From Treponema sp. Marseille-Q4130 (GTDB taxonomy: Bacteria; Spirochaetota; Spirochaetia; Treponematales; Treponemataceae), in NCBI RefSeq assembly GCF_014334325.1, contig NZ_JACSET010000007.1:110685-174684 (forward strand): DNA of 64,000 nt, written 5' to 3'. The stretch's first letter is position 1; each line of letters opens with the position of its first letter. Positions 1 to 64,000 of this stretch are shown one piece after another. The position numbers were made by a program, and so were the translations under genes. Below the pieces are notes generated by a model. The model was given only the letters and a program-made list of their open reading frames with translations. It was not told where the DNA came from and did no database searches.

Positions 1-526
1 AACGGTCGAGCTCCGCTTCGGGCAAATTGTATGTGCCTTCCTGCTCGATCGGATTTTGCGTCGCAAGCACGAAAAAAGGCTCCGGCAGCGCATACGACGT
101 TTCACCGATCGTCACCTGCCGCTCTTCCATCGCTTCAAGCATGGCGGACTGCACTTTCGCGCTTGCACGGTTTATCTCGTCGGCGAGTACGACGTTCGCA
201 AACACCGGCCCCTTGCGCACGGAAAATGTCCCCTTTCCCTGCTCATAGATAAGCGTGCCGGAAACATCGGCGGGAAGCAGATCGGGCGTAAATTGAATGC
301 GTTTAAAATCGAGTCCCGAAATTTGCGCAAAGGTTTTGACGGCAAGCGTCTTTGCAAGACCCGGCACGCCTTCGAGCAGCACGTGTCCGCCCGCGATAAA
401 CGCCGTCATGATACCGTCAAACAAGACATCCTGACCGATAAGACGTTTGTGCGCTTCAGTACGACATGCTTCGATCAGTGTGCGGCATGCTGCAAGTTCC
501 TCTCCGCCCGCACTGTATTTTTCCAT
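1..526 (-). CDS. MoxR-family AAA+ ATPase (C-terminus outside window)
   Basis: MoxR ATPases are cytoplasmic AAA+ chaperones that usually act with von Willebrand factor A-domain proteins in maturation of metal-containing or surface complexes. The visible N-terminal 175 residues carry the P-loop region ([11 protein letters not shown]), the family phrase [17 protein letters not shown], the Walker B region ([17 protein letters not shown]) and the sensor region ([15 protein letters not shown]). All are textbook MoxR signatures. The ATG at 526-524 is preceded by a GAGGTT-type site. The gene is divergent from the aminotransferase across a 77-bp spacer and runs off the left edge, so the lid domain and downstream partners cannot be seen. 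Confidence 0.93.
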
Positions 527-564
527 CTCACAACCTCAAGCCTGCATGCATTGCATTGTTATAA

Positions 565-593
565 TTGACAATCTCACCGTATTTCAGAATAAT
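565..593 (+). promoter_or_regulatory. Predicted promoter of the aminotransferase gene
   Basis: TTGACA at 565-570, a 17-bp spacer and AATAAT at 588-593. The -10 box ends 10 bases before the ATG at 604, so the predicted transcript start is only a few bases from the start codon. An in-frame TTG inside the -35 box is therefore an unlikely start. Confidence 0.55.
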
Positions 594-603
594 CTATTTT
601 ATC

Positions 604-1905
604 ATGTTGAACCCTTTAGCACAAGAATTAAACGAATGCTTAAAAGACACCGTTGCGGGAAAGTTGCTTTCGGACGAAGGATCGCGGATGTATTTTCCGA
701 AAGGGATAATCGCGCAGAGCGAAGAAGCGAAAAAGGGGGCGTCCAAAGCGAACGGAACGATCGGCATGACGATCATTAACGGAACGCCGGCGATTCTTCC
801 GTCGATTCAAAAAAGCGTTCCGTCCTTTGACGCCCGTTCTCTTGTCGCATACGCGCCGACGGCAGGGCAAAAAGAGTTCCGCACGATTTGGCAAAAACAG
901 ATAATCGACAAAAATCCGCTTTTAAAAACGAAAAAAATATCTCTGCCCGTCGTCGTACCCGGTCTTACCGCAGGTCTTTCCTATATCGCAGACCTGTTTA
1001 TAGACGAGACGAAACCGCTTCTTGCGCCGGATCCGTCGTGGGACAATTATGCGCTCATAGTAGAAGCGAGACGGGGAGCGGAACTGCACCCATTCAATTT
1101 CTTTGACAGCGGCAAAATCGACACGGTCTCACTTAAAAACGCAGTCAAAAAAGAAGCGGCTTCTTACGGTTCGGTACGGCTCCTGTTCAACTTCCCGCAA
1201 AATCCGTCGGGCTACAGTCCGACGAAAAACGAAGTTGCCGAACTCTGCCGCATCATACGCGAGGCGGCTTCCGGCGGCACAAAATTATTAATTTTATGCG
1301 ACGACGCGTACTTCGGTCTCAACTATGAAGACGACATCGAAGCGCAATCGCTCTTTGCTCACATTGCGGACATCCACGAAAACGTGCTCGCCGTAAAAAT
1401 CGACGGACCGACAAAAGAAGACTTCGCGTGGGGATTCCGCTGCGGCTTCGTCACCTTCGCTTCAAAAAATTTCAGCGACGAACACTACGATGCGCTTATC
1501 AAAAAACTCATGGGTGTCATACGTTCGTCCGTTTCGTGCAGTGCAACTCCTTCGCAGTCGCTGCTCATACACTCCTATAGCGACCCCGAAAACGAGGTGC
1601 AAAAAATCGCATTCCGAAAAATTCTCGAAGCGCGCTATCGCGCCGTAAGAAGCTTTGTCGATACTCACGAGTCGGGCGCGATCGAAGCACTGCCGTTCAA
1701 TTCGGGCTATTTTATGAGCTTCCGCCTCAAAGGGATCGATGCGGAGACATTGCGCAAAAAGCTGCTTTCGGAAAGGGGCATCGGCACGATATCGATCGAC
1801 GATCGGACGCTCCGCGTCGCATTCAGCAGCATAGACGAAGATAAAATCGAATCGGTGTATGCCGACATATACGCCGCAGCCGACGAGATGTACCGTGCCC
1901 TCTGA
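604..1905 (+). CDS. PLP-dependent aminotransferase, class I/II
   Basis: A 433-residue fold-type I aminotransferase, cytoplasmic, expected to transfer an amino group between an amino acid and a 2-oxo acid. Visible are the YAPTAGQKEFRTIW region after the N-terminal arm, the substrate/PLP segment FNFPQNPSGYSPT (the NPTG-type motif), the ILCDDAYFGL strand (Asp that contacts the pyridine nitrogen, Tyr that contacts the PLP oxygen), and the Schiff-base lysine in IDGPTKEDFAWGFRCGF near residue 270. The substrate cannot be told from sequence. ATG 604 is chosen because the only upstream in-frame start, a TTG at 565, sits in the predicted -35 box. It slightly overlaps the possible start of the next gene. 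Confidence 0.88.
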   Translation: MLNPLAQELNECLKDTVAGKLLSDEGSRMYFPKGIIAQSEEAKKGASKANGTIGMTIINGTPAILPSIQKSVPSFDARSLVAYAPTAGQKEFRTIWQKQIIDKNPLLKTKKISLPVVVPGLTAGLSYIADLFIDETKPLLAPDPSWDNYALIVEARRGAELHPFNFFDSGKIDTVSLKNAVKKEAASYGSVRLLFNFPQNPSGYSPTKNEVAELCRIIREAASGGTKLLILCDDAYFGLNYEDDIEAQSLFAHIADIHENVLAVKIDGPTKEDFAWGFRCGFVTFASKNFSDEHYDALIKKLMGVIRSSVSCSATPSQSLLIHSYSDPENEVQKIAFRKILEARYRAVRSFVDTHESGAIEALPFNSGYFMSFRLKGIDAETLRKKLLSERGIGTISIDDRTLRVAFSSIDEDKIESVYADIYAAADEMYRAL

Positions 1906-3325
1906 ATCGACCGCCGCCCGCGCACTGCCGACGGAACGAAACACCGCTTCATCGTGCAGCGGACTTTCCGCAACAAGCGCCGTTGCATCGTTCTTTTTCC
2001 GACCGCTGCCATACGCTTCATCCCGTACGAGAGCTGTCGGCAACTGTACGGCGCAGGCGTGTAAAAAAATCCTGTGCTACCTTTGCGTTCTTTTTTTATT
2101 TACAATATTTTTTGCAGGCTGTTCACTCAAGCGCGAAACGCTCATCACGATATGGACAAATATCCCCGAATTTACCGAATATGGGGAACTTTTCAACGAT
2201 ACGCACGGCAAAAAAAAAGTGATCCTCGTCTATAAAAAAAATCCCTCGGAAGCGATCGCATCGAAAGCGGAAAAAAATCCTCCCGACATCGCCGTCGGCC
2301 CCTGGCTCCGCACCGATAAAACGAGCCGTTTTTTCCGATCAATCGACACGATATTCGACGGGAACGGTATAACGCAATCGATTTTCTATCCCCAGCTGCT
2401 TGAAGCGGGAAAGATAAGACAGGCGTACTACCTGCTACCGGTGAGCTTCAATCTGCCGGCCGTCATCTTTTCTCGAGAAAACGCGGCGGCAGTCGAAGAC
2501 AATTACACGCTGTCGATCGAACAGATAAAAGCGGCGGGAGCCGCATTCAACGTACAGCAAAAAAACGGCGTCTATACGCGCATCGGATTTGCCCCTCAGG
2601 CGGGTAACAGCTTTCTTTATTTTACGGCGAAAGCGAAAGGCGCGCAGTTCCGCGAATATAAATCGTCGTTTACGTGGAACGCCGACAAACTTTCCGACGC
2701 AATCGCCTACCTCAAAAACTGGTCGAAAACCGTAAACACTTCTTCGGAAGCGGAACGGGATTTCACGTATAAATACCTGTCCGTGCCGAATTTCAAACGT
2801 GTCACGTCCGGACGCACGCTGTTCGCATACATCACGAGCGATGCGCTGTTCAGTCTCACGCCCGAACAATCCGAAATGCTCGACTACCGTTGGATCTACG
2901 ACGGAAACAAAATACCGATCGAAGATTCCTTCGTCACGCTCGGAATTCCTAAGGGCGCAAAACACCCGAACGCCGCATACGATTTTATTGTATGGTTTTT
3001 GAGTGCGGAAACCCAGCGCGCCATACTTGAACGCAAAGCGAAACAAAACCTCGACATACACCAATTCGGTATCGCAGGCGGTTTTTCTTCGATCAAAGAA
3101 GTGAACGAACACATCCTTCCGCTGTATAAAACGATGCTTTTGACAAATACGCCGCCAACCGATATGCTCGGCGTACCGGAAAAGCTGCCTGCCGATTGGG
3201 AAATTATTAAAGAGCAGATCATCGTTCCGTACCTCAGGGACGAAGTGCAAAACACGGGCGGTGCACCCGTCGCCGATTTGCCCTCACGTATCGCAAACAG
3301 GGCGAAACCGAGCTACGAACAATAG
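1895..3325 (+). CDS. Extracellular solute-binding lipoprotein (ABC transporter type), start uncertain
   Basis: The mature part resembles family-1 solute-binding proteins: a lipobox (FTIFFAGC) near nucleotide 2110, then ITIWTNIPEFTEYGELFND, and a late VTLGIPKGAKHPNAAYDFIVWFL segment typical of sugar-binding proteins. It should be a membrane-anchored periplasmic protein; no permease or ATPase gene is adjacent. The start is a problem. No ATG, GTG or TTG lies just before the signal peptide. The nearest in-frame starts are GTG at 1895, which leaves about 55 residues in front of the signal sequence, and a CTG at 2072, which drops the positive charges. An unusual start codon or a sequence lesion is possible. 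The 3' end is 2 bases from the convergent nuclease gene. Confidence 0.75.
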   Translation: MPSESTAARALPTERNTASSCSGLSATSAVASFFFRPLPYASSRTRAVGNCTAQACKKILCYLCVLFLFTIFFAGCSLKRETLITIWTNIPEFTEYGELFNDTHGKKKVILVYKKNPSEAIASKAEKNPPDIAVGPWLRTDKTSRFFRSIDTIFDGNGITQSIFYPQLLEAGKIRQAYYLLPVSFNLPAVIFSRENAAAVEDNYTLSIEQIKAAGAAFNVQQKNGVYTRIGFAPQAGNSFLYFTAKAKGAQFREYKSSFTWNADKLSDAIAYLKNWSKTVNTSSEAERDFTYKYLSVPNFKRVTSGRTLFAYITSDALFSLTPEQSEMLDYRWIYDGNKIPIEDSFVTLGIPKGAKHPNAAYDFIVWFLSAETQRAILERKAKQNLDIHQFGIAGGFSSIKEVNEHILPLYKTMLLTNTPPTDMLGVPEKLPADWEIIKEQIIVPYLRDEVQNTGGAPVADLPSRIANRAKPSYEQ

Positions 3326-3327
3326 AA

Positions 3328-4323
3328 TCAATAGCGTATGCTCGCTGCAATGGGCAAATGATCGGAATAGCCCTTTCCCGTGTACATCGCATACCGAACC
3401 GGGATGCCTTCTTCGTCCGCCCACGGTCCGTCCGTTTCCGCCGCAAACGAAAGGACTTTAGCTTGTCCCGCCGTAAAAAAATGATCGATGCGCTCCCCTT
3501 TACCCTCGTAATAATAGCTGTACATCCCGCACGCATTTTCCGAAAGCCACGGCGATTTGACAAGCGCTTCCGATACGGTACCGAAACCCGCCCCATACAA
3601 AACGACAGCGTCCCCTTCGCCCCCCTTCGAAAACTCGCCGATATCGCGATTGAAGTCTCCGCAGGCGACGGCGGCGCTTCCGTTCGTCTCAAGCAGCAAT
3701 CGGGCAAGGACGGATTCCTGCCAGCTCCGCCACAGAGCGCTTTCTTTTTCTCCTCCCAATTTCGACTTCCAGTGATTGACACAGAGCGTAAGAGAGCGGG
3801 AGCCTTGCAGCACGGACACACAGATGACGGGACGCATGCGCGGTTGTTTTGTATGAGTGCGGATATCGAGGGTATGAACGGTCATCGCGTGAAGCGGCCG
3901 GCGGGAAAGCACGGCACATCCGAGCGCGTCGCCATGCGCCTTTGCAAAACATACATAGCTCCAATTTTTTTTAGCATCCCACGCGCCGCCTGCCAGCATA
4001 TTTGCGATATCGTACATAACGCCTTCGTTTTCGATTTCTTCGAAAACGTATACGTCCGCGTTGAGGTTTTTAATCGCACCGCAGAGACGGCCGAGCCGGG
4101 CGGTATATTCGTCCCTTCCCCACTTCGATTTAGGCGATTTGAATTCGGCGTATTCGCATCCGTCCGCGTTCGCATCGAAAAAGGTCTGTACGTTCCAGTT
4201 TACGATGCGGATCGTCCGGACGCCCTCTTCCCGTTCTCTTTCCTTCGCACCTTCGGCGGACACCGCGCAGCCCGCGCCGAACAAAAAGAGCGGTAAAAAA
4301 CACGCGATCGTTATTTTTTTCAT
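3328..4323 (-). CDS. Endonuclease/exonuclease/phosphatase-fold lipoprotein
   Basis: A 331-residue protein with a lipoprotein signal (MKKITIACFLPLFLFGAGC, Cys19) followed by the EEP fold. Metal and phosphate-binding motifs are visible: IRIVNWNVQTFFD, VYVFEEIENEG (the catalytic Glu), CVNHWKSKLGG, AVACGDFNRDIGEF and the terminal YSDHLPIAASI. The family hydrolyses phosphodiesters in nucleic acids, lipids or inositol phosphates, so this may be an envelope-anchored nuclease or phosphodiesterase; the substrate is unknown. GGAGAAG lies 5 bases before the ATG. Confidence 0.9.
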   Translation of the reverse strand: MKKITIACFLPLFLFGAGCAVSAEGAKEREREEGVRTIRIVNWNVQTFFDANADGCEYAEFKSPKSKWGRDEYTARLGRLCGAIKNLNADVYVFEEIENEGVMYDIANMLAGGAWDAKKNWSYVCFAKAHGDALGCAVLSRRPLHAMTVHTLDIRTHTKQPRMRPVICVSVLQGSRSLTLCVNHWKSKLGGEKESALWRSWQESVLARLLLETNGSAAVACGDFNRDIGEFSKGGEGDAVVLYGAGFGTVSEALVKSPWLSENACGMYSYYYEGKGERIDHFFTAGQAKVLSFAAETDGPWADEEGIPVRYAMYTGKGYSDHLPIAASIRY

Positions 4324-4505
4324 AGAGCTTCTCCGTGCGTCGATTTCGACTTCACCTTATAATCGTCGACGTTTTGCATTTTTACGCGGGTTTTGCGGAA
4401 AAGATTTTGCGGAAAAACGTCATAAAAATCGCATTACAGCTCGATACCGGACAAGCGTTTTCTACAAAGATTGCCCGTACACTTTCCCTTACGGGGGAAA
4501 TCATC

Positions 4506-4511
4506 TATACT
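4506..4511 (+). promoter_or_regulatory. -10 box of dnaE, six bases before the ATG
   Basis: TATACT followed by exactly six bases and the ATG at 4518. No Shine-Dalgarno site lies at a usable distance (a GGGGGA is about 18 bases away), and no clear -35 is seen. The same TATACT-N6-ATG layout precedes purL and the 33677 pseudouridine synthase gene. Confidence 0.55.
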
Positions 4512-4517
4512 GACGGT

Positions 4518-8093
<3,576 letters not shown>

Positions 8094-8108
8094 ATATTGT
8101 AAGAGGAA

Positions 8109-8134
8109 CCTCTAAAAACTGCAGTTTTTAGAGG
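8109..8134. repeat. 26-bp perfect palindrome between dnaE and the YggT gene
   Basis: Two 13-base arms, CCTCTAAAAACTG and its exact complement, meet with no loop. No T-tract follows, so it is not a classical terminator; it could be an RNA processing hairpin, a dyad operator or a repeat unit. Confidence 0.7.
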
Positions 8135-8159
8135 TAACTTTGAAAATGCGAGGATACAC

Positions 8160-8756
8160 ATGGTAAGATATGTTATCGCGACGCTTATACGGCTCATCAA
8201 TATCTATTCGTTTTTGTGTTTTATACGGATAATACTCACGTGGATTCCGGGCGCACAGTATTCGGCGCCGGGCAGGATTTTGTCGGCGCTGTGCGATCCG
8301 TTTTTAAATATATTCCGCGGCACGAGGTGGATGCAGATCGGCTCGCTCGATTTTTCCCCCGCGGTTTCGATCGGACTTTTGTACGCGATTTCCTATATTC
8401 TCCAAAATATTTTGATGACCGGACGTCTGTACCTCGGCGCCGTTCTTGCAATCGTTATCGGTATGGCGTGGTCTATCGTCAATTCACTTGCATTGTTTTT
8501 GCTCGTTTTGCTCATCATCAGATTTATCGTCATCCTTTCGCAAAAGCGGGCGAACTACTACGGCTCGCTTTGGTCGCAGCTCGATTACGCGCTCGAACCC
8601 TTTGTACACCGCATTTCCCGCATATTTACGGGAAATAAATTCGTCGGCTATAAAACCTCTCTCGGCATCACGATCGCCGCGCTCATCGGTATTTTGGCGG
8701 GCGGCCATTACCTTTTCAAATGGCTTATAAAAATCGTACAGCAGCTGCCGTTTTAA
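8160..8756 (+). CDS. YggT family integral membrane protein
   Basis: A 198-residue inner-membrane protein made of two YggT repeats. The first runs from about residue 5 to 95 (LINIYSFLCFIRIILTWIP, then LCDPFLNIFRG), the second from about 105 to 198 (LALFLLVLLIIRFIVI, then LDYALEPFVHRISRIF). The RhxxP-type membrane-edge motifs are typical. Function is poorly defined; homologues have been linked to osmotic tolerance and to cell-division or Sec surroundings. A GCGAGGA site precedes the ATG. RecG begins 3 bases after the stop, so the two are probably cotranscribed. Confidence 0.88.
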   Translation: MVRYVIATLIRLINIYSFLCFIRIILTWIPGAQYSAPGRILSALCDPFLNIFRGTRWMQIGSLDFSPAVSIGLLYAISYILQNILMTGRLYLGAVLAIVIGMAWSIVNSLALFLLVLLIIRFIVILSQKRANYYGSLWSQLDYALEPFVHRISRIFTGNKFVGYKTSLGITIAALIGILAGGHYLFKWLIKIVQQLPF

Positions 8757-8759
8757 ATA

Positions 8760-11207
8760 ATGAAACTCGGCGATATACGCAATTCGATAACGACTCTTCC
8801 GGGCGTCGGGCCGGCGGCGGCAAAGCTTTTCGCAAAATTGAACGTATTTTCCGTAGCCGATTTGCTCACGCTGTATCCGAAACAATACGACGACCGCACG
8901 AAGCGTATACCGCTTTCCGCATTCCGCTCATCGAAAGTGCACTGCGCCGCCATCGTCACTTCCCACGAATGGTTCGGTTACGGCAGGATGAAAACGCTGA
9001 AGCTCATCATCTCCGACGGAGAGGCGGAAGCGGAACTCGTCGCCTTCAATCGGCCGTTTTTGGAAAAACAATTTCCCGTCGGAACGATCATATCCGTAAC
9101 GGGCGCTTTCGATGTAAAATACGGCAAGCTCCAAAGCACTTCATTCGAAATTATTAAATTGAGCGAAAGCGGCGATCTTTCCGATTATAAAAAGACGGCG
9201 CTTCCCGACTCCCGCGTCCTCCCCGTCTATCCGCTCACCGAAGGACTCAATCAAAAAAACGTACGGAAAACGATCCTCGCCGCTCTCCGCGAATACAGCG
9301 CGGGAATCGAAAACGAACTGCCCGATTACATCATGGAAAAGCACAAACTCCTTTCAAAGCGCGATGCGATCCGGGCGGTGCACGCACCCGAAAGCCTTTC
9401 GCAGGCCGAAAAAGCGCGGCGAACGCTCATCTACGAAGAGCTCTTTCATTTTCAATGCGTCATAGCAAAGCGCGCGTGGGAACACAGGGGCGCAGTCCCC
9501 GATGCATCGCTTTCGCTCTCTCCGTTTGAAAATACGGAAGAACGCGGAGCGAAAAACGGAAGCGGAAAAAGCCCTTCCGCCGGCACGGATGAAAGCGGCG
9601 CGGCGGACGGAATATCCGCAGGCAGCATCGCTCCCGAAATCGGAGCGCCCGACGGTGCAGACGGCGGCATATACGACGCGACACGGCAGATATTCATCGA
9701 TTCGCTTTCTCCTCTGCAAAGGGCGCTTTACGATCGCCTCCTGTTCCGCCTCACGCTCGATCAGATGAACGTCATCATGGAAATGGATGACGATCTCGAC
9801 AGGGGCTATCGGGAACGCGAACTCGTCGCAAACGATGAAAAAAAAGCTCCGGCGGAACGCGCGGAAAACGAGCGGCCTCCGGTGTTTACGATGGCGCGGC
9901 TTTTGCAGGGAGACGTCGGATCAGGCAAAACGCTCGCCGCTTTTTTCGCATGTCTTCGCGTCATCAGCTGGAAAGGACAGTGCGCGTTTATGGCTCCGAC
10001 GGAACTGCTCGCCAGGCAGCATGCGGAAAACGCTTCGCGCATGCTCGCGCCGCTCGGCATACGCGTCGCATTTCTCACCGGAAACGTAAAAGCAAGCGGC
10101 AGAGCGGAATTGTTAAAACAGCTTAAAGCGGGCAATATCGACATCGTGATCGGTACGCACGCGCTTTTTTCCGAAGCCGTACAGTACAACGACCTCCAGC
10201 TCGCCGTCATAGACGAACAGCACCGCTTCGGCGTTTTGCAGCGTCAAGCGATAATCGAAAAAGGCAGAAAGATTGCAGGTACTTCGTCCTACACGCTCCA
10301 TCTTTTGATGATGAGCGCGACGCCGATCCCGCAGACGCTCGCACTCACCGCTTTCGGCGACTTGGACGTTTCGCTTTTGCGCACGCAGCCCGAAGGAAGA
10401 AAGGCGGTGAAAACATATCTCGTGCGGGAAGGAAACGAAGCGAACGCATACGAAGCGGTGCGTAAAGAACTCGAGGCGGGACATCAGGCGTATTTCGTCT
10501 ATCCCGCAATAGAAGGCGACGGACGGCAAACGGACGGAGCGGACACGGACGGAAACGGCGACAACATGGAATCCGTCGGATCGGCGTATGTGGGATCGGG
10601 GGCGGAGGCAAAAGCGGCAGGTGCAAAGCGGACGCGGAACGTGCAGTTTCCGCTTTTGTATGCAAAAGAAAAATCCGCAGCAAAGGCGGCGGAAGAGATG
10701 TTCGCGTTTTTATCCGAGCGCGTGTATCCCGAATTCTCCTGCGCGCTCATCCATTCGCGCATCGATGAAGACGAGCAAGTGCGTATTCTCCACGATTTTC
10801 AAAAGGGACGCATACAAGTGCTCGCCGCGACGACCGTCATCGAAGTCGGAGTGGATGTACCGAATGCGACGTGCATCGTCATCGAACGCTCAGACCGCTT
10901 CGGACTCGCGCAGCTGCACCAGCTGAGGGGCAGGGTCGGGCGCGGAGATGCGCAGTCGTATTGCTTTTTGATCTACGGAAAAAACATCACGGAAACGGGG
11001 ATCGAGCGGATGAAAGTATTGCGCGAAAGCACCGACGGATTTTTTATTGCGGAACGGGATTTAAAACTGCGCGGCCCCGGCGAAGTAACCGGAACCGCAC
11101 AATCGGGAGACCTCGAACTCGGCATCGCGGACATCCGCCGCGACGGAGAAATCCTCGTCGAAGCGAGAAACGACGCCTTCGAATATATGCGAAGCGTTTT
11201 GCGCTGA
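8760..11207 (+). CDS. recG: ATP-dependent DNA helicase RecG
   Basis: RecG unwinds stalled forks and Holliday junctions. N-terminal LPGVGPAAAKLFAKLNVFS and an OB-type wedge domain (residues about 60-150) are followed by superfamily-2 motifs: LLQGDVGSGKTLAA (motif I, near residue 385), APTELLARQHAE (Ia), AVIDEQHRFG (DEQH box, near 485), MMSATPIPQTLAL (III), ATTVIEVGVDVPNA (V) and QLRGRVGRG (VI). At 815 residues it is longer than the usual ~690. The surplus is two low-complexity Gly/Ala/Asp/Ser-rich insertions, at about residues 260-305 and 580-625. Start ATG 8760 follows yggT by 3 bases. Confidence 0.95.
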   Translation: MKLGDIRNSITTLPGVGPAAAKLFAKLNVFSVADLLTLYPKQYDDRTKRIPLSAFRSSKVHCAAIVTSHEWFGYGRMKTLKLIISDGEAEAELVAFNRPFLEKQFPVGTIISVTGAFDVKYGKLQSTSFEIIKLSESGDLSDYKKTALPDSRVLPVYPLTEGLNQKNVRKTILAALREYSAGIENELPDYIMEKHKLLSKRDAIRAVHAPESLSQAEKARRTLIYEELFHFQCVIAKRAWEHRGAVPDASLSLSPFENTEERGAKNGSGKSPSAGTDESGAADGISAGSIAPEIGAPDGADGGIYDATRQIFIDSLSPLQRALYDRLLFRLTLDQMNVIMEMDDDLDRGYRERELVANDEKKAPAERAENERPPVFTMARLLQGDVGSGKTLAAFFACLRVISWKGQCAFMAPTELLARQHAENASRMLAPLGIRVAFLTGNVKASGRAELLKQLKAGNIDIVIGTHALFSEAVQYNDLQLAVIDEQHRFGVLQRQAIIEKGRKIAGTSSYTLHLLMMSATPIPQTLALTAFGDLDVSLLRTQPEGRKAVKTYLVREGNEANAYEAVRKELEAGHQAYFVYPAIEGDGRQTDGADTDGNGDNMESVGSAYVGSGAEAKAAGAKRTRNVQFPLLYAKEKSAAKAAEEMFAFLSERVYPEFSCALIHSRIDEDEQVRILHDFQKGRIQVLAATTVIEVGVDVPNATCIVIERSDRFGLAQLHQLRGRVGRGDAQSYCFLIYGKNITETGIERMKVLRESTDGFFIAERDLKLRGPGEVTGTAQSGDLELGIADIRRDGEILVEARNDAFEYMRSVLR

Positions 11208-11286
11208 CGCCCTAAGCTTACCGTGCGAGCGGGAAAAACGCCGGCCGCACATCGGGCGAAACGCCGGCACGGCTCGGGCAAAACGA

Positions 11287-12126
11287 CTATGCGATGTAAG
11301 CTTCGAGGCGCTGCATGCGTCTCGGATGGCGCATACGCACGATGGCGTGCTTTTCGATTTGACGGATGCGCTCTTTGGTAAGATTGCACGTATCGCCGAC
11401 TTCTTTCAGAGACATGGGGCGGGTACCGTTCAAACCGTAGCGAAGCGACAGCACTTTCGCTTCGTTCGGCTTCAGCGTGTTCAGCACGTCTCCGATATCG
11501 CGCTTCATTGCATTCGAAATCGCTTCCTCGTCGGGATTGTCGTAGCGCTCGTCTTCGATAAAATCGCTCACGGACGTGCGGTCGTTGTCGCTCGAAGCGA
11601 CCTGCGCGTCGAGGGAAATCATATCGCGCGAGATATTCACCATTTCGCGCACGTGCTGCTTGTCCATCTTCAACATACGCGCAACTTCGGCGAATTCCTG
11701 CTCTTCGGTTTTATCGCCCGTCATAAGCTTTCGCGCGTGTTCGATCTGCACGAGTTCGTTCGCACGGTTGAGCGGGAGACGAATGGCGCGGCTCTTTTCG
11801 CAGATCGCTTTTAAAATCGCCTGGCGGATCCACCACACCGCGTATGAAATAAAGTGATAGCCCTTCGATACGTCGAATCTGTCGACCGCCGTCAAAAGAC
11901 CGATATTGCCTTCGCTGATCAAATCGGGCAAATCGAGTCCGTGATTTTGATACTTTTTCGCAACGTTGACGACAAAACGCAGATTCGCGTTGACGATTTT
12001 GTCTTTCGCAGCCTTGTCGCCCGCCTTCGCTTTCAGCGCCAAATCGGTTTCCTCGTCGCGCGAAAGCAGAGAAACTTTATTTATATCTTTCAAGTACATT
12101 GAAAGGACGTTTTCATCGTTTGTCAT
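11287..12126 (-). CDS. RNA polymerase sigma-70 family factor, group 2 (RpoS-sized)
   Basis: A 279-residue sigma factor with regions 1.2 to 4 and no long N-terminal extension, so it is not the housekeeping RpoD. Region 1.2 is VLSMYLKDINKVSLLSRDEE. Region 2 holds IVNANLRFVVNVAKKY, LDLPDLISEGNIGLL and the -10-recognition helix HFISYAVWWIRQAI. Region 4 has EAKVLSLRYGL and the helix-turn-helix LKEVGDTCNLTKERIRQIE. ATG 12126 is chosen over the longer frame because GGAGGTG lies 6 bases upstream. The length and domain set match spirochaetal RpoS, which suggests an alternative, conditionally used sigma factor. It appears to have a sigma-54 promoter. Confidence 0.92.
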   Translation of the reverse strand: MTNDENVLSMYLKDINKVSLLSRDEETDLALKAKAGDKAAKDKIVNANLRFVVNVAKKYQNHGLDLPDLISEGNIGLLTAVDRFDVSKGYHFISYAVWWIRQAILKAICEKSRAIRLPLNRANELVQIEHARKLMTGDKTEEQEFAEVARMLKMDKQHVREMVNISRDMISLDAQVASSDNDRTSVSDFIEDERYDNPDEEAISNAMKRDIGDVLNTLKPNEAKVLSLRYGLNGTRPMSLKEVGDTCNLTKERIRQIEKHAIVRMRHPRRMQRLEAYIA

Positions 12127-12169
12127 AGATACACCTCCAAGCCGGCACAAAACCGTATACGTAAATTAT

Positions 12170-12186
12170 TGCAATATCTATGCCAA
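12170..12186 (-). promoter_or_regulatory. Sigma-54-type (-24/-12) promoter of the sigma-factor gene
   Basis: On the minus strand TTGGCATAGATATTGCA. The invariant GG and GC are exactly 10 bases apart, and the flanking TTGGCA and TTGCA match the RpoN consensus. Predicted start is near 12159, giving a 33-base leader with GGAGGTG. A sigma-70 reading of the same stretch (TTGGCA-N17-TACGTA) is much poorer. Confidence 0.65.
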
Positions 12187-12332
12187 TAACGAGGAAGAGG
12201 GAAAATCGTTACGATAATATTTTGTTAGAATCGTACATCATTTTTAATTCTTTATAATACAATAAATTAAAAAAAGATGTTTTTTTATCGTTTCGAATGA
12301 CGATCGATTTTTCTTGACTTTCGGTAACATTT

Positions 12333-12359
12333 TGAGTAAATTTATGTCGAATTTACTCA
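12333..12359. promoter_or_regulatory. Perfect inverted repeat, candidate enhancer/operator
   Basis: Arms TGAGTAAATT and AATTTACTCA with a 7-base centre. It sits about 175-200 bp upstream of the predicted sigma-54 start, the usual distance for an activator site, and also about 95-120 bp upstream of the glycosylase ATG. Confidence 0.45.
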
Positions 12360-12417
12360 CCCTCATAAAAATACACTGAAATTGTGTCATTTTGATACTT
12401 TTTTTATATCGATTTTC

Positions 12418-12446
12418 TTGACGTGCGGAATGCTTGTTATTACTAT
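12418..12446 (+). promoter_or_regulatory. Promoter of the glycosylase gene, abutting its ATG
   Basis: TTGACG (12418-12423), 17-bp spacer, TACTAT (12441-12446), then six bases and the ATG at 12453. No Shine-Dalgarno site is present, so a leaderless transcript is predicted. Confidence 0.6.
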
Positions 12447-12452
12447 ATAAAT

Positions 12453-12986
12453 ATGCACACCGTAAATTCCGCCGCCGCTTCCCGAATCGACCATCCCTTT
12501 GCGCCGGTATACGATTCGAAAAGCCGCGTCCTCGTTCTCGGCACGATGCCTTCTCCGCGTTCCCGAACGGCGGGTTTTTACTATATGCACGGGCAAAACA
12601 GGTTCTGGCCGGTTATCGCCTCTCTTGCAGGAGAAAGGCTCGGCTATGCGAACGATGCGGGAAGCAAAGCCGTCGATGAACGGAGAGCGCTTGTGCTCCG
12701 GCACGGCATCGCGCTGTGGGACGTACTCGCTTCGTGCGATATACGGGGAGCGGCCGACACAAGCATAAAAAATCCCGTGCCGAACGATTTTTCAAAACTG
12801 CTTGTATCGTCTCATATCGACCGTATATATTGCACGGGGCAGACTGCGTATAAGCTCTACACAAAGCTGTGCGAAGAGGCGACACACATAGGTGCCGTAT
12901 GCCTCCCGTCGACGAGCAGCGCAAACCGCGGGCGCTGGCCGCTCGATGCACTGATTGAGGCGTATCGCTGTGTATTTGAGCGGTGA
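12453..12986 (+). CDS. Uracil/hypoxanthine-DNA glycosylase superfamily protein (family 6 type)
   Basis: A 177-residue base-excision repair enzyme of the UDG superfamily. The N-terminal motif VLVLGTMPSPRSR (residues about 27-39) with FYYMHGQNRFWPVI just after is the signature of the hypoxanthine-DNA glycosylase family, which removes deaminated adenine. The C-terminal substrate-binding motif is LPSTSSANRGRWPL. Whether it acts on hypoxanthine, uracil or both cannot be read from sequence. ATG 12453 is chosen because an upstream GTG in frame lies inside the promoter. The DUF1232 gene follows after 3 bases. Confidence 0.85.
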   Translation: MHTVNSAAASRIDHPFAPVYDSKSRVLVLGTMPSPRSRTAGFYYMHGQNRFWPVIASLAGERLGYANDAGSKAVDERRALVLRHGIALWDVLASCDIRGAADTSIKNPVPNDFSKLLVSSHIDRIYCTGQTAYKLYTKLCEEATHIGAVCLPSTSSANRGRWPLDALIEAYRCVFER

Positions 12987-12989
12987 GCG

Positions 12990-14051
12990 ATGAACTTTCA
13001 AAAAATCAATAAAAAAGCGATTAAAAAAGCGGACGAACTCGGAAAGGCAGCCGGAAGACTTGAAGTAAAAAAGGTCGGCTCGCACTTGGAAAAAATGAAA
13101 CGCGGTCCGATCGCGGATCTGTGGCATATCGTCGAAGCGCTGTGGGCGGGCTTTAAATCGCCGGAAATTCCTATCGAAACAAAAGTCATGATAATCGGCG
13201 CGCTCGTCTACCTCGTCAGTCCTTTCGATATCGTGCCCGATTTTTTACTGCCCGGAGGTTTGCTCGACGATGCCGCGGTCATCGCATTCGTCTACGCGCA
13301 GTGCAAAGACCTCATCACCGAAACGATCCCGAAAATATCCGAACAGGTAAAAAACGGCATCCGCGGCATAGGAGACGCGGCGTCGGAACAGATACGGCGC
13401 ATCACCGAAGACACCGTGTCCGCTGCGGTCGGAAAACAGTTTCAACGGTACTGCACGCGATTTTTTTTCAACTCGCTTGTGAAGCTCGCCCTTTTTGCCG
13501 CGTCGATGCTGCTCCTTGCCCTTTCAAAACCTGCATGGGCGCCCGGCATAATCGCAGCGTCCGTTCTGCTCATAAGCGCGAGCCTCTGGTTTGCCCTCTC
13601 CGCCGCCGCCTCCTGCATCTCATGTTTTAAATTTCTTAATAATTTTTTTCCGGCGTTGAAACAAATCCGCACGCGGGAAACACAAAATGCGCTTGCAAAT
13701 CCGCGCTATAAAAAATTGCGGCGGCAGGAAGTGTTCGCCGAAGCGCTTTACACCGCGACAGCCGAAGGCATCCCTTGCGGATCGCCGGCAAAAAAATCGT
13801 TGTACGCGTTTTTTTTCCGCGCATGGAACGAAGGCAAACTGCCCGCATGGATTCCGCGAAAGCGCGCTATGGCGGAACACGTGTGGAATGCGCTCAAAAC
13901 CCGCATCGTCATCCTTATCGGCTCCATTACCGGCTACTTCGTCGTGTACAATGTGCTCGTGCGGAATTTCGTGCTGCCGGCCGTCACGGATTATACGCTG
14001 CCTGAGCTGCTCGCCTACCCTTTCATATACGTTTGGAATTTTCTGCGCTGA
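12990..14051 (+). CDS. DUF1232 (YkvA-like) membrane protein
   Basis: 353 residues. Residues about 60-110 form the DUF1232 domain (VMIIGALVYLVSPFDIVPDFLLPGG), a short membrane-associated domain of unknown role. Hydrophobic stretches near residues 165-215 and 310-330 indicate further membrane segments. The C-terminal part (residues about 230-310) is basic and has no family I recognise. The ATG is 3 bases after the glycosylase stop, so the two are cotranscribed. Convergent with the ABC-F gene across about 55 bp. Confidence 0.75.
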   Translation: MNFQKINKKAIKKADELGKAAGRLEVKKVGSHLEKMKRGPIADLWHIVEALWAGFKSPEIPIETKVMIIGALVYLVSPFDIVPDFLLPGGLLDDAAVIAFVYAQCKDLITETIPKISEQVKNGIRGIGDAASEQIRRITEDTVSAAVGKQFQRYCTRFFFNSLVKLALFAASMLLLALSKPAWAPGIIAASVLLISASLWFALSAAASCISCFKFLNNFFPALKQIRTRETQNALANPRYKKLRRQEVFAEALYTATAEGIPCGSPAKKSLYAFFFRAWNEGKLPAWIPRKRAMAEHVWNALKTRIVILIGSITGYFVVYNVLVRNFVLPAVTDYTLPELLAYPFIYVWNFLR

Positions 14052-14105
14052 CGATGCCGTACATCCGCACACACGATCGGCGCGACAACGGTACGCAGCG
14101 GTATG

Positions 14106-16109
14106 TCAGCTTTGCGCTTTTGCCCGTTCCGCGCTTTCGGCGACCTTCTCCCATTCTTCGCCGAGCGCAGTAAGACGCGCTTCCGTATCCGCGAGGCGCT
14201 TTTGTACGACACGTGATTTTTCTCCCGACGAATACACTTCGGGCTTTGCAAGTTCGTTTTCACATTCGGTCTTTTGCGCTTCGAGCGCGGCGATTTCCGC
14301 TTCAAGCCGTTCGACTTCGCGTTCGAGTTTGCGCTGTTCGGCTTTTCGCTTTTTCGCTTCTTCCCACGAAAGCTGTCCTCCCGCGAGTACATCGTTCGTA
14401 CCGGAAAGATTTTCGCTCATGACCGAGCCTGCCGTACGAGAAACGGATTGCGCCTTTCCGTCGGCCGAAGATGCAAAAGACATACCGGCAACCGTTCCGT
14501 TTTTTTCCGCTTCGATGCGCTCAAGATAATACGCATAATCGCCCGGAAAAATGCGAAAGCGCCCCGCTTCGAGAGCGAGCACGCGCGTTGAAAGCCCTTC
14601 GATAAAACCGCGGTCATGGCTCACAAATACGACGGTACCGCCGAAATCTTTGAGCGCCTGCATAAGCACGTCTTTCGAATGCATATCGAGATGATTCGTC
14701 GGTTCGTCGAGCACGAGAAAATTGACCGGCGCGAGCAAAAGCTTTAAAAGAGCGATGCGATTTTTCTCCCCGCCCGAAAGCACGTCCAAACTTTTAAATA
14801 CGTCGTCTCCGCGAAACAAAAACGCACCGAGCATGTCGCGCACTTTCGGAATCATTTCAAGCGGAGAGACACTTTCGATATAATCGATGATGCTTTCGCT
14901 GCCGGAGATTTCTTCCGAACTGTCCTGCGAAAAATAGCCCGTGCGCACACCGCTTCCGAATATGAGCTCGCCCGAAAAAGAAGTATCTTCCCCCGCGATG
15001 ATCCGAAGGAGCGTCGATTTGCCCGCTCCGTTATGACCCGCGACCACGAGCCGATCCCCGTTTTCGATCGTTACGTCGAGCTTATCGAGTACATTGTGCT
15101 CTCCGTCATAGCTTTTCGTCACACCGTTTATGCGGAGCACGAGCTTTCCCGCATGAGGCGCGGGCGGAAAGGTAAAGCGGATTTTCTTCATCGATTCGGG
15201 GATCTCGATACGCTGTATTTTATCGAGCTGCTTTTGCCGCTCCTGCGCTTGAGATGCCTTTGTCGCTTTTGCGCCGAAGCGCCTGATAAATTCTTCAAGG
15301 TGACGGATTTCCTTTTGCTGCTGTTCGTAAGAGGCGATGAGTGTTTTCAATTCCGTTTTGCGCACCGCTTCGTAGTGCGTAAAGTTTCCCGGATAGCGTT
15401 TGAGTTCGCCGCCGAAAAGTTCGTACACATCGGTAACGCTGACGTCGAGAAAATAGCGGTCGTGGCTGACGAGCAAAAACCCGCCTTTGAACGACTGCAA
15501 AAATCGTTCGAGCCACGTGCGCGCTTCTATGTCGAGGTAATTCGTCGGCTCGTCGAGGAGGAGTATGTCGGGATTTTGCATGAGCACTTTTGCAAGTGCA
15601 ATGCGCATCTGCCATCCGCCCGAAAACGCTTCCGTCCGTTTGGCAAAATCTTCGCGTGAAAAACCGAGCCCCGAAAGCACCGCTTCCGCCTGCGCCCGCC
15701 TTCTGTGCCAGCCGCTTTCGTCGAGCGCCGCAATAAGAGAAGCTTGACGCTCGGCGAGGTCGGACGAGCGTTCCGGATGCAGCGAAAGCTCGTCGCCTAT
15801 CCTGTCGATTTCCGCCTGCATATCGTAGCCGAATTGAAATGCGGTATCCGCTTCTTCAAGCAGCGTGCGTCCCGCGTGCGTAAGCCCCGACTGCGGCAAA
15901 TAGCCGATGCGCGCATCCTTTTGCACGACTCTCGTTCCGCTGTCGCAGGGGATGAGGCCGGCCATCACTTTGATGAGCGTCGATTTTCCTTCCCCGTTCG
16001 CTCCCGTAAGAGCGGCTTTGGTACCCGACTGCAGATTGATCGAAACGTTTTTTAATATGTCGCGGTCGCCGAATGCGAGCGACACTTTTGAAAACTGAAC
16101 GAAAGCCAT
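14106..16109 (-). CDS. ABC-F family ATPase (ribosome-associated type)
   Basis: A soluble protein with two ABC ATPase domains and no membrane segments; ABC-F proteins act on the ribosome E-site in translation or antibiotic protection. Domain 1 shows GANGEGKSTLIKVMAG, signature FSGGWQMRIALAKVL and LLDEPTNYLDIEA. The linker (residues about 230-300) is charged and helical. Domain 2 shows GHNGAGKSTLLRIIAG, LSGGEKNRIALLKLLL and LDEPTNHLDM. The C-terminal 120 residues form a predicted coiled coil rich in Glu, Arg and Lys (ERLEAEIAALEAQKTE), as in Uup/YdiF subfamilies. 667 residues is normal. It starts 11 bases after the SH3 lipoprotein gene. Confidence 0.93.
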   Translation of the reverse strand: MAFVQFSKVSLAFGDRDILKNVSINLQSGTKAALTGANGEGKSTLIKVMAGLIPCDSGTRVVQKDARIGYLPQSGLTHAGRTLLEEADTAFQFGYDMQAEIDRIGDELSLHPERSSDLAERQASLIAALDESGWHRRRAQAEAVLSGLGFSREDFAKRTEAFSGGWQMRIALAKVLMQNPDILLLDEPTNYLDIEARTWLERFLQSFKGGFLLVSHDRYFLDVSVTDVYELFGGELKRYPGNFTHYEAVRKTELKTLIASYEQQQKEIRHLEEFIRRFGAKATKASQAQERQKQLDKIQRIEIPESMKKIRFTFPPAPHAGKLVLRINGVTKSYDGEHNVLDKLDVTIENGDRLVVAGHNGAGKSTLLRIIAGEDTSFSGELIFGSGVRTGYFSQDSSEEISGSESIIDYIESVSPLEMIPKVRDMLGAFLFRGDDVFKSLDVLSGGEKNRIALLKLLLAPVNFLVLDEPTNHLDMHSKDVLMQALKDFGGTVVFVSHDRGFIEGLSTRVLALEAGRFRIFPGDYAYYLERIEAEKNGTVAGMSFASSADGKAQSVSRTAGSVMSENLSGTNDVLAGGQLSWEEAKKRKAEQRKLEREVERLEAEIAALEAQKTECENELAKPEVYSSGEKSRVVQKRLADTEARLTALGEEWEKVAESAERAKAQS

Positions 16110-16120
16110 GTCAACCGCTG

Positions 16121-17434
16121 CTAATTTTTTTCGAAAAAGATGACGAGCGGACTCGAACCCCGCCTCACGAGGGTATTGCCTTCGAATCGCGCTTCGGATG
16201 CATCTTCGAAGCGTATGCCGTTAGTTTCGATTTTATACAAAAAATTCACTTTGGCTTTCATGCCTTCAAAGGAAAACGAAAGCACACCGTCGTACTGCGG
16301 CGAAAGCGATGCGTCGATAAAATAATCGATCCCGACCGTACCGCCGCCTTTTGCGCTTTCGGCGATGAGAGACGGAACGAGCCTTCGGTTGCCCCGCCAC
16401 GTAAAGGAACCGTCGCCTTTGAGCGAAAGCTGTCCGTATGCGGCGCTTTTAAAATTCGGCCCCGCCGCTGCGATGCGCGCATATTCGGCTTCTCGCCGCT
16501 CTTTTTCTTCGGCGACGAGGGCGGCTATATCGACGTCCTCTCCGAGTGCGATAAAATTATAATCGCGCGGTCTGCCCGCATCGTCGGCACAAGTGACGGC
16601 GATATAATTGTTTTTGACGGAAACCTTTACGGGGGTATCGGTAAACGTATATTCGCCGTCGGCGGTTTTCATCGCCGCTCCGTAGTCCCATGAACCGTAG
16701 CGTTCGGGAAGGTTCAACGACACTTTTCGATTTTCGGCATCGACCGTAAAACAATAGGCGGCATTCATGCGAAGCGGATCGATTCTCTTTTCGCGTATCA
16801 TCGCACGGTAATAATCGGGATACCATATCGTTCCGGCAAGCTTTTCAAATACGTCGTCTTTCTCTTCGGCACCGCTCCCCTCTCCAGCTGCGACGGCTCC
16901 TCCCTTTTGCGTTTCAAAGAGTTCGAGATTGTACGAAAAGCACCAGCCCTGTGTACCGCTCGACGTCAAAACGCGAAGCCAAGCGCCCTCAAGCGCATCG
17001 GATCCGACCATAACGGCCTGCCCCTCTCCCTTATACAGAATCTTAATAATTTCGCCTTTTCTGAGACGGTACACTTGTCTCGCCGTATTGACCGGTTCCG
17101 CGCGGATCGGAAGTCCGTCGAGCTTTACCGACGCATAGCGATGGAGGAATTCCGCGTACACAAGCTTCGCCTTTTTCAGTGCGCGACGGGAAGAGGGAGA
17201 CGTAATCTGCCACAGCGGGATATCGAAACGCTCTTTGGAATCGGGTGCGGAGACGGCATAGGTGTGAGAAATATTCGAGCGGATATACACGGGAAGGATA
17301 TCGCCGTCTTGAAGGCCGCGCTCGGGGATATCCCACAAAAGCATACCGTATCCCATAACGCGGGAACAGGACGCAAGCGCAAACGAAAGGGCGCAAAGCG
17401 CGATCAAACCGTATTTTTTCGGCAAACAAATCAT
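16121..17434 (-). CDS. SH3-domain lipoprotein of unknown function
   Basis: 437 residues with a lipoprotein signal (MICLPKKYGLIALCALSF, then ALASC). A bacterial SH3 segment is seen at about residues 105-170 (ASVKLDGLPIRAEPVNT ... GWCFSYNLELF); such domains bind peptidoglycan or peptides. The rest, including a C-terminal beta-rich part with repeated GSFTW/EYTFTD-like strands, matches no family I recognise. The start at 17434 is preferred over an upstream in-frame ATG because it begins directly at the signal peptide and lies 7 bases from a -10 box. It probably forms a two-gene unit with the ABC-F gene. Confidence 0.78.
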   Translation of the reverse strand: MICLPKKYGLIALCALSFALASCSRVMGYGMLLWDIPERGLQDGDILPVYIRSNISHTYAVSAPDSKERFDIPLWQITSPSSRRALKKAKLVYAEFLHRYASVKLDGLPIRAEPVNTARQVYRLRKGEIIKILYKGEGQAVMVGSDALEGAWLRVLTSSGTQGWCFSYNLELFETQKGGAVAAGEGSGAEEKDDVFEKLAGTIWYPDYYRAMIREKRIDPLRMNAAYCFTVDAENRKVSLNLPERYGSWDYGAAMKTADGEYTFTDTPVKVSVKNNYIAVTCADDAGRPRDYNFIALGEDVDIAALVAEEKERREAEYARIAAAGPNFKSAAYGQLSLKGDGSFTWRGNRRLVPSLIAESAKGGGTVGIDYFIDASLSPQYDGVLSFSFEGMKAKVNFLYKIETNGIRFEDASEARFEGNTLVRRGSSPLVIFFEKN

Positions 17435-17441
17435 AACGATA

Positions 17442-17470
17442 AGAATAACACAGAGATCCGAAAAAGTCAT
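17442..17470 (-). promoter_or_regulatory. Promoter of the SH3 lipoprotein gene, abutting its ATG
   Basis: Minus strand: ATGACT (17470-17465), 17-bp spacer, TATTCT (17447-17442), seven bases, then ATG at 17434. No Shine-Dalgarno site. Confidence 0.5.
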
Positions 17471-17569
17471 CGGCACGATTGCTGTGAGCCGATAGACTAA
17501 ATGCGGAAAAATACATATACTGATAAAAACGTGTAAAAGAGTGTTTGACTTCTAAAGGAGTTCTTACGA

Positions 17570-17626
17570 ATGAGCAAAAAAATTACCGTTTCTTTTTTCT
17601 TTGAAAAATCGGAGGCAAGCGCATGA
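17570..17626 (+). CDS. 18-codon ORF translationally coupled to the chemoreceptor gene
   Basis: Encodes [25 protein letters not shown] (17554-17560) lies nine bases before its ATG. Its stop overlaps the chemoreceptor start as ATGA, and the receptor's own GGAGG site (17611-17615) lies inside it. This is the layout of a short leader peptide controlling access to the downstream start. No known leader family matches, and the peptide has no run of one regulatory amino acid, though three phenylalanines are consecutive. Confidence 0.55.
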
Positions 17627-19731
17627 CCGATTCCGCAGACAAAAAACGATTTTCGATCCGTAAAAAATTAATTATTATTTTCGGACTGCTCATAGCGGTC
17701 GTACTGATCGGGGAAAGCATTTTTGCGATCCGTTCAACGCGCAAAGTCGTAACCGATCGTGTTCGAACCCACCTCACGGATAAGGCTGTCGACGTCGCGG
17801 AAATTATCGACGGAAGGATCACCGCATGGTTTCAATTGGTCGAAGGTATTGCGCGAATGCCCGATCTGCGCGATCCGTCGATTTCCGCAGCAGATAAAAT
17901 CAAAATACTGCAGAGAGAAGCCGTGCATAATCCCAAAATATTGGAATTGGATGTAACGGATATGCGCGGGTACCGCCATACCGTTTCGGGGCAAACGGTT
18001 TTCGTCGCAGATAGGGAATGGTTCATACAGGCAAAAAACGGAAAGCCTTTTATCTCCGAGCCAATCGTTTCCCGTTCGGATAATAATTTTGTCATCGTCA
18101 TTGCGGTGCCTCTCAGTAACGACAACAACGCGATTATCGGTGTTCTTCAATGCCTCATACGGGGAGAATCGCTTTCCGATATCATAGACGATATAAAAGT
18201 CGGGGAAACGGGCAATTGTTATGTTTTGGGTGCAACCGGCAATACGATCGCGGATGTAGATCGGGAATACGTACAATCGCTATACAATGCCGTTGAAGAG
18301 GCAAAGACGGATCCGAGTCTTGCATCGTTTGCAGAGTTTGAAAAAACCGCCGTGGAATCGAAAATTCCCGGAACCGGTTATTATACGTACGGAAATACGA
18401 AAAAAATAGGCGGCTACGCGAACAGTAAATTAGCCGATTGGACGGTGGTCGTAAAAGCTCCGTATGAGGAATTTATGGGAACCGTCAACAGGCTGAGCCT
18501 TACAATGGATTTGATCGGACTGACCATTTTGCTTTTGACGCTGGCTGTCATATATTTTATTGCCCGTAAAATGGTACAACCCGTTCAAAGTGTGGGTACT
18601 GCGTTGAAAAACATTGCGCAGGGAGACGGCGATCTGACGGTGCGTTTGGAGATCACCGGCAACGATGAAGTGACGGAATTGTCGGTATACTTTAATCAAA
18701 CGATCGAAAAAATCGGTTACACGATAAAATCGATCGGCGAAAATACCGATACGATGAAATCGGTCGGCAATGAACTCGCATCGAATATGACCGAAACCGC
18801 AAGCGCCGTCCATGAAATAAGCAGCAACATCGACGGTGTAAAACAACAGGCGCTGACGCAGTCCGCAAGCGTTACTGAAACGGCGGCTACCATCGAAGAG
18901 ATCATCAGAACGATCAAACAGCTGAACAACAGCATCGAAATACAGGCGGCAAGCGTTGCGCAATCTTCCGCCGCCATAGAAGAGATGGTTGCAAATATCG
19001 CAGCTATCGGGCAGACTCTCGACAAAACCGACGGTGTGATCAAAGACCTCGTATCGGCGACAGACGAAGGAAAAGATACGCTCGTCAATTCAAACGGTAT
19101 CACGCAGCAGATCACGGAAGAATCGGGCAGTCTCATGGAAGCGTCGAACGTTATTCAGAATATCGCAAGGCAGACGAACCTCCTTGCGATGAACGCCGCG
19201 ATCGAAGCGGCTCATGCGGGAGAAGCGGGAAAAGGCTTTGCCGTCGTCGCCGACGAAATCCGAAAGCTCGCGGAAGATTCGGCTGCGCAAGGTAAGACAA
19301 TAACGTCGACGCTGAAATCGCTCGGCAACGAAATCGGTACGCTCGCTTCGTCCTCCAGAATCGTCGAAGAAAAATTCAATATCATCTTCACGCAATCCGA
19401 AGAAGTAAAATCGATGAGCGACCGCCTCACGGAAGCGATGCGCGAACAGGAAAGCGGCAGCAAAGAAGTACTCGTCGCGATCAAAGAGATCAATTCGGTG
19501 ACAACGGAAGTACAGGCGGGATCGGAAGAGATGCTGAAAGGCGGAGAGCAGGTCGCCGATGAAATGCGCAAGCTCGACGATTTGACGCGCATCATCACCG
19601 ACAGCATGAACGAAATGGCTTCAGGCGCGATGCAGATCAACAACGCCATACAGGATGTCAATTCGCTGACGCAAAAAAACAAAGCGAGCATCGAAAGCCT
19701 TGCAGCCGAAGTCGGAAAGTTTAAAGTCTGA
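17623..19731 (+). CDS. Methyl-accepting chemotaxis protein with dCache sensor
   Basis: 702 residues. A short cytoplasmic tail and TM1 (residues about 17-37, [19 protein letters not shown]) lead to a periplasmic dCache-type sensor (about 40-280) with the ligand-pocket phrase [22 protein letters not shown]2 is at about 295-317, followed by HAMP and a long coiled coil. The signalling tip [20 protein letters not shown] lies near residue 515, and [18 protein letters not shown] follows. It senses an extracytoplasmic small molecule and signals to CheA/CheW. No cheR/cheB pentapeptide tether is visible at the C-terminus. GGAGG precedes the ATG inside the 18-codon ORF. Confidence 0.95.
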
Positions 19732-19753
19732 TACCGGAGCGCTCTCCGGCGGT

Positions 19754-20902
19754 TTACAGCGTTTCGATCACATCGCAAAGAGAACGCATTTGATCGGGCG
19801 TGCCGATCGTAATGCGAAGAAAATCTTCTATCCCCTTCGTCGCAAATCGTCGCACGAGGATGCCCCGCTCTTTTATGCGGCGGTACGCATCTTCTCCCGA
19901 AAGCCCCGCTTTACGCGCAAAGACGAAATTCGTTACGGAGGGGATGCAGTCCCAGCCCCGCGCGGCGAGGAACGCCGAAAACTTTTCCCGTTCGATTACG
20001 ATTTTTTTTGTGCATTCGGCATAGTACGCGTCGTTTTCGCATGCAGCGATGCCCGCGATTTGAGAAGCGGCATCGATCGGAAAATGATTGAGCGAATTTT
20101 TTACCGTCGTCACCGTCCGCACGAGTTCGGGAGAGGCGACGATGTAGCCGAGCCGCATGCCGGCACCGCAAAAGCTTTTGCTGAACGTGCGGACGACGAC
20201 CAAATTCGGAAAATCCGCAAGCAGCGGTATGCAGCTTTCGCCCCCGAAATCGACATAGGCTTCATCGACGACAAAGACCCTGTCGACCTTCGTCTCTTCA
20301 AGCATGGCGCGCACTTCGTTCCGCGAAAGAGAACGCCCTGTCGGCGCATTGGGATTTGCAAATATGATTCCTGAATTATTAATTTTTTCGCGTTCGATCA
20401 TAGTGCGCGTATCGAGCGTCCAATCGCTTTTGAGTTTGACGAAGTCGAGCGGAATATCGTAAAAGCCGCCGTATACCGGATAAAAGCTGTACGAGAATTC
20501 GGGTGTGACGAGCTTTGTGTCCGAATCGAAAAAAGCATAAAACACGAATGAAAGCACTTCATCGCTTCCGTTGCCGGTATAGATCATATCGGGCGTCACC
20601 GTAAACGGTATCCTGTCCGCTTCCGACGGGCGGCACTTTTCGCCGGCGGGAACGGCGCGAGCGAGCACGCCGCCCGTTCTGTTGAGCATAGCCGCGATCG
20701 CCTCCCGCAGACGATGTGCATCGGGGTCGGGATAAAGCGCAAGTTTTTCCGGATGATTTTTAATAAAATCGGTAAGGGCGGAGATCACATTCGGACTCGG
20801 CGGATAGGGGTTTTCGTTTGCATTGAGTTTGATGTATGTCCTGTCCGACGGTTGTTCGCCCGGCACATAGGGATGCAACTGCGCCATTCGTTTGGAATTC
20901 AT
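19754..20902 (-). CDS. hisC: Histidinol-phosphate aminotransferase
   Basis: 382 residues, fold-type I PLP enzyme of histidine biosynthesis (imidazole-acetol phosphate to histidinol phosphate). Family marks: IKLNANENPYPPSP at the N-terminus, YTGNGSDEVLSF, FANPNAPTGRSL, VFVVDEAYVDFG and the PLP lysine in VVRTFSKSFCGAGMRLGY. No other his genes are in the window, and members with this context sometimes act on aromatic amino acids, so the precise substrate is an inference. ATG 20902 is chosen: the longer frame has no recognisable sequence, and a promoter ends just before this ATG. It follows the radical SAM gene after 52 bp. Confidence 0.88.
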   Translation of the reverse strand: MNSKRMAQLHPYVPGEQPSDRTYIKLNANENPYPPSPNVISALTDFIKNHPEKLALYPDPDAHRLREAIAAMLNRTGGVLARAVPAGEKCRPSEADRIPFTVTPDMIYTGNGSDEVLSFVFYAFFDSDTKLVTPEFSYSFYPVYGGFYDIPLDFVKLKSDWTLDTRTMIEREKINNSGIIFANPNAPTGRSLSRNEVRAMLEETKVDRVFVVDEAYVDFGGESCIPLLADFPNLVVVRTFSKSFCGAGMRLGYIVASPELVRTVTTVKNSLNHFPIDAASQIAGIAACENDAYYAECTKKIVIEREKFSAFLAARGWDCIPSVTNFVFARKAGLSGEDAYRRIKERGILVRRFATKGIEDFLRITIGTPDQMRSLCDVIETL

Positions 20903-20911
20903 AGTATCGGT

Positions 20912-20940
20912 ATTGTAATCACAGGACGCGGGAAAAACAA
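20912..20940 (-). promoter_or_regulatory. Promoter of hisC, adjacent to its ATG
   Basis: Minus strand: TTGTTT (20940-20935), 17-bp spacer, TACAAT (20917-20912), then nine bases to the ATG. This leaves a leader of only about 0-4 bases and no ribosome-binding site. Confidence 0.55.
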
Positions 20941-20954
20941 GTAGACCTGCGTAC

Positions 20955-21779
20955 TCAGCAGTTGCCCGGGTACACGTATTCGAGATATTCGCGCGCGAGC
21001 GAAACCGATCGGTACACCGTGTCGACCGGCGTCGCATCGACATCTTTCATGCGCCAGTGCGGAAAAAAGCGCGTGATGTGCAGCGGAATCTTTTTATCGA
21101 TGCTCGAAACCCACTGCGCGAGCGAGCGTATCTCATCTTCGCCGTCATTTTTTCCGGGAACGATGAGTGTCGTAACTTCGACGTGCGTCTTCTTCGCCGA
21201 GCGCACAATCGTATCTTTGACGACATCAAAATCGCCGCCCAAGCTTTCGTACCACTCTCGCGTAAATCCTTTCAAATCGATGTTCATCGCATCGATGTAC
21301 GGCAATACTTTTTCGATCACAGTGCTGTTGACACAGCCGTTTGTGACGACGACGTTTTTCATACCGAGAGAGCGTACACAGCGCGATGCATCGCGCACGT
21401 ATTCCCACGACACGAGCGGTTCGTTGTACGTGTATGCGACGCCGATATTGCCGCGAGGAGCAAGCGATAAAGCTTTTTCGGCAAGGGATTCGGGTGAAAC
21501 ATACGCCGTTTCGATGTCTCCGCCGCTTTGCGAAATCTCCGCATTTTGGCAAAACGGGCAGTGCATATTGCAGCCGAAACTTCCCGCCGACAAAATCATG
21601 CTTCCGGGAAAAAATCGATACAGCGGCTTTTTTTCGATCGGATCGAGAGCGAGCGCGGTAAGTCGTCCGTAATTGAGAGGGACGATGTTTCCGCCGCTGT
21701 TGATCCGGGCGCGGCATTTTCCCGTTCGGCCTTCGGCGAGAGAGCAGCGGTAAAAGCACGTGTCGCACGTCACACGCAT
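20955..21779 (-). CDS. amrS: AmmeMemoRadiSam system radical SAM enzyme
   Basis: 274 residues. The N-terminus MRVTCDTCFYRCSLAEGRTG holds the family's first cysteine motif. The radical SAM cluster motif CNMHCPFC is at about residue 70 (SFGCNMHCPFCQNAEIS), then GVAYTYNEPLVSWEYV, VVVTNGCVN and AMNIDLKGF. This is the radical SAM member of the conserved AmmeMemoRadiSam trio; its substrate is not established. ATG 21779 is chosen because it starts at the family's cysteine motif and lies seven bases after the methyltransferase stop; a longer frame would overlap that gene by almost 100 bases. The partner Memo-AMMECR1 gene is two genes upstream. Confidence 0.92.
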   Translation of the reverse strand: MRVTCDTCFYRCSLAEGRTGKCRARINSGGNIVPLNYGRLTALALDPIEKKPLYRFFPGSMILSAGSFGCNMHCPFCQNAEISQSGGDIETAYVSPESLAEKALSLAPRGNIGVAYTYNEPLVSWEYVRDASRCVRSLGMKNVVVTNGCVNSTVIEKVLPYIDAMNIDLKGFTREWYESLGGDFDVVKDTIVRSAKKTHVEVTTLIVPGKNDGEDEIRSLAQWVSSIDKKIPLHITRFFPHWRMKDVDATPVDTVYRSVSLAREYLEYVYPGNC

Positions 21780-21786
21780 TTCGGAC

Positions 21787-22755
21787 TCAACGCTTTCCAC
21801 GAAGCTCTCCCTGCTCCCTTCCCGTGTTGCGTTCCCAAAACACGCCGTCCGTATACCCTTGAATCGACGTATCGCGCTCCGCACGCGCGAGGCGCTTCAA
21901 CGCAAGGAGGCAGTAGTCTTCGTTGATTTCGATACCGCAATACCTGCGCTCGAGCTTTTTTGCGACGACGGCCGTCGTACCCGAACCGAGAAAGGGATCG
22001 AAGACGAGCGAGCCTTTTTTCGAACTCGCCAATATCAATTTTGCGATAAGCTTTTCGGGCTTTTGCGTCGGATGCTCGGTGTTTTCGCTCATCGACCAAT
22101 AAGGCACCGTGATGTCATCCCAAAAATTCGACGCGCCCGTCAAGCGGAATTTTCCGTCGTCGCCCTCTTCCCAATCTTTCGGTTTTCCGTCTTTGCGGTA
22201 GGGCGCTATGACGCGCCGCTTTTGCTTAACCGCATCCGCATCGAAATAATAATCACCGCTTACCGTCGCAAAAAAAATATCTTCCGAACAATTTTTCCAA
22301 TTCGCTTTCGCCCCGCGTCCCTTTTCCCTCTGCCACGTAATGCGGTTTCGCACCGTCAAAAGACCGCTTGCCGCCGTGTACAAAGATGCCGCGCTCTTCC
22401 AATCGCCGCAAATATAAACGCTCGCATTTTTTTTGAGCAGCCGCACGACTTGAGGAAACCACGAAGCAAGGTAGTTCGCATACGCTTCATCTCCGCGAGA
22501 CGCGAATTTTACGCCGCCGAAATTTTTTGTGATATTGTACGGCGGATCGATTATCATAAGGTCGACCGATTCCGACGGAAAAAAATCGATCGCCTTGAGC
22601 AAGTCGCCGTTGAATATCGAATCGACGATTTCATCTTTCGAAAGAGGGGCTGCCGCGCGGCGGATGAGCGGCTTTAATAATTTTCTGTCGTCCGCCGTAA
22701 GGACTGTCGTATGATTTCTCGGCGAAACTATTTTTGTATCTGCATCGTGTTCCAT
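21787..22755 (-). CDS. Site-specific DNA methyltransferase (beta-type N6-adenine/N4-cytosine)
   Basis: 322 residues. The catalytic motif IV, DPPYN (LMIIDPPYNITKNFGG), comes first near residue 70, and the S-adenosylmethionine motif I (FDPFLGSGTTAVVAKKL) comes near residue 265. This order defines beta-class amino-methyltransferases. The region between, with ENTEHPTQKPEKLIAKLI, is typical of the family. No restriction endonuclease or specificity subunit is adjacent, so it looks like an orphan enzyme. It sits between the two AmmeMemoRadiSam genes, with 15 and 7 bp spacers, which suggests cotranscription. The target sequence cannot be predicted. Confidence 0.92.
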   Translation of the reverse strand: MEHDADTKIVSPRNHTTVLTADDRKLLKPLIRRAAAPLSKDEIVDSIFNGDLLKAIDFFPSESVDLMIIDPPYNITKNFGGVKFASRGDEAYANYLASWFPQVVRLLKKNASVYICGDWKSAASLYTAASGLLTVRNRITWQREKGRGAKANWKNCSEDIFFATVSGDYYFDADAVKQKRRVIAPYRKDGKPKDWEEGDDGKFRLTGASNFWDDITVPYWSMSENTEHPTQKPEKLIAKLILASSKKGSLVFDPFLGSGTTAVVAKKLERRYCGIEINEDYCLLALKRLARAERDTSIQGYTDGVFWERNTGREQGELRGKR

Positions 22756-22770
22756 TGCAATACCCGGAAT

Positions 22771-24192
22771 TTAATAATGGCGTACGACTTCAAAGCGTTC
22801 GAGTTCGGGATTTTCACTTTTGTCGATGCCGCCTTTTTTGCACGCGATTTCGATCTGTTCGTCGACCGTGTTTACCGTTTCGAGATTCGGCAAAAGCAAG
22901 CCGCGCCTGTTTCCCTTTGTCACGATGACGCCGTAGCGTTTTACGTCGAGCGCTTCTTTCGACGAAATTTTTTCAGGGCTTGCAAGGACGTCGACGCTGT
23001 AGACGAGAGATGAAAGTTCGTCTTCCGTCACTTCGGAAAAGCGCGGATCGGAAGAAGCTGCGCTTACGGCATTGTGCGCGATCTCTTGGGCAATGCTCTC
23101 CCGTACCGGTACGATCGTTCCGATACAGCCGCGGAGCATGCCGTCTTTTTTCAACGATACGAAAACTCCCGCGCGGTTTTCGAGCAAATCGTCCGAAAGT
23201 TCCATACGCTCGGAGCCGCTTGAGCACAGAGCCGCGCCTCTTTCGATGCGAAGCCTGCCTTTTGTTCGCACATAGTTTTCGACCGCAAGCCTTGCGAGGC
23301 GGACGTATTCGTCTTCGCTTTTTTTCCGCGCATCGAGAGAGCGCCTCTCCTCCGCTTCGTACCGCTCCAAAAAATTGCGCGTTTCGTCGCACCCCGTCAC
23401 TTCATAGGCGCAGATCCCGTAGCCGACGCCGAAGGGTCCTTCGTAGGAAAGCTTTTCCGCTCGGACTGCCGTGCGGTCGAGGCTGCCCGCCATAATGATA
23501 AACGAACGATGACCGCACTCGGCGGCGTTTTCACAAAAATCGGGACTGAACGAAAAAAGCTTTCCGAAATCGGCACGTCCCATGACGTCCATAATGCGCT
23601 TATCGTAGACCGCTCCTTCCGCGCGATACCCGTAAGGCCCGTCAGATTTCAGCACGTGCGACAGATCGCCGCTTGCGACGACTACAATTCTTTTTCCCGT
23701 TTTTTCTGCAGCGTTTCGAATACACTCACCGAACGCATAATGCGCTTTGTACGACTGCCCCGAAAGACCGATACGCACGAGCTTATAATCGGTATAATAT
23801 TTATTAATAAAATACAGCGGTACCGCCGTACCGTGGTCGAGCGAAGCCCGTCTTTCCCCTTTCGTGCCCGCTGCAATATCCGCTTTATCGGCTTCGCTGC
23901 AGACGGCTTTAACAAAATCGGCATCGTAAAAAAGGTGAAAGCGCACTTCCGGCGCACCGAAATCGGAAAAATTCCCGAACGCTTCGGTACCCGGCGATAT
24001 ATGAAAATAATCGCGATAGAGAGTTGCGTGCGGAGACGTGACGACGATCGTTTCGGGGTTGAGGTTCGCAATTTTTTTTGCGACTTGCACATACGCGGTA
24101 ATCGTCGCCGCGATTTCATCTTCCCTGCCCTTACCTACTTCATGTACGATGAGAGGCGGATGCGGAACCGCAAATGCACCGATTATCGCCAT
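22771..24192 (-). CDS. Memo-AMMECR1 fusion (AmmeMemoRadiSam proteins B and A)
   Basis: 473 residues joining two parts of the AmmeMemoRadiSam set. Residues about 1-265 are Memo/LigB-like, related to class III extradiol dioxygenases, with metal-site histidines in AVPHPPLIV, VTSPHATLYRDYFHI, SLDHGTAVPLYFI and VVASGDLSHVL. Residues about 300-470 are an AMMECR1 domain with the hallmark GMLRGCIGTIVPV. The biochemical role is not established. GGGAG lies 5 bases before ATG 24192; the longer frame is not supported. First gene of the minus-strand run Memo-AMMECR1, methyltransferase, radical SAM enzyme. Confidence 0.92.
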   Translation of the reverse strand: MAIIGAFAVPHPPLIVHEVGKGREDEIAATITAYVQVAKKIANLNPETIVVTSPHATLYRDYFHISPGTEAFGNFSDFGAPEVRFHLFYDADFVKAVCSEADKADIAAGTKGERRASLDHGTAVPLYFINKYYTDYKLVRIGLSGQSYKAHYAFGECIRNAAEKTGKRIVVVASGDLSHVLKSDGPYGYRAEGAVYDKRIMDVMGRADFGKLFSFSPDFCENAAECGHRSFIIMAGSLDRTAVRAEKLSYEGPFGVGYGICAYEVTGCDETRNFLERYEAEERRSLDARKKSEDEYVRLARLAVENYVRTKGRLRIERGAALCSSGSERMELSDDLLENRAGVFVSLKKDGMLRGCIGTIVPVRESIAQEIAHNAVSAASSDPRFSEVTEDELSSLVYSVDVLASPEKISSKEALDVKRYGVIVTKGNRRGLLLPNLETVNTVDEQIEIACKKGGIDKSENPELERFEVVRHY

Positions 24193-24360
24193 AGCAACTC
24201 CCGTTTTAATAATTATTTTGCGTGCCGTTTCTGTAAAGGAACGGCATTTTCCGCTTTCAAGTGTACTCCATTTCACCGAAGTCGTAAACCTCGCATAAAT
24301 CTCGTACATATATGTAAGCCGCACGTAAGCCGCGCCCTGTTCGAAACCGCGTAAATCCTT

Positions 24361-24366
24361 TATACT
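24361..24366 (+). promoter_or_regulatory. -10 box of purL, six bases before the ATG
   Basis: TATACT, six bases, then ATG 24373. No Shine-Dalgarno site and no clear -35 box. Confidence 0.55.
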
Positions 24367-24372
24367 GTATCA

Positions 24373-27300
24373 ATGTTCCGTTTGTATGTGGAAAGAAAGC
24401 ACGGCTTTCAAAACGAAGCCGAGAGGATCAAATCGGAAATCGTTCATTTTTTGCGAATTCCGAGCGTTACGGGCGTGCGGTACTTGAACCGCTACGATGT
24501 CGAAAATATTTCCGACGAAGAAGCGAAAGAGGCCGCGCATCGAATTTTTTCCGAACCGCAGAGCGACGAATGTATTTTCGATGCGCTGCCGCTGCGTCCG
24601 GGCGAAACGGCGATCGCGTGGGAATACCTCCCCGGCCAATACGATCAACGCTCCGATTCCGCAGAGCAGTGTCTTTTGCTCTTGCGCGCAAGCCTTCCCG
24701 AAAAAAGCCGCGGTACGAAGCCGCCCCGTGTGCGGTGCGCAAAGGTCGTCCTCCTTTCAGGCGAGGTGAGCGCGCGCGACATTGAGCGCATTCAAAGCTA
24801 CCTTATCAATCCCGTCGATTCGCGTCTTGCAGGAGACGCCGTCCCCGACACGCTTGAATTGAAAGCGGCTCCTCCCTCAGACATTCCGTCCGTTGCGGGA
24901 TTTATCGGCATGGGCGAAAGCGAGCTCGCCTCTCTTCGAAAGCGCATGGCGCTTGCAATGGATGCGGCCGACGTCGAATTCATGCAGGATTATTTTAAAA
25001 AGGAAGGACGCGATCCGACGGAAACTGAAATCCGCGTACTCGATACGTATTGGTCGGATCACTGCCGGCATACGACGTTCCTTACGGAATTGACGGACAT
25101 TAAAATCGAAGACGGCGCCTATGCTCCGCTTTTTACTTCATCGCTTAAAACCTATACCGATATGCGCGTCGACGTGTACGGAAAAGCGGAAAAACCCGTG
25201 ACGCTCATGGATATGGCGGTCATCGGTGCAAAGTATTTGCGGAAGCACGGCAAACTCGACGATCTGGAAGCGTCCGAAGAAAACAATGCGTGTTCGCTGT
25301 TTATCGACGTGCATTATACGACGGACAAAGACGGCAAACCGCTCTCTCCCGATTCGCCGGGCGAAACGGAAAAGTGGCTGCTGTTATTTAAAAACGAAAC
25401 GCACAATCATCCGACGGAGATCGAACCTTTCGGAGGAGCTGCGACGTGTATCGGAGGCGCGATCCGCGATCCGCTTTCGGGAAGAGCGTGGGTATACCAA
25501 GCGCTCCGCGTGACGGGAGCAGCCGATCCGACCGTGCCGATTTCCGAAACGATTCCCGGAAAACTTCCGCAGATGAAGCTGTGCAGGGAAGCGGCTCAGG
25601 GATTTTCTTCGTACGGTAATCAAATAGGGCTTGCGACGGGACAAGTCGCGGAATTGTATCATCCGGGCTATGGGGCAAAGCGCATGGAATGCGGGGCGGT
25701 CATCGCCGCTTCTCCCGCGGACTCCGTTGTCCGCGAAAGACCGGAAGCGGGCGACGTCGTCATTTTGCTCGGCGGCGGTACGGGACGCGACGGCATCGGA
25801 GGGGCTACGGGTTCGTCGAAAGTGCACACCAAAGAATCGGTGACGAGCGCGGGCGCGGAAGTGCAAAAAGGCAACGCCGTCGAGGAACGAAAGATACAGC
25901 GCCTTTTCCGCGATAAAAAAGTGAGTTTGATGATACGCCGTTCGAACGACTTCGGCGCAGGCGGTGTGTCAGTCGCGGTCGGAGAACTGGCGGCGGGGCT
26001 CGACATCGACCTCGATGCGGTGCCTAAAAAATACGACGGCTTAAACGGCACCGAGCTTGCGATTTCCGAATCGCAGGAACGCATGGCGGTCGTCGTACGC
26101 GAAAAGGATGCGCGCGCTTTTATCGACCTTGCGGCAAAGGAAAATCTCCGTGCGGTCGTCGTCGCAAAAGTGACCGGCACGAATCGCCTCGTCATGAAAT
26201 GGAGGGGCAAAACGATCGTCGATCTTTCCCGCGATTTTCTCGACGCTGCCGGCGCTCCTCACAAAGCGCGTGCGTACATTGAAAACCCCGCGCTGCCCGA
26301 AACTTCGCCGCTCGTCCGCCCGCTCGAAACCGTTTCAAAAAAATTGCCCTCATCGCTTTCGGATGCGTGGCTTGCAAATATAAACGATTTGGCCTGCTGT
26401 TCCGAACGCGGCCTTTCCGAACGCTTCGACGGTTCCATCGGATCCGCAACCGTTTTGTTTCCGTTCGGCGGAAAATATCAGCGTACGCCCGAAGCGGCTA
26501 TGGCGGCAAAAATTCCCGTCGCCTCTCCGCGTGAAACCTCGACGGCGAGCATGATGTCTTTCGGCTTCGATCCCTTCGTCGGCGAATGGAGCGCATGGCA
26601 CGGCGCGCAAACGGCGGTCCTTTCATCCCTTGCAAAGATCGTGTGTATCGGCGGAAACGCCGCTTCGTGCCGCCTGTCGTTTCAAGAGTACTTCGGCCGC
26701 GCCGTCGATGAAAAGACGTGGGGCTATCCTGCGGCGGCTTTGCTCGGCGCGCTCGATGCGCAAAAGAAGACGGGCTGTGCGTCGATCGGCGGAAAAGACA
26801 GTATGAGCGGCACCTTCGAAAATATAAACGTTCCGCACACGCTCGTGTCGTTCGCCGTAACGCACGATAAAGCTGAGCGAGTGACGAGCGGTTCGTTTAA
26901 AAAATCGGGGAACGCGATCTATTTCGTCGGCACTCCCTATTCGCCGCTCCTTGCTCCCGATTTCACCGCATTTATGCAAAATGCCGCAATCCTCTATCGC
27001 TTGAACGCATCCGGCGCCATACGCGCGATGTATCCCGTCGGTTCGGGCGGCATCGCGGAAGCTCTTACGAAGATGATGATGGGAAACGGTATCGGAGGAC
27101 GCATCGATGCCGTGCCGCTTTCGTTTACGAGAGCGCACATACAGGGCGCGAAAGCGTCTTCGGTCGATCTCTTTACGCCGCAATACGGCTCGATCATCTT
27201 GGAAGCCGCACCCGAAGCGGAAAGCGAAATCGATAAAGCGGGTTTTGTTTCCGGTACGATTGTTAAAATCGGCGAGACGATACGCGAAAGTGAAATCGTC

Positions 27301-28371
27301 GTCGAAGACGAAAATGCGGGAATTCCGCACACGAAGATTTTCCTTTCGGATGCCGAAAAAGCATGGGAGTCGAAACTCTCAAAAGTATTTCCTCCCGTAT
27401 CCGAAAGCCCGGCTCCGCCTGCGCTTCCCTCCTTTGCGCTTGCCGCACATCCTTCGCTTGCCGATTTGAGGAGCCGCGTTTCGCTCGGCAAAAAAAGCTT
27501 TGCCGCTCCGACAAAAAAGGTACGCGTGCTCATCCCCGTTTTTCCGGGAACGAACTGCGAATACGATATGGCGCGCGCGTTCACCGTCGCAGGAGCCGAA
27601 ACGAAGATCGCAGTCTTTGCAAACAATACTCCCCGAGCCCTCGAAGAGTCGCTCGAAACGCTTGAGCGGGAATTGAAAGGCGCGCAGATTTTAGCGCTTG
27701 CCGGAGGATTTTCCGGAGGAGACGAGCCCGACGGTTCGGGTAAATTCATCGCAAACGTTTTGCGCGAGGGGCGCATCGCAGAGCAAGTGATGCAGCTTAT
27801 TAAAAAGCGGGACGGTCTCATCCTCGGCATCTGTAACGGTTTTCAGGCCCTCATCAAAACGGGGCTCGTGCCTTTCGGTGAGATCCGCACGATGACCGCC
27901 GATATGCCCACCCTCACGTTCAATACCGTCGGACGCCACATTTCGCGCATCGCCCGTACTCGCACGGTGAGCGCATTGAGTCCGTGGGCACTCGATGCGT
28001 CGGTTATCGACGAGAGGGTACACTTGATTCCCGTTTCACACGGGGAAGGCCGCATCGTTGTTGCAGCATCGCTTGCCCAACAGCTTTTCGCTTCGGGACA
28101 AGTGTTTTCGCAATACGTTGATGCCCTGGGTGTGCCTGCCGTAACCGAGCCGGACAATCCGAACGGCTCTCTCTTTGCAATCGAAGGGCTTACGAGTCCC
28201 GACGGCCGCGTGCTCGGTAAAATGGGACACAGCGAGCGCACGATCGGCATCGACGGAGGAGGCGCTTCGCGTGACCTCATCAAAAACGTCGCAGGCGATC
28301 CGCTTGCAAACAAATATGAAACTTCCTGTCAAAACATCTTTGCGGCGGGGGTACGATATTTTAATAATTAA
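24373..28371 (+). CDS. purL: Phosphoribosylformylglycinamidine synthase, single-chain type
   Basis: 1332 residues, fourth step of purine synthesis (FGAR plus glutamine to FGAM). One chain carries all modules: an N-terminal PurS-like part, a linker, two AIRS-like synthetase halves (TYWSDHCRHTTFL, FKNETHNHPTEIEPFGGAAT, and the later SIGGKDSMSGTFE), and a C-terminal glutamine amidotransferase with the nucleophile in LILGICNGFQAL and the His/Glu region VSHGEGRIV. The N-terminal layout is closest to the clostridial-type long PurL rather than the proteobacterial one. No other pur genes are nearby. It is followed at 16 bp by a lipoprotein gene. Confidence 0.96.
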   Translation: MFRLYVERKHGFQNEAERIKSEIVHFLRIPSVTGVRYLNRYDVENISDEEAKEAAHRIFSEPQSDECIFDALPLRPGETAIAWEYLPGQYDQRSDSAEQCLLLLRASLPEKSRGTKPPRVRCAKVVLLSGEVSARDIERIQSYLINPVDSRLAGDAVPDTLELKAAPPSDIPSVAGFIGMGESELASLRKRMALAMDAADVEFMQDYFKKEGRDPTETEIRVLDTYWSDHCRHTTFLTELTDIKIEDGAYAPLFTSSLKTYTDMRVDVYGKAEKPVTLMDMAVIGAKYLRKHGKLDDLEASEENNACSLFIDVHYTTDKDGKPLSPDSPGETEKWLLLFKNETHNHPTEIEPFGGAATCIGGAIRDPLSGRAWVYQALRVTGAADPTVPISETIPGKLPQMKLCREAAQGFSSYGNQIGLATGQVAELYHPGYGAKRMECGAVIAASPADSVVRERPEAGDVVILLGGGTGRDGIGGATGSSKVHTKESVTSAGAEVQKGNAVEERKIQRLFRDKKVSLMIRRSNDFGAGGVSVAVGELAAGLDIDLDAVPKKYDGLNGTELAISESQERMAVVVREKDARAFIDLAAKENLRAVVVAKVTGTNRLVMKWRGKTIVDLSRDFLDAAGAPHKARAYIENPALPETSPLVRPLETVSKKLPSSLSDAWLANINDLACCSERGLSERFDGSIGSATVLFPFGGKYQRTPEAAMAAKIPVASPRETSTASMMSFGFDPFVGEWSAWHGAQTAVLSSLAKIVCIGGNAASCRLSFQEYFGRAVDEKTWGYPAAALLGALDAQKKTGCASIGGKDSMSGTFENINVPHTLVSFAVTHDKAERVTSGSFKKSGNAIYFVGTPYSPLLAPDFTAFMQNAAILYRLNASGAIRAMYPVGSGGIAEALTKMMMGNGIGGRIDAVPLSFTRAHIQGAKASSVDLFTPQYGSIILEAAPEAESEIDKAGFVSGTIVKIGETIRESEIVVEDENAGIPHTKIFLSDAEKAWESKLSKVFPPVSESPAPPALPSFALAAHPSLADLRSRVSLGKKSFAAPTKKVRVLIPVFPGTNCEYDMARAFTVAGAETKIAVFANNTPRALEESLETLERELKGAQILALAGGFSGGDEPDGSGKFIANVLREGRIAEQVMQLIKKRDGLILGICNGFQALIKTGLVPFGEIRTMTADMPTLTFNTVGRHISRIARTRTVSALSPWALDASVIDERVHLIPVSHGEGRIVVAASLAQQLFASGQVFSQYVDALGVPAVTEPDNPNGSLFAIEGLTSPDGRVLGKMGHSERTIGIDGGGASRDLIKNVAGDPLANKYETSCQNIFAAGVRYFNN

Positions 28372-28387
28372 TAATATGGAGTATATG

Positions 28388-29389
28388 ATGTTTAACAAAA
28401 AGATAAAACCGATAATCGGCGCTTTGGCGATCGCAACGTTTTTCGCGGGCTGCTCCGCTTCCGCAAGAGCAGGCAAAAACGGCTGGTACGTCGATTACGA
28501 TGAAGCAAAAAAAGCCGCGCAGAAAAAAAATAAAAATCTCCTCATCCTTTTTTCCGTGGTCGACAATGACGAGGAAAGCCGAGCGCTCAAAGAAAAAGTG
28601 TTCGACACGAAAGAATTCGTATCCGCTCTTTCAAAGCGTTTTATCCTCGTCAATTTGGATTTTTCGGCCTCACTCTCCGGCGATGACGAAGGTCAAAGCG
28701 AAAAAGAGAAAAAAAAGGCGGAAGAGCGGCAGCGGAAAATCGACTACATGGGGTACATCGCCTCTCTCTATAACGTCGATTCCATCCCTTCTGTTTTCCT
28801 TGCGACGAAAGAAGGCTATTGTGCGGCGAAGATCGAAACTTCCGATGAAGATGCCGCCCCCGAAGCATATATAAAACTCATCGAAAGCAAATCGGCCGAT
28901 CTCGATAAAATCAATACATTGGCTGATGCGGTGCGCGCTGCGTCGGGAGCAGAAAAAGTGCTTGCAATCGATGCGCTCACGGAAGCGACGGAGAATACGC
29001 GGCGCCTGCTTTTGGCCGATCTTTTCCGTACGGTTTCTTCCCTCGATCCCGAAAATGAAACGGGATTTGTCGGCAAATATATTTTACTCACGGCCGTCTC
29101 CGATGCGTCGACATTTTATATGCAGCGCGATTTCACTTCCGCGATTCAAGCGCTCGCTTCGGCCCCAGAAGACAAGCGCCTCAGCGGACGCGAACGACAG
29201 CAGGCGTATTATTATGCGGGCGAATTTTTAATAACGAGCGGCAGTACCGATTATAAAGCCGTCTTCGATTATTTTCAAAAATCCTACGACGCCGATCCCG
29301 AAAGCGAATATGCGCCGCGCATAGCACGAATGCTTGTAAGCTTAAAGGAAGAGATCGAGCGGATTTCCGGCGACGGGAAGCAGCGATAA
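28388..29389 (+). CDS. Thioredoxin-fold lipoprotein without CXXC
   Basis: 333 residues. Signal peptide and lipobox (ALAIATFFAGC) anchor it to the membrane. Residues about 30-135 resemble the thioredoxin-like domain of DUF255/Thioredoxin_7 proteins (NKNLLILFSVVDNDEES ... FILVNLDF ... YNVDSIPSVFLATKEG), but the redox CXXC position reads VDNDEES, so disulfide chemistry is unlikely. A cis-Pro-like SIPS remains. The C-terminal half is helical and TPR-like (YYYAGEFLITSGSTDYKAVFD). Start: GGAG at 28378-28381 suits ATG 28388; ATG 28385 is possible. It is 3 bp from the following CorC-type gene. Confidence 0.78.
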   Translation: MFNKKIKPIIGALAIATFFAGCSASARAGKNGWYVDYDEAKKAAQKKNKNLLILFSVVDNDEESRALKEKVFDTKEFVSALSKRFILVNLDFSASLSGDDEGQSEKEKKKAEERQRKIDYMGYIASLYNVDSIPSVFLATKEGYCAAKIETSDEDAAPEAYIKLIESKSADLDKINTLADAVRAASGAEKVLAIDALTEATENTRRLLLADLFRTVSSLDPENETGFVGKYILLTAVSDASTFYMQRDFTSAIQALASAPEDKRLSGRERQQAYYYAGEFLITSGSTDYKAVFDYFQKSYDADPESEYAPRIARMLVSLKEEIERISGDGKQR

Positions 29390-29392
29390 ATT

Positions 29393-30685
29393 ATGGAAAA
29401 CGACCCCCCCGATAATCCTGCAACCGTCGTTTTACTGATAGCCGCGGCTGCCGTTTTAATAACGCTGTCCGCGCTCTTTTCGATTTCCGAAAGTTCGTTC
29501 CTCGGAATGAACAAACTCCGTCTCCGCATAAAACGCAAAAGCGGAGACAGGAGTGCGCTTCGGGCGGCAAAGCTGCTCGAAAAAAAAGACGTACTTATCA
29601 ATTCCCTGCTCGTTGCAAACGATCTCGTGAACATCCTCCTTTCCGCAATCCTCACCGCCGCCGCAATCGCGCTCTTCGGAAAAAAAGGTGTCGGGATCGC
29701 AACGTTTACGACAACGATTCTTTTATTGATTTTCGGCGAGATAACGCCGAAAGCGGTTTCGACGCGGCACCCCGATGTGTTCGCGTATGCGCTTTCGAAA
29801 TTCGTCTCCGTCACCGTTTTTATCTTCAAACCGATTTCGATCGCGTTTACCGCCGTCGCACACGCGGTGCTGCATTTGTTCGGCGTGAGCACAAAAAAGC
29901 CCGACCGGTCGTATACCGAAGAAGAGATCAAAACCTTTATCGCCGTCGGTGCGGAAAGCGGTGCGCTCGAAAAAGACGAAAATGCGATCATGAACCGCGT
30001 TTTCAAATTCACCGATTTGGAAGCGCAGGATATCATGATCCCGCGTACGAAAATCGTCGCCGTATCCGATAAGGCAAGCTGGCGCGACATCATCGAAAGA
30101 GCCGAGCGATCGCGCTTTTCGCGCTTTCCCGTTTATCGTAAAGACATCGACGATATCGTCGGCGTCCTCTATATAAAAGATTTGCTCGCGTACAAAGAAA
30201 AGGCGGATGCGTTTTCCGTGCGGAGCGTCATGCACGAACCGATTTTTATCCTCGGTACGAAAAAGATGTCGTCGGTGCAGGAAATGCTCCGCGAAAACCG
30301 TCAGTCCCTTGCGATTGTCGTTGACGAATATTCGGGCACCGACGGCATCATCACGCAGAGCGACATCGCCCGCGAAATTTTCGGCATAACCGATTCGAAT
30401 GCGAGCGGACGCGGGCATTTGCCTCCGGTAAAAATCGAAGATACGTCCGACTTCGTAACCGGCGGCGATATGCTGCTGAGCGAAGCGCGGGAGCTGCTGC
30501 ATGTTCCGTTTGCATCTGACATAAACGAAACGCTCGGCGGCTGGATCACCGAGAAGCTCGGCGATATGCCGCGTGCGGGAGACTGCATCGAATACGAAGG
30601 ACTGCGTTTTACCGTGCTTTCGATAAAAGACCGGAGAATTAATAAAATTCACGTAAAGCGCATCGCGGACGACGGAGAGGAATGA
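29393..30685 (+). CDS. CNNM/CorC-type membrane protein (first of two)
   Basis: 430 residues. A CNNM (DUF21) membrane domain at about 10-200 opens with LLIAAAAVLITLSALFSISESS and has IFGEITPKAVSTRHPDVFA. Two CBS domains follow (DIMIPRTKIVAVSDKA; FILGTKKMSSVQEML ... AIVVDEYSGTDGIITQSDI), then a C-terminal CorC_HlyC domain (ETLGGWITEKLGDMPRAGD). Family members are annotated as hemolysin-like but are generally linked to magnesium/cobalt efflux or homeostasis. It lies in one run with the thioredoxin-fold lipoprotein and a paralogue 1 base downstream. Confidence 0.92.
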   Translation: MENDPPDNPATVVLLIAAAAVLITLSALFSISESSFLGMNKLRLRIKRKSGDRSALRAAKLLEKKDVLINSLLVANDLVNILLSAILTAAAIALFGKKGVGIATFTTTILLLIFGEITPKAVSTRHPDVFAYALSKFVSVTVFIFKPISIAFTAVAHAVLHLFGVSTKKPDRSYTEEEIKTFIAVGAESGALEKDENAIMNRVFKFTDLEAQDIMIPRTKIVAVSDKASWRDIIERAERSRFSRFPVYRKDIDDIVGVLYIKDLLAYKEKADAFSVRSVMHEPIFILGTKKMSSVQEMLRENRQSLAIVVDEYSGTDGIITQSDIAREIFGITDSNASGRGHLPPVKIEDTSDFVTGGDMLLSEARELLHVPFASDINETLGGWITEKLGDMPRAGDCIEYEGLRFTVLSIKDRRINKIHVKRIADDGEE

Positions 30686-30686
30686 T

Positions 30687-31973
30687 ATGAATACCGTCGT
30701 CATATTAATAATTTTGATCGTGCTCGTCGCGCTTATCGGATTTTTTGCGGCATCGGAAACGGCGTACCTTTCCCTTTCGAAAATCAAATTGCGAGAACTC
30801 GTGCAGAGTAAAAAACGCTGTGCGAAAACCGCGCTCGCTCTCCGAAACGATATGGACAGGCTGTTGACGCTCGTGCTCGTCGGAATCAATTTTTTTAATA
30901 CCTTCGCCGCGTCCCTTGCAACCGCGCTCGCCGTTTCGATCGTCGGTTCAAGCGGCGTCGGCATTGCGACAATCGTCATTACTTCCCTCGTAACGATTTT
31001 CGGCGAGATCATTCCGAAGACGGCCGCTGTCTTGCATCCGGATACTACGGCACTGCGCTTTGCGCCGCTTTTGCGCGCGCTTGAAAAAATATTTTTTCCG
31101 ATCGTATGGTTTTTTTCGCGGATTTCACGCGGCACTTCGTTCATCGTCGGAAAATTTTGGAAGGACGACGAAGAGGATGTGACGGAAGAAGACATCAAAA
31201 TGATGATCGCGGTCGCCGCGCGCGAAGGAACGCTCGAAGAAGGCGAAAGCAAAATGCTTTCGAAAATCTTTCAGTTCAGCGATCTGCGCGTCCACGATAT
31301 CATGAAGCACCGCTCGCTCGTAAACGCCGTTTCCGCCGACAGCGATTATGCGCACATCTCCGATATCTTTTTGACGACAGGCTGTTCGCGCATTCCCGTT
31401 TTCGAACATACGCCCGATGCGATCGTCGGCGTGCTCGGATACAAATCGGTACTCTTCAGTTCCGAAAAAGAAACGAAACGGAGCGATTTTATCCGCCGGA
31501 AAATGTCACGTGCGCTCTTCGTTCCCGAAACCTTTACCGCCCTCGAAATGCTCGAAGATTTTAAAAAAGCGCACACTGATTTTGCCGTCGTGCTCGACGA
31601 GCAGGGCTGTACTGCAGGCATCGTTACGACGGACGATGTGATGCGCGTCGTATTCGGACGCATGACCGATGAAAATCCGACATCCGATATCGCTCCCGAA
31701 TCGCGGATTACGCTGGTCGGAAAATCGGAATACATCGTGCCGGGCGATATGAAGCTCGACGACGTAAACGCCGTCCTCAAACTCGATTTGGAATCGGAAG
31801 ATTTCAACACGCTCGGAGGTTGGCTGCTCGAAAAGTTCGGATACTTACCGTCGGCGAGCGAAGCGTATATAGACGGGACGACGGCGTACATCGTTGAAGA
31901 CCAGGCGAGGCGCCGCATTTTATCGGTGCGCATAAAAAAAGGCGCCGGCCGAATTCAAAAATTTAATCGATAA
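30687..31973 (+). CDS. CNNM/CorC-type membrane protein (second of two)
   Basis: 428 residues, same domain order as its upstream neighbour: CNNM domain (LIGFFAASETAYLSLSKIK, IFGEIIPKTAAVLHPDTTA), CBS pair (DIMKHRSLVNAVSADSD; FAVVLDEQGCTAGIVTTDDV) and CorC_HlyC tail (NTLGGWLLEKFGYLPSASE). The pair probably arose by tandem duplication and may form a heteromer. ATGATATG at the junction places its start one base after the first gene's stop, with GGAGAGG inside the upstream gene as a ribosome-binding site. Its last 19 bases overlap the convergent omptin-like gene. Confidence 0.92.
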   Translation: MNTVVILIILIVLVALIGFFAASETAYLSLSKIKLRELVQSKKRCAKTALALRNDMDRLLTLVLVGINFFNTFAASLATALAVSIVGSSGVGIATIVITSLVTIFGEIIPKTAAVLHPDTTALRFAPLLRALEKIFFPIVWFFSRISRGTSFIVGKFWKDDEEDVTEEDIKMMIAVAAREGTLEEGESKMLSKIFQFSDLRVHDIMKHRSLVNAVSADSDYAHISDIFLTTGCSRIPVFEHTPDAIVGVLGYKSVLFSSEKETKRSDFIRRKMSRALFVPETFTALEMLEDFKKAHTDFAVVLDEQGCTAGIVTTDDVMRVVFGRMTDENPTSDIAPESRITLVGKSEYIVPGDMKLDDVNAVLKLDLESEDFNTLGGWLLEKFGYLPSASEAYIDGTTAYIVEDQARRRILSVRIKKGAGRIQKFNR

Positions 31974-32983
31974 GTGCAGCCGAGCGAAATCTCACCCGTA
32001 CTGCGCGAAGCCCCGCCTTCGGCGTCATCGGTTCCGTGCCACGACCCCGTCGGTCGAGTCGCCTCGTACGTCGCTCCCCGTATACGGCGCGTCAGCATCC
32101 ACGAAAACGCGAGCGACAACGATATGTTTTTATTAAAAGCATATACGGCTTCGGCGCCGAATCGATATGAGGAAAACCATCCGTGCAAAATGTCGGCAAA
32201 GTATCTGTCGGAACTTGTGCCGGATCCGCCGTAGTGATGATCGAGTGCCTGTATATACGTATACGGTGCAAAGGCGAACGAAAGCGCAAGCGTAAATTTA
32301 TTATTAAAAAAGGTATCGAACGAAACGCCGAACCATGTATGCACTTCTTCGCGCGTATAATCGATTCCAAGCGGAACGTAGGGCTTTGCGGTGGGATCGT
32401 TCCACGCAACGCCCGTATGGGTAAGTATATCATAACCTTCCCATGCGCGCCCGTTCCGTGCTTTGAAAGCGATGCGTGAGTAATCGACTCCGCAAAAAGG
32501 ACGGATCGCAAAGGTATCCGCTATTTGAAATGCATACGAGATTTGTCCGCCGAACGCATACGAAGAGGCGAGCATGTTTTTATGAATCGAATACGTGGTT
32601 TTTAAATCCGTCAGCGTTTTCCAATCGGAGTCTTCCATATTGCCCGATCGCATCGGAACGGCGCCGCGCGCGAAGCCTTGAATCGACAGTGCTTTCCATA
32701 ACACGCCGACGGCGCCTCCGAAGTACAGCGCGGGTTTTATATCCCAATCGAGTTCGCTGATTTTTTTATAATTTCCGTCGACATCTTTTTTATAGACAAA
32801 TTCGTCGATCGTACCGTATTCGACGGAAAAGAGCGGCGTGACGGCAACGCTCCAAACTTTTGCAGAAAGAGTTTTGATCATCGACGCAGACAGAAAAATA
32901 ACAATTAATAATTTTGTCGTGCGGTTATTAAACGGCAAGGGGATCGACCTTATACAGTTTTGCAAGCTGTTTGCGCGTTGCAT
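31955..32983 (-). CDS. Omptin-family outer membrane protease (predicted)
   Basis: 342 residues. After a hydrophobic signal (residues about 24-40, KLLIVIFLSASMIKTLSA) the protein is strand-rich and ends in YRLNF, with the aromatic C-terminus of outer-membrane barrels. It aligns by eye with E. coli OmpT: KKISELDW matches RKVSQLDW, SGNMEDSDW matches GGNMVDQDW (catalytic Asp83/Asp85 correspond to D118/D120), and ALDHHY matches SDNDEHY (Asp210/His212 correspond to D248/H250). All four catalytic positions are kept. It should be a surface endopeptidase. The ATG at 32983 overlaps the upstream gene; no closer start with a good site is seen. Confidence 0.75.
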   Translation of the reverse strand: MQRANSLQNCIRSIPLPFNNRTTKLLIVIFLSASMIKTLSAKVWSVAVTPLFSVEYGTIDEFVYKKDVDGNYKKISELDWDIKPALYFGGAVGVLWKALSIQGFARGAVPMRSGNMEDSDWKTLTDLKTTYSIHKNMLASSYAFGGQISYAFQIADTFAIRPFCGVDYSRIAFKARNGRAWEGYDILTHTGVAWNDPTAKPYVPLGIDYTREEVHTWFGVSFDTFFNNKFTLALSFAFAPYTYIQALDHHYGGSGTSSDRYFADILHGWFSSYRFGAEAVYAFNKNISLSLAFSWMLTRRIRGATYEATRPTGSWHGTDDAEGGASRSTGEISLGCTYRLNF

Positions 32984-33677
32984 CCATATCTTTCGGATAG
33001 GGCGCGCAAAACGTCATGCGCTCGCCTGTCGCGGGGTGGGTAAGCGCGAGCTTGTACGCGTGCAGCGCGAGACGGGCTAAAAGCGGACGCTCTTCAAATA
33101 CGTCGCCGTTCCACTTTTTTTTAAAATCGCTCAAGCGTACGGGTTTTTGATTACCGCCGTACAGCGGATCGCAGACGATGTATAATCCGTGTGCCGCCAA
33201 GTGCGCTCGGATCTGGTGAGTGCGCCCCGTCTTCGGAACGGCTTCAATCCATGCGTATTGACCGCAGACGCCGATGAGTCGAAAATCGGTGACGGAATCT
33301 TTACCGCTTTTTTTATTGACGACGGTGCGGTGTTTTGCGTCTCCGTCGGGAAGGAGCGCTTCGTCGGCATGCAGCGTTTCCCACAAGGGTCGTCCGTAGA
33401 CGAGGCAGTGATAAATTTTTTCGACTTCTCTGCGTTCGAATTGCAGGGAGAGGAAACGGTGCGCTTTTTCATTGCGCGCATACGCGATTACGCCCGACGT
33501 ATCTTTATCGATGCGGTGCACGGCAAAGAGTTTTCCGAATTCGCTTTCCGCTTCGATGTCGAGCCGCGGGGCCGCTTCGTCGTACCGGTCGGCGGCGATG
33601 AGCAGTCCGCTTTTTTTATTCAGTACGACGATATCGTCGTCCGCATAGAGCACCGTGTAAGGCGGTATTGCTTTCAT
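32928..33677 (-). CDS. RluA-family pseudouridine synthase
   Basis: 249 residues, converts specific uridines in rRNA or tRNA to pseudouridine. The catalytic motif is FAVHRIDKDTSGVIAYAR (Asp in HRID), followed by VEKIYHCLVYGRP and the family signature GRTHQIRAHLAAHG. No S4 domain is present at the N-terminus, so it resembles RluA/TruC short forms rather than RluD. The target position cannot be told. It starts right after a -10 box; the downstream omptin-like gene overlaps its 3' end by 56 bases. Confidence 0.9.
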   Translation of the reverse strand: MKAIPPYTVLYADDDIVVLNKKSGLLIAADRYDEAAPRLDIEAESEFGKLFAVHRIDKDTSGVIAYARNEKAHRFLSLQFERREVEKIYHCLVYGRPLWETLHADEALLPDGDAKHRTVVNKKSGKDSVTDFRLIGVCGQYAWIEAVPKTGRTHQIRAHLAAHGLYIVCDPLYGGNQKPVRLSDFKKKWNGDVFEERPLLARLALHAYKLALTHPATGERMTFCAPYPKDMDATRKQLAKLYKVDPLAV

Positions 33678-33683
33678 AAAAAC

Positions 33684-33689
33684 AGTATA
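33684..33689 (-). promoter_or_regulatory. -10 box of the RluA-family gene, six bases before the ATG
   Basis: Minus strand TATACT, GTTTTT, then ATG at 33677. No Shine-Dalgarno site. Confidence 0.55.
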
Positions 33690-33843
33690 GCAAAATGCTC
33701 GCGTGTATGAAAGGAGGACTGTAAGCAATGTTCGGTGAACGGCTGTAGAAAATTTTGCAGGGCGGTCATGATGAGAGATCGGTACAGATCGGTACGATGC
33801 GCTTGCATTCCCTTCGTTTTTCAGCTATGATGATTCCACCGAC

Positions 33844-33914
33844 GCGGCTGTAATATAGCGGTAGTATACGAGCTTCCCAAGCTTGGTGTAGGGGTTCAAC
33901 TCCCCCCAGCCGCT
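33844..33914 (+). tRNA. tRNA-Gly (anticodon CCC)
   Basis: Acceptor stem GCGGCTG (33844-33850) pairs with CAGCCGC (33907-33913), discriminator T. Anticodon arm CGAGC-TTCCCAA-GCTTG places CCC at 33876-33878. The T-loop is TTCAACT with GGGG/CCCC stem pairs. CCA is not encoded. D-arm AGCGGTAGT is normal. At 71 nt the length fits glycine tRNA. Confidence 0.92.
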
Positions 33915-33991
33915 GAAACATAAAATTTGCGATGAAGCTATTCATTGACAGAATAATATATAATAGCAAGACGATTGGGAGTTGAACCGCG
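33895..33991 (+). repeat. tRNA-end repeat, copy 1
   Basis: Begins at the T-loop of tRNA-Gly (TTCAACTCCCCCCAGCCGCT) and runs through an AT-rich middle with ATATATAA to GGGAGTTGAACCGCG, which is a reversed copy of the T-arm. A diverged second copy lies at 34181-34276 with the same ends and almost the same length. Confidence 0.75.
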
Positions 33992-33995
33992 AAGT

Positions 33996-34169
33996 GCGCG
34001 CCGAGCAGGTGCGCCGAAGAGCTTGTAAATCCGAGCAATGCGCAGGATTTACAAGCGTGTTGATAAAAGAAAAACGTTTGCAAACGTTTTTTCAACTTCA
34101 GACTTTTGGCGGCAGGATGCCGCCGACAGCGCGCGAAGACGGCGTGGAAGGAGCGGACAGGAAGTCCGC
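33996..34169 (+). other. Row of five hairpins in non-coding DNA
   Basis: Stems in order: GCGCGCC/GGTGCGC (33996-34014, one G-T pair), a perfect 12-bp stem GCTTGTAAATCC/GGATTTACAAGC (34021-34056), a perfect 22-bp palindrome with a 6-T tract (34070-34092), GGCGGC/GCCGCC (34108-34124) and GCGGAC/GTCCGC (34153-34169). Three loops are 5 bases (GAGCA, AGGAT, AGGAA). No reading frame is evident. Possible readings are a structured RNA, a terminator array, or recombination sites. Confidence 0.7.
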
Positions 34170-34180
34170 GAGAGGAACGC

Positions 34181-34276
34181 TTCAACTCCCCCCAGCCGCT
34201 AAAACTTCAAATTTTCAATATAATCCTCCGCCGCAAAACAATATATAACAGCAAAATAATTGGGAGTTGAACCGCG
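34181..34276 (+). repeat. tRNA-end repeat, copy 2
   Basis: Starts with the same 20 bases of the tRNA-Gly 3' end as copy 1 and closes with the same GGGAGTTGAACCGCG. It directly abuts the truncated flavoprotein gene, as an attachment-site scar or recombination joint would. Confidence 0.75.
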
Positions 34277-34283
34277 GAGCGCG

Positions 34284-35047
34284 CGCGGCTCCGTCGTCAA
34301 TACGGGAGACGGCTTGACGATGGTGGAACCGCTCGGCGCACGGCTTATCAATATGGACTGTGTCGCGGTTGCGGGTCATGGTATCAGAAAAGGCAATTCG
34401 TCGCAGCATACCAAGCCCCAGTGCCTGACGGCGTACCGTACAACAGGTACCATCCTCGTGAATATGGCGGGCAAAAGGATCGTGAACGAAACGGGCACCG
34501 ACGCCAAATTGGTGGACGCCATGTCGAAAGCGGGCAGAGTATTTATGCTTATGGATGAAGCCGCCTTTGACGCCTATACGTCAAGCGCTATCCAACGAAA
34601 ATATTTTACCGCGGCGGATAAAGAGCAATGGCTGAAAGAAAACGGTACGGGAGTAACGGCGTTCGCGCACGGCGATTCGCTGAAAGAAGTTACCGGAAGA
34701 GTGGGTATGGATGCCGAAGGACTTGAAAAAACGTTCGAAGCGTATAAATCATACGCAGCAAAGGGTGCGGATCCCGAATTCGGAAGAAAGGTGACCGTCG
34801 CTTTAAGCGATAATGGGCCGTATTATCTTGTCGAACAATGCCTGCGTTACAGTACGACGTTCGGCGGCGTTCAAATCAATAAAAAACTGCAAGTGCTCAA
34901 AAAAACAGGAAAGCGATCGAAGGCTTATATGCCGCAGGCGAATTGGTCGGCGGCGTGTTCGGCGAGCATTTTCCTTCGTCGGGTGTCGGCTGGGCAATGA
35001 CGAGCGGCAAACCGGCAGAGGAGTCGGTCGCCGCAGCACTGAAGTGA
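34284..35047 (+). pseudogene. Fumarate-reductase/urocanate-reductase-type flavoprotein, truncated and frameshifted
   Basis: The readable part matches the C-terminal half of FAD-binding-2 flavoproteins: VVNTGDGLTMVEPLGARLI, AGKRIVNETG, MLMDEAAFD, then YSTTFGGVQINKKLQVL. At an A run near 34900 the frame shifts by -1, and the continuation reads AIEGLYAAGELVGGVFGEHF, SSGVGWAMTSGK and VAAALK to a stop at 35045-35047, restoring the family's C-terminus. The N-terminal FAD dinucleotide fold and any FMN-binding domain are missing: the homology begins just after the second tRNA-end repeat. Clearly a remnant; when intact it would have been a secreted or cytoplasmic reductase. Confidence 0.88.
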
Positions 35048-35171
35048 TCGATTTTTTGTTAGACGGTATTACGAAGAACGATATCCAAAAAAAGGGAGTG
35101 CCGTGCGAAAATACCGGCGGCACATCGGTTTTCGCTGCCGGTTTTCGGCAAAGCGCACCCTGTCAATGCCC

Positions 35172-35201
35172 TTGACAAATGCGATTGCTTTTCGCTAGAG
35201 T
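35172..35201 (+). promoter_or_regulatory. Strong promoter of a short transcription unit
   Basis: TTGACA (35172-35177), 18-bp spacer, TAGAGT (35196-35201), then six bases to an ATG at 35208, the predicted transcript start. Confidence 0.6.
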
Positions 35202-35207
35202 AAATGT

Positions 35208-35396
35208 ATGAAACACGGCTTTTCCGTAAAAAACGATATGCGCTCATTCGCTGCGGGCGGCTTTTTGTCGGCGGCATACTCTTATTATCGCTATCGCTTT
35301 TTCTCCGCATGCGGAAGAGTCCCACCGGCCTAAGGCCGCGTATGTGTTTTACTGAAAGTAGGTAAACAGAGGGAACTCTTCGGAGTTCCCTTTTTT
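35208..35396 (+). ncRNA. Predicted ~190-nt transcript: small RNA or small-protein gene
   Basis: The unit runs from a near-consensus promoter to a strong terminator. A 41-codon ORF (35208-35333, MKHGFSVKNDMRSF...) starts exactly at the predicted transcript start. An overlapping 53-codon ORF from ATG 35204 to 35365 encodes a basic N-terminus followed by one hydrophobic segment (RLFVGGILLLSLSLFL), but its ATG is slightly upstream of the predicted start. The RNA could fold, for example CGGCC-TAA-GGCCG. It matches no RNA family I recognise (not tmRNA, SRP RNA or RNase P). Confidence 0.4.
35371..35396 (+). terminator. Rho-independent terminator with UUCG loop
   Basis: GGGAACTC-TTCG-GAGTTCCC followed by six T. 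The T-tract is also the start of the 36-bp inverted repeat arm. Confidence 0.92.
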
Positions 35397-35426
35397 ATTC
35401 GTGCGGAGGGTTTAATACCCCGACGC
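35391..35426 (+). repeat. 36-bp inverted repeat, left arm
   Basis: Identical in all 36 positions to the reverse complement of 40825-40860. The two copies flank 5.4 kb with six genes plus a broken toxin gene. Both begin in the T-tract of a terminator. Confidence 0.92.
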
Positions 35427-35451
35427 TTGCGTCGTAACAAAGGGTATTAAA
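35411..35451 (+). repeat. Palindromic element, copy 1
   Basis: TTTAATACCC pairs with GGGTATTAAA, and CGACGC pairs with GCGTCG across TT, with a 7-base bulge on one side. A second, diverged element (AACAAC...CGAC...GTCG...GTTGTT) lies at 35475-35508, just before aroF, and a related half at 40814-40840. Confidence 0.7.
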
Positions 35452-35535
35452 GCCGACTGCAACCACCTTATGAGAACAACATACCACGACGCTTGTGTCG
35501 GGGTTGTTGATTTTAAATTATTACGGGAGTATGCC

Positions 35536-36558
35536 ATGATTATTGTCTTGAAAAAGAATGCGACGGATGCCGCGATGCAGAATTTTATCCGACAGTGGAA
35601 AGAAAAAGGCTACGGCGTTCACGTTTCGCGCGGTGAAGAAGCGACGATTCTCGGTTTGCTCGGCGATACGACAAAGCTCGATACGGAAAGCGTTATCGCC
35701 GATCCTATCGTCGAAGACGTAAAGCGCGTTACGGCTCCGTACAAAATGGCAAACCGCGCTTTCCATCCCGATAACACGGTAATCGCCGTCGGGGAAGGAA
35801 AAAATGCAGTACGATTCGGCGGCGACACGGTTCCGGTGATAGCGGGTCCGTGTTCCGTCGAAAGCGAAGAGCAGGTCGTCGCGATTGCAAAAGAAGTCAA
35901 AAAGGCGGGAGCAAAATTGCTGAGGGGCGGCGCGTTCAAACCGCGCACGTCTCCGTACGCTTTTCAAGGGCTCGGTGCGCTCGGTCTTGAATTTTTAAAA
36001 TCGGCAAAAAAGGAAACGGGGCTTCCGATCGTTACCGAATTGATGGACGTGCGCCAGCTGCAGTATTTCGCCGATGTCGACGTCATTCAAATCGGCGCTC
36101 GCAATATGCAAAACTTCGATTTGTTAAAAGAGATGGGCAAAGCGGGAAAACCGATTTTATTAAAACGCGGTATGGCGGCAACGATTAAAGAACTGCTTAT
36201 GTCAGCCGAGTATATCATGGCGAGCGGTAACGAAAACGTCATACTCTGCGAGCGCGGTGTGCGCACTTTCGATTCTTATACGCGCAACTGCCTCGACGTG
36301 AGCGCCGTTCCGTACCTGCACAAAGTGAGCCATCTTCCCGTCATCATTGATCCGAGCCACGCGTGCGGTATGAGCTGGATGGTACCCACGCTTGCAAAGG
36401 CCGCGGTTGCGGCGGGGACGGACGGCCTCATTATCGAAGTGCATAACGATCCCGGCCGCGCGCTGTGCGACGGAGAGCAGAGCATCCGTCCCGACGAATT
36501 CGCTTCTCTGATGAAAGCTCTCGCCCGTATTGCGGAAACCGAAGGGCGACGCGTATGA
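35536..36558 (+). CDS. aroF: 3-deoxy-7-phosphoheptulonate (DAHP) synthase, type I-beta with N-terminal regulatory domain
   Basis: 340 residues, first step of the shikimate pathway (phosphoenolpyruvate plus erythrose 4-phosphate). Residues 1-70 are a ferredoxin-like domain as in the Thermotoga-type enzyme, where it binds aromatic amino acids for feedback control. The barrel follows: VIAGPCSVESEEQ, LLRGGAFKPRTSPYAFQG, IQIGARNMQNFDLLKE and VIIDPSHACGMSW, whose Cys, His, Glu and Asp positions bind metal. Start: GGGAG lies 8 bases before ATG 35536; an in-frame ATG at 35470 lies in the palindromic element and is less likely. tyrA follows after 39 bp. Confidence 0.94.
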   Translation: MIIVLKKNATDAAMQNFIRQWKEKGYGVHVSRGEEATILGLLGDTTKLDTESVIADPIVEDVKRVTAPYKMANRAFHPDNTVIAVGEGKNAVRFGGDTVPVIAGPCSVESEEQVVAIAKEVKKAGAKLLRGGAFKPRTSPYAFQGLGALGLEFLKSAKKETGLPIVTELMDVRQLQYFADVDVIQIGARNMQNFDLLKEMGKAGKPILLKRGMAATIKELLMSAEYIMASGNENVILCERGVRTFDSYTRNCLDVSAVPYLHKVSHLPVIIDPSHACGMSWMVPTLAKAAVAAGTDGLIIEVHNDPGRALCDGEQSIRPDEFASLMKALARIAETEGRRV

Positions 36559-36597
36559 CGGTATCGTACATACTGCACACAGCTTATGGGGGAAATT

Positions 36598-37518
36598 ATG
36601 AATGTAATGAATAATCTGCAAGATGCCGTTTACGGCATCGTAGGACTCGGTATCATGGGCGGATCGATCGCAAAAGCGATCCGCGCCAACGTGCTCGATA
36701 TGCCGGAAGCTCGAGGAAAAATTTTTGCGTGCGATTCGCTGCCCGCGACGCTAGACGCCGCCGTTCGCGACGGTGTTATCGACAAAGGTTTTGCTCCGAG
36801 CGATGCAGGCGCGATGCTTTCCGAATGCGATATCGTCTATATCTGCCTCTATCCTCATGCGACGCTCGAATTTATTAAAACGCACCGGAACGATTTTAAA
36901 AGCGCTTCGATCGTTACCGACATAAGCGGTATCAAAACGTTTTTAGCCGACGGCCTTGCGGATTTTTCGAGGGCCGACGTTGATTGTATCTTCGGGCATC
37001 CGATGGCGGGCGGAGAAAAAGAAGGCTATGTCAATTCGAACGGCGCGTATTTTAAAGGACGAAATTATATTTTGATGCTGCGGCCTTCGAATAAAGTCGA
37101 AAACGTCGAGCTCATAAAAAGCCTCATCGCAGCGATGGGCTTTACGCGCATCGTCGAAACGGACTGCAAAACTCACGATCGCAAAATCGCATTTACGAGC
37201 CAGCTCTGTCACGTCATCGCGTCGGCTCTCGTGAAAAGCGCCGAAGACGAAACGATCACCGAATTCGGCGGCGGCAGTTTTGAAGATTTGACGCGCATCG
37301 CGATGATCAACGCACCGCTGTGGACGGAACTTTTTCTCGCAAATAAAGACGAACTCCTTTCGCATATCGCAGCCTTTGAAAAGCAGCTTGCGTTTATGAA
37401 AAAAGCCGTCGCGGAAAACGACGCCGCTTCGCTTGAAGCGTACCTCGCCGACGTGCGCACGCGCCGAATGAATATGGGAACCTTCGTCGTCAAAACGAGT
37501 ACGGTACCGAACGGTTGA
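36598..37518 (+). CDS. tyrA: Prephenate dehydrogenase
   Basis: 306 residues, oxidative decarboxylation of prephenate to 4-hydroxyphenylpyruvate for tyrosine synthesis. An NAD(P)-binding Rossmann motif lies at the N-terminus (YGIVGLGIMGGSIAKAI). Family marks follow: IVTDISGIKTFL, FGHPMAGGEKEGY and FTSQLCHVIASAL. There is no chorismate mutase or ACT domain. GGGGGA lies 4-5 bases before ATG 36598; ATG 36586 and 36607 are alternatives. Together with aroF it forms a short aromatic amino acid operon. Confidence 0.9.
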   Translation: MNVMNNLQDAVYGIVGLGIMGGSIAKAIRANVLDMPEARGKIFACDSLPATLDAAVRDGVIDKGFAPSDAGAMLSECDIVYICLYPHATLEFIKTHRNDFKSASIVTDISGIKTFLADGLADFSRADVDCIFGHPMAGGEKEGYVNSNGAYFKGRNYILMLRPSNKVENVELIKSLIAAMGFTRIVETDCKTHDRKIAFTSQLCHVIASALVKSAEDETITEFGGGSFEDLTRIAMINAPLWTELFLANKDELLSHIAAFEKQLAFMKKAVAENDAASLEAYLADVRTRRMNMGTFVVKTSTVPNG

Positions 37519-37583
37519 GGATGCGCCGATCGATCCGAAGGGGGCTGCTGCTGTAAACTTCGAAAGTAAGTAATTTTTGAACC

Positions 37584-37612
37584 TTGTACTCCGGCGCCAA
37601 TCATGATACGAT
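37584..37612 (+). promoter_or_regulatory. Promoter of hicB, abutting its ATG
   Basis: TTGTAC (37584-37589), 17-bp spacer, TACGAT (37607-37612), six bases, ATG 37619. No Shine-Dalgarno site. Confidence 0.5.
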
Positions 37613-37618
37613 ATTGAT

Positions 37619-37843
37619 ATGGAATATAGGATAAAAACGATTTGGGATCCTGAAGCTGCCGTATGGACTGCGACGAGTGACGATGTACCCGGACTCTGTC
37701 TTGAATCCGGTTCACTCGATGCGCTTATCGAAAAAGTTAAATATGCCGTGCCCGAACTTTTAGCGATGAATACGAAAACGACTGCCGGTACGGATATCGC
37801 GGTTTCATTTGCAGCGCAGCGTAAAGAAGTCGTGGCTCTTTGA
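37619..37843 (+). CDS. hicB: HicB-like antitoxin (DUF1902 type)
   Basis: 74 residues. The partial RNase H-like fold of HicB/DUF1902 is seen: YRIKTIWDPEAAVWTATSDD, VPGLCLESGSLDALIEKVK and the C-terminal strand AVSFAAQRKEVVAL. In intact pairs it neutralises the HicA mRNA interferase. Its stop overlaps the ATG of the hicA remnant (TGATG), the usual coupling in these modules, but here the antitoxin is first. No separate DNA-binding domain is present. Confidence 0.85.
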   Translation: MEYRIKTIWDPEAAVWTATSDDVPGLCLESGSLDALIEKVKYAVPELLAMNTKTTAGTDIAVSFAAQRKEVVAL

Positions 37844-38013
37844 TGGCGGAATACAAAAAAAAGGTAAGAAAAAAATTGCTCGAATTCGGTTGTTCCTTTG
37901 TCCGGCACGGGAGAGGTGATCATGATATTCGGTAGAGTCCGGTCTCAAAAATCAATTTTACCGTTGACGGAAAAATAAAATCGCGTTTTACCGCCAACGC
38001 TATAATGAAATAG
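37843..38013 (+). pseudogene. hicA: HicA toxin gene with an in-frame TAG
   Basis: The frame reads MAEYKKKVRKKLLEFGC, SFVRHGRGDHDIR, then TAG (37933-37935), then SPVSKINFTVDGKIKSRF, TANAIMK and a second TAG at 38011-38013. Both parts match the HicA family, whose intact members read about GDHEIWYSP across the stop. The catalytic-type His in GDH remains. Without readthrough only 30 residues are made. No other break is seen, so the stop looks recent or selected. Confidence 0.85.
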
Positions 38014-38056
38014 GCGGGAATTGATTTTCACTTTTAGATTCGTTTAAACCTTCGTA

Positions 38057-38085
38057 TTGACGAGGAGAAGACCGTTCATTAGAAT
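38057..38085 (+). promoter_or_regulatory. Promoter of apt, almost abutting its ATG
   Basis: TTGACG (38057-38062), exactly 17 bp, TAGAAT (38080-38085), then eight bases to ATG 38094. It is one of the best sigma-70 matches in the window, with no Shine-Dalgarno site after it. Confidence 0.7.
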
Positions 38086-38093
38086 TGATAATT

Positions 38094-38627
38094 ATGACCG
38101 ATCTTGAAGTGCTCGACGGAGCGATCCGTCGTGTTCCCGACTTTCCGAAGCCGGGCATTCTTTTTTACGATATCACCGGTATCTTCGTCAACCCCGAGGC
38201 GTTTTCGTTTTGCATCGACAGTATGGTAAACATATATCGCGATAAAAATATAGATGCGGTTGCCGGTGTCGAATCGCGCGGCTTTTTGTTTGCAGCTCCC
38301 TTTGCCCTTCGCATGGGGATCCCGCTCGTGCTCGTGCGCAAAAAAGGAAAGCTGCCGGGCGATAAATATACGTGCGCGTATTCGCTTGAATACGGACAGG
38401 CTGAAATCGAAGCGCATAAATCGGATATCGAAAAAGGAAAGCGCTATCTCATCGTCGACGATCTCATCGCGACGGGAGGAACGCTCCAAGCTTCACGCAG
38501 TCTTATCGAACAGGGCGGAGGGGTCGTTTCGGATTTTTTCGGTGTCATAGGACTCGCCGACCTCAACTACAAAAAAACGCTTGAGCCGATACGCGTTACG
38601 ACGCTCATCGATTATCACGGTGCGTGA
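38094..38627 (+). CDS. apt: Adenine phosphoribosyltransferase
   Basis: 177 residues, purine salvage (adenine plus PRPP to AMP), cytoplasmic. Family motifs: IRRVPDFPKPGILFYDITG at the N-terminus, VAGVESRGFLFAAPFALRMG, LVRKKGKLPG and the PRPP-binding loop RYLIVDDLIATGGTLQA. A TTG at 38085 in frame falls inside the promoter and is rejected as start. Lone gene, followed by asnA in the same direction after 76 bp with its own -10-like TATAAT at 38661-38666. Confidence 0.96.
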   Translation: MTDLEVLDGAIRRVPDFPKPGILFYDITGIFVNPEAFSFCIDSMVNIYRDKNIDAVAGVESRGFLFAAPFALRMGIPLVLVRKKGKLPGDKYTCAYSLEYGQAEIEAHKSDIEKGKRYLIVDDLIATGGTLQASRSLIEQGGGVVSDFFGVIGLADLNYKKTLEPIRVTTLIDYHGA

Positions 38628-38703
38628 TCGCAGCTATGCTTAAGGGATATCTCTGAAATTTATAATTTCTGGAAATTATTAATTATTAAATACGGATGTC
38701 TTT

Positions 38704-39735
38704 ATGAATGAATTGCCGTTGCATTACAAGCAGATACTGAATTCAAAAGAGACGGAACACGCGATCGTCCTGATAAAAAATTTTTTCCAAACGGCGCTTT
38801 CGACCGAATTGAATTTGACGCGCGTCACGGCGCCTCTTTTCGTGCAGAGCGGGATCGGCGTAAATGACGATTTGAACGGCGTCGAGCAGCCGGTATCGTT
38901 TCCGGTAAAAGATATGGGAAACAAGCGCATGGAAATCGTGCAGTCGCTCGCCAAATGGAAGCGGCTCAAAGTGACGGAACTCGGCATGAAAGCGGGCTTC
39001 GGCATTTACACCGATATGAATGCGATTCGTCCCGACGAAACGCTCGACGCTATTCATTCCCTGTACGTCGATCAATGGGATTGGGAAATGGTGATTACGC
39101 CTGAAAACCGTACCGTATTTTATTTGCACGAAATCGTAAAAAAAATCTACCGCTGCCTGAAGCGCGCCGAGTTTTATATTTACGATCACTATTCTGCGAT
39201 CGCGCCGTCTCTCCCGGAAAATATTACGCTTTTGTACGCCGACGATTTGGAAAAGGAATACCCCGCGCTTACTCCGCACGAACGGGAAGCGAAGGCCGCA
39301 AAAAAATACGGTGCGGTGTTTATCACCGGCATCGGCGGAAAAATGCCGAGCGGCTCCGTTCACGACGGACGCGCGCCCGATTACGACGATTGGATCACCG
39401 AAACGGGCGACGGACATCGCGGCTTGAACGGCGACATCATCGTGTGGAACAGCGTGCTGAAAGCGCCGCTCGAGCTTTCTTCCATGGGCATCCGTGTTTC
39501 TCCCGAATCGCTGAAAGCGCAGCTCAAAGAACGGGGCTGTACCGACCGCGAAAAATTCGAGTTTCATAGAAAATTGTTAAAAGGCGAATTGCTACAGACG
39601 CTCGGCGGCGGTATCGGACAGTCGCGCTTGTGTATGTTTTTGCTCAGAAAAGCGCACATCGGCGAAACGCAGGTGAGCATTTGGCCGAAAAAAATTATTA
39701 AAGACTGCGCCGATGCAGGCGTCACACTTTTGTAG
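38704..39735 (+). CDS. asnA: Aspartate--ammonia ligase
   Basis: 343 residues, ATP-dependent asparagine synthesis from aspartate and ammonia; related to class II tRNA synthetase cores. Family marks: LTRVTAPLFVQSGIGVND near residue 38, VEQPVSFPVKDMGNKRMEIV, MNAIRPDETLDAIHSLYVD, DQWDWEMVI and the C-terminal TLGGGIGQSRLCMFLLRK. The length is normal. The ATG has a GGATG just upstream as a weak ribosome-binding site. Confidence 0.95.
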   Translation: MNELPLHYKQILNSKETEHAIVLIKNFFQTALSTELNLTRVTAPLFVQSGIGVNDDLNGVEQPVSFPVKDMGNKRMEIVQSLAKWKRLKVTELGMKAGFGIYTDMNAIRPDETLDAIHSLYVDQWDWEMVITPENRTVFYLHEIVKKIYRCLKRAEFYIYDHYSAIAPSLPENITLLYADDLEKEYPALTPHEREAKAAKKYGAVFITGIGGKMPSGSVHDGRAPDYDDWITETGDGHRGLNGDIIVWNSVLKAPLELSSMGIRVSPESLKAQLKERGCTDREKFEFHRKLLKGELLQTLGGGIGQSRLCMFLLRKAHIGETQVSIWPKKIIKDCADAGVTLL

Positions 39736-39750
39736 CACGGAAAACAAATT

Positions 39751-39813
39751 AAGGAAACTGTTCAAAAACTCCTTTGCAGTTCACTTCTGCGGACTTCGTA
39801 AAACAGTTTCCTT
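39751..39813. repeat. 12-bp perfect inverted repeat after asnA
   Basis: AAGGAAACTGTT and AACAGTTTCCTT separated by 39 bases. Just downstream, 39836-39855 contains the complement of GGGCTGTCCAAAAA, a string also found in the terminator at 63890. It could be a terminator remnant or a short dispersed repeat. Confidence 0.6.
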
Positions 39814-39858
39814 ACGGAACCGACCGATAGGCTTGCAGTTTTTGGACAGCCCTCTCCA

Positions 39859-40785
39859 GTGGAAACGATTTTTTTTGTTGCCGACGAAACTTCCCGCCTC
39901 GACGATCTTTTGCGAAAAAAGCTGCCGCCGTATTTCGGCGGTGACGTACCCGTAAGCAATTCCAAAATACGACGCCTCATCGTCGCGGGTGCGGTATTTT
40001 CGGACGGCATGCAGCGCCGCATTCCCGCATATACGGTGAAAAAGGGAAGCCGCATCGAAGTAAAAATCGACCGGGGAAAATTTTTTTACGAAAAACAAAA
40101 CGACGACATATCCTTCGAGCTTTCAAAACAATCGATTTTATACGAAGACGATTTTTTAATAATCGTCGACAAGCCCGATCGTTTTCTGACCGAACCGACG
40201 GTTGCAGGCAATCGCGGCAATATGTACGACGCCGTTATCGCTTGGCTGTGGAAAGAAAATCCTTCGCTTCGAAACAAACCTTACGCGGGTATCATGCATC
40301 GCCTCGACAGAACGACGAGCGGAGTATTGCTTTTTACAAAACAGCGCTCGGTAAATGCGCGCATACACGAACTGTTCGAAAGCGGCGCCGTAGAAAAAAC
40401 ATATCGCGCGCTCGCCGCAAAACCGCTCGTGCCGCCCGATGCGCAATTCAGCGTCGAAAGCCGGATAGGCAAACTCGGCGGGAGCGGTATGTGGGGCGAA
40501 GTAAAAGACGGACAAGGACGCTTTGCGCGAACGGATTTTACGGTACTCGGCGAATGCGTTCGGAACGGAAAAAAATTGTTAAAAATCGAAGCGCGGCCGA
40601 TCACGGGTCGCACGCATCAAATCCGCATCCACCTCGCCTCAAGCGGTATGCCGATTTTCGGCGACGAACGCTACGGCGGCGAAAAGGCGGAGCGACTTTT
40701 TCTGCATGCCTATTCGATTTCGTTTGCGCATCCGGTAAGCGGCGATATGCTCACCGTGCGTGCAAAGCTGCCGGACGAATTTTAG
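39859..40785 (+). CDS. RluA-family pseudouridine synthase with S4-like N-terminus
   Basis: 308 residues. An N-terminal RNA-binding S4-like segment (SRLDDLLRKKLPPYFGG, KIRRLIVAGAVFSDG) precedes the synthase domain, with catalytic motif MHRLDRTTSGVLLFTK and signature GRTHQIRIHLASSGM. The large-subunit RluC/RluD group is the closest type. The start is a GTG (39859) without a good Shine-Dalgarno site; no ATG lies further upstream in frame. Second member of this family in the window (the other is at 32928-33677). Confidence 0.87.
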   Translation: METIFFVADETSRLDDLLRKKLPPYFGGDVPVSNSKIRRLIVAGAVFSDGMQRRIPAYTVKKGSRIEVKIDRGKFFYEKQNDDISFELSKQSILYEDDFLIIVDKPDRFLTEPTVAGNRGNMYDAVIAWLWKENPSLRNKPYAGIMHRLDRTTSGVLLFTKQRSVNARIHELFESGAVEKTYRALAAKPLVPPDAQFSVESRIGKLGGSGMWGEVKDGQGRFARTDFTVLGECVRNGKKLLKIEARPITGRTHQIRIHLASSGMPIFGDERYGGEKAERLFLHAYSISFAHPVSGDMLTVRAKLPDEF

Positions 40786-40824
40786 CGCCGGAAAAATTGC
40801 ATACGGTTTTATACTTGACGCCCC

Positions 40825-40860
40825 GCGTCGGGGTATTAAACCCTCCGCACGAATAAAAAA
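40825..40860 (-). repeat. 36-bp inverted repeat, right arm
   Basis: Exact reverse complement of 35391-35426. It lies directly after the T-tract of the minus-strand terminator of the sugar operon, as the left arm does with its terminator. Confidence 0.92.
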
Positions 40861-40891
40861 AGCTGCCGAAAAGGCAACAGCTTTCGGCAGC
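40853..40891 (-). terminator. Terminator of the minus-strand sugar operon
   Basis: 10-bp stem GCTGCCGAAA/TTTCGGCAGC (40862-40891) with a 10-base loop, followed on the minus strand by a T-tract (40853-40861). It ends the dhaL transcript. Confidence 0.9.
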
Positions 40892-40911
40892 CATATACGA
40901 TGCGTATGTTT

Positions 40912-41526
40912 TTACAGCGAGTCGTAGAATGCTTTTACGAGCAGCGCCGCGACGTATGCTCCCGGATCGAGCAATTCCCGGGATGCTTCTCCGCGCGTTG
41001 CCGCCCGACCGTGCACGGCAAGCATTCCCTTTGTGTTTTCATAACCGCGCATCGCTTCTTCGGCTGCGTGTGCGGCGCTCTCTTTGAGCGGCAGTTCGAC
41101 GGAGTCCGTGAGCGCTTTTACTGCAGGATAAAGACCGTCGACAAATGTTTTATCGCCCTGTTTTGCTTTGCCGAGATTCATTACGCCTTCGAGATACGCA
41201 CCGAACAACGCGTTGATATTTTCACGCGACAGTTCCGTAACGCCTTTCAACGCTTTCCCCGCATGCATAAGACCTGCCGCCATGAGCGTACCCATCGTCG
41301 AGGGGACGGCGGATCCCATCGCTTTTCCTGCGGCGTACAACATTTTTCCGCAGTCGCTTTCGGGAGAGTCTTTAATCGCGTTGTACGCAGCGGTAAATCC
41401 GTCGCTCATTGTCAATCCGAGGTCTCCGTCTCCGACGACGCTGTCTTTTTTTATAAGTTCGTCTTTCCGTTCGGTCATAATGTCAGAGGCGGATTTTAAA
41501 AAATTTTTTATTAATAAAGCATCCAT
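40912..41526 (-). CDS. dhaL: DhaL-type kinase subunit (nucleotide-binding)
   Basis: 204 residues. DhaL is the ATP- or ADP-binding half of dihydroxyacetone-type kinases. The magnesium-binding aspartates are in KKDSVVGDGDLGLTMSDG. The all-helical barrel and the glycine loop (GSAVPSTMGTLMAAGL) follow, and the late GMLAVHGRAATRGEASREL helix is kept. It lies 12 bases after dhaK. No phosphotransferase subunit DhaM is present, so an ATP-dependent two-subunit kinase is more likely than the PTS-type enzyme. The sugar is unknown. Confidence 0.9.
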   Translation of the reverse strand: MDALLIKNFLKSASDIMTERKDELIKKDSVVGDGDLGLTMSDGFTAAYNAIKDSPESDCGKMLYAAGKAMGSAVPSTMGTLMAAGLMHAGKALKGVTELSRENINALFGAYLEGVMNLGKAKQGDKTFVDGLYPAVKALTDSVELPLKESAAHAAEEAMRGYENTKGMLAVHGRAATRGEASRELLDPGAYVAALLVKAFYDSL

Positions 41527-41538
41527 ATTTTCATTTCC

Positions 41539-42546
41539 TCATAGTTGTGTAAAAAACGGCGTATGAGCGGGAGCATCAAGGTATTTTTTTAATTCGTCGT
41601 CCAATTTCAAAACGCTGATCGATATGCCCGCCATCTCAAGAGATGTAACGTATTCGCCGACATAATAGCGGTGTACGCCGATACCGCGCGCTTTCATGAT
41701 TTCATTGACCTTTTTTACGATAATGTACTGTTCATCGAGAGGTGTCGCTCCGAGTCCGTTGATGAGCACGGCCGTTTCATCGCCCCTGTTAAACGGCAGA
41801 TCGTTTAATATTGTATCCAGCATCTCTTGAGCGATATTATCGGCGCTTTCGAGTTTTCCGCGCCTTATTCCCGTTTCTCCGTGAATCCCCATGCCGATTT
41901 CCATTTCGTCTTCGTCGATCGTAAAGCCCGGTTTTCCGACGCGGGGTACAACGCAGGGCGTCAATGCAACGCCCATCGTACGTACATTTGCCGCGGCCTT
42001 TTCCGCAATTCGCTTCACTTCTTCAAGCGGGAGCATCGCATCCGCGGCAGCGCCCGCGCATTTATATACGAATACTATACCTGCGACACCTCGTCGTTTG
42101 CTTTTTTCTCCTTGTGCCGGAGCGGCGGAAGCGACATCGTCCGCACCGAGAACGGTTTCCACTTTTATGTTCTCTTCAAAATCGGCCTGTTCCGCCGCCA
42201 TATCGAAATTGAAAATATCGCCGTTATAGTTGCCGTAAATGTAAAGTACGCCCGCTCCGCTGTCTATGTATTTCGTACAGGCGAGCATTTGATCCGCACT
42301 CGGGCTTTGAAATACATCGCCGACCGAGCATGCATCGAGCATTCCTTTGCCGACATATCCGAGAAAAAGCGGTAAGTGTCCGGAACCGCCGCCCGTCGCG
42401 ATGCCGACTTTGCCCTGTTTTTTATTTGCGGTTACAAGACAATGGACATCCCCGTTTGTATAGGTGATGAGATCCGGATGCGCAATGTACAGACCCTCGA
42501 GCATCTCTTTTACATAATCTTCCGGTTTGTTGATAATTTTTTTCAT
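41539..42546 (-). CDS. dhaK: DhaK-type kinase subunit (substrate-binding)
   Basis: 335 residues. DhaK binds the short-chain ketose covalently through a histidine, here in IGMGIHGETGIRRG. Also seen are GIATGGGSGHLPLFLGYVGK, YGNYNGDIFNFDMA and VLINGLGATPLDEQYI. Family members phosphorylate dihydroxyacetone, erythrulose, or branched sugars such as apulose. Linked to a sugar ABC transporter, so a tetrose- or pentose-type substrate is more plausible than dihydroxyacetone; that is inference. Confidence 0.9.
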   Translation of the reverse strand: MKKIINKPEDYVKEMLEGLYIAHPDLITYTNGDVHCLVTANKKQGKVGIATGGGSGHLPLFLGYVGKGMLDACSVGDVFQSPSADQMLACTKYIDSGAGVLYIYGNYNGDIFNFDMAAEQADFEENIKVETVLGADDVASAAPAQGEKSKRRGVAGIVFVYKCAGAAADAMLPLEEVKRIAEKAAANVRTMGVALTPCVVPRVGKPGFTIDEDEMEIGMGIHGETGIRRGKLESADNIAQEMLDTILNDLPFNRGDETAVLINGLGATPLDEQYIIVKKVNEIMKARGIGVHRYYVGEYVTSLEMAGISISVLKLDDELKKYLDAPAHTPFFTQL

Positions 42547-42591
42547 TACCAGTTTCTCCTGTTATGATCGATTTATAAAAATTATTAAAGA

Positions 42592-43074
42592 TTACAATGT
42601 AATTTCCAGCTGTTCATTCTCTTGGTACGCCGAAACGACGCAATCCGTTTTATATGTCCGCTCGGGAAGCGCAATGAGGACGTGTCCCGTTTCTTTTTCT
42701 ATTGAAAACGGACACAAATGATAAACGCCTGCGTTGAGCCGTACGAGCGTTCCCTTCGGCACGATAAACGCTTCCGTTTTTTCAGGGAGGAGTTTGTTGC
42801 TTGCAGGCGCGACATGGATAACGATGTCGGTGTCCAAAGGTAAAATGATTTCGCCGGTATGGTCGTGATATTCGACCGAATCCACGATCATTGCATCGCG
42901 CTTATGTACGACAAGCGGTGAAAAGCCGACAGGCGCATTGAATTTCACGGGGAAAAGAACTCTATCGGGATAAAAGCCTCCCAAATCATGACCTTCCGGA
43001 TGTAAAAGGTCGGTAAAACTTCCGAACCGATTAAATACATCGACTGACAATTTTTGCGCTTTAATTTTTCTCAT
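42592..43074 (-). CDS. Cupin-fold protein, ureidoglycolate-lyase-like
   Basis: 160 residues with a beta-rich cupin pattern. VNRFGSFTDLLHPEGHD, VDSVEYHDHTGEIILPLD and LNAGVYHLCPFSIEK correspond to the strands and His-containing turn of ureidoglycolate lyase-type (AllA) cupins. No allantoin pathway genes are nearby; in this sugar operon an isomerase, mutarotase or lyase for the transported sugar is possible. Function is unassigned. It lies between the permease and dhaK genes, with 5 and 45 bp spacers. Confidence 0.65.
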   Translation of the reverse strand: MRKIKAQKLSVDVFNRFGSFTDLLHPEGHDLGGFYPDRVLFPVKFNAPVGFSPLVVHKRDAMIVDSVEYHDHTGEIILPLDTDIVIHVAPASNKLLPEKTEAFIVPKGTLVRLNAGVYHLCPFSIEKETGHVLIALPERTYKTDCVVSAYQENEQLEITL

Positions 43075-43079
43075 AATGA

Positions 43080-44060
43080 TTACTCCTTTTCTTTTCTTTC
43101 TTCGATATATTTTGAAATCAGTACTGTGATAACTAAAATAATACCGAATACGAATGTTGCAACAAAAGAATTGACACGCCGTAAATTGAATGCACTTGAA
43201 ATAAGTTGCAAAACGAAAACCGCGAGCATGACTCCGAATACATTGCCTTCTCCTCCGTTCGGGTTCGTTCCGCCGAGGACTACGATGAGCAGCGTCAACA
43301 TAGTGTAGGAAGAGCCGTAATTGCTTTTTGCCGAATTGTAGTGCGACGAGATTAAAATACCGCTGAGCGCACTGAGAATTCCGCCGATGGCATACGTCAT
43401 CACGGTAACTTTCACCGTATTTATGCCGCTGTATTTTGAAGCGGTTTCGTTGGTGCCGAGGAATTTAAGCTCCTGTCCGTAGACGGTTGAACGCATGATG
43501 AATGCCATAACGCAGGTGATGAGCATAAACACGTAAAACGGTATCGGAATTCCGAGGAACCTGCCGTTTGAAATCATCGAAAAAGATTCGGGAAGACCGG
43601 TAAGCGCAGGCCCTTTCGTGATCGCGAGCCCGAGTCCTTCGTACAACTGGAGACCGCACAGCGTCACGAGCATTGCAGGTATTTTTAAGTAGCCGATCAA
43701 AAATCCGTTTATTAATCCGCAACAAAGTCCGACGATGAGCGAGAGACAGACAGCTATGATAATTGAAACGGGAGAGCCGCCGTTTGCGAGCATAAAGCAT
43801 GCTCCGATGATGCTTGACAGATTCGCTATGCCGACGAGGGACAGATCGATACCGCCTGAGATCATCGCAATCATCATTCCGTAACACATGATGCCGTATT
43901 CGGGCAGCTGGATAAACATACCGCGCATATTCGCCGCTCGGAGAAAACGACGAGGTTCGAGAATACTCATAATAATAAAAATTGCTATAATCATACCGAG
44001 CAGCATGAAATTTTCGCCGTACAATTTTTTTATCGGTTTTATTTTTTTTATCACAGTCAT
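43080..44060 (-). CDS. Sugar ABC transporter permease (second)
   Basis: 326 residues, about nine to ten hydrophobic segments, RbsC/BPD_transp_2 family. Typical sequence: YGIMCYGMMIAMISGGIDLS near residue 60, GLCCGLINGFLIGYLKIPAM, ELKFLGTNETASKYSGI (the ATPase contact loop) and GGTNPNGGEGNVFGVMLAV. It pairs with the permease upstream to form a heterodimeric channel. 12 bp from its partner. Confidence 0.93.
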   Translation of the reverse strand: MTVIKKIKPIKKLYGENFMLLGMIIAIFIIMSILEPRRFLRAANMRGMFIQLPEYGIMCYGMMIAMISGGIDLSLVGIANLSSIIGACFMLANGGSPVSIIIAVCLSLIVGLCCGLINGFLIGYLKIPAMLVTLCGLQLYEGLGLAITKGPALTGLPESFSMISNGRFLGIPIPFYVFMLITCVMAFIMRSTVYGQELKFLGTNETASKYSGINTVKVTVMTYAIGGILSALSGILISSHYNSAKSNYGSSYTMLTLLIVVLGGTNPNGGEGNVFGVMLAVFVLQLISSAFNLRRVNSFVATFVFGIILVITVLISKYIEERKEKE

Positions 44061-44072
44061 AGTATCCCGTCC

Positions 44073-45086
44073 TTATATCTTTTCGCTGTTTTGTATACGC
44101 TTCGCTCTGATCGATGTGATACTCGTGCCGAGTACGATAATCAATCCGATGACGAAAGTTTGAAAACGAGTGGGAACTCCGACCATGACGAGATTGTTTT
44201 GAATCAGCGCGATCAGCAAAATACCGAGTACGGTACCGATGACGGTGCCGTGTCCTCCGGTAATGCGGGTACCTCCTACGACGATGGCTGCGATGACCAT
44301 CATTTCACTACCCATTAAATTTTTCGCGGTAGCCTGCCGCATAAGGATCGTGTGGGTGACGCCGCCTACTGCCGCAAGAATTCCGCCTGCGGTATATACG
44401 ACCGATTGTATGAAATTTACTCGGACGCCTGCGATGCGAGCCGCATTTTTATCCCCGCCGATCGCATATATGCCTCTGCCGAACATTGTGTATTTTAAAA
44501 CGATATAGAGCAGGACGAGCACTATGATCGGAATGAGAATAAAACTTGTCATTTCGAAGCGTATCCCGTTTTTGTTTATATAGCTGAATAGAAATTGCTT
44601 TGAAAGAGAATCGATATGCGGAGGGATATTCGAATACTCTTTGGTACCTAAAAATGCGAGCGTACCTCCGTTCAATATACTGCTTACTCCGAGCGTCGCA
44701 ATAAGCGGAGGAATATTTCGGTATACGATGAGGAATGCGTTCAGTAAGCCTATCGCGAAACCGAGCAGGCAGGCGAGACCGTAAAAGAAAGCTACATTAT
44801 CGATGTTGTATGTCAATATGAGCCGTATCGTCGCGTATGACGTAAAGCAGGCGGTAGCCGGAAACGATACGTCGATGCCGCCCATGATGATGACGGTCAT
44901 TTCTATCGCGGCAAATATCAAAGAAACGAGCATTGCACGCAAAAGAGTGATGACCGTCGAAAAACTGCAAAATGCGGGATTTACAATACCGATTACGGAC
45001 GCGAGTACGATTATCGTGTATAAGACGATCGCTTCATTCGACGTATACCAATCGTTTTTGATTCTTTTATCTCTGAGCATATTCAT
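44073..45086 (-). CDS. Sugar ABC transporter permease (first)
   Basis: 337 residues, RbsC-type inner membrane protein. Key sequence: EMTVIIMGGIDVSFPATACF, LLNAFLIVYRNIPPLIATLG, the coupling loop YAIGGDKNAARIAGVRV and VVGGTRITGGHGTVIGTVLG. Its start overlaps the 3' end of the ATPase gene by 20 bases, with GAGG just before the ATG, so translation is coupled. The presence of two different permeases and one double ATPase resembles AI-2/rhamnose/xylitol-type transporters. Confidence 0.93.
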   Translation of the reverse strand: MNMLRDKRIKNDWYTSNEAIVLYTIIVLASVIGIVNPAFCSFSTVITLLRAMLVSLIFAAIEMTVIIMGGIDVSFPATACFTSYATIRLILTYNIDNVAFFYGLACLLGFAIGLLNAFLIVYRNIPPLIATLGVSSILNGGTLAFLGTKEYSNIPPHIDSLSKQFLFSYINKNGIRFEMTSFILIPIIVLVLLYIVLKYTMFGRGIYAIGGDKNAARIAGVRVNFIQSVVYTAGGILAAVGGVTHTILMRQATAKNLMGSEMMVIAAIVVGGTRITGGHGTVIGTVLGILLIALIQNNLVMVGVPTRFQTFVIGLIIVLGTSITSIRAKRIQNSEKI

Positions 45087-46587
45087 TTTTTTCCTCTTCG
45101 GTTACGGAGCTCATCATTGCGCTGATGTCTGATTCCCGTATATCGGTCACGTTGAAGACTCCCGAACTTTTTCCGTTTTTCATAATTATTAATTTATTGC
45201 AGTTGTAATACAACTCGCTCAAATCGTCGGTGATGATTATAACGCCCATCCCCTGTGCGGCGAGGTCGTGAAGGATGGCATGGATGTCCGCTTTCGCGCC
45301 GACATCGACACCGACTGTCGGGCCGTTTAAGATGATGAGATCCGGATGCGTGTTCAGCCATTTTGCGATAACCATTTTTTGAGCGTTACCGCCGGAAAGC
45401 GTTTTTATAGGCGTTTCTACCGCAGAGGCGACACAGCCGATTTTTTTTATCCAATCGGCCGTTACCTGATCCATTTTTTGCAAATCGAGCCGTCCGTGTA
45501 CCATGTAGTCGGAAATCGATGCCGCTACGGTATTGTCGCGTATCGAGCGCGACAAAAACAATCCTTGTGTGAGCCGGTCTTCGGGAACGTACGCGATTTT
45601 ATTTGCAACCGCGTCGGATATGGAACGTATTTTCAATTCTTTACCGCGCAATTTGATCGTACCGCTTGTCGGCGGAATGATGCCGAAAAGCGTATCTCCG
45701 ATTTCTCCGCGACCGGAACCGAGCAGGCCGGTGATCCCGAGCACATCGCCTTTTTGCAATGTAAACGAAACGTTTTCAAAACTTCCTTTTCGGCAAAGGT
45801 TTTGTACGTCGCAGATGACGTCGTCATCCGTTTTCGGAGGATCGTATTTTTTGTCCACGAGTTTCCGCCCCGTCATACATTCGATGAAACGGGAACGATC
45901 GAAATCGTTTATCGAACCTGAGGCGACATTTTCACCGTTGCGTAAAATGGTAAGCGTATCCGCAATTTCGTAAATTTCTTCGAGCTTATGATTGACGATG
46001 ACGATCGCCATGCCGTCGTTTTTAAGATAGCGCAATACGTCGTAAAGCATTTTGACTTCGCATTCATTGAGTGCGGTCGTCGGTTCATCGAGGATGAGCA
46101 GCTTCGCATCATTGATGATGGCTCTGCATATCGCAACCATTTGTTTATTTGAAATGCTCAAACGTTCGACGGGAATATCGGTATCCATATCGGCACCGAT
46201 CATACCCATCGCTTTCAATGCAAGTTCGCGCGAATCTTTCCAGTTGATGAATTTTCTGTTTTCCATGAGGTTTCGATTCATAACGATATTTTCCGCGACC
46301 GTAAGGTTCGGAAAGACGGCGAAATCCTGATAGATTACCTGTACGCCTTTATGAATCGCATCGATGGGAGTTAAATTTTTTACTTCCGTTCCTTCAAAAA
46401 AGATTTTTCCGGATGTCGGCTTTTTTACACCGGATACTATTTTGATCAATGTCGACTTTCCGCAGCCGTTTTCACCTGCAAGACAGTGTATCTCTCCGGG
46501 ATAGACGGTCAGGTCGACGCCTTTCAACGCTTGTACGCCTGTAAATTCTTTCGTTATATGAGATAATCGCAAAAAATCTTTTGCCAT
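45067..46587 (-). CDS. Sugar ABC transporter ATP-binding protein (double ATPase)
   Basis: 506 residues with two ABC domains, as in RbsA. Domain 1: GENGCGKSTLIKIVSG, signature LSISNKQMVAICRAI and LLILDEPTTALNECEV. Domain 2: a degenerate Walker A (GLLGSGRGEIGDTLFG, normal for this family), LSGGNAQKMVIAKWL and LILNGPTVGVDVGAKADI. In domain 2 the Walker B Glu position reads LNGPT instead of LDEPT, so only domain 1 should hydrolyse ATP. ATG 46587 is chosen for its match to family N-termini (MAKDFLRLSHITKEF) and the GGAAG site. Confidence 0.93.
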   Translation of the reverse strand: MAKDFLRLSHITKEFTGVQALKGVDLTVYPGEIHCLAGENGCGKSTLIKIVSGVKKPTSGKIFFEGTEVKNLTPIDAIHKGVQVIYQDFAVFPNLTVAENIVMNRNLMENRKFINWKDSRELALKAMGMIGADMDTDIPVERLSISNKQMVAICRAIINDAKLLILDEPTTALNECEVKMLYDVLRYLKNDGMAIVIVNHKLEEIYEIADTLTILRNGENVASGSINDFDRSRFIECMTGRKLVDKKYDPPKTDDDVICDVQNLCRKGSFENVSFTLQKGDVLGITGLLGSGRGEIGDTLFGIIPPTSGTIKLRGKELKIRSISDAVANKIAYVPEDRLTQGLFLSRSIRDNTVAASISDYMVHGRLDLQKMDQVTADWIKKIGCVASAVETPIKTLSGGNAQKMVIAKWLNTHPDLIILNGPTVGVDVGAKADIHAILHDLAAQGMGVIIITDDLSELYYNCNKLIIMKNGKSSGVFNVTDIRESDISAMMSSVTEEEKNEYAQR

Positions 46588-46758
46588 TGTTGTCTTCCAT
46601 AAAAAATCATCGCCGTTCGAAATCCCGCTGTGGACGACCGGCAGCCGATCCAATCCACACCGCAGAGCTTCAGATGCGGCGCAATTGCAATAGTAATAAG
46701 AAATGCAGTGATGCCGAAAAAATATATGTATGCGGTTTTCAGCATATTTTGTTAAGAG

Positions 46759-46788
46759 ACAAGGAAGACGTACACACATCTTCCTTGT
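46759..46788 (-). terminator. Hairpin between the binding-protein and ATPase genes
   Basis: Perfect 10-bp stem ACAAGGAAGA/TCTTCCTTGT with a 10-base loop and no T-tract. It lies just after the binding-protein stop in a 214-bp gap, where such hairpins usually raise binding-protein expression over the membrane parts by partial termination or mRNA protection. Confidence 0.6.
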
Positions 46789-46801
46789 TTGCCGTTTTAA
46801 T

Positions 46802-47809
46802 TTAGAAATTGATGGACGGATCGTCTACGTTGCTTTTCGTAATGTCGATCCATGCCTGTCCGCTCAATACTTTGCCCTTTAACGAAAGATTCGTATATCC
46901 GGGGACGTTGAGGTTCATACCGTCTGAAATCTTTTCTTTTTCGAGTACTTTGAGGGCGAGCTGGATCATCGCTTTACCTGCGAGTGCAGGATCCCAAAAT
47001 GATGCCATCGCGATGGTGCCGTCTTTGATATATTTTCCGGAGACGGAAACGAGCGATGTTCCGACGATGTGGACCTTACCTGCGAGCCCGAGTTCTTCGA
47101 CCGCAAGCGCCGCACCTGCCACATCGGGCATAGCCGATCCTTGAATGCCTTTTAGGTTGGGATTTGCCGTGAGGACTTCTTTTACCTTGTTGTACGACGT
47201 TTGGAGATTATCGGCCGTTTCGATTTTATCGCCGTATTGTTTCATGCCGGGGAATTTTTTCAACTGCAGCGCTTTCGCGGCGTCGACCCATTGATTGTGC
47301 GATTCGCTTGTGAGAGAGCCGACTTCAAAAATATAATCGCCTTTTCCGCCGGTCAGTTCACCGAGTTTTTCCATAAAATGACGACCGTATGCGTCGTTGT
47401 CGAACGCTTCGATATCGTAATCGATATTCGTCATGCCCGATGCTTCGTGGGAAATAACGACAATACCTTGATCGCGCGCTTTTTTCAAGACGGGTTCAAG
47501 AGCCTGGGTCGAAAACGGTACAACGCAGATAGCATCGACGCCCTGACTGATGAGGTCTTCGATAAAGCGTGCTTGGAGTGCGCCGTCGCCTTCCGACGGA
47601 CCCGTATAAAACGCATCGATACCCGTTTCTTTCGCATAGTCTTTTACGCCGACTTCCATTCGTTGAAACCACGAAATGCTTGTCAACTTCGGAACGACGG
47701 CGATCCTGTATTTTTTACCCGAACCGCCCGCATCCTGTGCACCGGTCGCAAACAGCGCCGTGTTTACGGCTAAAATTGAAACTGCCAATAGCAATCCCGT
47801 CTTTTTCAT
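46802..47809 (-). CDS. Sugar ABC transporter substrate-binding protein
   Basis: 335 residues, periplasmic type-1 binding protein (ribose/AI-2/rhamnose group). A signal peptide (KKTGLLLAVSILAVNTALF) ends in FATGAQ without a lipobox Cys. Hinge and ligand-loop features: YRIAVVPKLTSISWFQRMEV, GVDAICVVPFSTQALEPVL, VISHEASGMTNIDYDIEAFD and NPNLKGIQGSAMPDVAGA. First gene of the operon. AGGAGG precedes ATG 47809. Confidence 0.93.
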   Translation of the reverse strand: MKKTGLLLAVSILAVNTALFATGAQDAGGSGKKYRIAVVPKLTSISWFQRMEVGVKDYAKETGIDAFYTGPSEGDGALQARFIEDLISQGVDAICVVPFSTQALEPVLKKARDQGIVVISHEASGMTNIDYDIEAFDNDAYGRHFMEKLGELTGGKGDYIFEVGSLTSESHNQWVDAAKALQLKKFPGMKQYGDKIETADNLQTSYNKVKEVLTANPNLKGIQGSAMPDVAGAALAVEELGLAGKVHIVGTSLVSVSGKYIKDGTIAMASFWDPALAGKAMIQLALKVLEKEKISDGMNLNVPGYTNLSLKGKVLSGQAWIDITKSNVDDPSINF

Positions 47810-47845
47810 TTGGAATCCTCCTGGAAAATTCTTAAAATGTATTTG

Positions 47846-47859
47846 TTTTGTACACAAAA
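47846..47859. promoter_or_regulatory. Candidate operator at the sugar-operon transcription start
   Basis: Inverted repeat TTTTGT-AC-ACAAAA directly downstream of the -10 box, well placed for a repressor. A second repeat, TGTCA-N9-TGACA (47882-47900), overlaps the -35 box. Confidence 0.45.
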
Positions 47860-47887
47860 GTATAAAGCCGATTTTTTGAGCTGTCAA
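47859..47887 (-). promoter_or_regulatory. Consensus promoter of the sugar operon
   Basis: Minus strand TTGACA (47887-47882), 17-bp spacer, TATACT (47864-47859). The leader is about 43 bases, with AGGAGG. Confidence 0.8.
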
Positions 47888-48100
47888 GTTTTTTATGACA
47901 GGGTATGCCCGACACGAGGATAATTTTGTAACTTTATAATTTTTTCCACGCCGGTTCTCTCGAGATGCCCCAGATTGCTTTTTTTCCCCGATTCGATTAT
48001 GATTCGCGTATTACATTTGAAGAGAACGTGTGCGCTTGCGCGCACTGCTAAAAACTTTTTCGGAAGTCGCAAGGTTCGAAAGAGTTTTACGGGAGAATCT

Positions 48101-49600
48101 ATGGCAAGCCCTTTGGAAAAATATCTTACATCGTGCAACGGAAAACCGAACACCGCAATGACTTCGTACGTCGCAAATCTGCAGCAGACGGCGGCGGTCG
48201 CGCCTGAAGTCGCAGCGAGCGTCGTCAAAGAACTTGAAACGCAGCGCGCCCACTTAAAACTCATCGCAAGCGAAAATTACTGTTCTCTTGCCGTACAAAC
48301 CGCGATGGGAAACCTCCTCACCGATAAATACGCCGAAGGCTATCCCGAACACCGCTATTACGGCGGCTGCGAAAACATCGATGCGGTCGAATCCTGCGCG
48401 GCGAGGGAGGCCGAAAAACTTTTCGGCGCGGATTACGCATACGTGCAGCCGCATTCGGGCTGCGATGCGAACCTTGTCGCCTATTGGGCGATTCTCAATC
48501 ACAAAATCGAAATGCCCGCGCTTGAATCACTCGGCGTAAAAAGCGTATCTGATTTGACGGAATCGCAATGGGAAGAACTGCGCAAACGATTCGGGCGGCA
48601 GCGCCTCATGGGTCTCGATTATTATTCGGGCGGACACCTCACGCACGGATACCGCATGAACGTTTCGGCAAAGATGTTCGAAAGCATTCCGTACACGGTC
48701 GATAAAGAAACGGGGCTCCTCGATTACGACGCGATCGAAAAACAGGCGATGGAAGTAAAGCCCCTCATTTTACTTGCGGGATTTTCCGCTTACCCGCGCA
48801 AAATCGATTTCAAACGGTTCCGAGAAATCGCGGACAAATGCGGCGCCGTACTCATGGTCGATATGGCGCACTTCGCGGGTCTCGTCGCAGGCAAAGTGTT
48901 TACCGGAGATTATGATCCGGTAGCCTTTGCGGATATCGTCACGTCGACGACGCACAAAACCCTGCGCGGCCCGCGGGGAGCGCTCGTACTGTGCAAAAAA
49001 GAATTCATCGACGACGTAAACAAAGGCTGCCCGATGGTTTTAGGCGGACCGCTCGGAAACATCATTGCGGCAAAAGCGGTCGCATTCAAAGAAGCGCTTT
49101 CGAACGAATACCGCGAATACGCGCACAATGTCGTCAAAAATGCGTGCGCCCTCGCACAGGCATGCGCTTCACTCGGCATGAAACTGCAGACGGGAGGCAC
49201 GGACAATCACCTCATGCTCATAGACGTGACGACTTACGGACTGACCGGACGACAGGCGGAAGCGGCAATGTTTCAGTGCGGCGTTACGCTCAACGCAAAC
49301 TCGCTCCCCTTCGACAAAAACGGCCCGTGGTGGACGAGCGGCATACGCGTGGGTACTCCGGGCATCACGACGCTCGGTATGACGGAAACCGACATGAAAG
49401 AAATCGCTTCGATCATCGATTCGGTGCTGAAAGGCACGAAGCCCGGCACGACAAAAGACGGAAAACCGGCAAAAGGGAAAATCGTCCTCGATCCCGCCGT
49501 ACAGGAAAAAGCGAAACAGCGCGTACGGTCGCTCCTTTCAAAGCACGTACTCTATCCCGAACTCGACCTTGCGTTTTTGAAAAAAGAATTCGTTGGATAA
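48101..49600 (+). CDS. glyA: Serine hydroxymethyltransferase
   Basis: 499 residues; interconverts serine and glycine with tetrahydrofolate. It is longer than the usual ~420 because of the N-terminal extension and an insertion (AILNHKIEMPALESLGVKSV), a form common in spirochaetes. PLP features: LIASENYCSLAVQTAMG, YAEGYPEHRYYGGCENID, MVDMAHFAGLVAG and the lysine in TSTTHKTLRGPRG near residue 287. GGGAGA lies before ATG 48101; an open frame upstream to 47975 is not supported. The 213-bp gap upstream contains a TATAAT (47935-47940) and a small hairpin at 48028-48045. Confidence 0.96.
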   Translation: MASPLEKYLTSCNGKPNTAMTSYVANLQQTAAVAPEVAASVVKELETQRAHLKLIASENYCSLAVQTAMGNLLTDKYAEGYPEHRYYGGCENIDAVESCAAREAEKLFGADYAYVQPHSGCDANLVAYWAILNHKIEMPALESLGVKSVSDLTESQWEELRKRFGRQRLMGLDYYSGGHLTHGYRMNVSAKMFESIPYTVDKETGLLDYDAIEKQAMEVKPLILLAGFSAYPRKIDFKRFREIADKCGAVLMVDMAHFAGLVAGKVFTGDYDPVAFADIVTSTTHKTLRGPRGALVLCKKEFIDDVNKGCPMVLGGPLGNIIAAKAVAFKEALSNEYREYAHNVVKNACALAQACASLGMKLQTGGTDNHLMLIDVTTYGLTGRQAEAAMFQCGVTLNANSLPFDKNGPWWTSGIRVGTPGITTLGMTETDMKEIASIIDSVLKGTKPGTTKDGKPAKGKIVLDPAVQEKAKQRVRSLLSKHVLYPELDLAFLKKEFVG

Positions 49601-49623
49601 ATTATCCGTCGTCAAATCCGCGG

Positions 49624-49667
49624 CGGAAACCGCGGGCGGTGCCGGTCAATGAAATAGAAGCTGAGCG
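49624..49667 (+). repeat. Imperfect direct repeat flanking the Rpn gene, left copy
   Basis: About 44 bases (starting CGGAAACCGCGGGCGG, with GGTCAATGAAATAGAA) that recur with about 80% identity at 50519-50561, on the other side of the nuclease gene. Confidence 0.65.
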
Positions 49668-49670
49668 GTA

Positions 49671-49701
49671 ATTGTTAATCGGTACATTGCCGATTAACAA
49701 T
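49671..49701. terminator. Bidirectional-type hairpin between glyA and the Rpn gene
   Basis: Perfect 12-bp stem ATTGTTAATCGG/CCGATTAACAAT with a 7-base loop between two convergent genes. No T-tract, so termination strength is uncertain. Confidence 0.6.
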
Positions 49702-49705
49702 CACT

Positions 49706-50470
49706 CTAAAGTTTTTCGATTTCTTCACGTACGAGGCCGGTTGCTTTTGCAATGATATCGACGGAAACGCCGAGCCGTTTGAAATTTTTCGCATCTTCCA
49801 ATGCTTTTCGCCGCTCGCCTTCATCTCTTGCATCCATCATTGTAGCCGACATTATTCGATATTCGTTTCGCGCCTGTTCGTTGTCTTTTACTGTCCGTAT
49901 CATGTCATCCAACCTCCCGGTAAATTCCGTCGTCGCTTTTCCCGTCTTTATATATTCCAAAAGACCGCTTAAATTTTTGTCTTCAATTTTATTAAAAGCC
50001 GCCGCGTTTATTATAATCTTTTTTGCCCCGTCGTGTAAGGGTATTTGTCGATCTTCGAGACAGATATTTTCAAATGAATAAACGGGCTTTCCTTTTCCCG
50101 GCGCATCGAATAAACAGATAAAAATGATAAAGCTGTCGTTCAGCTTGCTGTAGGAATTTCCTTTATCCAAAACGGAAATATCGATCGCCGCTTGATAAAA
50201 ACGCATCCGCTTAGGAAGATTATGTTCGTCGCTCACTTGCATTTCAATATCATATATTTTGCCCATTTGGTTTTGTACCAAAACATCGAAACGAACCGAT
50301 TTTGCTTCTTCGTATGTGGTGATATTGTATTGTGTTGAAAGATACGTTATATTTCCGATTTTATCGGATAAAATCATTTCGAGGAATATCTTGCAGAGTT
50401 CTTTGTTTTGCATAACTTTGCAGAACATAAAATCATCGGCGATAGTCAAATCATCAAAACTTTTATGCAT
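49706..50470 (-). CDS. Rpn-family recombination-promoting nuclease / PD-(D/E)XK transposase-like protein
   Basis: 254 residues. The family opening DDLTIADDFMFCKVMQNKEL is followed by the nuclease core VRFDVLVQNQMGKIYDIEMQV, where D and E-x-Q are the PD-(D/E)XK residues, then KRMRFYQAAIDISVLDKG. A helical C-terminal part ends in LGVSVDIIAKATGLVREEIEK, typical for these proteins. Members are DNA endonucleases that promote RecA-independent recombination and often lie in variable regions. It is flanked by direct repeats at 49624 and 50519, consistent with mobility. Confidence 0.88.
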   Translation of the reverse strand: MHKSFDDLTIADDFMFCKVMQNKELCKIFLEMILSDKIGNITYLSTQYNITTYEEAKSVRFDVLVQNQMGKIYDIEMQVSDEHNLPKRMRFYQAAIDISVLDKGNSYSKLNDSFIIFICLFDAPGKGKPVYSFENICLEDRQIPLHDGAKKIIINAAAFNKIEDKNLSGLLEYIKTGKATTEFTGRLDDMIRTVKDNEQARNEYRIMSATMMDARDEGERRKALEDAKNFKRLGVSVDIIAKATGLVREEIEKL

Positions 50471-50518
50471 ACTTTTTTTCTGTTATTGATCCTGCTATTG
50501 TAATTTTATACGTAAGTC

Positions 50519-50561
50519 CGGAAGCCGCGGACGAGTCGGTCAAGGGAATAGAAACTGCGCG
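50519..50561 (+). repeat. Imperfect direct repeat flanking the Rpn gene, right copy
   Basis: Starts CGGAAGCCGCGG and contains CGGTCAAGGGAATAGAA; see the left copy at 49624-49667. Confidence 0.65.
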
Positions 50562-50586
50562 CCAAACGCTGCGGTGTGAGAGCCGC

Positions 50587-51114
50587 TCACTTCGCATATA
50601 CGCCGTAGGGATCTTCCCAAACGCTGCCGTCATCGTATTCGATTTTGCTCACGTATAAAAAATCGATAGTATAGGCTTCGTCCGGCGCTTCAAAAACATA
50701 ATCATCGAGGTCGAACTCCGCGTTTACGACAGCGCGCGGCGCGACACAATCATCCCATTCGAGCACAATGCAGTTTCCTTCCGTAAAGGGAGACTCCCCG
50801 TCACGTCCGCTTAGAAAAACGACGGCAAAAAACTTTTGTACCGCCCGTTCGCTTGCATTGTAAAACGTCAGCGCGATGCCCGCATATTCGTAAAACGCCG
50901 CATCCGCTCCGACGGACACTTCTCCCTTTATGCGATAGGGACTGCGCGCGTAGAACGGAAACGAAAAGCAAAGAACACACATCGCAGCGAACGCGAATTT
51001 AAATTTTGCAAAAGTGTGAAGTCCGCCGGTTTTCTTCGTTCTGCATCCGTTTTTCGATCCGTTTTTTTCGACAGCCTCGCCGCGTTTCTTTCCAAGTATC
51101 GATTTGTTTTTCAT
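50587..51114 (-). CDS. Uncharacterised exported protein
   Basis: 175 residues. A basic N-terminus of about 35 residues is followed by one hydrophobic stretch (FAFAAMCVLCFSFPFYARS), a late signal peptide or anchor. The rest is beta-rich and acidic (YEYAGIALTFYNASE, CIVLEWDDCVAPRAVVNAEF), like a small extracellular immunoglobulin-type domain; I recognise no family. Its ATG overlaps the stop of the secretion-ATPase-like gene as ATGA, so the two are translationally coupled. Confidence 0.65.
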   Translation of the reverse strand: MKNKSILGKKRGEAVEKNGSKNGCRTKKTGGLHTFAKFKFAFAAMCVLCFSFPFYARSPYRIKGEVSVGADAAFYEYAGIALTFYNASERAVQKFFAVVFLSGRDGESPFTEGNCIVLEWDDCVAPRAVVNAEFDLDDYVFEAPDEAYTIDFLYVSKIEYDDGSVWEDPYGVYAK

Positions 51115-52082
51115 CTTGCAGCCTCGTACATAAATTTTCTTCCCCGCGATGCGATCGCTTTACCCGATACCGCAGATTTTACCGGACGAGGGGACAGGGC
51201 ATGCAGTTTCAGCGATTTCAGTATCTCAGAGGCGATATTCGTACAATGCATAAACGGATCGTCCGTATCGGGGACAGGCGACCCTCCGTTTAAAGATATT
51301 TTAAGCGGGCGCGCGGGAAACGCGATATCGAAAAGCAAGTGGATGTCGCTTCCGTCGTACAAAAGCTCGTGTGCAATAATGCAGCGCACAAGCGCCGCGA
51401 TATCGATTGAGGAGGCGTAACCGCTTTTGAGATGTGCAAAAGCGGAGGCAACATCGGATGCGGAAAGGAGCGCAAAGACGAATTTGTTCGCATGCAACGC
51501 TTCGACAGCCGTACGTACGCTCATTTCGCTGTGCAGGTACAGTATACACGGCGGTTTTACGCCGGATACACTTCTCATCCGCTTTATATCGGAAAAGATC
51601 GATATCGCAGCCGTCGGAATACCGCGCCCTGCAGGCGAACAGAAAATCGCAAGACCGCTTTGCTGCGTGCCCAATTTCCGAAGCCCTTCTATCTGAGCAC
51701 CGCACAAACCGAGTCCTTCAAGCGGAGGCAGAGCACGGGTACAGCAGGGCAGACGAAGTACGATATCGCCCTGCACGACGGAGGTGCATATCAAAAGGGG
51801 ATGCACATCTCGATGGATAAATCTGCCGCACAATTTTGTTCTTCCATTCATATGCGAAAGCGAGGCTATATGCCCGGCGAGACGCCGAGCAAGAGGCGGC
51901 TGCAGCGTCATGCGTTCGGAAAACGCTCCGTGCGTTTTAAAGATGACGGCCGTTTTTCCGACAACGATTTCTCCGGCGGAAAGTGCGCGCGCCTGCCGTA
52001 TAATCGCGCAGAGCATTTCCTCTTCATGTAAATCGGCGTACGCGGCAACAGCGGCCGCGTGTGTAATGGTGTCTGTTTTCAT
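51111..52082 (-). CDS. Degenerate type II/IV secretion ATPase-like protein (PilB/GspE homologue)
   Basis: 323 residues that follow the PilB/GspE plan with broken ATPase motifs. The N-terminal part (SERMTLQPPLARRLAGHIAS ... LCGRFIHRDVHPLLI ... GDIVLRLPC) matches the N2 domain before the ATPase core. LGLCGAQIEGLRKLGTQQSG leads into the Walker A position, which reads CSPAGRGIPTAAIS instead of a GSGKTTT loop. The later FALLSASDVASAFAHLKSG corresponds to the LSTLHTNDAxxAxxRL segment. It lacks the P-loop lysine, the Asp/His boxes and the zinc domain, so ATP hydrolysis is unlikely. GTG 52085 is an alternative start. No pilin genes are adjacent. Confidence 0.6.
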   Translation of the reverse strand: MKTDTITHAAAVAAYADLHEEEMLCAIIRQARALSAGEIVVGKTAVIFKTHGAFSERMTLQPPLARRLAGHIASLSHMNGRTKLCGRFIHRDVHPLLICTSVVQGDIVLRLPCCTRALPPLEGLGLCGAQIEGLRKLGTQQSGLAIFCSPAGRGIPTAAISIFSDIKRMRSVSGVKPPCILYLHSEMSVRTAVEALHANKFVFALLSASDVASAFAHLKSGYASSIDIAALVRCIIAHELLYDGSDIHLLFDIAFPARPLKISLNGGSPVPDTDDPFMHCTNIASEILKSLKLHALSPRPVKSAVSGKAIASRGRKFMYEAAR

Positions 52083-52255
52083 CACAGTATAAATCGCCTC
52101 AATGTGTCAAAAATCGGAAGTTTTTTCGCAGTTTTTTTCAAAAACATTTCCGCTTTTTGTCATAATTTCTCGATCTATATTGCGGACTGTAGTACAGCGC
52201 CTATCGTTTCGCAGTCGGATCGATCGACAACGCTTCTACGGTCGGGAGGTCGAAA

Positions 52256-53404
52256 GTGAAAAAAGAACACATACGGGTACTTGTACGGTTTTTACAAACG
52301 GCGTTTTTAACTGCGGTCGTATCGTTTGCGCTTTGTCCGATTTCGTGCAAAGTGACGGATGAAGGTCTGCAGTTGCTGCACGGCGATTATGCAGCTCCGG
52401 TGCTGGAATCCTATGCCGCCGAAAGTGAAAAGCGAGTGTCGCTTTCGTTTTCCGAGCGCGTAACGATCACCGGTGCGATCATCACTCGGGCAGCGCCTTT
52501 TTCGGACGATGCCCTTTCTGCGGAGGATGTCGGTCTTTCGCCCGCCTTAAAAGCGGTGTCGGGGGAAACGGACGGCATTTCGGTCGGTATTTCCTACGGC
52601 GGTGACGGGAGGACGGCGATCGCGGAAGCGGCGGAAGCGCTCGAAGCCGGTGCACAATACGCGCTGTACGGTGAAGCGCGTGATGAAAACGGGAATACGC
52701 TTACGTTCTGCGTTCCTTTTATAGGATTCAACAGCCGTATACCGAAAATCGTCATCAGCGGTGTCCATCCCCAGTTCGCATCAGCACCGAGTGGAGGAGG
52801 AGATGCAAAATGCGAATTCGTCGAACTCTATGCGCTCACGGACGGAAATATTGCGGGACTTGCAATTCAAAGCGCAGCGGACGGTATCGACAGAGCGTTT
52901 ACGCTTCCCGCTGCGGAAGTACGGGCAGGGGACGTCATAATCGTTCACCTGCGCACAAAAGGCGACGGCTGCGTGAGCGAAACGGGCGGCGACCTGTCGC
53001 TTGCGTCGGGATGGTATACCTCTCCCGCCGTCCGCGATATTTGGTCGCCGAACGAAAAAGCGTGTTTGGGAGACAAAGAAGACGCGGTCATGCTCGCTAA
53101 CGCTTTTACCGGCGATATCCTCGATGCCGTATTATATGCGCATCCGGAGAGTGCGGCGTGGAGCAATGGAAACGTAAAAGACACCGCACAAAAGATTGCT
53201 GCAAAAGGTATTTGGAAAAGCGTATCCATTGAAGATGGGGCGAGTACCGACGGTTTGACCGCTTCGAAGATGCTCAAGCGATCGGGCTGTATCGCGCTCC
53301 GACAGAAAGCTGAAAACGGCACGCTAGGCGATATCATTGAACAAGCGAAAGAGCATTGGAGGGTAGAAAAAATCGTAAAGGGCGCGGTCAATTCTGTAGA
53401 ATGA
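52256..53404 (+). CDS. Lipoprotein with lamin-tail-like domain, function unknown
   Basis: 382 residues. GTG start with GGGAGG upstream; signal peptide and lipobox (ALCPISC). Residues about 40-155 are Ig-like beta-rich. Residues about 160-270 (IPKIVISGVHPQFASAPSG, CEFVELYALTDGNIAGLAIQ, FTLPAAEVRAGDVIIVHL) have the strand pattern of lamin-tail (LTD) domains found in bacterial surface proteins and nucleases. No catalytic domain is seen. Divergent from the secretion-ATPase-like gene. Confidence 0.68.
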   Translation: MKKEHIRVLVRFLQTAFLTAVVSFALCPISCKVTDEGLQLLHGDYAAPVLESYAAESEKRVSLSFSERVTITGAIITRAAPFSDDALSAEDVGLSPALKAVSGETDGISVGISYGGDGRTAIAEAAEALEAGAQYALYGEARDENGNTLTFCVPFIGFNSRIPKIVISGVHPQFASAPSGGGDAKCEFVELYALTDGNIAGLAIQSAADGIDRAFTLPAAEVRAGDVIIVHLRTKGDGCVSETGGDLSLASGWYTSPAVRDIWSPNEKACLGDKEDAVMLANAFTGDILDAVLYAHPESAAWSNGNVKDTAQKIAAKGIWKSVSIEDGASTDGLTASKMLKRSGCIALRQKAENGTLGDIIEQAKEHWRVEKIVKGAVNSVE

Positions 53405-53587
53405 GATCCCGTAGAATGACGAGAGCGCCGATACCCCGCCGTATCGCCGCCGATGTGTGACGGGAATGACGGAGGTACCGATACCCTCATGCCGCATTCG
53501 TGCGCGTGCCTCGCAACGAACGCGTAAGCACGAAGTTTCCAGCGGCGCACATACGCATATTCGCGAATTTTGGAAAGAAAACGCAAA

Positions 53588-53625
53588 GTTTAAAAGCGCA
53601 CGCCATTTGAACGGCGCTTTTAAAC
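53588..53625. repeat. 12-bp perfect inverted repeat upstream of the U32 gene
   Basis: GTTTAAAAGCGC and GCGCTTTTAAAC with a 14-base loop, in the 294-bp gap after the lamin-tail lipoprotein gene. Its right arm runs into the tandem repeats. It may end the upstream transcript. Confidence 0.7.
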
Positions 53626-53664
53626 GATCCTGTGTTAAACGATCCTGTGTTAAACGATCCTGTG
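53620..53664 (+). repeat. Three tandem copies of a 15-bp unit
   Basis: TTAAACGATCCTGTG three times without mismatch (53620-53634, 53635-53649, 53650-53664), ending 21 bases before the U32 gene's -10 box. Copy-number change would move upstream DNA relative to the promoter. Confidence 0.92.
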
Positions 53665-53685
53665 GCGCTTCGCTTCGATTTCTGT

Positions 53686-53691
53686 TATAAT
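53686..53691 (+). promoter_or_regulatory. -10 box of the U32 gene, seven bases before the ATG
   Basis: TATAAT, seven bases, then ATG 53699, with no Shine-Dalgarno site and no clear -35 box; the -35 position falls at the edge of the tandem repeats. Confidence 0.6.
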
Positions 53692-53698
53692 TGCGATT

Positions 53699-55939
53699 AT
53701 GGCAGAACTATTGGCGCCGGCGGGTAATATCGAATCGCTCGACGCGGCTATCGGCGAAGGTGCCGATGCGGTATATCTCGGTCTCAAAAGCTTTAACGCG
53801 CGGCTTCGTACGACGAACTTTGCGTGGAATCAATTCGAAGCGGCTGTCGATGCCGTTCATCGGCTCGGCAAAAAAATATACGTTACGGTCAACACGGTAT
53901 GCGAAGAGCATGAGACGGAAAAGCTGTACCGGCTCCTCGCCTACCTCGACAGGGTAAAGCCCGACGGGCTTATCGTGCAGGATTTTGCCGTCATCCGCAT
54001 GGCGCAGCAGTTTTTTCCGTCGATGGAATTGCACGCATCGACGCAGATGAACGTCGAAAGCGCAGCGGGCGTAAACCTTTTGAGCAGGGAAGGCGTAAAG
54101 CGCGTTGTCCTCGCACGCGAACTCGGTCTCGAAGAAATAAAATCGATAAAAGCTGCGACGACGGCCGAACTCGAAGTATTCGTGCACGGCGCGCTGTGCG
54201 TAAGCGAATCGGGACTCTGTCTTTTTTCAAGTTTTCTCGGCGGCAAGTCGGCAAACCGAGGTATGTGCACGCAGGCGTGCCGCCGCTATTATGCGGCGGA
54301 AAAAAGCGGCGGTATTTCGGAAGGATATTATTTTTCACCGTGCGATCTCGAACTCGTCTCTCAAATCCCCGACCTCGAAGAGGCGGGCGTCGCTTCTTTT
54401 AAAATCGAAGGGCGCATGAAAAGCGCGGAGTACGTCGGTACCGTCGTAGCCGCTTACCGTTATGTTATGGATCACTGGAAGGAAGATAAAAAAGGCGCGA
54501 TCATAACGGCGAAGCGCATGCTCGCATCCGATTTTGCCCGTTCGAAATCGTCGTATTGGTATAATTTTAAAACGCAAGCCGAAGGCGTCGAAAAGGCGGG
54601 AGATGCGATATTGAACCCCGATCAGGCGGGCGGTACGGGCATCTATCTCGGTACAATCGCTGCGTTGAAAGACGCGCCTGCCGCCCTCGTCGAAGCGGAA
54701 AAGGAAAATGCCGCGCCGGATACTCCTCCGGAACAGCTTCGCGTGCAGATGGCGCGTTTAAAAGGCGGCTCTTACGATCCCGATCCCGGTGATTCGATCC
54801 GATTGCATCGCAGGGACGATTCCGGCCGCGTAAGCCGCAAAGTGCGCAACGCGGAAACGGCTGAAGACGGCACTCGATGGATAGACGTACCCGGCGGTTT
54901 TCAAGTCGGCGACAGCGTCTACCTCTTGCAGATGAAAGCCGCATCGAAGCGCTATCCTCGAGTCATCTCGCGCGACGTGTCGCTTTTCCGCAGGCAGACG
55001 GGGGACGAAAAACTTCCCGTGCTCGATTTAACCCCCGTGGGAAAAAACGAACTGCAGTTTTTCCCCGAAGGCTTATACGTACAGGTGTCATCCATAGCGG
55101 ACGTGTTCGTCGTCCAATCCGCACATCCGGTAAGAGTCATCATCGAACTGAACGCGGAAACTTCATACGACTTCGTCAATCATAAAACGGTGCTGCCCCT
55201 TTCCAAAAAGCAGCTCATCATTTCTCTCGATCCCTTTTGTCCGCCCGAAACCGAAAACTCATTGCGGCAAACGCTCGATGCGCTCATCGGCGACGGCTTT
55301 ACGACGTTTATCGCAAACAATATCGCTCATATCGCGCTGCTTAAAGGCAAAAAAGGCGCGAACGTCATCGCCGGTCCCTACCTCTATACGTTCAACCGCT
55401 GGGCGGTTTCGTGGCTCGAAAATCAAAACATCGGTGCCTTCGTTATGCCTTATGAGAATTCGCGCAAAAATCTTTTGGCGACGTTTTCGCCTTCCGTCCG
55501 CTCCCGCATCCTCGTGCCCGTGTTCGCATATCCCGCGCTTTTCCGCCTGCGCTTCAAACTGCCGCCCTCATACGATTTTACGTATTTTACCGATAAAGAG
55601 GGTGCTTCGTTTAAAGTCAATTCGACGCCGGACGGTTCGTTCGTCATGCCGGAAACCGCGTTTTCGGTGACGGATAAATGCGATCTTCTTTACAGCGACG
55701 GCATCAAACGCATTTTGCTCGACTTTTCGAAGACGAAGGTGACAAAACCCCAGCTGCGAGAAGTGATGAATTCGCTTGTAAAAAAAATCCCGCTCGACGG
55801 CGCGTACCGCTTTAATTGGAAAGAAGGCTTTTACTCGCCGAAACGCGTCGAGGAGCAAAAAGCGCGGGGACAGGAAAGCCGTCCTCATACAAAAAAGTCC
55901 GTCGGTCGAAACATATCGGACAGACTGTCGAAAAAGTAA
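53699..55939 (+). CDS. U32 family peptidase-like protein (tRNA/rRNA hydroxylation group)
   Basis: 746 residues. The N-terminal 300 residues are a U32 barrel: MAELLAPAGNIESLDAAIG, GADAVYLGLKSFNARL, GLIVQDFAVIRMAQQF, ELHASTQMNVESAAGVNLL and the Cys-rich FVHGALCVSESGLCLFSSF with GKSANRGMCTQACRRYY, the conserved cysteines that bind an iron-sulfur cluster. FKIEGRMKSAEYVGTVVAAY follows. The long C-terminal half is the DUF3656-type part seen in YhbU/RlhA-like members. Once called collagenases, close relatives hydroxylate cytidine or uridine in rRNA or tRNA. No signal peptide, so an intracellular role is likely. Confidence 0.9.
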   Translation: MAELLAPAGNIESLDAAIGEGADAVYLGLKSFNARLRTTNFAWNQFEAAVDAVHRLGKKIYVTVNTVCEEHETEKLYRLLAYLDRVKPDGLIVQDFAVIRMAQQFFPSMELHASTQMNVESAAGVNLLSREGVKRVVLARELGLEEIKSIKAATTAELEVFVHGALCVSESGLCLFSSFLGGKSANRGMCTQACRRYYAAEKSGGISEGYYFSPCDLELVSQIPDLEEAGVASFKIEGRMKSAEYVGTVVAAYRYVMDHWKEDKKGAIITAKRMLASDFARSKSSYWYNFKTQAEGVEKAGDAILNPDQAGGTGIYLGTIAALKDAPAALVEAEKENAAPDTPPEQLRVQMARLKGGSYDPDPGDSIRLHRRDDSGRVSRKVRNAETAEDGTRWIDVPGGFQVGDSVYLLQMKAASKRYPRVISRDVSLFRRQTGDEKLPVLDLTPVGKNELQFFPEGLYVQVSSIADVFVVQSAHPVRVIIELNAETSYDFVNHKTVLPLSKKQLIISLDPFCPPETENSLRQTLDALIGDGFTTFIANNIAHIALLKGKKGANVIAGPYLYTFNRWAVSWLENQNIGAFVMPYENSRKNLLATFSPSVRSRILVPVFAYPALFRLRFKLPPSYDFTYFTDKEGASFKVNSTPDGSFVMPETAFSVTDKCDLLYSDGIKRILLDFSKTKVTKPQLREVMNSLVKKIPLDGAYRFNWKEGFYSPKRVEEQKARGQESRPHTKKSVGRNISDRLSKK

Positions 55940-55964
55940 GCGACTTTTACGACAGTCCCCTTTT

Positions 55965-56402
55965 CTAAAATACCGCCGTTTCTTCCATATCCATGCGATC
56001 GAATTCTTCGGCGGATGCAGCCGTAGCCTCCGCTATACCTGCAAGCTCCGCATCCGAATTCGCCCTTTGTCCGACTTGCGGTTTGAATTCGATATGTTCC
56101 GCTATGATCGTAATACGGCTCACATTCTTTCCGTCCGCTCCTTTCCAGCGGTTCTGCTTGAGCCTGCCTACGACACGCAGCCCTCTTCCTTTCGTAACGC
56201 GTTTTTCACAGTATTCGGCCATCTTACCGAACGCTTCAACATCGAAATATGAAACTTCTTCGACACCCCTGCCGTCGCCGCTTTTGTACCAGCGGTTTAC
56301 AGCAAGCGGGATCGTACACACTTTGCAGCCGTGCGGCGTCTCTTTAAATACCACATCGCGCGTGATGTTCCCTTCGAGAATGATCGAATTTAATTGATTC
56401 AT
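55965..56402 (-). CDS. ssb: Single-stranded DNA-binding protein
   Basis: 145 residues, one OB fold: MNQLNSIILEGNITRDVVF, CTIPLAVNRWYKSGDG, EVSYFDVEAFGKMAEYCEKR and GLRVVGRLKQNRWKGADGK. The tail is short and acidic (EEFDRMDMEETAVF), a variant of the DDDIPF-type partner-binding tip. It is not in an rpsF-ssb-rpsR operon as in many bacteria. AGGAG lies before ATG 56402; a longer frame upstream is not supported. Confidence 0.94.
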   Translation of the reverse strand: MNQLNSIILEGNITRDVVFKETPHGCKVCTIPLAVNRWYKSGDGRGVEEVSYFDVEAFGKMAEYCEKRVTKGRGLRVVGRLKQNRWKGADGKNVSRITIIAEHIEFKPQVGQRANSDAELAGIAEATAASAEEFDRMDMEETAVF

Positions 56403-56749
56403 AAAAACTCCTGTCATACCGATCTCAAACCGTATTATCGTTTCAAAATCAAGCGGGCACTTCTTGAAAACTCGGTCGATTTTCTTGAGGTGCCCAAGCG
56501 TATAGTGCCGGCCGGCAAACGCTTTTTTGCACGCAGCGTACATACTATATATCGCGAAATTTTTTCATTTTCGGAGTTTTTTACAGCGCAAAATGATGCA
56601 TTTTTGCAAAATTTTGTTACTTTACGGGCGATATATAAGGTACCCTTTTGACATTCGGCGTTTTAGGTAAAAATTGATTTCCGTGGATCAAGTTCCCCTG
56701 TAATTGATTTTAATGCTCCGTAATGCTAGTATTCCGATTCGGTACAACT
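56403..56749. other. 347-bp AT-rich region between ssb and sdaAB
   Basis: Contains a perfect 10-bp inverted repeat, TATATATCGC (56546-56555) and GCGATATATA (56628-56637), 72 bases apart, with a smaller hairpin in between (about 56587-56608, GCAAAATG/CATTTTTGC with one bulge). The sdaAB promoter is at the right end. No coding potential is seen. Confidence 0.7.
56704..56732 (+). promoter_or_regulatory. Promoter of sdaAB
   Basis: TTGATT (56704-56709), 17-bp spacer, TAGTAT (56727-56732). Predicted start near 56739, a leader of about 11 bases without Shine-Dalgarno. Confidence 0.55.
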
Positions 56750-57418
56750 ATGAACGTCTTTCATATTATCGGACCCGTCATGATCGGACCGTCAAGTTCG
56801 CATACGGCCGGAGCGGTGCGCATCGGGCGCGTCGCACATAAAATCCTCGAAGGTGCCGAACCGGCGGAAATCACCGTCGAACTTTCCGGCTCCTTTGCAA
56901 AAACCTACGCGGGACACGGCACGGACAGAGCGCTGCTTGCGGGGATCATGGGTTTTGACAGCGACTCTCCGGAAATTCGAGACGCGTTTTCGATCGCCGA
57001 GCGGAAACACATCCGCTACGAAATCGTTCCTATCGACATACCCGACACGCATCCGAATACGGCACGCATTTCCATAATCACAAAAGACGGAAAAAAAATT
57101 ATCGTGCAGGGATCGAGTATCGGCGGCGGTAATATCCGCATAACTCGCATAAACGATATGAAAGTCGATTTTTCGGGCGAAAACAATACGCTTTTGGTTT
57201 TGCACTACGACAAGCCGGGCCTTGTCGCCGCCGTCACGAATCTCATGTTCGAAGAATACAAAACAATCAACATCGGCAACTTTAAACTGTCGCGGTCTTT
57301 CAAAGGCGGGCCTGCTCTCATGACGATCGAAGTCGACGGACAGATCCCGGACGGCCTCACGGAAGATATCAAACACATTCCGAATGTGATACACATTTTA
57401 TTGATAAAGGCGATTTAA
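56750..57418 (+). CDS. sdaAB: L-serine dehydratase, iron-sulfur-dependent, beta subunit
   Basis: 222 residues. With the alpha subunit it deaminates L-serine to pyruvate. The N-terminal signature is FHIIGPVMIGPSSSHTAGAV, then FAKTYAGHGTDRALLAGIMG and HPNTARISI. A C-terminal ACT domain is seen at about 148-222 (LLVLHYDKPGLVAAVTNLMF). ATG 56750 gives the family start; ATG 56723 lies in the -10 region. The alpha subunit follows after 3 bases. Together with glyA nearby it suggests glycine/serine use for pyruvate and one-carbon units. Confidence 0.95.
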   Translation: MNVFHIIGPVMIGPSSSHTAGAVRIGRVAHKILEGAEPAEITVELSGSFAKTYAGHGTDRALLAGIMGFDSDSPEIRDAFSIAERKHIRYEIVPIDIPDTHPNTARISIITKDGKKIIVQGSSIGGGNIRITRINDMKVDFSGENNTLLVLHYDKPGLVAAVTNLMFEEYKTINIGNFKLSRSFKGGPALMTIEVDGQIPDGLTEDIKHIPNVIHILLIKAI

Positions 57419-57421
57419 ACT

Positions 57422-58306
57422 ATGTTGGCATATAAATCGATTGCAGAATTGACGGAAGCCGCACTGGCGCAAAACAAAACGATAAGCGAAATAGTCATCG
57501 CCGATCAGGCGGCGGACATGGAAAGCACTCCCGAAGCATTGTATGAAAAAATGGATCAGAGCTTTCAAGTGATGATCGAAGCCGTACAATACGGACAGGA
57601 AAAAAATCAAAAATCGATGTCGGGCTTGACCGGCGGCGAAGGCTATAAAATGTTGCACTATGCCGAAGTTTCAGGCGGCGGGCTGTGCGGTTCGTTTATG
57701 ACACGCGCGCTGAGCCGGGCTTTGGCGGTTTCAGGCTGCAACGCCTCTATGGGTAAAATCGTCGCAGCTCCCACTGCCGGCAGCTGCGGCATCCTTCCGG
57801 GCTGCTTGATTTCCATGTATGAAGATAAAAAAATCGACCGGCGCGCCGTCGTCATGTCGCTTTTTACCGCAGGCGCTTTCGGCATGGTCATAGCGAATCA
57901 GGCGAATATCGCCGGCGCCGAAGGCGGCTGCCAGGCGGAATGCGGAAGCGCCGCCGCGATCGCAGCCGCAGCCCTTGTCGAGTTGCAGCGCGGCACGCCT
58001 TCACAATGCGCCGATGCCTGCGGCATTGCCATTTCCAATCAGCTCGGTCTCGTGTGCGATCCGGTAGCGGGCCTCGTCGAAATTCCGTGCATCAAACGCA
58101 ATGCGGCCGGACTCATGATCGCATTTTCCGCCGCCGATATGGCCCTCGCCGGTATCGCATCGGAAATCCCCGCAGACGAATGCATTTTTGCGATGCGCCA
58201 AGTCGGAGAAGCGCTGCCGTCCTCTCTACGTGAAACTTCGCTCGGGGGGCTTGCGGCGACTCCCACGGCACAAAAATTAAAAGAGAAAGTATTCGGAAAA
58301 GATTGA
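57422..58306 (+). CDS. sdaAA: L-serine dehydratase, iron-sulfur-dependent, alpha subunit
   Basis: 294 residues, catalytic subunit. Signature segments: YAEVSGGGLCGSFMTRALS, VAAPTAGSCGILPGCLISM, ANIAGAEGGCQAECGSAAA and NQLGLVCDPVAGLVEIPC, which supply the cysteines for the oxygen-sensitive 4Fe-4S cluster, and the C-terminal LRETSLGGLAATPTA. It starts 3 bases after sdaAB. Consistent with an anaerobic lifestyle. Confidence 0.96.
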   Translation: MLAYKSIAELTEAALAQNKTISEIVIADQAADMESTPEALYEKMDQSFQVMIEAVQYGQEKNQKSMSGLTGGEGYKMLHYAEVSGGGLCGSFMTRALSRALAVSGCNASMGKIVAAPTAGSCGILPGCLISMYEDKKIDRRAVVMSLFTAGAFGMVIANQANIAGAEGGCQAECGSAAAIAAAALVELQRGTPSQCADACGIAISNQLGLVCDPVAGLVEIPCIKRNAAGLMIAFSAADMALAGIASEIPADECIFAMRQVGEALPSSLRETSLGGLAATPTAQKLKEKVFGKD

Positions 58307-58348
58307 TTTTTTGAAAATGAATATATTCTAATTTTATTATAATTTTTT

Positions 58349-58377
58349 TTGACAAATAAATATTGATGTGGTATCAT
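58349..58377 (+). promoter_or_regulatory. Promoter of the oligopeptide operon
   Basis: TTGACA (58349-58354), 17-bp spacer, TATCAT (58372-58377). The leader of about 95 bases ends with GGAGG at 58468-58472, unlike the leaderless-type promoters in this window. Confidence 0.75.
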
Positions 58378-58479
58378 TATATTTTATAAACGCTCTCAGC
58401 CGATAGATACTATTCGTTATCAAACGACCATAGCGCTTATCAAATCTATACCTATGTGTAAAAAATTGGAGGATCACAC

Positions 58480-59994
58480 ATGAAAAGGATTGTCGGTTTT
58501 ATTCTATTTGCGTCGCTTTTTTTGGCTTCCTGCGGAAAGCCGAGCGCAAAAAAGGGCTCGGAAACTGCGGGCTCAGGTCACAAAGAAGAGCTGATCATCG
58601 GTTCGGCAGTCGATATCAATAATCTCAATCTTCAAAAACAGGCCGATCAAATCAACAATATCTGTCTGAAATTGACCCATCAGGGGCTTTTTCAACTTGA
58701 CGAACAAAACCGCCGCATCCCCTGTCTCGCAACCGAAGCGAAATGGATAGACGATCATACGATCGAAATCGCCCTCGTTCACAACGCCTGTTTTTCGGAC
58801 GGTACGCCGCTGACGGCAAAGGACGTAAAATTCACGTACGACATGGCGCTCACCAATCCCGTCGGATCGAATCTTACAGGTCTCACTTCGACGGATGTCA
58901 TCGACGACTACACCGTGCGCATGAACATGAGCGACTATTCGAACGACTATCTTATGAATCTCACATTTATCCCGTTCGGCATCCAATCGAAAGCCGCCTA
59001 CGACAGCGGCATGAAAGAACCGTGGCTCATCGGTTCGGGTCAGTACATATTCGATAAATGGGTGGAAGGCGAATATTCGACCTTCGTCAAAAATGAAAAA
59101 TACTGGGGCGACAATCCGGGAATCGCAGAACGCATTACGTTCAGACCGCTGCTCGAATCTTCAAGCCGCGTCATCGCACTGCAAAACGGCGAAATCGACG
59201 TTTGTATCGATCCTCCCATCAACGAACTCGACATTCTCAAAGAATCGCCGAACATCACCGTCCACGAACAGGCCGGCACTCGTCTGTTCTATTTCGGCGT
59301 CAACTGCTCCAAAAAGCCTTTCGATAATCAAAAACTGCGCCAGGCGATCGCATGCGCAATCGACCGCGAATCCGTCATGCAGGCGGCGGTCAAAGGCAAA
59401 GGAACGCCGCAGACGACCATACTGAACCGCGGCTTGTGGGGATTTTACGACGATATGCCGGGCTTCGGCTACGATGTGGAGCGCGCGAAAAAACTGCTTG
59501 CGGAAGCGGGTTTTGCCGGCGGTTTCGATACGACGCTTACGATCGCGAACTCTTCGCCGTATATGTCCATCGCGCAGGTCATCCAGTACAACCTGAAAGT
59601 GATCGGCATAAACGCGGAAATCAAAACGATGGAAGATGCGACGCTCAAAGCGACGTGCAAAGCCGGAACGCAGGATATGTTCTTGTGGAGATGGAATGAA
59701 ACGATCCGCCCGGACTGCGTATACCGCGATCTCTTCTATACCGGAAGCGGCTCGAACTTCCATCACTATTCGGACAAAGCGGCGGACGTTCTCGTCGATA
59801 AAGTGCTCAAAGACAAAGACGCGGATCAGAGAGCGGCCGACAGCAAAGAACTGCAAACCTATCTCGTCAATGCATGTCCGCAGGTTCCGCTCTATATTGC
59901 AAACCTCGTCATTGCCTACAATAAAAATCTTGTTATGCCCTTCTTCCGCTCAGGCGGCGACCACGAATGGTTTAACGCTTATATAAAACAATAA
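58480..59994 (+). CDS. oppA: Oligopeptide/dipeptide ABC transporter substrate-binding lipoprotein
   Basis: 504 residues. Lipobox in FILFASLFLASC (Cys18), then the family-5 binding-protein body: FQLDEQNRRIPCLATEAKW, FSDGTPLTAKDVKFTYDMA, the signature region GSGQYIFDKWVEGEYSTFV and RQAIACAIDRESVMQAAVKG. It binds peptides (or a related cationic ligand) at the outer face of the inner membrane. First gene of a five-gene operon with GGAGG before the ATG. Confidence 0.93.
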   Translation: MKRIVGFILFASLFLASCGKPSAKKGSETAGSGHKEELIIGSAVDINNLNLQKQADQINNICLKLTHQGLFQLDEQNRRIPCLATEAKWIDDHTIEIALVHNACFSDGTPLTAKDVKFTYDMALTNPVGSNLTGLTSTDVIDDYTVRMNMSDYSNDYLMNLTFIPFGIQSKAAYDSGMKEPWLIGSGQYIFDKWVEGEYSTFVKNEKYWGDNPGIAERITFRPLLESSSRVIALQNGEIDVCIDPPINELDILKESPNITVHEQAGTRLFYFGVNCSKKPFDNQKLRQAIACAIDRESVMQAAVKGKGTPQTTILNRGLWGFYDDMPGFGYDVERAKKLLAEAGFAGGFDTTLTIANSSPYMSIAQVIQYNLKVIGINAEIKTMEDATLKATCKAGTQDMFLWRWNETIRPDCVYRDLFYTGSGSNFHHYSDKAADVLVDKVLKDKDADQRAADSKELQTYLVNACPQVPLYIANLVIAYNKNLVMPFFRSGGDHEWFNAYIKQ

Positions 59995-60012
59995 TTTTCA
60001 TTACCGCTTTCA

Positions 60013-60047
60013 GACGACACCTCCGGCAAAAGTCCGCAGGTGTCGTC
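60013..60047 (+). terminator. Intercistronic hairpin after the binding-protein gene
   Basis: Perfect 10-bp stem GACGACACCT/AGGTGTCGTC with a 15-base loop and a weak T-rich tail (ATTCTT). Expected to give partial termination or mRNA protection so that binding protein exceeds permease. Confidence 0.7.
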
Positions 60048-60078
60048 ATTCTTATCAATACAGACGGAGTATTTTAGA

Positions 60079-61014
60079 ATGCTGAAATATATTATAAAAA
60101 GAATTCTCCTCATGTTTCCCGCAATTTTGGCAACTTCTTTTATCATTTACTTTGCCATGAATATGACGGGCGGAGATCCCGCGCTTACGATCGCTCCCGA
60201 AAACGCAACCGAAGCGCAGCTCGATCAGATCCGGATGGAGCTCGGCTTAAAAGATCCGCTTATCGTCCGCTACGGGAAATATATGCTCGGTATATGCAAA
60301 GGGGATTTGGGAAAGAGCTACGTTACGAAAAAAGACGTATTCAAAACGTACATGGAGCGCTTGCCGAATACGCTTCAACTCGCGTTTTCCGCGGTTTTGA
60401 TCGCAACGCTGCTCGCCGTTCCTCTGGGGATTTATACCGCCATTCATCAAAACACGTGGAAAGACACCGGAGGCATGGTCTTCGCTTTATTCGGCGTTTC
60501 GATGCCGAATTTTTGGCTCGCGCTCATGCTCATCCTTTTGTTTTCCGTCCGTCTGCAATGGTTTCCTTCCGGCGGAAAAGGCGGACTCAATACGCTCGTA
60601 CTGCCGGCCGTCACCGTCGGCTTAGGCTTTGCCGCACTCATCACCAGAACGACGAGAAGCGCCATGCTCGACGTTATCCGCCAGGATTATATGACGACCG
60701 CCCGCGCAAAAGGCGCCGGTGAAAAAAACGTCATCTTTCAGCACGGCTTACGCAACGCACTCATCCCGATCATCACGGTTATCGGTATGCAGCTTTCAAA
60801 TGCGCTCACCGGTTCCGTTCTCGCAGAAACGGTTTTTTCATGGCCGGGTATAGGCCGCTTGATCGTGGATTCCATTTCCAAGCGCGACACGCCGATGGTC
60901 ACCGGCGCGATCATCATGTCGTGCGTACTCATGGTCGTAGTGAACCTCGTCATCGATCTTATCTACGCTTTTTTCGATCCGCGCATCAAAGCTCAGTACG
61001 CTAAAAAGGGATAA
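60079..61014 (+). CDS. oppB: Oligopeptide ABC transporter permease (OppB/DppB type)
   Basis: 311 residues, six membrane segments, starting MLKYIIKRILLMFPAILATS. The ATPase contact loop TTARAKGAGEKNVIFQHGLR and the late GSVLAETVFSWPGIGRLIV are family hallmarks. GGAG precedes ATG 60079; an upstream in-frame start is rejected. It pairs with the next gene, 4 bases downstream. Confidence 0.94.
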   Translation: MLKYIIKRILLMFPAILATSFIIYFAMNMTGGDPALTIAPENATEAQLDQIRMELGLKDPLIVRYGKYMLGICKGDLGKSYVTKKDVFKTYMERLPNTLQLAFSAVLIATLLAVPLGIYTAIHQNTWKDTGGMVFALFGVSMPNFWLALMLILLFSVRLQWFPSGGKGGLNTLVLPAVTVGLGFAALITRTTRSAMLDVIRQDYMTTARAKGAGEKNVIFQHGLRNALIPIITVIGMQLSNALTGSVLAETVFSWPGIGRLIVDSISKRDTPMVTGAIIMSCVLMVVVNLVIDLIYAFFDPRIKAQYAKKG

Positions 61015-61018
61015 CAAC

Positions 61019-61900
61019 ATGTCAATCAATAAAAAAAAGGAAACGGTAAAAAGCCGCTCGCTTTTGCAGCAGACATGGCATCGCCTTTTGAAAAACAAAG
61101 GCGCCGTCATCGGAATGATATTTTTGATCGCCCTCGTCGCAGTCTCCTTTGCAGCCGGTTATATCTACGATTACGACAACGACATCATCGCCATCAACGT
61201 CAACAATGCTCTCCAAAAACCGTCGATGCAGCACTGGTTCGGTACCGACAATTTGGGAAGAGACATTTTTGCGCGCATCCTCTACGGCGCACGCTACTCT
61301 CTTATGATCGGTGTCGGAGCCGTCTCCATAGGACTCGTTATCGGAATTACGCTCGGAGCCGTCGCGGGTTTTTACGGCGGTATGATCGATCAGATCATCA
61401 TGCGCATCGTCGACGTTTTTTATTCGATTCCGAATATCATGATCGCCGTCGTCATCGTGTCGCTGCTCGGAACGAGTACGGTAAATCTTTTGATCGCGCT
61501 GTGTTTTACGTGCGCGACGAGCTTTACGCGAATCGCGCGGGCAGCCGTCATGACGATCCGCGACCAACAGTATGTCGAAGCCGCTTACGAACTCGGTCTT
61601 CCGACGTGGAAAATAATTATCAAGCACATTCTTCCGAATTGCCTTTCGCCGATAATCGTTCAAGTAACTTTGCTCATCGGCACGACGATCATCGCCGCAT
61701 CTTCGCTTTCGTTTCTCGGAATCGGAGTACCGTCTCCCGCTCCCGAATGGGGTGCGATGCTTTCCGAAGGGCGAAAATACGTGCGGGTTGCAGGTTATAT
61801 GTGCGTAACGCCGGGCATCGCGATAATGCTTACCGTTTTGGCGTTGAATCTTTTGGGCGACGGCTTGCGCGACGCGCTTGATCCGAAAATGAAAAAATAA
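61019..61900 (+). CDS. oppC: Oligopeptide ABC transporter permease (OppC/DppC type)
   Basis: 293 residues. N-terminal cytoplasmic tail and TM1, then QHWFGTDNLGRDIFARILYG, a family signature, ITLGAVAGFYGGMIDQIIM, the ATPase contact loop YVEAAYELGLPTWKIIIKHI, and SSLSFLGIGVPSPAPEWGAM. The start follows oppB by 4 bases with GGGATA as ribosome-binding site. Confidence 0.95.
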   Translation: MSINKKKETVKSRSLLQQTWHRLLKNKGAVIGMIFLIALVAVSFAAGYIYDYDNDIIAINVNNALQKPSMQHWFGTDNLGRDIFARILYGARYSLMIGVGAVSIGLVIGITLGAVAGFYGGMIDQIIMRIVDVFYSIPNIMIAVVIVSLLGTSTVNLLIALCFTCATSFTRIARAAVMTIRDQQYVEAAYELGLPTWKIIIKHILPNCLSPIIVQVTLLIGTTIIAASSLSFLGIGVPSPAPEWGAMLSEGRKYVRVAGYMCVTPGIAIMLTVLALNLLGDGLRDALDPKMKK

Positions 61901-61914
61901 CACGAGTGTAAACT

Positions 61915-62907
61915 ATGTCCGAAACTGTTCTTGAAGTAAAAGATCTTATTGTACATTATGAAACCGACGACGGCTGCGTCGAAGCGGTAAACGGGCTGAG
62001 CTTTTCATTGGAAAAAAAGCAAACGCTCGGACTCGTCGGCGAAACGGGTGCGGGAAAAACGACGACCGCGCTTTCCATACTCCGCCTCATTCCGACTCCT
62101 CCGGGAAAAATCGTGAGCGGTTCCGTGAGCATCAACGGCAAAGACGTTCTTGCGATGAAACAGGAAGAACTGGAAAAGATGCGCGGCACCGACGTCGCCA
62201 TGATTTTCCAGGATCCGATGACCGCATTGAATCCCGTCATGACCGTAGGCGAACAGATTGCGCAAGTGTATATGCTGCATGAAAAAATCAATAAAAAAGC
62301 GGCGTTTGAAAAAGCGAAAGAAATGCTGAAGCTCGTGGGTATCGCCGAATCGCGCGCATACGATTATCCCCATCAATTTTCAGGCGGCATGAAGCAGCGT
62401 GTCATCATCGCCATAGCGCTCGCGTGCAATCCTCAGCTGCTCCTCGCCGACGAACCGACGACTGCGCTTGACGTTACCATTCAAGCGCAGGTTTTGGAAT
62501 TGATCCGCGACCTGATCCGAAAACTCGGCATGTCCATGGTTTTGATCACCCACGATTTGGGCGTCGTTGCGGAAATCTGCGACAACGTTGCGGTCATGTA
62601 TGCGGGGCGCATCGTTGAAACGGGCAGCGCATGGGAAATTTTCAACGAAACCGCGCATCCGTATACAGAAGGCTTATTCGATTCGCTGCCGAACTTAAAA
62701 CAGCGGGGCGAAGAACTCGTACCGATAAAAGGCATGATGCCCGACCCGACAAATCTTCCTGCGGGCTGCGCCTTTTCTCCGCGCTGTCCGTATGCGACGG
62801 AAAGCTGTTCCGCAGCCGTTCCCGGTATGCGGTGTATTCACGGAACGCATTACGTAGCCTGTACGGCGTATGACAGAGCCGGATTCAAATTGCGGGGGAC
62901 AAAATAA
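61915..62907 (+). CDS. oppD: Oligopeptide ABC transporter ATPase (OppD/DppD type)
   Basis: 330 residues. Walker [17 protein letters not shown]-loop [20 protein letters not shown], signature [15 protein letters not shown], Walker [14 protein letters not shown], and the C-terminal oligopeptide extension with [12 protein letters not shown], whose cysteines are typical of the group and can hold an iron-sulfur cluster. Overlaps oppF by one base (TAATG). Confidence 0.95.
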
Positions 62908-63863
62908 TGGCAAAAACATTGCTCGAAGTGCAAAATCTTACAAAATACTTTGCGACTCCCTCAGGTCAGCTCCACGCGGTCGACGGAGTCAATTTCACAC
63001 TCGAAGAAGGAAAAACGCTCGGTATCGTAGGAGAGTCCGGCTGCGGAAAATCCACAACCGGCCGCGTCATTTTGAAACTCATCGAACCGAGCGGCGGCAA
63101 AATCATCTTCGACGGAGAAGATATTACGAAATACAGTCGCAGAAAAATGCGCCCATTGCGCACGCGGATGCAGATGATTTTTCAGGATCCGTTTTCAAGC
63201 CTCGACCCGCGCCAGACGGTTTCGCAGCTCATCGCCGAACCGATCGTCGAACACAAACTCATACGGGGCAAAGCGGCTATTGAAAAACGCACCCTTGAGC
63301 TTATGGAAACCGTCGGTTTGGCAAGCCGCCTTATGAACAGTTATCCGCACGAACTCGACGGCGGCAGACGTCAGCGGATCGGAATCGCGCGCGCGCTTGC
63401 GGTAAAGCCGAAACTCATCATCTGCGACGAGCCGGTGAGCGCGCTCGACGTTTCCATTCAGGCGCAGATTTTGAATCTTTTGAAAAAGCTGCAAAAAGAT
63501 TTGGGACTGACGTACATCTTCATCACGCACAATCTCGCCGTCGTCAAATATTTTTCGGACGATATCGCCGTCATGTATTTGGGGCAGCTCGTGGAAAAGG
63601 CTTCGTCGGACGATATATTCGCGTCCCCGACGCATCCGTACACGAAAGCCCTGCTCTCCGCCATTCCGATCCCGAAAGTGACGAAAGAAAGAGTGCAGCG
63701 CCGCTTGATCCGCGGGGAAGTTACGAGCCCCGTCAACTTGCCCGACGAATGCCGGTTTTTAAAACGCTGCGACGAATGCGACGAAGAGCTTTGCCGCACA
63801 AAAAACCCGGAGCTCAAAGAAATCGCACCGAATCACTTTGTCGCCTGCAGCTGCATCCGCTGA
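62907..63863 (+). CDS. oppF: Oligopeptide ABC transporter ATPase (OppF/DppF type)
   Basis: 318 residues. Walker A GESGCGKSTTGRVIL, Q-loop MIFQDPFSSLDPRQTVSQLI, Walker B IICDEPVSALDVSIQAQ, and a Cys-containing tail (CRFLKRCDECDEELCR). The ABC signature reads LDGGRRQRIGIARAL instead of LSGGQ; the Ser-to-Asp change occurs in this subfamily but may lower ATPase rate. GGGGGAC precedes the ATG within oppD. Last gene of the operon. Confidence 0.95.
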   Translation: MAKTLLEVQNLTKYFATPSGQLHAVDGVNFTLEEGKTLGIVGESGCGKSTTGRVILKLIEPSGGKIIFDGEDITKYSRRKMRPLRTRMQMIFQDPFSSLDPRQTVSQLIAEPIVEHKLIRGKAAIEKRTLELMETVGLASRLMNSYPHELDGGRRQRIGIARALAVKPKLIICDEPVSALDVSIQAQILNLLKKLQKDLGLTYIFITHNLAVVKYFSDDIAVMYLGQLVEKASSDDIFASPTHPYTKALLSAIPIPKVTKERVQRRLIRGEVTSPVNLPDECRFLKRCDECDEELCRTKNPELKEIAPNHFVACSCIR

Positions 63864-63889
63864 AACCGCAATCCGCTTCAAACACGATG

Positions 63890-63927
63890 GGGCTGTCCAA
63901 AAAGAAAGGACAGCCCTGATTATTTTT
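63890..63927 (+). terminator. Terminator of the oligopeptide operon
   Basis: 9-bp stem GGGCTGTCC/GGACAGCCC, 9-base A-rich loop, then TGATTATTTTT. Confidence 0.88.
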
Positions 63928-63928
63928 A

Positions 63929-63957
63929 AAGACAAAAGATTTGTTCTATGCTAAAAT
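63929..63957 (+). promoter_or_regulatory. Promoter abutting the last ATG in the window
   Basis: AAGACA (63929-63934), 17-bp spacer, TAAAAT (63952-63957), six bases, ATG 63964. Same geometry as the other leaderless-type heads. Confidence 0.5.
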
Positions 63958-63963
63958 TTAAGT

Positions 63964-64000
63964 ATGAGCAGAGGAGTAAGCGATAAAATCACATTCAAGC
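63964..64000 (+). CDS. Start of a gene, cut by the window edge
   Basis: Twelve codons visible (MSRGVSDKITFK). Too short for a family call. The start is supported only by the promoter directly before it. Confidence 0.4.
   Translation, partial: MSRGVSDKITFK

Follow-up and report, generated by a model that had tools for sequence, protein, structure and literature searches.

The sigma factor gene and its promoter region

The window, that is, the whole stretch of 64,000 nucleotides that was analysed, carries on its minus strand a gene for a small sigma factor, together with a promoter-like element and a set of palindromic sequences upstream of it. The features are located as follows.

11287..12126, minus strand: group-2 sigma-70-family gene, 279 aa (ATG at 12126, stop codon ending at 11287; identified by Pfam and orthologues)
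12134..12138, minus strand: Shine-Dalgarno-like GGAGG, 7 bases 5' of the ATG, read from the sequence
12159, minus strand: predicted transcription start, about 12 bases past the GC of the -12 element, placed by sigma-54 promoter geometry
12169..12186, minus strand: predicted sigma-54 -24/-12 promoter TTGGCATAGATATTGCAA, read from the sequence and conserved upstream of 72 of 74 orthologues
12333..12359, no strand: perfect 10-bp inverted repeat TGAGTAAATT-N7-AATTTACTCA, its upstream arm forming the first bases of the proximal enhancer copy
12343..12359, minus strand: predicted proximal enhancer copy TGAGTAAATTCGACATA, degenerate, score 12.1, 40 bp from the distal copy
12383..12399, minus strand: predicted distal enhancer copy AGTATCAAAATGACACA, two mismatches to TGTGTCAAAATGACACA, found by motif scan

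The 279-aa protein contains sigma-70 regions 1.2, 2, 3 and 4, each above its Pfam cut-off, and the group-2 sigma-70 gene of 279 residues proposed in an earlier note on this DNA is thus confirmed by both the open reading frame and the domain matches. The RpoN consensus with exact GG-N10-GC spacing which the same note had read on the minus strand is also present at 12186-12169, where TTGGCATAGATATTGCAA carries the exact spacing in a TGGCA/TTGC context and is a single occurrence on that strand. The proteins for which that note had advised a search were found in the genome, with one match for RpoN (E 2.7e-35) and three strong PF00158 matches for sigma-54 activators (seven above cut-off), and RpoN was detected in 234 of 247 genomes sampled across the phylum. 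A standard sigma-70 scan of 11200-12500 gave three matches, all on the plus strand and none on the minus strand, compared with 1.8 in shuffles. A scan of our own with looser criteria found a single 9-of-12 match in the spacer.

One alternative is that the -24/-12 match and the repeat are products of chance and that an ordinary sigma-70 promoter drives the gene. Two observations agree with it: the bare sigma-54 pattern with one mismatch shows no excess genome-wide (118+125 matches vs 275+233 in the reversed control), and inverted repeats whose 10-bp arms match perfectly across loops of 3-20 occur at 17 positions in the 64 kb of the window. The sigma-54 motif would not have been convincing by itself, and since the bare pattern is not enriched, conservation was used as evidence instead. 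The exact pattern has 12 matches in the genome, and by our reading of the open reading frames, four of them precede an ORF without lying in an ORF of the same strand, namely those before the window sigma gene, an HSP20 gene, an RpoS-type sigma gene and a 304-aa ORF. The last of these sites (C11:147774-147789) lies directly before its ORF, which has only a sub-threshold match to DUF7939. Another exact sigma-54-type match, TGGCAAAAACATTGCT, is found on the plus strand of the window at 62908-62923, within the start of an ABC-transporter-ATPase-like ORF, and is probably a chance occurrence.

Conservation of the sigma-54 promoter among orthologues

A full-length or nearly full-length orthologue of the sigma gene was obtained from 56 of 59 related genomes, the window genome included. 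No orthologue was found in G054, and G037 and G043 contain it in pieces only, the 5' piece of G043 carrying both the sigma-54 site and the pair of palindromes described below. GG-N10-GC in a TGGYR/TGCW context lies upstream of all 56 orthologues (50/50 and 6/6). Another 18 genomes, drawn partly from this family and partly from elsewhere in the class, widened the set to 74 loci, and the site was detected in the last 160 bp before 71 of the 74 orthologues and at -346 in one more (G018), compared with 0.3 of 74 loci expected from first-order Markov resampling. The conservation of the -24/-12 element among orthologues, which the earlier note had named as a check, is therefore borne out in 56 of 56 cases among the 59 genomes and, once the set was widened, in 72 of 74. 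In G077 and G089, the GG of the -24 element is changed to AG, while G182 of the same genus keeps GG. The G018 locus holds about 260-300 bp of extra repeat-rich DNA between the promoter and the sigma gene, which looks like an insertion.

Of the at least 80 loci returned by a scan of named genomes, L152-L156 were examined; the sigma-54 site was present in four of the four close loci among the matches listed (L152-L155, with Breznakiella homolactica included). L156 and L258 (G174), two members of the window sigma clade outside the core set, are without it. Sigma genes that are not orthologues served as controls. When 450 bp before each of the RpoD-type genes L260-L267 were compared with a loose pattern, six gave no match and two only poor ones near -295, and in a group of sigma proteins of 304-336 residues (L317-L321), four had no match and one had a poor match at -373. 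Among the sampled families of the class Spirochaetia, 11 contain the promoter together with the paired enhancer.

Judged by this comparison of sequences, the predicted sigma-54 promoter is confirmed as a real, conserved element beyond chance. The sigma-70 alternative is already refuted by the conservation over 74 loci against the 0.3 expected, unless the orthologues were misassigned, and the standard scan also offers it no minus-strand match in the spacer; we regard its probability as negligible.

Paired palindromic sites upstream of the promoter

Upstream of the promoters of most orthologues there are two or three copies of a 17-bp palindrome, TGTGTCA-N3-TGACACA. The two copies in the window are exactly 40 bp apart and lie 174 and 214 bp before the promoter, and the distal one, AGTATCAAAATGACACA, is the sole place in the genome within two mismatches of TGTGTCAAAATGACACA. 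The window pair was scored with a matrix built without the window locus or its nearest relative, its starting consensus having first been spotted by eye in all loci, and reached 27.1, compared with 5.5 for the next pair with a spacing of 39-41 in the window and 18.5 for the best other pair at any spacing of 20-100 bp in the 64 kb.

The matrix had first been built on 50 loci, a circularity which the held-out and leave-out tests address in part. In the held-out test, a matrix trained on 36 same-genus loci was applied to 38 others, some of which were among the 50 loci where the starting consensus had been seen by eye. The pairs detected in these 38 loci (sites scoring >9 and 13-120 bp apart) were spaced at 40 bp (21), 41 bp (4) and 80 bp (3), with no other spacing, while shuffled held-out loci gave 0.05 pairs per replicate. 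Pair scores of at least 20 were obtained in 68 of the 74 loci, mostly 100-250 bp upstream of the sigma-54 sites. In the DNA at hand, groES is located upstream of the sigma gene in 32 of the 74 loci and the neighbour gene of the window in only one; the neighbour varies while the pair stays, and the pair therefore appears to belong to the sigma gene. Palindromic sites at near-whole-turn spacing upstream of a promoter are what characterises a tandem UAS, and we regard the enhancer as a real tandem pair of 17-bp palindromes 40 bp apart, which are predicted activator sites.

The earlier note had placed an inverted repeat at the position of an activator site. The perfect repeat does exist there, but the predicted enhancer is the tandem 17-bp pair, whose second copy the repeat overlaps, and the picture of a single-repeat enhancer had missed the distal site at 12399-12383. 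As one of 17 such positions in the window, the repeat is not distinctive and was rejected as the enhancer in favour of the 40-bp pair.

The candidate activator of the paired sites

The candidate favoured here is a kinase-linked NtrC-type regulator of 452 aa with receiver, sigma-54 AAA+ and Fis-type HTH domains (Pfam), which is encoded together with a PAS-type kinase in the murG operon, outside the window. It has a full-length match of at least 59% identity in 56 of the 59 genomes, and a C-terminal piece in one more (G013). A GAF-type activator has a full-length match (at least 50%) in only 38 of the 59; the other 21, many of which are drafts, all keep the sigma-54 site and 19 of them keep the pair, and the GAF-type protein was rejected as the binder on this distribution. 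The third activator of the genome (L004) apparently lacks a Fis HTH, as judged by eye. In five genomes, a distance of 3-8 kb separates the sigma gene from that of the kinase-linked regulator.

The recognition helix of the kinase-linked regulator reads TL[x]RK in 57 of the 71 genomes where it is readable and TLYQK in all 13 genomes of families f3 and f4, and base 4 of the half-site shifts from G 161, A 42, T 13 to T 18, G 19, A 10, C 1 in f3/f4. In G114 (1,139,633 bases), presumably Treponema pallidum with a sigma factor of the TP1012 type, the helix is TLYLK and the sigma-54 site is present, and no pair was found upstream of the sigma gene. It is TLHNK in f14 and in f7, a family with genomes of 0.9-1.8 Mb which we take to be the Borreliaceae. 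No pair was found before rpoS in f7, and no full-length orthologue of the window sigma gene in the single f14 genome (G293). There are exceptions, as G022 keeps TLHRK without a pair, and G174 (f22) keeps the arginine while its sigma gene is the one noted above without a sigma-54 site. The shift in f3/f4 is probably one evolutionary event, and the covariation of helix and motif as a whole probably amounts to about three.

The motif was also observed at the head of the murG operon in 8 of 14 genomes examined, six of the eight having been picked for having it; unselected heads carried it in two of eight, and the copy is absent in the window genome. At eight loci (L364-L369, L373 and L377), a single copy directly borders the likely start of murG or comes very close to it, which suggests autorepression.

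A second explanation accepts the sigma-54 promoter and assigns the palindromes to another protein, either the GAF-type activator or a repressor that is no activator at all. Such a repressor would suit the genomes where the motif abuts the murG start without a sigma-54 site, and the imperfect tracking of motif by helix in G022 and G174 would then be no surprise. However, a start-abutting position of this kind is also one from which activators of the NtrC type often repress the operon that encodes them, and the pairs at the sigma genes mostly stand at the activator-like distance given above, with further copies before the sigma-54 sites of HSP20 genes. In the main lineages with a changed or missing motif, the helix of the Rrp2-type regulator is different too, and the 21 promoter-keeping genomes without a full-length GAF-type activator, 19 of them with the pair, speak against that protein. 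We therefore consider assignment to another regulator rather unlikely, and hold with good confidence that the paired sites belong to the Rrp2-type kinase-linked regulator, as far as comparison of sequences can tell.

Other motif sites and HSP20 genes

With up to two mismatches, the motif occurs at 100 places in the 59 genomes, compared with 18 for the reversed control. Thirty-nine of these, spread over 34 genomes, precede the sigma gene, three lie within the sigma gene itself and 58 are elsewhere, and 30 of the 58, chosen by hand, were opened. Fourteen of the 30, from 14 different genomes, precede a sigma-54 site and an HSP20 gene, all 14 being confirmed by Pfam, while six are the murG heads already described, two (both in G039) precede a sigma-54 site and an ORF which looks lipoprotein-like by eye, and eight have no sigma-54 site. 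Facing motif copies 43 bp apart are carried by two contigs of G039 (C32:4515-4574 and C150:22455-22514), perhaps a repeated element. The HSP20 gene of the window genome (Pfam) has a sigma-54 site at C12:97511-97526 and two weak enhancer-like copies, scoring 12.3 and 9.1, with a spacing of 23 bp which is also found in G001.

Because the motif and a sigma-54 site stand before HSP20 genes, and in some genomes the motif stands at the regulator's own operon, we infer that the circuit may answer protein or envelope stress; the entire basis of this reading is the HSP20 genes and the groES neighbourhood.

Relationship of the sigma factor to RpoS

In NCBIfam, the best matches of the window sigma protein were to RpoD-like, cyanobacterial-RpoD-like and RpoS models, none of which came near its cut-off. 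TIGR02394 (proteobacterial RpoS) scored 246.9 bits, below its cut-off of 378.7, as did f7 RpoS with 214.2, and TIGR02392 (RpoH) scored 164.1 bits, below 323.1.

The window genome encodes two sigma-70-family genes with RpoN-type promoters. The second one (L066) encodes a protein of 280 aa of the Borrelia-RpoS-type family; its sigma-54 site TGGCATGATATTTGCA lies at C15:148676-148691, overlapping an antisense ORF of 141 aa, and no paired motif was found there. Sigma-54 sites were found for this second family in 14 of the 14 genes read, in four of four f7 genes, in six of eight further tree members and at the window genome's own copy. A search of four f7 genomes detected, beside RpoD, members of the second family only.

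Three phylogenetic trees were constructed, from which a near-duplicate and fragments (L404, L413 and L414) were omitted. Because of their long branches, L274 and E. coli RpoH were excluded from the second and third trees, and L412 was also left out of the third as a test for false joining of two long rows; the RpoS-type protein of the window genome stayed in the same clade without it. In all three trees, f7 RpoS falls within the second family (supports 100/100, 100/99 and 100/99), in clades of 18, 27 and 26 rows, respectively, while the window clade contains 32 rows, including G114, with support 100/99 in the second and third trees. Profile scores give the same division. Against profiles built without them, the four f7 RpoS proteins score 266-271 bits for the second family vs 206-210 for the window's, and in leave-one-out comparisons, the second sigma protein of the window genome scores 291 bits for the second family vs 202 for the window's, and the G114 protein 274 vs 194 in favour of the window's.

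These results bear on a third explanation, according to which the window gene encodes an orthologue of RpoS and the Borrelia Rrp2-RpoN-RpoS cascade itself is present here in a treponeme. The first step is indeed the same, with an Rrp2-type regulator 54-55% identical to that of f7 and a sigma-54 site before the sigma gene, and the distance of 3-8 kb between sigma gene and regulator in five genomes resembles that of rpoS and the regulator in f7. The f7 branch is also long (1.3-1.5 in the three trees), and holding f7 RpoS together with all 32 members of the window clade made the topology 23.6 log-likelihood units worse, with a p-AU of 0.109 that does not reject the joint clade (a run with L156 and L258 outside the held group gave 0.0175 and was disregarded). 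However, the trees and the profile scores both place f7 RpoS in the other family, the window genome has a separate member of that family with a sigma-54 site of its own, and the pair is missing before f7 rpoS. Orthology with RpoS thus appears quite improbable, and the RpoS label of the earlier note is probably wrong, although the p-AU of the joint clade is 0.109. That note had also suggested a comparable RpoN-sigma cascade; a step from RpoN to a group-2 sigma factor does emerge, with rpoN and activators in the genome, but the sigma protein is probably not an orthologue of Borrelia RpoS, so far as the trees and profiles indicate.

Proposed regulatory circuit

The reading preferred here, of an RpoN promoter, an Rrp2-type regulator on paired sites and a stress circuit, is given a probability of roughly 0.8. 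RNA polymerase with RpoN would transcribe the sigma gene from the -24/-12 promoter at 12186-12169. The NtrC-type regulator of 452 aa, which with the PAS-type kinase of the murG operon would represent the orthologues of Rrp2 and Hk2, is predicted to bind at 12399-12383 and 12359-12343 and so to switch transcription on; the 40 bp between the sites correspond to about four helical turns, and the bound regulator would loop to the polymerase. The sigma protein may then redirect polymerase to a regulon of its own, and the signal for the circuit may be protein or envelope stress. Sequence comparison shows the conserved promoter and paired sites, the orthologous relationship of the regulator and the HSP20 links; the binding, looping, signal and regulon are what we infer beyond them.

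The locus would represent a parallel cascade with an intact enhancer, for which a testable pair of activator and sites can be named, and it provides a regulatory setting for a so far uncharacterised sigma factor in the lineage of T. pallidum. It also suggests why the Borrelia activator may need no enhancer. We put forward tentatively, at somewhat below even odds, that Hk2/Rrp2-RpoN was an ancestral spirochaete circuit for protein stress, in which HSP20 and a group-2 sigma factor specific to spirochaetes are turned on through paired enhancers. The enhancer and the arginine of the recognition helix would have been lost in f7 and G114, the lineages with small, host-bound genomes, while enhancer-independent activation was kept, in Borrelia for another RpoN target, RpoS. 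If true, the enhancer-independence of Borrelia would be a relic and not an invention.

Comparison with known systems

Among the matches listed and the passages covered in open-licence literature, neither this cascade nor the motif was described for Treponema, which does not prove its absence. Passages of PMC12316311 list sigma-70/32-type sigma genes (COG0568) among sigma-54-associated genes, and small heat-shock proteins as part of a chaperone cluster which that paper links with Bacteroidota and Planctomycetota; the string 'treponem' is absent from its main text.

In Leptospira, EbpA and RpoN likewise combine a spirochaete RpoN with an enhancer-binding protein at upstream regions, but the targets reported in the passages of PMC12655853 concerned are amtB and two lipoprotein genes, with no sigma factor.

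The rpoH gene of E. coli also encodes a stress sigma factor of the sigma-70 family, and we found a sigma-54-like site at -68 of K-12 rpoH; sigma-54 control of this gene is known regulation. It differs in belonging to another sigma family.

The TP1012-type sigma factor of the presumed T. pallidum genome (G114) shares the clade of the window protein, by trees and profile, and the sigma-54 site; it differs by the absence of a detectable paired enhancer and by the activator helix TLYLK. A proteome table in PMC5015957 lists TP1012 as 'RNA polymerase sigma factor'.

The closest comparison is with Borrelia burgdorferi, where BB0763 is named Rrp2 in a passage of PMC4014564. According to a statement in PMC11109971, rpoS is the only B. 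burgdorferi gene so far identified with a sigma-54-type promoter, whereas at least two sigma genes and HSP20 appear to have one here. The murG-side clusters of the window genome and one f7 genome have the same order and match, apart from one small gene after murG, and the window genome's own regulator and kinase are likely orthologues of Borrelia Rrp2 and Hk2, the former being the likely activator. This brings the Borrelia parallel closer upstream of the sigma gene than the earlier note knew. A cascade from sigma-54 to a second sigma factor is known from the Lyme Borrelia, and the two systems have in common RpoN and an NtrC-type regulator of the same orthologous group, and in both a small sigma-70-family gene stands behind a sigma-54 promoter. 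They differ in the sigma gene, which apparently belongs to another family (on trees and profiles, with the p-AU given above for the joint clade), and in the paired enhancer sites of the treponeme locus. Rrp2 reportedly activates without an enhancer, going by the title of Blevins 2009, and the lack of a pair before f7 rpoS is in line with that. Taken together, the sequences make the locus look like a relative of the Borrelia cascade that runs parallel to it, uses an enhancer and is apparently separate.
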